DNA of 24,998 nucleotides from a virus. The DNA lies in the IMG/VR virus record IMGVR_UViG_3300035241_000033, positions 1-24,998 of that record. One strand, given 5' to 3'. The position numbers were made by a program, and so were the translations under genes. Shown here in pieces: positions 1-24,998 of this stretch. The first letter of the stretch is position 1; each line of letters starts with the position of its first letter. The notes under the pieces are model-generated. The model was given only the letters and a program-made list of their open reading frames with translations, searched no databases and was not told where the DNA came from.

Positions 1-1
1 G

Positions 2-589
2 GAGGGCGAAAAACTCCAACCCCAGACCCTGCTGGGCCTCCCGATCCGCGAGGCAGCGCCCGGCGAGCTGCCGGAGCTCGGCGAGGTGGTCTTCGGTTCC
101 CTCGATCTCTACGACCGCCGACCATATGGGCGCCGGCGGGTGAGCAGCCCGAGCGACCAAGCGGCAGCCGACGCCGCGGCCAGCGCGGGCGACCGCCACC
201 ACACCACAGCAGCGCAGCGGCTCTACGCGCGGGAGTGCGCCACCGGCCGCTGGTGCCACCCGCCCGAGCTCTACTTCCGCACCGAGGCGCCAACCTGCGC
301 AGGTTGCGGGGAGGCGGTGACCTGGCGTGGCGAGCCCCGCCGGCTGCCTGGCGGCTGGATCTACCTGGTCCGCTGCGCCTGCGGGGACGATGAGATCACC
401 TCTCCCTTCCGACTGTGCCGCGGCGGCACGCTCTCCTACTGGCGGCGCATCCTCGGCTACCATGTGCCGGGACCACCCGACCATGAAGCCGGTGGCGCTC
501 TTCGAGCACCTGGTCCGAAACTCGACGCCGGAGGCGGGGGTGGTGGCCGACTTCTTCGCCGGCTCGGGTACGGCAGTACTGGCCGCTGA
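2..589 (+). CDS. 5'-truncated Cys-rich ORF, possible zinc ribbon; frame breaks down near 470
   Basis: I do not recognise this protein. The reading frame is already open at the window edge, so the true start is probably upstream; GTG at 86 and GTG at 140 are internal candidates without a convincing ribosome binding site. The middle holds CxxC (codons at 296-307) and CxC (374-382) pairs plus other Cys and His, which suggests a small zinc-binding ribbon (inference). Codons are strongly G/C-ending up to about 465. After that the frame turns Gly/Arg/Pro-rich with poor codon use, while the +1 frame becomes a clear methyltransferase sequence. The part after about 470 is therefore probably not genuine protein. 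Either the gene is frameshifted into the methyltransferase piece downstream or two genes have been joined and damaged here. Confidence 0.5.
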   Translation, partial: EGEKLQPQTLLGLPIREAAPGELPELGEVVFGSLDLYDRRPYGRRRVSSPSDQAAADAAASAGDRHHTTAAQRLYARECATGRWCHPPELYFRTEAPTCAGCGEAVTWRGEPRRLPGGWIYLVRCACGDDEITSPFRLCRGGTLSYWRRILGYHVPGPPDHEAGGALRAPGPKLDAGGGGGGRLLRRLGYGSTGR

Positions 590-746
590 GCTCTCGGGCC
601 GCACCGCCCTGGTGGCAGAGGCCGACCCGCGCTATGCCGACGTGATCCGCCGGCGCTGGTACGAGGCGATCCACCCCGAGGCCACCGAGGCCGAGCCGGG
701 CGCGTGGCGCGAGGCAACGCCGCTCCTCGAGGAGGCGCTGGTATGA
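462..746 (+). CDS. C-terminal catalytic fragment of a DNA N4/N6 methyltransferase
   Basis: These 94 residues match the end of N6_N4_Mtase-type (PF01555-like) DNA methyltransferases. HPTMKPV is at residues 5-11, followed by the S-adenosylmethionine-binding motif I as DFFAGSGT (30-37), then an acidic E-x-DPRYADVI stretch (53-62) and a final RRRW. In this class motif IV (D/S-PP-Y/W) and the target recognition domain lie N-terminal to this piece. Neither is visible in this frame or in the overlapping upstream frame within the window. ATG 462 is the first Met next to the conserved block, but no good ribosome binding site precedes it. The gene is either the tail of a frameshifted methyltransferase whose N-terminus lies off the window, or a remnant. 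Alone it should not methylate DNA. Confidence 0.65.
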   Translation: MCRDHPTMKPVALFEHLVRNSTPEAGVVADFFAGSGTAVLAAELSGRTALVAEADPRYADVIRRRWYEAIHPEATEAEPGAWREATPLLEEALV

Positions 747-1057
747 ACCGCAGGGAGTTCCTGTCCAAGCTGGTGCTGGCTGGAGGCCTCGCCACGCCGG
801 CCGGCCGCGCCGTTCTGACCGCGAGCACGCAGGTCCTGCACGAAGCGCTCGCGCCCGAGGGCGTGGTACTGGTGGCCACCCCCGAGGTGATGTTGAGCGT
901 CCCCGTCGAGCTCCTCGAGGATTCTTGCCTTGACCTCGAAGCCTTCCTCGCGCGCGAGGTGGCCGCCTCTTTCCTCGAGGAATGGGAGACGGAGCCCAGC
1001 CCCTTCGGCAACCAGCTCGAGGTCGCCTTCCGCCGAGCGATGGCTCGAACCGCCTGA
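743..1057 (+). CDS. Small protein with twin-arginine-like N-terminus, function unknown
   Basis: ATG 743 overlaps the stop of the methyltransferase fragment (ATGA), which favours this start over an in-frame ATG at 704. The 104-residue product begins MNRREFLSKLVLAGGLATPA. This has the RR-x-F-L core of a Tat signal followed by a short, weakly hydrophobic stretch and Ala residues that could allow cleavage. Residues 30-100 are acidic and probably helical (LLEDSCLDLEAFLAREVAASFLEE), and I recognise no family. Export through Tat is only suggested by the motif. The hydrophobic segment is short, so the motif may be a coincidence in a cytoplasmic protein. Codon use matches the neighbours. Confidence 0.6.
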   Translation: MNRREFLSKLVLAGGLATPAGRAVLTASTQVLHEALAPEGVVLVATPEVMLSVPVELLEDSCLDLEAFLAREVAASFLEEWETEPSPFGNQLEVAFRRAMARTA

Positions 1058-1105
1058 AATCCGTTCGCGCGGTCCACTTTCGTCCACTGCGCTCCACTCC
1101 CTTGC

Positions 1106-1134
1106 TTGACATGTCTAGATGAATCGTCTAGACT
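1106..1134 (+). promoter_or_regulatory. Sigma70-like promoter overlapped by a perfect inverted repeat (operator candidate)
   Basis: TTGACA (1106-1111) is a consensus -35 box. After 17 bases comes TAGACT (1129-1134), a 4/6 match to the -10 box. The arms GTCTAGA (1113-1119) and TCTAGAC (1127-1133) form a perfect 7-bp inverted repeat with a 7-base centre that covers the spacer and the -10 box, which is the position for a repressor dimer. It lies in the 102-base gap between 1057 and the HNH gene start at 1160, so it should drive the HNH gene and the small-gene run behind it. Confidence 0.6.
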
Positions 1135-1159
1135 TCCAGGCATTGGGAGGGAGAACCCG

Positions 1160-1612
1160 ATGACCACCGCGACCCGCTTCATCCGCCTCGACGATCTGAC
1201 CACCATCAAGCCCAACGCCATCCTCTGGGGCTCCCCGAGCTCGGCGGTGCGCGTGCGCCGCCCCGCACTCTTCAAGGAGCAAGCTCCGGGACGCGTCCCC
1301 TTCCTGCCGGTATCCGCGATGTGGGCGGTCCGGCTGGTGCCGGCGATCCCGGCAGAGACCCGGGTGGCGCGGATCGCCTATCTCGTCGCCCGCGACGGCG
1401 ACGGGTGCTTCTACTGCGGCAACCGCCTGGACTTCGCCGCCTGCACGATCGAGCACCTGGTGAGCCGATCCGCGGGCGGTCCTGATCACGCCTCAAACCT
1501 GGTCCTCTCCTGCTCGGGCTGCAACGCCCACGCGGGCCATCTCTCGGCCGCCGAGAAGATGCGCCTCGCGCTGAGCCTGCGGCTCGGGACGGGACGGACC
1601 GCCACCACCTGA
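1160..1612 (+). CDS. HNH endonuclease
   Basis: The product is 150 residues. The C-terminal half carries an HNH fold with zinc ligands: CFYC (83-86), the catalytic-strand IEHLV with His99, Asn113 in HASNLVLSC, and the second pair CSGC (118-121). These are typical of standalone phage HNH nucleases that nick or cut DNA with a divalent metal. The N-terminal 70 residues match nothing I recognise. ATG 1160 follows GGGAGGGAG at suitable spacing, so it is preferred over the longer ORF start at 1106, which would lie inside the promoter. HNH proteins encoded near terminase genes assist cos cleavage in some phages (for example HK97 gp74). Here the terminase is 4.6 kb away, so that role is only a possibility, as is homing or host DNA cleavage. 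Confidence 0.85.
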   Translation: MTTATRFIRLDDLTTIKPNAILWGSPSSAVRVRRPALFKEQAPGRVPFLPVSAMWAVRLVPAIPAETRVARIAYLVARDGDGCFYCGNRLDFAACTIEHLVSRSAGGPDHASNLVLSCSGCNAHAGHLSAAEKMRLALSLRLGTGRTATT

Positions 1613-1624
1613 AGGGAGACGACG

Positions 1625-1978
1625 ATGAGCGAAGCGACGAGCGAGAAGGTGTACCTGCTGAACGGCGAGCCGGTGGTGCTCGCCGAGTTCCTGGCCCAGG
1701 ATTTCGACGACGACCTCACGGAGGGGGAGGGGATCGGCGAGACCCGGGCGCGGCTGCTGGAGCTCCAGCCCGGCGGCGTGGTGATGATCGGCGGGGGCGC
1801 GGCCCCCCTCTTCGAGGTGCGGTGCGTGCTGGCATCCTTCCCCGCCCCGGTCGAGGAGCCCCTCTGGGAATCCCCTCCCTGCATCCAGCGCGCGCCGCGC
1901 CGCCCCGAGCTCGGCCGCGGCAACATGACCGGCATAGGGCAACTGCTCGCCCCCTTCACCCGGAGGGCACGCCGGTGA
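1625..1978 (+). CDS. Hypothetical phage protein, 117 aa
   Basis: I do not recognise a family. The start is supported by GAAGGGAGACGACG just before ATG, 12 bases after the HNH stop. Residues 1-70 are well-behaved and acidic (a QDFDDDLTEGEG stretch), with a hydrophobic GGVVMIGGG segment that could be a strand-turn. Residues 75-117 are rich in Pro and Arg and look unstructured. The last codon overlaps the next gene's GTG, so translation is probably coupled. Confidence 0.7.
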   Translation: MSEATSEKVYLLNGEPVVLAEFLAQDFDDDLTEGEGIGETRARLLELQPGGVVMIGGGAAPLFEVRCVLASFPAPVEEPLWESPPCIQRAPRRPELGRGNMTGIGQLLAPFTRRARR

Positions 1979-2379
1979 GCGACCGCGACCCGATGCCCGA
2001 CGCCTACGACCGCCTCCTCGGCGGGCTCGACGGGCTCCCCGACGTCGTCCACACCCAGCCGTCGACGGTGCGCACCACCGTGCCGCTGCTCGGCCATTCT
2101 CAGACGTACATCGTCCAGACGTACCGCCAGGCCGGCCAGGGGGACACGATCTTCCTGGAGATGGTGGGGCGAGACGGTAGCCTCCGGCTGGCGATCCCCG
2201 CCAAGGTCGCCGACACCATCGCCCGCCAGCGCGACGCCCTCACGGCGAAGTCGCGCAGCAAGGCGGCACGCGCGGCGGCCCAGGACCGGAAGGACCGCGG
2301 CGAGGTGCCGGGCTTCATGAAGAACCCGGGCCGAGGCGGCCGGAAGGCGGCAGGAGGGAGGAAGCCCCGTGCCAAATGA
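1975..2379 (+). CDS. Hypothetical phage protein, 134 aa, basic C-terminus
   Basis: GTG 1975 overlaps the upstream stop (GTGA) and is preceded by CGGAGGG, so this start is preferred to the longer reading from 1822. The N-terminal 85 residues look like a small beta-rich domain (YIVQTYRQAGQGDTIFLEMVGRD is a central stretch, given here with its last residues shortened in mind). The C-terminal 50 residues are very rich in Lys, Arg and Gly (repeated RK, GRGG), suggesting nucleic-acid contact or a disordered tail. No catalytic motif is visible and function is unknown. It overlaps the next gene by 11 bases. Confidence 0.7.
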   Translation: MSDRDPMPDAYDRLLGGLDGLPDVVHTQPSTVRTTVPLLGHSQTYIVQTYRQAGQGDTIFLEMVGRDGSLRLAIPAKVADTIARQRDALTAKSRSKAARAAAQDRKDRGEVPGFMKNPGRGGRKAAGGRKPRAK

Positions 2380-2587
2380 CCGCGAGCGCCTCATCGCCTA
2401 CGTGCGCCGCTACTTCGCGCGCCACCGGCAGGAGGAGTTCCCCACCGTTCGCCGCGTAGCGCGAGCGCTGGGCATGCGCCAGGCCGACGTCGAGACGGAA
2501 GCCGACGAGCTTCCCCTCATGCTCACCGCCTACCACACTGCGCCAGCGCAGCCGCTCGGCGATCACTTCGTGGAGATCTGCGAATGA
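2369..2587 (+). CDS. Small helix-turn-helix-like protein, 72 aa
   Basis: GTG 2369 follows GGAGGGAGGAAG at good spacing and lies inside the end of the previous gene. The segment EFPTVRRVARALGMRQADVETEADEL resembles a winged or simple helix-turn-helix: a helix with conserved Ala, a Gly-Met turn, then a second helix. This fits a small DNA-binding regulator, but the match is by eye and weak. Its stop overlaps the next ATG (ATGA). Confidence 0.65.
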   Translation: MPNDRERLIAYVRRYFARHRQEEFPTVRRVARALGMRQADVETEADELPLMLTAYHTAPAQPLGDHFVEICE

Positions 2588-2808
2588 CCGCCCGGCGTAT
2601 CATCGAGCCGCAGCAGCAACCCGAACCGGAGCTCATCCACTGGGAGGCGGTGGAAGAGCGCCTGCGCAGGTTGGAGACGGTCTACGCGGAGATCGGCACC
2701 CCCGGGTGGTTCGTCCGCGAGCACGTCCTCCGCCCCCTGCGCGACCGTTGGAACCGAGGCGAGCGCACCCCCGCGCTCGCCCATTCGATCGAGGAGGTCG
2801 AGCTGTGA
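2584..2808 (+). CDS. Hypothetical phage protein, 74 aa
   Basis: No family is recognised. The protein is charged and probably helical, with a Gln/Pro-rich start and a central block (WEAVEERLRRLETVYAEIG) that could form an amphipathic helix. It is translationally coupled on both sides: ATGA with the upstream stop and GTGA with the downstream start. Codon use is typical of the region. Confidence 0.65.
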   Translation: MTARRIIEPQQQPEPELIHWEAVEERLRRLETVYAEIGTPGWFVREHVLRPLRDRWNRGERTPALAHSIEEVEL

Positions 2809-3233
2809 TCCGCTGGCCCTGGAAGCTCCTGCACAACCTGGTCGCCCACCCCTATCTCGCCTTGACGGGCGCCATCGGCGCCGGCGAGGCATCCGCCGCC
2901 ACCTTCCACGACTGGACGGGCGCGCACGCCTGGCCGGTCCCCACCGACGCGGAGGAGCGCCGCCTCGAGGTCTGGGAGAAGCTCCGCGAAGCCGAGGGGG
3001 CCGCCGAGGCCGCCGGCTTCGAGCACCTCGCCGACGCGCTCGGGACGGTGGCCGCCCTCTGGGCCGCCGGCTTCGAGGACCGAGCCGCGCTCGCGCTCGA
3101 TCACGCCGCGGCGCCACTTCTTTCCCTGGCGGCCGACGAGCTGCCGGTTGAACCGGAATCGATCTATGCCCGGGCCGAGCGCCGCGGCGACCGGTTCGAA
3201 GAGGACGCAAGGCGGGAGGCGCGCCATGGCTAA
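2805..3233 (+). CDS. Hypothetical phage protein with HNLVAHP motif, 142 aa
   Basis: GTG 2805 overlaps the preceding stop (GTGA), so it is preferred to the in-frame codon at 2706. The N-terminus holds KLLHNLVAHPYLAL and then FHDWTGAHAW. This HN-x-x-AHP plus FHDWT pair resembles small uncharacterised proteins in other tailed phages (from memory, not searched). The remainder is Ala/Glu-rich and helical. A conserved His/Asn pair could mean metal binding, but there is no firm basis for a function. It overlaps the exported nuclease gene by 8 bases. Confidence 0.65.
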   Translation: MIRWPWKLLHNLVAHPYLALTGAIGAGEASAATFHDWTGAHAWPVPTDAEERRLEVWEKLREAEGAAEAAGFEHLADALGTVAALWAAGFEDRAALALDHAAAPLLSLAADELPVEPESIYARAERRGDRFEEDARREARHG

Positions 3234-3795
3234 CCGCCGCGCCGTCCTCCTCGCCCTGCTGCTGCTGGTGAACGCTGGGGCCGAAATCGTGAACGCCAAC
3301 CCCCGCTCGGCGTACAAGCGGCCCCGCTGGCGGGACGATGACCACGACTGCCAGAACACCCGGGTGGAGGTCCTGATCCGGACCTGCCGCCCCATCAAGC
3401 TCTCGGCCAACGGCTGCAAGGTGCTCTCGGCCACATGCCAGGACCTCTATTCCGGTGCCGAGGTCTCCTCCGACACGCCCGCGCAGGCCTTCCAGATCGA
3501 TCACCTCTTCCCTGCGGTGGAAGCCTGGACGAGGCGCGACTGGACACCGGAGAGCTTCGCCGACTTCTTCAACGACCAGAGGAACCTGATCGCCACGCGC
3601 GCCCGCACCAACCTGCGCAAGGGCGACAAGATGCCGCAGGAGTGGTGTCCCGCCGAGCGAGGGGCGCGCATCCTCGCCGCGCGGCGCTTCCGGCGCATCG
3701 CCCGCGCCTATGGCCTGCCGATCCGGCCCGCTGAGGAAGCCGGCCTCCGGGCATGGGAGGCCGGCACGTGCGCGCCGACAGCCCGGGTGCTGTGA
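3226..3795 (+). CDS. Predicted exported HNH nuclease (DUF1524/GmrSD C-terminal type)
   Basis: The 189-residue product starts with a signal-peptide-like segment: a basic MANRR, then AVLLALLLLVNAG, then small residues up to about residue 24. The rest fits secreted HNH proteins of the DUF1524 group. It has DHDCQNTR (39-46), Cys pairs at 54, 64 and 71, the catalytic QIDHLFP with Asp92-His93, FFNDQRNLIA (114-123) supplying Asn120, and NLRKGDKMPQEW (129-140). ATG 3226 is chosen because the longer frame from 3148 adds residues ahead of the signal peptide. Export to the periplasm or outside is inferred. It might degrade DNA of competitors or host, or be a moron gene expressed from a prophage. It is followed by a GTGA-coupled small gene. 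Confidence 0.75.
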   Translation: MANRRAVLLALLLLVNAGAEIVNANPRSAYKRPRWRDDDHDCQNTRVEVLIRTCRPIKLSANGCKVLSATCQDLYSGAEVSSDTPAQAFQIDHLFPAVEAWTRRDWTPESFADFFNDQRNLIATRARTNLRKGDKMPQEWCPAERGARILAARRFRRIARAYGLPIRPAEEAGLRAWEAGTCAPTARVL

Positions 3796-4010
3796 ACGGC
3801 CGACAGCCGGGGGAGGAGTGGCTCCTCTCCCGCGCGGACACCAACAACCTCACGCTCTGGGCGGTGACCCTCGCCCAGGTCTACCTGCTCGCGCCCGTTG
3901 AACAGGAGCCCGAGATCGAGCGTCTCTTCCTGGAGGCCTGCGAGCTCGCCGGCGTCGAACCCGAGGACATGATGCGAGCCGTCCGGCTCGCGGAAGGGGA
4001 GGCCTCCTGA
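3792..4010 (+). CDS. Hypothetical phage protein, 72 aa
   Basis: GTG 3792 overlaps the nuclease stop (GTGA). An in-frame ATG at 3753 is possible, but the overlap pattern matches the neighbours. The protein looks helical and acidic, with a hydrophobic stretch TLWAVTLAQVYLLAPV (about residues 19-34) that is too polar-flanked and short to be a confident membrane helix. Family and function are unknown. Being coupled to an exported nuclease makes an immunity or accessory role imaginable, but nothing in the sequence shows it. Confidence 0.6.
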   Translation: MNGRQPGEEWLLSRADTNNLTLWAVTLAQVYLLAPVEQEPEIERLFLEACELAGVEPEDMMRAVRLAEGEAS

Positions 4011-4213
4011 TGGACGAGAAGAACCTGCCGCCGGCGCTCAAGGGCGCCCGCGTGATGCTCCGCGCCAACCGTCGGCCGGCCAAGAGGAAGCCGCCGAAGC
4101 CCGGCGCCGCGGCAGCCGAGGAAGCCGCCGAAGCCCGGCGCCGCGGCAAGGCCCGGACGAAGCGGAAGATCGAGAAGAAGACCCGGAAGGCGCAGCGCAA
4201 GGGGAAGCGCTGA
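4010..4213 (+). CDS. Very basic Lys/Arg/Ala-rich small protein with internal out-of-frame duplication
   Basis: The 67-residue product is dominated by Lys, Arg and Ala and ends KIEKKTRKAQRKGKR. Such a composition suggests binding to nucleic acid. The start shares one base with the previous stop (TGATG). The middle is encoded by a 31-base exact direct repeat with a 34-base period. Because 34 is not a multiple of three, the two copies are read in different frames, giving KRKPPKPGAAA and then EEAAEARRRGK. The protein is therefore young in its present form or tolerates change. No family is recognised. Confidence 0.6.
   Translation: MDEKNLPPALKGARVMLRANRRPAKRKPPKPGAAAAEEAAEARRRGKARTKRKIEKKTRKAQRKGKR
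4084..4148 (+). repeat. Tandem direct repeat, 31 identical bases, 34-base period
   Basis: Copies lie at 4084-4114 and 4118-4148, begin GAGGAAGCCGCC and end GCCGCGGCA, and are identical over 31 bases. The period of 34 bases shifts the reading frame between copies inside the small basic gene at 4010-4213. Confidence 0.9.
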
Positions 4214-4494
4214 TGGCGGCCGGGTGGGCTCCTGGCTGCGGGATGATCACCGCCGCCTTCTGGTGCAGGGACTGTGGGCTCTACCACCGGCTGCCGGTGA
4301 TCGTCCACATGGGGGCGCTGCCGCCGGCTGTCATCATCGGCTCCGGCCCTGGGGCCGGCTACCAGTACAACCTGACCGCCGAGGACCTGGGCCAGACGGA
4401 CGGGCTCTCGGTGCCGGTCTACCGCCCCGTAGCGGAATTCGTCCTCCCTGACTTCCCGCCCATGGCGGCGAGGAAGAAGATCCCGAGCGTCTGA
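4213..4494 (+). CDS. Hypothetical phage protein, 93 aa
   Basis: Start by TGATG overlap with the previous stop. One CRDC pair (residues 18-21) followed by GLYHRLP gives three possible metal ligands near the N-terminus, but a second Cys pair is missing, so a complete zinc finger is not supported. The middle is Gly/Pro-rich (IIGSGPGAGYQYN) and the C-terminus is Pro-rich then basic. No family is recognised. It is coupled to the 304-residue gene by another TGATG. Confidence 0.65.
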   Translation: MAAGWAPGCGMITAAFWCRDCGLYHRLPVIVHMGALPPAVIIGSGPGAGYQYNLTAEDLGQTDGLSVPVYRPVAEFVLPDFPPMAARKKIPSV

Positions 4495-5408
4495 TGGCCG
4501 CCAGAAAGCGCAGCGAGCTCGAACGGTCCGAGGAGATCTTCTTCCTCGTGCAGCTCGCCCGGGCCATGGGCGATGAATTCGGCCCCACCGTGGCCGCCAA
4601 CATCCTCAACGAGCGCCGGGCGGCAGCCGCGCGCGAGACCGCCCGCGCGCTGGGGGCGTCCGACGACGAGGCCGAGCAGGCGGCCCGCGATGCCCAGCTC
4701 ACCCCTCAGCAGATCGGCATCGACGTCCGGGTCGCTCAAGAGCGCCTGCAGCAGGCGACCAACGTGGCGTCGGCGCTCTGGATCGATGACGACATCGCCG
4801 AGGTCTCGGGGCAGATCGCCCAGCTCGCGCGCCTGGCCGACATGATCCTCGAGGACCTCCAGGCCTCCCGCTCGGTCCGGTGGACGCGCACCAAGGGCGA
4901 GAAGGTGACGCGGAAGGTGAAGAAGCCCGGCCAGGACAAGGAGGTCGAGGAGTCGGCGCTCGAGCCCACGGGAATGGTGACCCATGCGGAGGACGGGCCC
5001 GCCCGGGCCGCCCTCTACATGGTCTATCTTCGCAACCTCGACCAGCAGGCCAAGCTCCGAGCCGAGCGCCGGCAGCTCCGCTTCGGCCGGCAGTGGTTCC
5101 CCGAGCAGCGACAGACCAGCTTCACCGAGGCGCTCCTCCAGACCGAAGACCCTGAGGCCGCGCGCAAGGCGGCGCTCGCCATGCTGGCCCGCGACATCGC
5201 CTCGCTCTGCCGGGATGAGCAATTCGCCCTGGCTCCGGCGACGGCGCAGTCGATCCAGGCCGAGCGGCTGCGGCTCACCGCGCAGGCGCAGCGGGTGCGG
5301 CAACTCCAGGAATTCGTCGAGGTGGTCTCGCCGGCGGACGGTCCCAAGGGCGGGGTCGAGGTGGTGGTGAGCCGGCGGACGGCACGCCCCGAGGCGGCCG
5401 GCGCATGA
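4494..5408 (+). CDS. Hypothetical alpha-helical protein, 304 aa; small terminase candidate by position
   Basis: I do not recognise a family. The protein is almost wholly helical and charged, with long Ala/Glu/Arg/Gln-rich stretches (about residues 40-120 and 195-285) that could form coiled coils. Between them is a basic segment (TKGEKVTRKVKKPGQDKE) that might contact DNA. It starts at a TGATG overlap and ends in ATGA overlap with the next gene, making a pair directly ahead of the terminase leader. Phages usually encode the small terminase subunit just before the large one, so this protein or the next is the best candidate here. There is no clear helix-turn-helix, and the assignment is positional only. 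Confidence 0.7.
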   Translation: MAARKRSELERSEEIFFLVQLARAMGDEFGPTVAANILNERRAAAARETARALGASDDEAEQAARDAQLTPQQIGIDVRVAQERLQQATNVASALWIDDDIAEVSGQIAQLARLADMILEDLQASRSVRWTRTKGEKVTRKVKKPGQDKEVEESALEPTGMVTHAEDGPARAALYMVYLRNLDQQAKLRAERRQLRFGRQWFPEQRQTSFTEALLQTEDPEAARKAALAMLARDIASLCRDEQFALAPATAQSIQAERLRLTAQAQRVRQLQEFVEVVSPADGPKGGVEVVVSRRTARPEAAGA

Positions 5409-5950
5409 TCGCCTTCCTGGTGGATGGACCAGCCGATGGGCGCATCCTGGCTGTCCAGGGCGCCGGCTCCCTCCGCTTCCCGGTTCGACAGAAGTTCACC
5501 CTGGTCGACCGGCTCCTCGGGGCCAACGAGCGCGCCCTCGCCTTTCTCCAGATCGCTCAGGACAGCCAGAAGAACGCCTTCGAGCTGCTCGCCGCGCTGG
5601 ATGCCTTCAAGGTGGCGACCGCCTGGCCGCGGCCGGGCCTGAAGCCTACGGAGAAGAGGTGGGAGGCCTCCCAGCTACTCGCGAGGCGGGCGGAGTACTG
5701 TGTGCTGGCTTTCCTCCGGTCCGTGTCTGAGATGTTCGGCGCTCCGGCTCACCCGACCGGGATCTTCGGCACCCCGCCGCCGGGCGGCAACGTCGCGCTC
5801 GACCGGCTGGAGGAGGTGATCCAGGCGGAGGCGGATCGGCACCCCGAGCAGGTGGCGAAGATGCAGGAGGCGCTCGACCGTATCCGAGTCCTGACCGGAA
5901 TGCGCCGCGGCGCCGATGGCAAGCCGCCAGGCAACCCGGGGACCAACTAA
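5405..5950 (+). CDS. Hypothetical phage protein, 181 aa, last gene before the terminase leader
   Basis: ATG 5405 overlaps the upstream stop (ATGA). The N-terminal 40 residues look beta-rich (IAFLVDGPADGRILAVQG, then RFPVRQKFTLVDRLLG), and the remainder is helical with a Gly/Pro linker (TGIFGTPPPGGN, about 119-130) before a last helical pair. No catalytic motif is visible. It could be a small terminase partner by position, or an unrelated early protein. The gene ends in a weak terminator-like hairpin. Confidence 0.7.
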   Translation: MIAFLVDGPADGRILAVQGAGSLRFPVRQKFTLVDRLLGANERALAFLQIAQDSQKNAFELLAALDAFKVATAWPRPGLKPTEKRWEASQLLARRAEYCVLAFLRSVSEMFGAPAHPTGIFGTPPPGGNVALDRLEEVIQAEADRHPEQVAKMQEALDRIRVLTGMRRGADGKPPGNPGTN

Positions 5951-5969
5951 CGCCCCGCTTACGTTTTTT
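5937..5969 (+). terminator. Weak rho-independent terminator candidate
   Basis: CGGGG (5937-5941) can pair with CCCCG (5953-5957) across an 11-base loop containing the TAA of the upstream gene. A run of six T (5964-5969) follows after six bases. The stem is short and the T run is offset, so strength is doubtful. The position at the end of the accessory gene run is right. Confidence 0.35.
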
Positions 5970-5998
5970 CCCCAATTTCAAAGACTCACCCTTAAAGG

Positions 5999-6023
5999 GG
6001 CCTGTTTGCCAGGAAAACAGGCC
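5999..6023 (+). other. Hairpin, 9-bp perfect stem, 7-base loop
   Basis: GGCCTGTTT (5999-6007) is the exact reverse complement of AAACAGGCC (6015-6023), with loop GCCAGGA. No T run follows on either strand, so it is not a standard intrinsic terminator. It could be an RNA structure, a protein site, or part of a packaging signal. Confidence 0.7.
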
Positions 6024-6089
6024 GTAAATGGGTGGTTTTACCCAGATTCTCCCTCTATGCTGGGGCGAAATTCCCCGCACCAAGGCATC

Positions 6090-6119
6090 TAGACATCTTG
6101 GTGTTTTGGTGCCTAGAAT
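6090..6119 (+). promoter_or_regulatory. Promoter-like pair ahead of the terminase
   Basis: TAGACA (6090-6095, 5/6 to the -35 consensus) and TAGAAT (6114-6119, 5/6 to the -10 consensus) are 18 bases apart. It overlaps the TCTAGA at 6088-6093, a hexamer also found in both arms of the operator candidate at 1113-1133. A late promoter for terminase and head genes is plausible. The match is by eye only. Confidence 0.4.
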
Positions 6120-6156
6120 TCTCGAAACCCCGATGCCCCGCCCCGCGGCATAGGAA

Positions 6157-6203
6157 GGGGGCGAGCCGGCCGGAAGAGTAGGGCGCCGGTCGCGCTCGCC
6201 CCC
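6157..6203 (+). other. Strong GC hairpin 28 bases before the terminase start
   Basis: GGGGGCGAGC (6157-6166) is exactly complementary to GCTCGCCCCC (6194-6203), a 10-bp stem. Four more pairs (CGGC 6167-6170 with GCCG 6185-6188) can stack inside beyond a 3' bulge. The terminase GTG at 6232 has no visible Shine-Dalgarno, so this structure may influence its translation, or it may be a DNA signal for packaging. Confidence 0.7.
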
Positions 6204-6231
6204 GCCAGTACTCCCCGTCTACACTTCCCAG

Positions 6232-8418
6232 GTGCGTCCCCGGATCGAGCTGGATCTGTTCGACAGGCAGGCGGATGCTCTGGAGAGCCGCCTCGACGAG
6301 CTGCTGGTCGGAGGCGACCAGGGCCGGGGCGGGTGCTCGTACCTGCTGCGCGCCATGGCGGCCGTCCTGTGCTTTGAGACGCCGGGCCTTCGCGCGGTCC
6401 TGGTCCAGAAGAACGAGGGCGAGTTGCGCAAGTCCCACCTCGAGGGGCCGGACGGGTTGGTGGCTCTCCTCGCCGACGCCCAGCGCTCCAACGCCGTCAC
6501 CGTCACCCCCAACGAGATCCGCTTCTGGAACGGATCCTCGATCCGCTGGTCGGGCTGCGCCCGGGATGCCGAGGTCTCCCGGCTGCTCGAGCAGCGAGTG
6601 GACTTCCTCGCCGTCGACAACCTGCATGAGGTCCCCGAGGCGCTCTACAGCCGGCTGCGCGACCGGGTGCTGACGGGCGTGGGGCCGCTGCGCCGGATCG
6701 TGGCGGCCTCAAACCGGGTCTCCGAGGGGTGGGTGGCTAGACACTGGAATGGCATCCACGTCCCCGGCCGCGGCTTCATCCCTATGGGACCGGCCGACAT
6801 CGACCCGGAGCTCCGCGAGGGCAAGGCGCCGCGGTCCTTCCGGGACTTCATCAACGACGTCCGCCCCGGCTTCAAGTGGCTGCCGCACACCGAGATCCTG
6901 GTCCGGGTGATCCAGGGGCTGGTCGACGGGCTCTATCCCAACGTTGCCGTCTTCATGCCTCCTCAGCACGGCAAGAGCGAGTGCGGGCCGCGGCTGGGCG
7001 CCGCCTACAAGACGGAGCGCTTCCCGACCGACTGGACCGGCATTGCCTCCTACGCCACCCAGAAGGCGAACGAGCGCAACTTCGACGCTCGGGAGTACTT
7101 CCGCCGCGCCGGCGGCGAGGTCCGCTTCGGCGCCGCGGCGGTCAACTCCTGGCAGACGCTCTACGGGGGCGGCTGCTGGTCCGCCGGCGTCGCGGCCGGC
7201 CAGACCGGAAACCCGATGACCACCGGCATCATCGACGATCCGGACAAGGACCTGGCCGACGCGATCTCCCCGACCGAGCGGGACAAGAAACGGGCGTGGT
7301 ACCGGGACGTCTGGCGCGCCCGGGAGAGCATGTTCGGCGAGACTCCGCTCTCCCAGCTCCTCATCCAGACCCGCTGGGACACCGAGGACACCGGCTCCTA
7401 CATCTTGCGCCGGGCGGCCGAGGCCGGAGAGCGGTGGCACATCGTCTGCCTGCCGGCGCTTTACGATCCGGACGTCCCGCGGCAGTTCACCGACCCGGGG
7501 GTGGTGGCCGAGGTGTTCGGGAAGAAGTACGCCGATCTCTTCCCGCAGTGCTTCACCGTCGAGCCCGACTGGCGAACGGAGCCCGGCGAGGCGATCTGGC
7601 CAGACCGACGCTCCCGCGAGGAGTGGGAAAACTTCCGCGACAACGTGGTCGGCCCCATGATCTTCGCGGCCGAGTGGCAACAGAACCCGCGGCCGGCGGT
7701 CGGCGGCGGCATCCTAGACCGGACGTGGTTCCACGTCATCTACCCGGACCAGGTCGCCGAGCTCGGCGCGGCCGAGACTTCCTGCCGCGCCTGGGACGAC
7801 GGCGCCACCGAGGACGGCGGCGATTCGACGGCCGGCATCCTCATGGACCGCCTGCGCGGCACGGGCCCGGTGCAGTTCCTGATCCGCCACGCGATCGAGG
7901 CGAAGATCGCCGGCGCCAAGGTGAAGCCGCTCAAGGTGGAAACCGCCAAGGCCGATGGCCACGGCGTCTACGTGAAGATTCCCCAGGACCCGGGCGGCTC
8001 CGGCAAGACCGATGCCGAGGCGACAGAGGCGGCGCTGGTCGCGGCAGGCCACCCGCGGGACCGAGTCATCAAACACCGACCGAGCGGCTCGAAGGTCCTG
8101 CGTGCGCGCGACTTCGCCTCCGCCGCCTCGCCGCCGCCGGGCCAGGCCCGGGGCAAGGTCGGCATCCTGGTCGACGAGCGCGGCTACGTCGGGGGCGGCT
8201 ACGAGGGGGAGGTGGCGATCACCACCCGCAGGACCAAGGAGATCTTCGGCGGCGACTCGAAGGAATACAGTGGCGGCGGCTCGGTGCCGCTCGCCCGTAT
8301 CCTTGAGCAGTTCCACCGCTTTACCGGGGCCGATGGCCAGGAGGACGATCTTGTCGACTCGGCGGCCGATGCCCACGCCCAGGTGGCCAAGCCGCGGAAA
8401 AAGCTGTCCGTTTTTTGA
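6232..8418 (+). CDS. terL: Terminase large subunit with an extra, degenerate N-terminal ATPase domain
   Basis: This is the packaging motor ATPase and nuclease, 728 residues. Residues 240-728 form a complete large terminase: Walker A PPQHGKS (243-249), Walker B GIIDDP (332-337), coupling-motif region LLIQTRW (376-382), and an RNase H-like nuclease with RAWDDGATEDGGD (519-531) and the distal EDDLVD (704-709). Residues 24-175 look like a second terminase ATPase of another subtype, with GGDQGRGGCSYLLRA (27-41) where GGxxGGGKSYLLRA is usual, VDFLAVDNLHE (123-133) where an ID-E Walker B is usual, and an AASN coupling motif (158-161). The Walker A Lys and catalytic Glu are missing, so this copy is probably inactive. 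GTG 6232 is the first start after TAG 6151 and lacks a ribosome binding site. ATG 6784 could give a conventional-size protein but also lacks one. Confidence 0.9.
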   Translation: MRPRIELDLFDRQADALESRLDELLVGGDQGRGGCSYLLRAMAAVLCFETPGLRAVLVQKNEGELRKSHLEGPDGLVALLADAQRSNAVTVTPNEIRFWNGSSIRWSGCARDAEVSRLLEQRVDFLAVDNLHEVPEALYSRLRDRVLTGVGPLRRIVAASNRVSEGWVARHWNGIHVPGRGFIPMGPADIDPELREGKAPRSFRDFINDVRPGFKWLPHTEILVRVIQGLVDGLYPNVAVFMPPQHGKSECGPRLGAAYKTERFPTDWTGIASYATQKANERNFDAREYFRRAGGEVRFGAAAVNSWQTLYGGGCWSAGVAAGQTGNPMTTGIIDDPDKDLADAISPTERDKKRAWYRDVWRARESMFGETPLSQLLIQTRWDTEDTGSYILRRAAEAGERWHIVCLPALYDPDVPRQFTDPGVVAEVFGKKYADLFPQCFTVEPDWRTEPGEAIWPDRRSREEWENFRDNVVGPMIFAAEWQQNPRPAVGGGILDRTWFHVIYPDQVAELGAAETSCRAWDDGATEDGGDSTAGILMDRLRGTGPVQFLIRHAIEAKIAGAKVKPLKVETAKADGHGVYVKIPQDPGGSGKTDAEATEAALVAAGHPRDRVIKHRPSGSKVLRARDFASAASPPPGQARGKVGILVDERGYVGGGYEGEVAITTRRTKEIFGGDSKEYSGGGSVPLARILEQFHRFTGADGQEDDLVDSAADAHAQVAKPRKKLSVF

Positions 8419-8548
8419 CAGACGTCCAATTTATTGAGGATGTCGGGATGCAAGCGCGACCGGACACGAGCCCGTAACCTGCGCCAGCCGTAGAGGTTGC
8501 GAGGGGCGTGTGAAAAACCCGGTCATAATATAACCAGGAAAAGCACAC
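8419..8548 (+). other. Intergenic gap between terminase and head genes
   Basis: These 130 bases hold no credible gene. The terminase stop lies in a T run (8411-8416) that follows a weak CGGA/TCCG stem (8395-8398 with 8407-8410). A TTGACA at 8415-8420 has no good -10 partner. An A/T-rich patch (CATAATATAAC, 8524-8534) just before the next start resembles a -10 element (5/6), but no -35 is correctly spaced. A weak terminator and a promoter are possible and neither is convincing. Confidence 0.4.
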
Positions 8549-9457
8549 ATGGCTTTCGACGTCCTCGGCTCCCTCGATAAGGCTGCCAGCCTCTCCCAGG
8601 TGGAGGTGCGCAAGATCGTCGAGCGCGCGCTGCGCGAGATGCTAGCCGGCTTCGAGCTCGAAGGGATCGAGGAGGCGATCCGCGCCCAAGATGCCCAGCC
8701 GATCATCCGAGCGGCGAAGGCCTGGTCCAACCTGGCCGAGGCTATCGCCAGCGCCTTCGAGCCCGATGCCATGCTGCGCAGGACCTTCGTCGCCGCGGCC
8801 CATGGCGCCGCCCGCGAGGGGGTGACGTGGGCCAGCGTGAAGCTCGCGCCGATGGAGGACCGGGCGGTCGCCTATCTGGAGGAGCGAGGCGCCGAGCTGG
8901 TGAGCGAGGTCACTGCCACCACCCAGAAGGCGATCCGGAGGTTGGTGGGGCAAACATTCAAAGGGCCGGAGGACTTCCGCGACGTCGCCCGCGAGCTGCT
9001 GCGCAGGAAGGAGTTCGGCCTCTCGCGCCCGCTCCAGGCCGAGCACCTGAAGTTCGTCCGGGATCTGAAGGCCCAAGGGGACCTCACCGCCCGGGAGGTG
9101 GCGATGCGGTCCGGGAAGAAGTTCCAGGACCTGCGCCGCAAGCGGGCGGGCCTCGTCGCCCACACCGAGGCATACAACGCCGGCAACCAGGGCCGGATCG
9201 AACTCTACCGGGAGGCGGCCGACCAGGACGTCATCGATCCGGACGTCTACCTCCTCCAGTGGATCACGCGGGGCTTCAACGTCTGCCCCCGCTGCAAGGC
9301 GATGGACCTGAAGACCACGGGCATCATGAGCGGCAAGTTCAAGTCGGACAAGGTGGTAGGCGGGAAGTTCGACGGGAAGACCGCCACCGCGGCGCGGCCA
9401 ACTCTCCATCCCAAGTGCTTCTGCGGCATTCGATCCATCCGCGCGGACGACGCCTAA
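8549..9457 (+). CDS. MuF-like phage head morphogenesis protein
   Basis: The 302-residue product ends in a Phage_Mu_F (PF04233)-like domain. This has the helix GLVAHTEAYNAGNQGRIELY (201-220), which matches the R-T-E-x-x-x-A-x-N-x-G core, then WITRGFNVCPRC (238-249) and the closing HPKCFCGIR (287-295). Four Cys (246, 249, 290, 292) and His287 probably bind zinc. MuF proteins are minor head components placed at the portal vertex and needed for correct capsid assembly or DNA ejection. ATG 8549 is preceded by CCAGGAAAAG. The N-terminal 190 residues are helical and unassigned. In most HK97-like clusters this gene follows the portal gene; here it precedes it. Confidence 0.85.
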   Translation: MAFDVLGSLDKAASLSQVEVRKIVERALREMLAGFELEGIEEAIRAQDAQPIIRAAKAWSNLAEAIASAFEPDAMLRRTFVAAAHGAAREGVTWASVKLAPMEDRAVAYLEERGAELVSEVTATTQKAIRRLVGQTFKGPEDFRDVARELLRRKEFGLSRPLQAEHLKFVRDLKAQGDLTAREVAMRSGKKFQDLRRKRAGLVAHTEAYNAGNQGRIELYREAADQDVIDPDVYLLQWITRGFNVCPRCKAMDLKTTGIMSGKFKSDKVVGGKFDGKTATAARPTLHPKCFCGIRSIRADDA

Positions 9458-9508
9458 CCCCCTGAGCCGCCCCGTGTTACCATCCTCCCAGCAGTTTCAA
9501 GGCCGCGA

Positions 9509-10816
9509 ATGAGTCTAGCTGAGAGGGTTTGGGGCGCCCTGAACGCCCTCCGCTCGCCGCATCCCTCGTACCTGCGGCGCTTCAGCGTCCCGGTGGAGGC
9601 GCTCGCAACGGCGCGTCCCCCGATCTCTGGCCGGCTGCTCGACTGGCAGACCACGACCCCGCAGTATCCCCCCGCCAACTTCCGCACCTTCACCACCTTC
9701 GGCTACCGGCACAACACCGTCTTCCGCCGCTGCGTCGACGTCTTGGGCGGGGCGGCCTGCCAGGCCCGGGTGACGGTCGTGGAGCGCGGCACCGCCAGGC
9801 CGATGCCGCTCCACCCCATGCTTCGAGTCTTTCGCGAGCCGGCGCCGCGAGTGACGGAGAAGACCCTCTGGAAGCGCTTCATCCAGGACGGCTACACGAC
9901 CGGCAATGCGATCTGGGAGAAGGTCCGGGCGGTGGGTTCCGACGAGGTGGTAGAGCTCTGGCGCATGGAGCCCGGGCGCACGGCGATCGAGCCCGACCAA
10001 AACGGCGTCCCTCGCCGCTACCTCTACTCGATCATGGGGAAGTGGTGGCCGATCCCGGCGGAGAACATCCTGCATTGGAAGTTCCCCGACCCGCTGCAGC
10101 CCTACTTCGGCATTCCCCCGATCTACTCCGCCTTCCGCGACCTCTCCGTCGACAACGAGCTGATCGACCACTTCAAGGTGACCCTCCAGAACCTAGCCGT
10201 ACCCGCCGTCGTGCTGGAGCACGAGGAGGCGATCGAAGAGGAGGAGGCCGAGGAGGCGCGCCGCAAGTGGAAGATGAAATATGGCGGCTTCCGCAAGGGC
10301 GAGCCGGCGGTGGTGGGGGGCGGCACCAAGGTCAACGTGATCGGCATGGACATGCAGAAGATGGCGATCTCCGAGCTGATCTCCACCTCGGAAAGCCGGA
10401 TCGCCATGGTGCATGGGGTGCCGATGATGCTCCTGGGCCGCTCAGGGACGCTGGCCGACCCGACCCGGGCCAACTATGCCGAGGCGAAAGAGCACTTCTA
10501 TACGGACACCGTGCTTCCGCTCCTATCCGAGATCGCCGAGGAATTGACCGCCTTCCTGCTCTCCGAATGGGAGGGGGCCGACCAGCTCGAGGCGATGTTC
10601 GACACCACCGGCATCCCGGTCCTTCAGGAGGCGAAGTTGCGCCGCGGAACGGCCGCCTCGAAGCTCTTCACGGATGGGCTGGTATCCCGGCACGAGAGCC
10701 AGCGCCTGGCCGGCGTCGCCGTTCATGGGCCCGACGTCTTCTACCGCTCCTCGAACATCGGGGGGATTGTCCCGGCCGATGCTCAGGAGGAAGTACTCGA
10801 GCTGACCGAGGCGTAG
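9509..10816 (+). CDS. HK97-family portal protein
   Basis: The 435 residues fit the Phage_portal family (PF04860-like). There is an N-terminal region with FTTFGYRHNTVFRRCVDVLGG, then LHPMLRVFREPAPRVTEKTLWKRF in which the middle L-x-x-P-N/A-P-x-x-T pattern is typical, then YTTGNAIWEK, an FGIPPIYSAF stretch for the G-x-S/P-P family motif, and the wing-helix region with the acidic EEAIEEEEAEEARRKWK. Near 305 is IAMVHGVPMMLLGRSG, matching the I-A-x-x-F-G-V-P-x-x-x-L-G signature. The protein forms the ring at the capsid vertex through which the terminase pumps DNA. ATG 9509 lies 51 bases after the MuF-like gene, with only a weak AAGG-type ribosome binding site. Confidence 0.93.
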   Translation: MSLAERVWGALNALRSPHPSYLRRFSVPVEALATARPPISGRLLDWQTTTPQYPPANFRTFTTFGYRHNTVFRRCVDVLGGAACQARVTVVERGTARPMPLHPMLRVFREPAPRVTEKTLWKRFIQDGYTTGNAIWEKVRAVGSDEVVELWRMEPGRTAIEPDQNGVPRRYLYSIMGKWWPIPAENILHWKFPDPLQPYFGIPPIYSAFRDLSVDNELIDHFKVTLQNLAVPAVVLEHEEAIEEEEAEEARRKWKMKYGGFRKGEPAVVGGGTKVNVIGMDMQKMAISELISTSESRIAMVHGVPMMLLGRSGTLADPTRANYAEAKEHFYTDTVLPLLSEIAEELTAFLLSEWEGADQLEAMFDTTGIPVLQEAKLRRGTAASKLFTDGLVSRHESQRLAGVAVHGPDVFYRSSNIGGIVPADAQEEVLELTEA

Positions 10817-10975
10817 AGCCGTGGATCCTCGCCCCCTCACTGTCGTCGACCTGTCCGCGCTCTCGCGCGGGTTGAGGTACCCGGAAAACGACCGGCTGGG
10901 CGGATGCACCGCCGGCCAGCCCGACCGCCTCTTCTTCATCTGGCTCGGCCCACCTGGGCCTGTAGGAGAACCGCC
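10817..10975 (+). other. Gap between portal and protease with two hairpins and a doubtful small ORF
   Basis: A hairpin at 10894-10921 pairs GGCTGG (10894-10899) with CCAGCC (10916-10921) and GCGG (10900-10903) with CCGC (10909-10912). A second, GGCCC/GGGCC with a 4-base loop (10947-10960), sits just before the protease Shine-Dalgarno AGGAG (10964-10968). A 67-codon ORF from GTG 10821 to 11024 has acceptable codon use up to about 10945 but then runs into the protease gene. I cannot decide whether it is real. Confidence 0.45.
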
Positions 10976-12184
10976 ATGGCTGTGGCCCCTCAGAAGTACC
11001 GCGCCAACCCTGACCCGGAGCTGATCACCGTCCACCTGGCCGCGGGCCTGAAGCTCGACAAGGCGAAGGAAGGCGGCTGGACCTACCCGGCCATCGCCCA
11101 GGTCTACAACCAGGTCAACGACCGCCTGATGATCTTCAAGTCGGGCGGCGCGAAGAAGACCATCAAGGAGCGGGTGAAGACCGGCCGGGTGAAGATCGAG
11201 CACGGCCACCCGTGGAGCATGGACAAGAGCGCCAAGACCACCTGCGGCCTGGTGCTCGATGCCGAGGAGAAGCCCGACGCCCTCTACTACACCGGCTTCC
11301 TCTCGAAGACCGAAGGCGACCTCGTCACGAAGATGGAGGAGGGGATCATCGACGAGAACAGCCTGGTGCTCTACGTCCTCCAGGAGGGCGTGGCCGAGGT
11401 GGAGATCTCGGAGGTGCCGGAGATGTCGCGCACCTGGGTGACGCTCACCCCCAAAGGGAAGGCGCAGGTGCGCCTCATCAAGGAATGGGCCTGGCTCGCG
11501 ATCGGCCTCCTGCCGGCGAGCTCGCAGGGCGTTCCCTGCCTGATCGACCCTCCGCGCCTGGTCCCGTACCAGGACCTTCCGCTCGCCGCTGTCTCGACCG
11601 CATGGGATGCCAGCGCCGCGGCGGCGCGCGTTGCAGCTTGGGCGACCGATCCACGCAACGGCGAGATGAACCACGCCCGGCTGGCGTCCGGCTACCTCGC
11701 CCGCGGGGCCGGCCAGGGATCGCCCGCCTATCTGGGCGGCATCGCCGACGTGGTGAACGGAGAGCTTGTGGTCGTTCCCCACGCCCTGGAGAGCGCCTAC
11801 CGGGAGCTGGAGACCATGTTCGGCGGGGAGCCGGCGGCACTGGCTGCCGCGGCCCGGACGATCGGCCGCTACGAAGGCCGCCTATTGACAGGCGACACGG
11901 ACGGGGCCGATGATCTTGCCAGCAGTTCAAGCGTCGTCACCGACGAACAGGCCCAGGGCCGGCCGGCAACGCCACCCGCCCAAGAGCTTGGATCGTCACC
12001 CACGCCAGTGCCCGCCCGGCCGGCTTCGCCACCCGCGGGACCCTTGGCAGATCGCAGCGCGCAGGAGCGCGCGGCGAAGCTGAGGAGTCTCCAGGTGGAC
12101 CTCCTCAGCCTAGAGCTAGGAGGAGTCCATGAGCCAGGCAGGGCAAGCTCAGAACTTTCACGAGGAGGGGGTGCGGGCGCTTGA
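10976..12184 (+). CDS. HK97-type prohead protease with extra C-terminal domain
   Basis: This 402-residue protein is the maturation protease that trims the capsid protein and then itself. The first 190 residues fit the prohead protease fold: a strand with HGHPW (76-80, probable catalytic His), GLVLDAEEKPDALYYTGFLS (91-110, a D-x-x-G-L-Y-x-x-G-like region), and EWAWLAIGLLPASSQG (170-185) where E-I/V-S-L-V-x-x-P-A is usual. The usual Ser in that last motif reads Gly, with Ser182-Ser183 nearby. Residues 209-280 (AWDASAAAARVAAW, then IADVVNGELVVVPHAL) form a second domain that I have met attached to phage proteases. Residues 330-365 are Ser/Pro/Ala-rich and may be a scaffold-like tail. ATG 10976 follows TAGGAGAA. 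The 3' end overlaps the capsid gene by 56 bases. Confidence 0.85.
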   Translation: MAVAPQKYRANPDPELITVHLAAGLKLDKAKEGGWTYPAIAQVYNQVNDRLMIFKSGGAKKTIKERVKTGRVKIEHGHPWSMDKSAKTTCGLVLDAEEKPDALYYTGFLSKTEGDLVTKMEEGIIDENSLVLYVLQEGVAEVEISEVPEMSRTWVTLTPKGKAQVRLIKEWAWLAIGLLPASSQGVPCLIDPPRLVPYQDLPLAAVSTAWDASAAAARVAAWATDPRNGEMNHARLASGYLARGAGQGSPAYLGGIADVVNGELVVVPHALESAYRELETMFGGEPAALAAAARTIGRYEGRLLTGDTDGADDLASSSSVVTDEQAQGRPATPPAQELGSSPTPVPARPASPPAGPLADRSAQERAAKLRSLQVDLLSLELGGVHEPGRASSELSRGGGAGA

Positions 12185-13628
12185 AGAGGCGCGCGGCAGT
12201 CTCTCCGACGCTCTCGGCCGGATGTCCACGGCCGACAAAGAGCTCCGCAAGGGCAACCTGACCCCCGAGGCGGCGGCGGTCTGGCAGGAGAAGTTCGACA
12301 CCGCCTACGCCGACAGCGAGCGCCTGAAGAAGCTCGCCGCCGGCCTCACCACCAGCACCTCCCTCGCCGCAACCCAACTCGGCGCCCGCCGCCCCACTCC
12401 CGCCTACCGGCGGCCGATGGGAGAGGGCGCCGCCGCCGGCCAGACCTGGTCCGACCAGAACCTCGGCGCCGACGGCGAGCCCCTTGAGGAGTTGGGCGAC
12501 GACGCGGCCACCTTCGAAGAGGCCGAGCGCCGCGTGCTCAGCAGCCGCGACGTGGCCGGTCCGGCCGATCCTCGTGCCACCCGCTTCTTCACCCAGCGCG
12601 CCCGGGTGATGCTCAACAAGGCCTTCCGTTCGCGCGGCTTCCACTCCCTCTCCCGCAAGGAGGCGGAGTTCCTCACCGCCAGCCGGGTCGATCAACTCAT
12701 GTCCCCCTACATCGACCGGGACGGCGGGATGATCACGGCGGAGGAGATGCGCAACGAGGTCATCTCCCACATCCGCGACCTGACCTACATCCGCGGCAGG
12801 GCCTACAAGATCGCCACCCAGGCGGCCTCCGTCGCCTTCCCGTCGATGAAGCTGGACGTCCGCCTCACCGGCACCCGCGCCGGCCGCGGCACGGGCGAGG
12901 CCCCGGTTCGCCTGCGCGACATCTTCGGCAAGACCCGGTTCATTCCCTCGGGCGAGGGCCGGATCGTGCTGGTCCCGGAGGAGCTGCTCCAGGACGCGAC
13001 CTACGACATCGTCGGCTTCATCGCCCGCGAGATCGCGAAGAACGACCTGGAGATGGAGGAGGAGCTGTTCCTCGCCGGGTCGGGATCGGGTGAGCCCTTG
13101 GGCATCCTGACCGCCCTCCAGAAGCTGAAGGCGGCCGGTTATCCAGAGATCGGCTTCGCCCACAGCGGTAGCTCGAACGGCGATTTCACCGCCGAGGACA
13201 TCCGGATCTTCCGGTACAACCTGAAGGCGAAGTACCGCGTCGGTGGCCCGAATGACGGGCCCTCCTGGCTCGGCCCGCGCGCCTTCATCCGCAGGGTGGC
13301 ACTCTTCCGGACCGAGCCTGGCGGCGCGCACACCGGCGACTTCCTCTTCCAGTCCGGCCTCTCCGCTGGCGACCCCAACACCCTCGCCGGCGACATCTTC
13401 CTCGAGTCCGAGTTCATCACGGACGCCATCACCACCGGCACCGCCGGCGATCCGATGGTGCTCTACGGGAACCTCGGCTATTACTGGATCGTCGACCGCA
13501 GCAGCCTCGACGTGAAGGTCCTCGGCGAGCTCTACCAGGAGACCGACGAGATCGGCTACAAGTATTCGAAGCGCTTTGACGCCGCCCCGGTTCGTCCGGA
13601 CGCCTTCATCTACATGGAGCGGAAGTAG
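12129..13628 (+). CDS. Major capsid protein, HK97 fold
   Basis: The 499 residues have the plan of HK97 gp5-like capsid proteins. First is a helical, charged N-terminal delta domain (about 1-80), which normally acts as an internal scaffold and is cut off. A linker follows, and then the shell domain opens with DGGMITAEEMRNEVISHI (198-215) and later shows RIVLVPEELLQDATYDIVGF, EMEEELFLAGSGSGEPLGIL (the nucleotide-position hallmark E-x-x-x-x-x-G-x-G-x-x-x-P-x-G-I/L), and the C-terminal RFDAAPVRPDAFIYMERK. The start is supported by TAGGAGGAG before ATG. The cleavage site is not readable by eye. It lies directly after the protease gene, whose end it overlaps. Confidence 0.93.
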   Translation: MSQAGQAQNFHEEGVRALEEARGSLSDALGRMSTADKELRKGNLTPEAAAVWQEKFDTAYADSERLKKLAAGLTTSTSLAATQLGARRPTPAYRRPMGEGAAAGQTWSDQNLGADGEPLEELGDDAATFEEAERRVLSSRDVAGPADPRATRFFTQRARVMLNKAFRSRGFHSLSRKEAEFLTASRVDQLMSPYIDRDGGMITAEEMRNEVISHIRDLTYIRGRAYKIATQAASVAFPSMKLDVRLTGTRAGRGTGEAPVRLRDIFGKTRFIPSGEGRIVLVPEELLQDATYDIVGFIAREIAKNDLEMEEELFLAGSGSGEPLGILTALQKLKAAGYPEIGFAHSGSSNGDFTAEDIRIFRYNLKAKYRVGGPNDGPSWLGPRAFIRRVALFRTEPGGAHTGDFLFQSGLSAGDPNTLAGDIFLESEFITDAITTGTAGDPMVLYGNLGYYWIVDRSSLDVKVLGELYQETDEIGYKYSKRFDAAPVRPDAFIYMERK

Positions 13629-13673
13629 GTCCGCCCCGCTCTGGGCGTCCCCTACTCCTGAAAGGAGGACCGC

Positions 13674-14141
13674 ATGATCGGCGAGCGCTCCATTCACGAC
13701 AACCTCGAGTCGTCCGTCTCCCTCAACGCCGTGGTCTCGGCCGCGGCGGGCCCGGTGGACGGCGCGACCATCGACACCGCCGACGCCGACGCGAAGATGT
13801 TCACCATCTTCACCGGCGCCTACACCGACGGTACCCACACCGTCACCTTCTGGCACCGGAAGAAGTCGACCGACGTCTGGACGCAGATCGCGGCCCAGGA
13901 CCTCGACGGCTACGACCAGACCGGCACCAACCAGCTCGCGACCGACGGCACCTTCTCCGTCGCCGCCGGCGCCAAAGCCAACAAGGTCTACCAGGTCGGC
14001 TACATCGGCGGTTGGCGCTACCTCAAGGCCACCCGCGGCGCCGCCGGCGCCACCACGGGCGCCGTCCTCGGCGTGCTGGTCCAGGTCGCCCGGCAGCGCT
14101 ATCTCGGCCAGAACCCGATGCGTCGGAAGTGGGAGGCGTAA
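13674..14141 (+). CDS. Probable capsid-associated beta-rich protein (decoration candidate), 155 aa
   Basis: A near-perfect Shine-Dalgarno (AAAGGAGG) stands before ATG 13674, which points to high expression like a structural protein. The sequence is beta-rich with Asp/Thr/Gly turns: VDGATIDTADADAKMFTIF, TDGTHTVTFWH, then VYQVGYIGGWRYLKATRGAAG. It resembles small proteins often encoded straight after HK97-type capsid genes in environmental phages (from memory; I know no established name). A head-decorating or stabilising role is inferred from position, strong ribosome binding site and composition. A minor tail role cannot be excluded. Confidence 0.75.
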   Translation: MIGERSIHDNLESSVSLNAVVSAAAGPVDGATIDTADADAKMFTIFTGAYTDGTHTVTFWHRKKSTDVWTQIAAQDLDGYDQTGTNQLATDGTFSVAAGAKANKVYQVGYIGGWRYLKATRGAAGATTGAVLGVLVQVARQRYLGQNPMRRKWEA

Positions 14142-14144
14142 CCC

Positions 14145-14402
14145 ATGGCGACCACGAAGAAGGCCGACGAACCCACCGCCCCGCCGCCGGCGCCCGAGCC
14201 CGCGGTTGCCGAGGGGGAATTCCTCCTCACCAGCGCCAGCACGGACCAGGTCGCGCTCGCCGCCGCCCTGGCCGCCCTGCCCTACTTCCTCGCCCGCGTT
14301 CCCAACGAGGCGATCGGGAAGGCGATCCAGACCGGCGAGGCCTTCGCCGCCGCCTGGGACGCTCGTGAGGAGCATTCGGCGGCGCAGGAGGCCGGCGAGT
14401 AG
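14145..14402 (+). CDS. Small hypothetical protein between capsid and connector genes, 85 aa
   Basis: The N-terminus is Lys/Pro/Ala-rich and probably disordered. Residues 28-75 form a hydrophobic-Ala helical region (LAAALAALPYFLARVPNEAI). The start is three bases after the upstream stop. Codon use is typical. Position suggests a small head accessory protein. No family is recognised. Confidence 0.65.
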   Translation: MATTKKADEPTAPPPAPEPAVAEGEFLLTSASTDQVALAAALAALPYFLARVPNEAIGKAIQTGEAFAAAWDAREEHSAAQEAGE

Positions 14403-14409
14403 CCGAGCC

Positions 14410-15021
14410 GTGCTTCGAATCGTCACCCCCCCCGAGGCGACCCCGGAGGCCCTAGTGGTCTCCGAGGTCGTCGCCCTTCTCGGAGCCACCGGGCAGGAGG
14501 CCCGCGTCCAGACGCTGATCCGTGATGCCACGCGCATCGCCGAGCAGATCGCCCGGCGCAAGCTCTACTTCCGGACCTACGAGGAGGTCCTCGAGGGGGG
14601 AGACGACCGGCTCTATCTTCAGGCCCGCCCCGTTTCGGATGTGATCTCGGTGGCTCCCGACGGCGGCGGCTTGCCGATCGACGAGGCCCGCTACGAGATC
14701 TGGGCGGAGGAGGGCTTCCTGTACCGCGTCCGCTGGCCGCGTGGCGCCTGGCGCGTGCGCTACCGCGGCGGGTATTGGCTCCCATCCATGTCGGGCGACA
14801 AGCCCGCCACGGCGGCCGACGTGGGCCAAGAGGGGCGCCATATCCGGAAGGCGGTCGAAGACATCGTGGTCCTGTCGTTCCAGATGGACGGCGTCGACCG
14901 CACGATCAAGAGCGAGCGGGCCGGGGGGCGCGCCTCCGTCTCGACCGAATACGAGACCGGGATCTGGTGTCCCGAGGGGGCCGAGGCTGTGCTGAAGCGC
15001 CTCGCCCCGATCGTCGCGTAG
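14410..15021 (+). CDS. Head-tail connector (adaptor) protein, gp6-like
   Basis: The 203 residues resemble the Phage_connect/HK97 gp6-type adaptor. An N-terminal helical bundle (EALVVSEVVALLGATGQEARVQTLIRDATRIAEQIARRKL) contains the L-I-x-x-A-x-x-x-x-E core that follows a short leader. Then comes the beta part YLQARPVSDVISVAPDGG and a TYRGGY-like RVRYRGGYWLPS, and a last helical region starting HIRKAVEDIVVLSF. The adaptor ring binds below the portal. GTG 14410 is chosen because the longer frame from 14206 is a shadow of the preceding gene. It sits in the normal place between capsid and closure genes. Confidence 0.8.
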   Translation: MLRIVTPPEATPEALVVSEVVALLGATGQEARVQTLIRDATRIAEQIARRKLYFRTYEEVLEGGDDRLYLQARPVSDVISVAPDGGGLPIDEARYEIWAEEGFLYRVRWPRGAWRVRYRGGYWLPSMSGDKPATAADVGQEGRHIRKAVEDIVVLSFQMDGVDRTIKSERAGGRASVSTEYETGIWCPEGAEAVLKRLAPIVA

Positions 15022-15031
15022 AGGCCGCTGG

Positions 15032-15430
15032 ATGAAGACCGCGGCCCAGCGATCCCAGGCCAGCGCGCGCCGCCTGCTCGCCCGCTATGGCTCCCTGATG
15101 ACCTTCCAGCTCTACGAGCCCACGAAGGACAAGCGCCAGGGCTCCCAGGCGCTCGCCGCCTCCGGCGCCGCCGTGCAGGCGAGGGCCTGCCTCCTCGATG
15201 CCGAGGAGTCCCGCGACCGCGGCGTGCAGGCCGGGGATCAAGTACTCCTAGCTGACGGAACCCCCTTCGGCACCCGCGAGCTCACCGACCGCTGGCGCGT
15301 GGATTGGGGCGCTGGCCCGCGGCGGATCTCCGGTCCGGTGGTGGCCGCCCGCTCGGCGCCTGGCCAGCCGGTCGCCTACTTCGAAGCCATGGTGCGCACC
15401 GGCGGAAAGGAGCCTGCAGGTGTCGAGTAG
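15032..15430 (+). CDS. Probable head closure (stopper) protein, 132 aa
   Basis: The second half is beta-rich with QAGDQVLLADGTPFGTRELTD, compatible with the SPP1 gp16/HK97 gp7-like closure fold that seals the portal channel and receives the tail. Assignment rests mainly on the fixed order connector, closure, gp10-like, terminator. ATG 15032 follows the connector stop by 10 bases with a poor ribosome binding site (GAGG only). The 3' end overlaps the next gene by 11 bases. Confidence 0.6.
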   Translation: MKTAAQRSQASARRLLARYGSLMTFQLYEPTKDKRQGSQALAASGAAVQARACLLDAEESRDRGVQAGDQVLLADGTPFGTRELTDRWRVDWGAGPRRISGPVVAARSAPGQPVAYFEAMVRTGGKEPAGVE

Positions 15431-15899
15431 GCAGCCGGTTCCCTCCGGATACAACCGGGCGCAGGTGGCCCGGCTCGCCGCCCAGGTTACCGCCTTCGCC
15501 GAAGAGGGGGCGCGGCAGACCGCCCGCACGCTGGCGCGCACGATCACCTACCGAGAGGGGAAGGCTCCCGGCGCTCCGGTTGATACCGGCGAGCTCCGCG
15601 GCTCCCTCCGGTTCACCGTTGGCGAGCCCAGCACGGAGCAACCCCAGAAGGGGCGTCGCTTCCACGCCGCCGCTGGCGCGGTCGAGGTCGACCAGTCGCT
15701 GGAGAGCTTCCGGCTGGGGATGCTGATCTGGGGTCGGATCATCTCGCGCCACGCGCTGATCATCGAGGGCGGCCGGCGGAAGGATAAGCGGGGTCGGGAC
15801 ATCGGTTCGCTGCGTGCGCCCGACGGCTACGTCTGGCTGGCCATCGACGAGACCGGCTCCGTCATGCGGCGCTGGAAGTTCCGGGGGCGCAAGCGGTGA
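15420..15899 (+). CDS. HK97 gp10-like tail completion protein
   Basis: The 159 residues include the signature of HK97 gp10-type proteins: a helical N-terminus (RLAAQVTAFAEEGARQTART) followed by APVDTGELRGSLRFTV (about 51-66), where P-V-D-T-G-x-L-R-x-S is diagnostic. The usual Y-A-x-x-x-E-x-G segment is replaced by SRHALIIEGGRRKDKRGR. These proteins act at the head-tail joint or complete the tail. GTG 15420 has GGAAAGGAG upstream at 15405-15413 and overlaps the previous gene. Its stop overlaps the next start (GTGA). Confidence 0.8.
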   Translation: MSSRQPVPSGYNRAQVARLAAQVTAFAEEGARQTARTLARTITYREGKAPGAPVDTGELRGSLRFTVGEPSTEQPQKGRRFHAAAGAVEVDQSLESFRLGMLIWGRIISRHALIIEGGRRKDKRGRDIGSLRAPDGYVWLAIDETGSVMRRWKFRGRKR

Positions 15900-16423
15900 G
15901 CCTACCCGCGCAGACCGTCGCCCGGCGGCTCGCCTCCGCCTACTGGCAGGACCGTTTCACGGCTGCCGCCACCGGCGTGCCGGAGCAGGTCGACTTCGAC
16001 CGCGACAACCCCGAGGATGTCGCGCCGTTCACTCTCCAGCAGGTGCGGGACACGGTCGGCTACGTCCTCCTCCGCTTTGACGAGGTGGACCGCTGGGGCG
16101 GCCCGCTCGCCGGCGACGACGGCGCCGGCAACCGCACCCGCTACTTCTTCACCCTCGAAAACCTCGAGTTCGAGATCCGCACCCCCACCGGCGCGGATGC
16201 CGTCCTCGAGGAGTCCTACGCGGAGACGATCGAGACCCTCTTCACCGGGGTGACGCTCCGGCACGACGAGGATCCTCTAGTCGTCCTCCGCAACCACGGT
16301 GAACATCCCGTCCGGCGTCGGGCGGGTTCCGATGATGGCTCCTTTCGCCAGCTCTACCTCGACGTGAAGCTGGAGCGCCGGGAGCGCAGAGTGCTCGCAG
16401 GAGCACAGGAGGTCACCCTATGA
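15896..16423 (+). CDS. Probable tail terminator protein
   Basis: The 175 residues begin helical (SLPAQTVARRLASAYWQDRF) and then turn beta-rich with RYFFTLENLEFEIRTPTG and FRQLYLDVKLERRE. This mixed fold and the position between a gp10-like gene and the tail tube gene fit the lambda gpU/HK97 gp11 terminator, which caps the tail tube and stops its growth. Sequence similarity alone is weak. It is coupled on both sides (GTGA, then ATGA with the tail tube gene). Confidence 0.6.
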   Translation: MSLPAQTVARRLASAYWQDRFTAAATGVPEQVDFDRDNPEDVAPFTLQQVRDTVGYVLLRFDEVDRWGGPLAGDDGAGNRTRYFFTLENLEFEIRTPTGADAVLEESYAETIETLFTGVTLRHDEDPLVVLRNHGEHPVRRRAGSDDGSFRQLYLDVKLERRERRVLAGAQEVTL

Positions 16424-17697
16424 GCGACTTCTCTCAGAATGACCTCGTCGTAGTGACGAGGGAAGACGAGGTCACCAGGGGCGTGGTCGTCGGGGGCTCC
16501 CGCTTCCGCGTCTATGGCACCGCGCCCACCTGGGCGCCGGAGGGCAACACTCTGACCTCCGGCACCAACACCGGAGACGGCGGCATCAAGAGCGTGCGCG
16601 CCGGGCTTCGGGCTGCCAGCGTCACCATCCCGGCCGAGCTGATCTTCCGGGCCAACGACCGCGAGTGGCAGGACGTCCTCCGGGACACCTACCCCTCCTC
16701 GGAGGTCACCGTCGCCGGCAACGTCACCTTCGCCCAAGCCGGCACGCACGAGGACGGGACCACCGGTCCCGTGATCACCGCGACCGCCGGCACCTTCGAC
16801 GACATGGTCGATGCCGGGGTCGAGGGCTGCATGCTGGAAATCTCGGGCGGCTCGGTGAGTGCGGCCAACAAGCGCCCGCGCGCCATCAAGGCGCTGAAGC
16901 CCGACGGGTCGAAGATCGATCTCGACCCGCTCTACACCTCGGGCGCCTCGGGCCAGATCTCCGAGCCGCTGTCCGCCCAGAGCAGCGTCGCGGCCACCCT
17001 CCGTTGCGGCGCCCCCATCCGCAACCGCGGCATCGCCGCGGCCGGCTACCGGAACTTCGAGTTCCAGAGCGCCGACCAGTCCTCCGGCTACTTCGAGATG
17101 GTGCGCGGCGCCAAGGCCAACACCTTCAAGTTTGGGCTCGACGGCAAGGGCCTGATCACCCAGGAGTTCCAGTACATGGCGATGGATTACGACAACCCCT
17201 CGGCCACCAGCCAGGGGAGCGGAGTCACCGCCAACCCCTTCATCGACAACGACTCCATGGTCGCCGGCGAGGACCTCGGCTATTTCCTGGTGGGTGCGAC
17301 CGCGCAGCTCGCCGCCGAGAACCTGGTGAGCTTCAGCATGGACGGCAACGGCAACGCCCAAGGCGTCGACGACGTGGCGGGGAGCCGCAACCGCACGGGC
17401 GTGACGGTGGGCGACATCGATGTGACCGGCAACATCAAGATCTACCACGAGAAGACGCTGATGAGCGTCATGGTCGCGCTCGGCCGCAACGGCAACCGCG
17501 TGCCGGTCGACTGGAAGGTGGTCGATCCGAAGGGGAACTTCTATTGGGGCCGGCTGCCGAAGACCCTCTTCGAGCCCGGGGGTGCGATTCCCGGGGCGAA
17601 GGGGAGCAAGACCGACGGGACGTTCAATTACAAGACCCAACTCGGTCCCAACGGAATCCGCACCTTGATCTGGCAGCGTTTCGCCGCCACGCCGTAA
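16420..17697 (+). CDS. Major tail tube protein
   Basis: The 425 residues fit phage tail tube proteins that stack in rings to build the tail. They are beta-rich and Gly/Asp/Thr-rich, with TAPTWAPEGNTLTSGTNTG near the N-terminus, VTIPAELIFRANDREWQDVL (about 69-88), GYRNFEFQSADQSSGYFEMVRGAKANTFKFGL and SVAATLRCGAP in the middle, and DIDVTGNIKIYHEKTL near residue 330. The double appearance of a strand-rich module suggests two tube-like subdomains, or one with an inserted domain, and 425 residues is long for a siphovirus tube subunit. ATG 16420 overlaps the terminator stop. It is followed by a 135-base gap and the chaperone genes, the usual order. Confidence 0.8.
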   Translation: MSDFSQNDLVVVTREDEVTRGVVVGGSRFRVYGTAPTWAPEGNTLTSGTNTGDGGIKSVRAGLRAASVTIPAELIFRANDREWQDVLRDTYPSSEVTVAGNVTFAQAGTHEDGTTGPVITATAGTFDDMVDAGVEGCMLEISGGSVSAANKRPRAIKALKPDGSKIDLDPLYTSGASGQISEPLSAQSSVAATLRCGAPIRNRGIAAAGYRNFEFQSADQSSGYFEMVRGAKANTFKFGLDGKGLITQEFQYMAMDYDNPSATSQGSGVTANPFIDNDSMVAGEDLGYFLVGATAQLAAENLVSFSMDGNGNAQGVDDVAGSRNRTGVTVGDIDVTGNIKIYHEKTLMSVMVALGRNGNRVPVDWKVVDPKGNFYWGRLPKTLFEPGGAIPGAKGSKTDGTFNYKTQLGPNGIRTLIWQRFAATP

Positions 17698-17832
17698 CCC
17701 CGGGAGCCCGGCGCCGGGCCCGGCCGCCTACCTCCGCTCGGCGTCTTTCTCTGGGGGGAGTCGGCTGGCCCTGGTCCGCTGGCTCCCCTCGCTGTTTTTC
17801 GACCGGGCGACAAGCCCAGGAGGTAGGCAACC
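17698..17832 (+). other. Gap after tail tube gene with a 14-base perfect palindrome
   Basis: GCCCGGCGCCGGGC at 17706-17719 is a perfect palindrome nine bases after the tail tube stop. It is not followed by a T run, although TGTTTTT occurs about 80 bases later, so it is not a classical terminator. It could slow transcription and limit expression of chaperone and tape measure genes (inference). The Shine-Dalgarno AGGAGG of the next gene starts at 17819. Confidence 0.5.
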
Positions 17833-18594
17833 ATGAACGCAGACGAAGCCCCCGACGATCTGAAGACCGTCGAGCCCAGCCCATTCCGAGACGAGCCGGC
17901 CTCGGTTCCCCGCCAGACCGCGAAGGCGGCCGACCTGGCGAAGCCCCGCTACTTCGACGCCGCGCTCCACGGCCGCGTCCAGAAGATGCACAACCGAGGC
18001 ATCTGGGTGGATCTCGGCCCGAAGTGGGGCGGCCTGGCCGTCCGGCTCCGACCGACCCACAGCCACCACGTCGTGGTCCGGCGCGAGAACGCCGAGACCG
18101 CGAAGCGCATCCAGCTCGGCCTCGCGGACGACGATCCGATCCCGGCGGCCGAGAACATCGACATCAACCGCCAGGCGGTGACGCACGCGATCACCGGGGC
18201 CGATGGGGTGATGAACATCTCCACGGCCACCCTGGACCCGGACGATCCGGACACCCCGGAGCTCGCCAAGGCCTTCACCGCGATGCGGACGCTGGCCGAG
18301 GGTGAGAAGGGGCGACTGGCCGGCATGCAGGTGACGACGGAGGGCGACCTGGTCTTGGTCACCTTCACCGGCATGTCCCGGACCGACAAGGAGCGGCCGA
18401 AGGTCGACCCGGACGGGAAAGAGGCGGAATACACCCGCGAGCTCTTCTCGCCCTATCTCGAGGTTTCCTTCCCCTTCCTGACCACCCTCGTGCGGATGTG
18501 CCGCGGCCTCCAGAAGGTGCGCGATGAGGAGCTGGGAAAGTTGGGGGAAGCCTTCGTGTATGGGCGGCACGTCAAGGACGGGTGGGCCGACTAA
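17833..18594 (+). CDS. Tail assembly chaperone, upstream frame (lambda gpG-like)
   Basis: The 253-residue protein lies between tail tube and tape measure genes, where tail assembly chaperones are encoded in siphoviruses. These proteins coat the tape measure protein while the tube grows around it. The body is mixed alpha/beta with GIWVDLGPKWGGLAVRL (about 56-72), and the C-terminus FPFLTTLVRMCRGLQKVRDEEL is helical. I recognise no specific family, so the call rests on position, on overlap with the next ORF in the -1 frame, and on a lambda-type slippery site at 18534-18540. Frameshifting there would extend the protein to about 392 residues. Confidence 0.8.
   Translation: MNADEAPDDLKTVEPSPFRDEPASVPRQTAKAADLAKPRYFDAALHGRVQKMHNRGIWVDLGPKWGGLAVRLRPTHSHHVVVRRENAETAKRIQLGLADDDPIPAAENIDINRQAVTHAITGADGVMNISTATLDPDDPDTPELAKAFTAMRTLAEGEKGRLAGMQVTTEGDLVLVTFTGMSRTDKERPKVDPDGKEAEYTRELFSPYLEVSFPFLTTLVRMCRGLQKVRDEELGKLGEAFVYGRHVKDGWAD
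18534..18540 (+). promoter_or_regulatory. Predicted -1 programmed ribosomal frameshift site (GGGAAAG)
   Basis: The heptamer GGGAAAG is the one used by lambda for gpG-gpGT. In the upstream gene it is read CTG GGA AAG, the G GGA AAG phase needed for tandem slippage. The -1 frame entered there (GTT GGG GGA AGC...) is open through 18582 and continues as the downstream ORF to 19010. A second, weaker heptamer, G GGG GAA, lies at 18543-18549 in the same phase. The upstream stop at 18592-18594 is 52 bases after the site. Confidence 0.8.
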
Positions 18595-19010
18595 GACGGG
18601 GCAAGCCCGAGGAGCGCAACACGTACGAGCTGATCAAGCGGCTTGAAAAGAAGCCGATCGACCCCACGACCGGGACGCCGGGCGGGCTCAAAAAAGCGCA
18701 CGCCCCCGTCCCGATCGCCCGTTCCATGCGCTTCTGGCTCCGCCTCGACCAAGAGCTGGTCGGGGCGCTCGATCAATCCGGCTGCTATCACGACCCGCGG
18801 GCGATCGATTACCTGCTGGGACAGTGGGGGTGGGACGACATCGAGGACCTGGCCGACGCGCGCTACCTGATGCGGTGCTTGGGCACCGGGCGCGCGGAGG
18901 CCTTCTCAGACGACGAGCCCGAAAGGGAACCGACCCTGGCGGAGCTCCAGCGGGAGCGGCAGGCAAAAGCCGACCGCTTCCGGGGCTTCTGCCAGGGACG
19001 GCGACAGTAG
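18582..19010 (+). CDS. Tail assembly chaperone, downstream frame (lambda gpT-like extension)
   Basis: Probably made mainly as the C-terminal part of a -1 frameshift product (joined 17833-18540 and 18540-19010). GTG 18582 is the first start codon in the frame, but it has no strong ribosome binding site and overlaps the upstream gene by 13 bases. From GTG the product is 142 residues: basic at first (RLRRGKPEERNTYELIKRLEK), a middle FWLRLDQELVGALDQ, then WGWDDIEDLADARYLM, and an acidic then basic tail ending in TLAELQRERQAKADRF. In lambda the T part recruits tail tube subunits to the chaperone-coated tape measure; the same role is inferred. Confidence 0.75.
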   Translation: MGRLRRGKPEERNTYELIKRLEKKPIDPTTGTPGGLKKAHAPVPIARSMRFWLRLDQELVGALDQSGCYHDPRAIDYLLGQWGWDDIEDLADARYLMRCLGTGRAEAFSDDEPEREPTLAELQRERQAKADRFRGFCQGRRQ

Positions 19011-19028
19011 GAAGGACCGGAGGTCACC

Positions 19029-22000
19029 TTGGGCGGCGGCGAGAACCAGTACGATCTGAAGCTGGGCCTCGACACGGGACTCGCGAAGCGGGACGTCGAC
19101 GACGTTACCGGCGCGCTGTTCCGTAGCGGGGACGCCGCCGACCGGGTGGCCGCCCGTTCGGGCCAGGCCTCGGCCGCGGCCAGCCGCTACGGTGCCGCGA
19201 GCCGCCAGGCCGCCGCCGGCGCCTCGGCAGCCTCAACCGCCAATGACCGCCTCTCCGCCTCGGCCCTAAAGGTCGACCGCACCCTGTCGCAGACCATCAA
19301 GACCGTCCTCACCCTGGGGACCGCCTGGATCTCGCTTTCCGCCGGATCGGCAGCGTTGACCGGCGTGGTCAACGACTTCACGGGGATGGAGTCTGCGCTC
19401 ATCTCGGTGACGAAGACTACCGGGCTCGCGGGCGCCGAGCTGAAGGATTTCTACAAGGACGTCCTCCAGCTCTCCACCGGCGCCATCCCCCTCGCGACCA
19501 AAGACCTCCTCGACATCGGCAGCGCGGCAGGCTCCCTCGGCGTCCAGGGGTCGGCCAACATCCTCCTCTACACCCAGACGATCGGCAAACTTTCGGCTGC
19601 CTCCGAGGACCTCAAGGGCTCCGACGCCGCCACCACTCTGACCCAGATGATGAACGTGCAGGGGGAAGGCCCCGAGCACGTCGACAAGCTGGCGTCGGTG
19701 ATCGTCCGGCTGGGATTGGAGACGGCCACCACCGAAAAGGGCATCGCGAGCGTGGCGCTGGAGGTGGCCAAGTCCACCGCGCCCTTCCACATCGGCACCG
19801 CCAACGCTGCCGCCTTCGGCGCGGCGATGGGGGAGATGCGCATCCAGTCGGAGCTGGGCGGATCCGCCATTGGCCGGACCTTCCGCGAGATCCAGTCGGC
19901 CATCGCCCTCGGAGGCAAGGCGCTCCAGAACTTTGCCAAGGTTTCCGGCGTCTCCGTCGCCGAGTTCAAGAAGACCTTCACCGACGATCCGACCCAGGGG
20001 GTGTTGCTCTTCCTGAAGGGGCTCTCCACCTACGGGCGCAACGCCGGCGTCGTCTTAGAGAAGCTCGGCCTCTCCGGCGACGAGCTGGCCAAGGTCCTGC
20101 CGTCCCTGGCGGAGAACTATGGGCGCCTTGCGCAGCGCATCGCGACCGCCAAGGAGGAGGAACAGAACGCGACCGCCCTCAACACGAAGGCGGCGCAGGT
20201 CTTCAACTCAACAACTTCCGATCTCGAACGGCTGCAAAACGCCTGGGAGGGCGTCCGAGTCGAAGTGGGCGAGGGGATGTCCCCGGCGCTGCGGCAGATC
20301 ACCGCCGATCTGCTGTCCTTCCTGAGCGCCCAAGGGGACGCTGCCGGCCAACTCGGCAACCAGTTCGGGAGCGCCCTGGTCCAGGTCGCCGGCCTGCTGC
20401 TGGTGGTGGCCCGCAACTTCGACGTGGTCAAGTCGATCCTGCTGGTGCTCCTCGCCTTCAAGATCGCCCTCTGGTTCGAGGGGATGGTGTCCGGGCTCTT
20501 CCGCGCCATCGCAGCGCTCCAGGCATACACCGCCGCCCAGAGCGAGGCGACGGCCGCCACCGCCCTCTTCGGGACCACCGTCACCACCGTCTCGCCCATC
20601 CTGGACCAGTACGGCCGGGCGATCGTCACGACGACGACCAACACCTCGGCCGCCGGCGTCGCCTCGTCCCGGTTCCTGACCGGCGGCATCACCCCCCTGA
20701 CGATCGGGCTCGGCGCTCTGCTCGCCGTCCTCCTGATCGCCAACAGCAAGATTGAGGAGTTCTCCCGCCAGGCCCAAGCCGCGATGGAGGCCATGGTCAA
20801 GGAGAACAACGATTTCGCCGCCAGCATCGAGCGGATCAAGAACCTGGGCGACACGGTGAAGGGGGCGCTGGGCGCCGAGGCCGAGGCGGCCGAGCTCACG
20901 AAGAAGCTCATCGCCGCCGGCAACATCGACCCCAAGAGCATCGAGGGCCAGCGGATCGCCCAACAGAACGCGCTCGAGTTCCACGGCAAGCGGACCGAGG
21001 CGCTCTTCGCCGAGCGCGACGCACTGAAGGTCGCCCAGAAGGCGCAGGTCGATTACGGCACCCAACTCGACCAGCTCAAAAAGCAGGAGTCCGACCTCAC
21101 CGACGAGATCACCCGCCAGGAAGCCGCCCGGCAGAAGGGGCTGGGCCAGGGCCGCGGGGTCGGTGTCGTCCAGGCGAACGAGGCGGCCGACCAGATCGCC
21201 TCCTCGCAGGCGAAGCTTGACGCCGTCCAGGCCAAGATCAAAGACACAGAGATCGCCTACCAGCGGGCCGGCATCAGCGTCAAAGATCTGACCACCACGG
21301 TCGGCAACCTGACCACCACGACCGAGGGTTATGTGGCGCCGGCGGCGAAGGCGACCAAGGGGGTCGGCGACCTGGCGGGGAAGGTCGACCACGCCGCGGC
21401 CCAATTCGCCAAGCTCTCCCTCGAAATCGAGACGGCGATCACCGGCCAGAACGCCATCGCCGACGCCTATGGCCGGAGCTCCAAGGAGGGGCGGCAGGCG
21501 GAGCTCCAAGCGGAGGAGAACAACCGCGTCCTCAACAAGGCCGACGAGCTCCAGGGGAAGCTTCGCACCTCGATCGAGGACCGGACCAGGGTCGAGATCC
21601 AGGCCGAGCGGACGGCTGTCGGGGCGAAGACCATCGCCTCGCTGAAGGACCAGGTCGCCGCGGCGGAGGAGCTTCAATCGGCCCTGCAGTCGGGGCTCTC
21701 GCCGGCAATCGAAGCGGCCAAACGGAAGCAGGAGCTGCTGGCCGCCTCGACCGACGCGACCACGGGCTCGGCCGCCAACCAGAGCGACACGATCGACGGG
21801 CTGGTCGCGAAGCTCTTCAACCTGGGAAAGCAGAACGCCTTCCTCGAGCAGAAGCGCCAACTCGAGGAGAGCAACGCCGCCATGACGAAGGCGGCCGAGA
21901 CCTGGGACGGGACGGCCGCCTCGATCGAGGTCACCAACAACGTCCTGACGGTGAACAACAGCATCCACCAGCAGACGATCGGACTGCTGGGAGACGAGGC

Positions 22001-24998
22001 CGCGGCGCTCGCCCGTCTGATCCGCCAGCAGCAGGTCCTCGACGCCCTCTTCAGCGCCCGGATGCGCCTGGGCCGGCTGGAGGAGGAGACCCGCCAGCAG
22101 GAGGACCTCTTCAACGTCAAGCGCGGGGACTTCCTCTTCGAGAGCCAGTACCAGGAGGCGCTGCGCAAGGTCAACCTCGAGCACGAGGTGCGGAGCGCCC
22201 TGCTCAGCGTGGAGTTCGACCGGCAGAAGGCGCTGACCGGCATCAAGCGCGAGGACTTCGCCACCGAGGAGGCCTTCGAGGCGCAGCGCTCCAAGGTGGG
22301 GGCGCAGTTCGACGACATCGCCAAACGGACCGAGGCGGCCGTCCGCAAGCAGGGCGAGCTCTACGTCGAAATCCACAAGATCGACACCCTCTCCTCGGAC
22401 GTCTGGGGGGCGTTCGCGGACACCATGAAGAGCGCCATCACCCAGGCGTTCGAGACGGGGAAGGTGGATTGGGAGTCCCTGTGGAAGAGCCTCATGGACC
22501 GGCTCCTCGGGCTGTTCCTGGACGTCCTCCAGGAGATGCTCGAGCAGTGGATCATCAAGCAGCTTCAGATGGCGGCGGCCTCGAAGGCGATCCAGAGCGG
22601 GACCGGCACCTCCGGGGGAACCGGCGGCGTCGGGGTCAGCGTGCCGATGGGCGGCTGGGGCGGCGGTGGTGGCGGCTTCGGGGGTCTGATCGGGAGTGCG
22701 GGAACCTCTGGCGTAGCCGGTAGCGGCTCGGGGCTCGCCGGCCTCTTCTCGGGGACCGGCGCGGCCGGCGCCGTCGGCATGGTGGCCGCCTGGGTTGTCG
22801 TCCTGGCCGCCTTCGCGATCGGGGTCAACAAGCTCTCCGCCCACCTCCAGAAGACCGAGGAGAGCGTCATCTCCTTCAACTCGTCCCTCGACGTCCAGAT
22901 GGTCAAGGGGGGCGCCCACATCAACGGGCTGGTGACTGCCGGCCAGCAGCTCGCCGAGCAGATCAAGAGCTTCTTCATCGCATACGGCGGGATCTTCGAC
23001 GGGCTCCAGGGATCGATCGCCATCAAACGGCGTGGGCGGGGCGGGAACACCGAGTGGAAGGTGTACGTGGACGGCATCGTCACCAACTTCGGCAAGGATG
23101 CCGAGGCCGCCATGAATTTCGCCCTCATCGAGGCGATCAAGCACAGCGACTCCATCGGGCTCGACCCCCTGGTGGTGGCCGCCATCAAGGACTACACCGG
23201 CAAGTCGATCGACGAGTTCAAGGCCCAGATCGAATTCGCCCAGCGCCTGGCCACCCAGAATCTGCCGGGGATCTCGGGCGACGTGGCCGCCGCGGCGCAG
23301 CAGTACTTCTCCGACCTGCACCAGGCGCAGACCACGTTCAAGGACGACGCGGTGGCACTCGACGCCGCCATCCAGAGCATCACCACCAAATTCGAGAACA
23401 CGGTCCAGGGGCTCAAGAACAGCGCCCTCGGGATCGACACCAGCACGGCCGATTTCCTCGCCTCCCTGCTCGCCTTCAACCAGGGGATGGACAAGGCCTC
23501 CGAGCAGGCCCGGAAGCAGGTCGAGGACCGGATCGCCGCCACCCAGGCCCAGATCGACGGGATGGGTACGGGGCCGAAGCCCAACCTGCGCAACGGCAGC
23601 GAGGAGGACCGCGCGCGCGCCCAGGCCGATTGGGACGCGACGATCGCCCGGCTGCGCCACCAGATCGAGGAGTACACCGCCGAGCTCGACAAGATCCCGC
23701 AGAAGCTCAGCGACTCCGAGATCTCCATGGCGGTCTTCGACTCCCTCTATAAGTACCTGGAGGGAGACAAGAAATACGCCAAACAGGCGCACGAGTATGC
23801 CTTGATGAAGGTGGAGCTGGAATTCGCCTCCATCAAGCTCCAGCTCATCGCTCTCGGCAAATGGGAGGAGTTTGCCGGGATGTTCGACGACGCGCTCGCC
23901 GCGGCCCGCGCGGCGGCCGGGAAGCCGGCCGGAGGGGGCCACGGCGGCGGCGGCAACCGCCAGCAGGACCGCCAGGACTTCCGCAATGAGCTGCGGGACA
24001 TCGAGCGTAGCGCCCTCCCCGACTCGGTGCGCGGAGTGCTGGAGCTGTCCGACAGACTGGCCGACCTGACGAAGCGGGCCAAGGAGCTGAAGATCGCCGA
24101 GACGGAGCTGGCTCACGCCCGCCAGGTCCTGATCGATCAGCAGAGGAAGGCGATTCTCGACCCGGTACGCGAGTACCTCCTCCCCAAGCAGGGCGGGACG
24201 TTCGGCCTCTCTCAGTGGGAAACCAGAGAGGACGACATCCGCAAGAAGTTCGACGACGCCCGCGCTGCGCTCCAGAAGCTCGCCGAGGAGACGCACACGA
24301 AGATCGCGGCGAACGTCTCCTGGCTCAAAGAGGCGGAAAAGAGGGCGTTGGAAAAGCTGGCCGAAGACGCGGTCGACTCGCTCGGTCTCCCGATGGAGGG
24401 CCTGCGCGACAAGACGAAGGCCCTCGCCGACACCATGGCGTTCCTCAAGAAGAGCGTCGACGCCGGCACAATGTCGACCGCTCGCTATAACGAGGTGATG
24501 AAGGAACTGGGCCGGCAGGCCCAGGTCGAGATCCTCGGCCTGATGCAGTCGATCTTAGACGAGATGGGGGCGACGGCCCAGAGCGACGACGTCAAGCGCC
24601 AACTCGCCGAAGCTAGCTTTGTGATGGAGGTGGCGCAACTCAATTTCCTGTACCAACAGTACGTTGCGCTCGGATTGATTACTGGCGACACCAAGGCCAG
24701 GATGGACGATCTTCTCAAGTTCATCAACGATCCCAAAAACTGGCCGGACTTCTCGAAGAAGTCTCCGCCGGAAGAGCCCCCGGTCACCACGACCACCAGT
24801 TCCTTCACCGGCAGCAACGACCCCTTCGGCGACGCCGCCAAGCTGAAGGACGTCCTGATCCAGCAGGCCCGCGAGTGGGCCGGTTCCGTGGTGGGGGACC
24901 TGACCCGTGCCGCCCAGGAGATGAAGGACAAGCTGGCCGATCTCCAGGCGCAGGCGCAGGCCCTGTGGAATTACGCCTCCGGAACCCTGGCCGGCCCG
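19029..24998 (+). CDS. Tape measure protein, 3'-truncated by the window end (at least 1990 aa)
   Basis: The frame is open from TTG 19029 to the last base. TTG is supported by GGAGG (19019-19023) five bases upstream, and no ATG occurs in frame before 19386. Residues about 110-400 fit phage tape measure proteins (TIGR01760-like): TTGLAGAELKDFYKDVLQLS, then IGSAAGSLGVQGSANILLYT, later GLSGDELAKVLPSL. Hydrophobic segments occur near 455-490, 551-575 and 1243-1266. The stretch WGAFADTMKSAITQAF...GKVDWESLWKSLMDRLL (about 1126-1160) resembles the lambda-type tape measure C-terminal motif, but the protein continues for over 800 residues beyond it after a Gly-rich linker (about 1190-1245). The rest is mostly coiled-coil-like. 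This protein sets tail length and probably helps DNA entry. Confidence 0.92.
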   Translation, partial: MGGGENQYDLKLGLDTGLAKRDVDDVTGALFRSGDAADRVAARSGQASAAASRYGAASRQAAAGASAASTANDRLSASALKVDRTLSQTIKTVLTLGTAWISLSAGSAALTGVVNDFTGMESALISVTKTTGLAGAELKDFYKDVLQLSTGAIPLATKDLLDIGSAAGSLGVQGSANILLYTQTIGKLSAASEDLKGSDAATTLTQMMNVQGEGPEHVDKLASVIVRLGLETATTEKGIASVALEVAKSTAPFHIGTANAAAFGAAMGEMRIQSELGGSAIGRTFREIQSAIALGGKALQNFAKVSGVSVAEFKKTFTDDPTQGVLLFLKGLSTYGRNAGVVLEKLGLSGDELAKVLPSLAENYGRLAQRIATAKEEEQNATALNTKAAQVFNSTTSDLERLQNAWEGVRVEVGEGMSPALRQITADLLSFLSAQGDAAGQLGNQFGSALVQVAGLLLVVARNFDVVKSILLVLLAFKIALWFEGMVSGLFRAIAALQAYTAAQSEATAATALFGTTVTTVSPILDQYGRAIVTTTTNTSAAGVASSRFLTGGITPLTIGLGALLAVLLIANSKIEEFSRQAQAAMEAMVKENNDFAASIERIKNLGDTVKGALGAEAEAAELTKKLIAAGNIDPKSIEGQRIAQQNALEFHGKRTEALFAERDALKVAQKAQVDYGTQLDQLKKQESDLTDEITRQEAARQKGLGQGRGVGVVQANEAADQIASSQAKLDAVQAKIKDTEIAYQRAGISVKDLTTTVGNLTTTTEGYVAPAAKATKGVGDLAGKVDHAAAQFAKLSLEIETAITGQNAIADAYGRSSKEGRQAELQAEENNRVLNKADELQGKLRTSIEDRTRVEIQAERTAVGAKTIASLKDQVAAAEELQSALQSGLSPAIEAAKRKQELLAASTDATTGSAANQSDTIDGLVAKLFNLGKQNAFLEQKRQLEESNAAMTKAAETWDGTAASIEVTNNVLTVNNSIHQQTIGLLGDEAAALARLIRQQQVLDALFSARMRLGRLEEETRQQEDLFNVKRGDFLFESQYQEALRKVNLEHEVRSALLSVEFDRQKALTGIKREDFATEEAFEAQRSKVGAQFDDIAKRTEAAVRKQGELYVEIHKIDTLSSDVWGAFADTMKSAITQAFETGKVDWESLWKSLMDRLLGLFLDVLQEMLEQWIIKQLQMAAASKAIQSGTGTSGGTGGVGVSVPMGGWGGGGGGFGGLIGSAGTSGVAGSGSGLAGLFSGTGAAGAVGMVAAWVVVLAAFAIGVNKLSAHLQKTEESVISFNSSLDVQMVKGGAHINGLVTAGQQLAEQIKSFFIAYGGIFDGLQGSIAIKRRGRGGNTEWKVYVDGIVTNFGKDAEAAMNFALIEAIKHSDSIGLDPLVVAAIKDYTGKSIDEFKAQIEFAQRLATQNLPGISGDVAAAAQQYFSDLHQAQTTFKDDAVALDAAIQSITTKFENTVQGLKNSALGIDTSTADFLASLLAFNQGMDKASEQARKQVEDRIAATQAQIDGMGTGPKPNLRNGSEEDRARAQADWDATIARLRHQIEEYTAELDKIPQKLSDSEISMAVFDSLYKYLEGDKKYAKQAHEYALMKVELEFASIKLQLIALGKWEEFAGMFDDALAAARAAAGKPAGGGHGGGGNRQQDRQDFRNELRDIERSALPDSVRGVLELSDRLADLTKRAKELKIAETELAHARQVLIDQQRKAILDPVREYLLPKQGGTFGLSQWETREDDIRKKFDDARAALQKLAEETHTKIAANVSWLKEAEKRALEKLAEDAVDSLGLPMEGLRDKTKALADTMAFLKKSVDAGTMSTARYNEVMKELGRQAQVEILGLMQSILDEMGATAQSDDVKRQLAEASFVMEVAQLNFLYQQYVALGLITGDTKARMDDLLKFINDPKNWPDFSKKSPPEEPPVTTTTSSFTGSNDPFGDAAKLKDVLIQQAREWAGSVVGDLTRAAQEMKDKLADLQAQAQALWNYASGTLAGP

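Follow-up and report, generated by a model that had tools for sequence, protein, structure and literature searches.

Two terminase-type ATPase domains in tandem, the first without its catalytic residues, in one large-subunit gene of a metagenomic virus

A terminase large subunit (TerL) gene was found in the virus record IMGVR_UViG_3300035241_000033 of IMG/VR, in which two terminase-type ATPase domains, each of a different TerL subtype, are carried by one chain of 728 aa. The gene lies at 6232..8418 of the window, that is, of the whole stretch of 24,998 nucleotides that was analyzed. Few phage proteins are as uniform as TerLs, which have one ATPase and one nuclease. Here the first ATPase domain has lost the residues needed for catalysis, and the second is intact and is followed by a nuclease domain. 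The tandem ATPases are confirmed by the unbroken frame, by the homologies of both halves and by the modelled folds, and the arrangement is an unusual one; its function is what we infer.

The open reading frame runs without interruption through 728 codons, from a GTG at 6232 to a stop codon whose last base is 8418, on the plus strand like its domains and the leader ahead of it. The coding signal and the homology both begin at GTG 6232. Codon-position GC is 0.73/0.47/0.91 at 6232-6783 and 0.68/0.50/0.92 in the second half, with similar values in other genes, thus the codon-position composition is uniform across the fusion; the signal is absent from the 78 bases upstream of 6232. Shine-Dalgarno sequences were found neither at GTG 6232 nor at ATG 6784, many other genes in the window have one, and translation start at GTG 6232 is not proven. 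The initial annotation had named three findings that would speak against its reading, namely a fold of residues 1-184 other than a P-loop ATPase, a frame error joining two genes, and relatives that all start near ATG 6784. None of the three was observed: the domain is modelled as a P-loop ATPase, no sign of a frame error was seen at 6232-8418, and the gene's coding signal and homology start at 6232 rather than at ATG 6784. The relatives of each half are separate single-ATPase proteins, which leaves no relative of the fusion for a comparison of starts. The non-coding leader of 281 bp (5951..6231) holds inverted repeats at 5999-6023, 6069-6120 and 6157-6203 along with one sigma-70-like match at 6090-6119, and it is possibly a promoter or a packaging site. 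Elsewhere in the window, an ORF at 321-743 matches only the C-terminal part of longer DNA methyltransferase profiles, and a frame at 86-589 overlaps it.

The N-terminal domain (aa 1-175; 6232..6756) is homologous to the ATPase core of the Rosemountvirus-type TerL, as found by tblastn, alignments A1 and A4, AlphaFold and Foldseek. In the PHROG profile search aa 1-184 matched the phrog_979 TerL, and the profile match of the domain to the first-type TerL has an i-Evalue of 1e-33; the same segment alone matched no Pfam family well. By tblastn 102 phage records were matched, mostly in genes annotated as TerL, the best at about 1e-19 and with a span of 90% of the domain. Foldseek matches to terminase structures agree with these searches, and chance similarity to TerL ATPases is excluded. 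Identity to the ATPase core of the Salmonella phage BP63-type TerL is about 31-34%, and the matched segment of the BP63 protein is this core, from its first residues to past the coupling motif. BP63 and its relatives (Rosemountvirus; phrog_979/phrog_2) align with aa 1-172 with the same start and the same order of elements. However, the BP63 TerL has 482 aa, one ATPase with GGAAGGGKS and DE, and its own nuclease, whereas the present protein holds only the core with the catalytic residues lost. The homology of the core places the domain with the BP63-type (phrog_979/phrog_2) TerLs, and it departs from them in lacking the P-loop Lys, the Walker B Glu, a nuclease of its own after the ATPase, and the plan of about 480-520 aa with one ATPase per chain. 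A further stretch of first-type homology at aa 182-195 (FIP...DPEL) was considered and set aside; tblastn reaches aa 203 and the profile ends at about aa 172.

The loss of catalytic residues was analyzed in alignment A4, in which the N-terminal domain is set against 77 relatives, taken from IMG/VR and from GTDB contigs. The P-loop GGDQGRGGCS (aa 27-36; 6310..6339) is one residue longer than the GGAAGGGKS of the relatives and has Cys at aa 35 in place of the Lys present in 77/77 of them. In the Walker B segment FLAVDN (aa 125-130; 6604..6621), which has VDN against the DE of the relatives, Asp129 is kept and the catalytic Glu130, again present in 77/77, is replaced by Asn. The coupling motif survives as a remnant, IVAASNR (aa 156-162; 6697..6717), with SN-R where the relatives have SNPGG. 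The conserved Arg59, Gly120 and Glu122 are also absent, and the P-loop glycines remain, as do Asp129 and many positions of the fold; in all, roughly half of the near-invariant columns of the family are retained. Among the wider first-type relatives from IMG/VR and genomes, those with a readable P-loop have a single ATPase and a motif ending in GK[ST]. The motif losses claimed in the initial annotation therefore stand, since Lys and Glu are invariant in the 77 relatives, and they are extended by the inserted P-loop residue and by conserved homology ending near aa 172. Sequencing error was considered as the source of the dead P-loop and rejected: the DNA at 6310-6339 has no AA dinucleotide, so there is no lysine codon in any frame and no simple base error or frame slip restores the Lys. 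Judged by Cys35, Asn130, the longer P-loop and the broken NPGG, the first ATPase is predicted to be catalytically dead.

After a linker of about aa 173-200 (6748..6831), which is predicted to be flexible, aa 201-728 form a complete phrog_38-type TerL whose catalytic residues are intact. The phrog_38 profile covers residues 193-724 (E=3e-42), and the segment of the second ATPase alone (about aa 201-500; 6832..7731) gives 1e-33. The C-terminal 544 residues are ~29-32% identical to the TerLs of BDU-MI-1, phiAO1, vir524 and a Leptospira plasmid. Alignment with relatives places the P-loop PPQHGKS at aa 243-249 (6958..6978) and the Walker B motif GIIDDP at aa 332-337 (7225..7242); the Gln of PPQHGKS is a common variant among phrog_38-type TerLs. 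A nuclease domain of RNase H-like type follows at about aa 505-728 (7744..8415); it matches phrog_979 and phrog_38 and keeps Asp522 and Asp709. In an alignment with 39 relatives 40/49 near-invariant columns are kept in the second ATPase and nuclease, among them Lys248, Asp335/336, TRW380-382 and the two nuclease aspartates, so that the motifs of the ATPase (P-loop, Walker B, coupling) and the aspartates of the nuclease are all those of a phrog_38-type TerL, and the earlier description of this half as intact holds. Neither the full protein nor its C-terminal part gave a terminase match in Pfam (Terminase_6N / Terminase_6C) above the gathering score; the phrog_38-type members BDU-MI-1 and vir524 do match terminase Pfam. 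Conservation of these motifs suggests that the second ATPase drives packaging and that the nuclease cuts.

The likeness to phrog_38-type TerLs (Bradyrhizobium phage BDU-MI-1, Leptospira plasmid pLiSL32 and the IMG/VR loci L199-L210) thus covers aa 201-728 with the ATPase and nuclease motifs, but the open frames of those relatives are mostly of 440-580 aa and have no pseudo-ATPase, and the present protein also has an insertion in the nuclease. This insertion of roughly 40-55 residues (aa 634-690; ~8131-8300) is not in the relatives aligned in A6 and has low model confidence. Derivation of the nuclease from the first TerL type was also considered and dropped, as such a nuclease type accompanies both ATPase types. 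In Gordonia phage Chidiebere, Pseudomonas phage PAK_P1 and Erwinia phage M7 (L194, L195 and L196) a GGAAG-type ATPase is paired with a nuclease type found elsewhere behind a PPRHGKS-type ATPase, and this pairing suggests that TerL subtypes have exchanged ATPase and nuclease modules.

Structure prediction was done for the N-terminal part and for the full chain. The AlphaFold model of aa 1-190 has a mean pLDDT of 90 and a pTM of 0.88, and it was modelled as a P-loop ATPase whose top PDB matches by Foldseek are the TerL ATPases of Sf6 gp2, D6E, P74-26 and T4 (E about 1e-6 to 1e-5, TM 0.59-0.73). Active relatives made up the alignment behind this model, so that even a relic would come out looking folded, and therefore it gives the would-be fold of the domain and not proof that the present copy still folds. 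The full-length model, based on alignment A6, has a mean pLDDT of 78 with both ATPase cores confident and aa 152-197 low (<50), and its best PDB match is the Avs3-bound PhiV-1 terminase, 8dgc.

The two halves do not look like copies of one another. BLASTP between aa 1-184 and the C-terminal part gave no meaningful similarity, and each half has separate TerL relatives; ATPase domains of different TerL subtypes mean a fusion and not a duplication, which is in line with the first reading of the sequence as a fusion or insertion. Against 50,697 phage records the full 728-aa protein matched 1,299, and 0 of these cover 80% of the query.

The fusion is also rare. A second example was searched for in 50,697 phage records, in 72,556 plasmids, in about 1,590 genomes covering five phyla and among the matches listed from pattern-sampled IMG/VR and GTDB contigs, and none was found in these collections. 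The N-terminal domain stands ahead of a phrog_38-type TerL in 0/80 IMG/VR relatives, and three IMG/VR virus records of 24.7-59.5 kb, in which the second half has close relatives, show no match to the first half. Close relatives were also looked for at the level of the whole virus, in IMG/VR with its TerL, portal and capsid protein as queries and in GTDB contigs with its TerL; nothing usable came up beyond one remote portal match. The DNA pattern of the dead P-loop was found across IMG/VR in 50 stretches, 1 of them with a weak match to the N-terminal domain, and alignment-guided scans with this domain and with the second ATPase gave only single-ATPase TerLs among the matches listed. The IMG/VR and GTDB scans were seeded from short peptide patterns and represent samples of these collections, so the rarity of the fusion is well supported and its uniqueness is not proven; the present case stands alone, in a virus without close relatives. 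A described TerL with two ATPase domains was not found in the literature searched either, and the remark that no terminase of such a plan had been described survives within the collections used. Long-frame matches in Acidobacteriota were examined as further fusions and rejected, being second-type TerLs with other extensions or insertions. Three phrog_38-type TerLs of Acidobacteriota prophages (L340, G183:C1; L341, G115:C7; L342, G151:C14) carry an in-frame N-terminal extension that is helix-turn-helix-like by eye and is possibly a natural fusion of small and large subunit; Pfam gave nothing for the two that were scanned.

With a single example of the fusion, selection on the N-terminal domain is not measurable by comparing relatives, and the domain itself was analyzed for signs of constraint. 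Hydrophobic columns are kept hydrophobic in 58/70 cases, and at residues never seen in relatives the hydrophobic pattern is 14:9 vs 4:17 (p=0.007). From this pattern and the codon-position GC the coding sequence looks still constrained as a protein. The end branch of the domain is long, 7.62 vs a median of 0.43.

The reading that we prefer, tentatively and at a little short of an even chance, is that the fused domain, once part of a motor, persists as a folded accessory that hydrolyses no ATP and probably serves in docking or assembly. By recombination within the packaging module, the front of a BP63-like TerL would have been joined in frame to a complete phrog_38-like TerL, and the first copy would have lost its catalytic residues at some point. 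Packaging and cutting would then be left to the second ATPase and nuclease, and the first copy, free of ATP hydrolysis, would have diverged fast yet stayed folded, tethered on every motor subunit. Its likeliest job would be docking or assembly to the portal, the small subunit or neighbouring motor subunits via surfaces inherited from its motor past. The long end branch is expected on this accessory reading because the ATPase constraint is lifted. Against the reading weigh the single example of the fusion, the reliance of the AlphaFold model on active relatives, the missing Shine-Dalgarno sequence at GTG 6232 and the origin from one metagenomic contig. Mfd offers a precedent in which one chain has a UvrB-like module with degenerate ATPase motifs ahead of an active DNA translocase (PMC3084762); it is not homologous as a system, and it acts in cellular repair, where its partners are known. 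Packaging motors of T4 tolerate doping with ATPase-defective gp17, at reduced performance (PMC8589836), so the presence of a dead ATPase need not in itself be lethal to a packaging ring. The doped T4 motors likewise combine dead with active ATPases, but there whole dead mutant subunits of the same protein are mixed in, whereas each chain here would bring an intact domain together with a dead one of other ancestry.

Nearly as likely as this accessory role is a harmless leftover, in which recombination swapped an old TerL for a new one and the remaining front half was fused, tolerated and is now decaying without function. The end branch of 7.62, the loss of about half of the near-invariant positions, the absence of the part of the ATPase domain beyond the core and the lack of a second example in the collections searched are all consistent with decay, and motor swaps are plausible as portals of the same family as that of the window (9509-10816) adjoin both TerL types (the first in L164, the second in L199 and L207). 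However, codon-position bias does not differ from that in ordinary genes, and new residues still follow the hydrophobic pattern; moreover, a dispensable domain of 175 aa before an essential motor should vanish fast in a compact phage genome. Two things favour docking or assembly over the leftover, namely the persistence of the coding and hydrophobic patterns and the Mfd precedent. It is also conceivable, if unlikely, that the non-hydrolysing ATPase folds form a layer of their own, a built-in docking element or clamp replacing a separate protein, with one live and one dead ATPase in every subunit.

Improbable, in our estimate, is a built-in substitute for the small subunit, which would bind the packaging site or DNA and bring the motor. 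The initial annotation had proposed such a replacement, help in ring assembly or DNA binding, none of which found support in the analysis. Scans of window proteins against PHROGs and Pfam recognised no small subunit, and the other in-frame extension borne by the Acidobacteriota prophage TerLs of the same type indicates that this N-terminus tolerates added modules. However, the N-terminal domain is an ATPase fold and not a helix-turn-helix, and one of the two genes directly upstream of TerL, 4494-5408 (304 aa) or 5405-5950 (181 aa), neither of which has a match in the 50,697 phage records, could be the small subunit. An assembly chimera, that is, an in-silico joining of fragments of unrelated genes, is slightly less probable still: the gene comes from a single metagenomic contig and no relative shares its plan, but the reading frame continues across the join, the two sides agree in GC and codon usage, the N-terminal part begins where the domain properly begins, and relatives with a readable P-loop have it intact, so that an already-dead partner would be needed. 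Avs-type STAND proteins bind TerL, and a dead look-alike ATPase might act as a decoy or shield that misleads such a terminase-sensing defence, but this is hardly credible as it stands, being pure analogy, and the best full-length match 8dgc shows only that such sensors recognise TerL.

If the preferred accessory reading is true, packaging motors can absorb the domain of another motor and use it without ATP. This would help to tell what the ATPase fold does in docking and assembly apart from what it does in hydrolysis, which so far has been addressed by doping motors with mutants, and the gene is a rare example from nature in which to ask which functions a motor domain can retain once it is dead.
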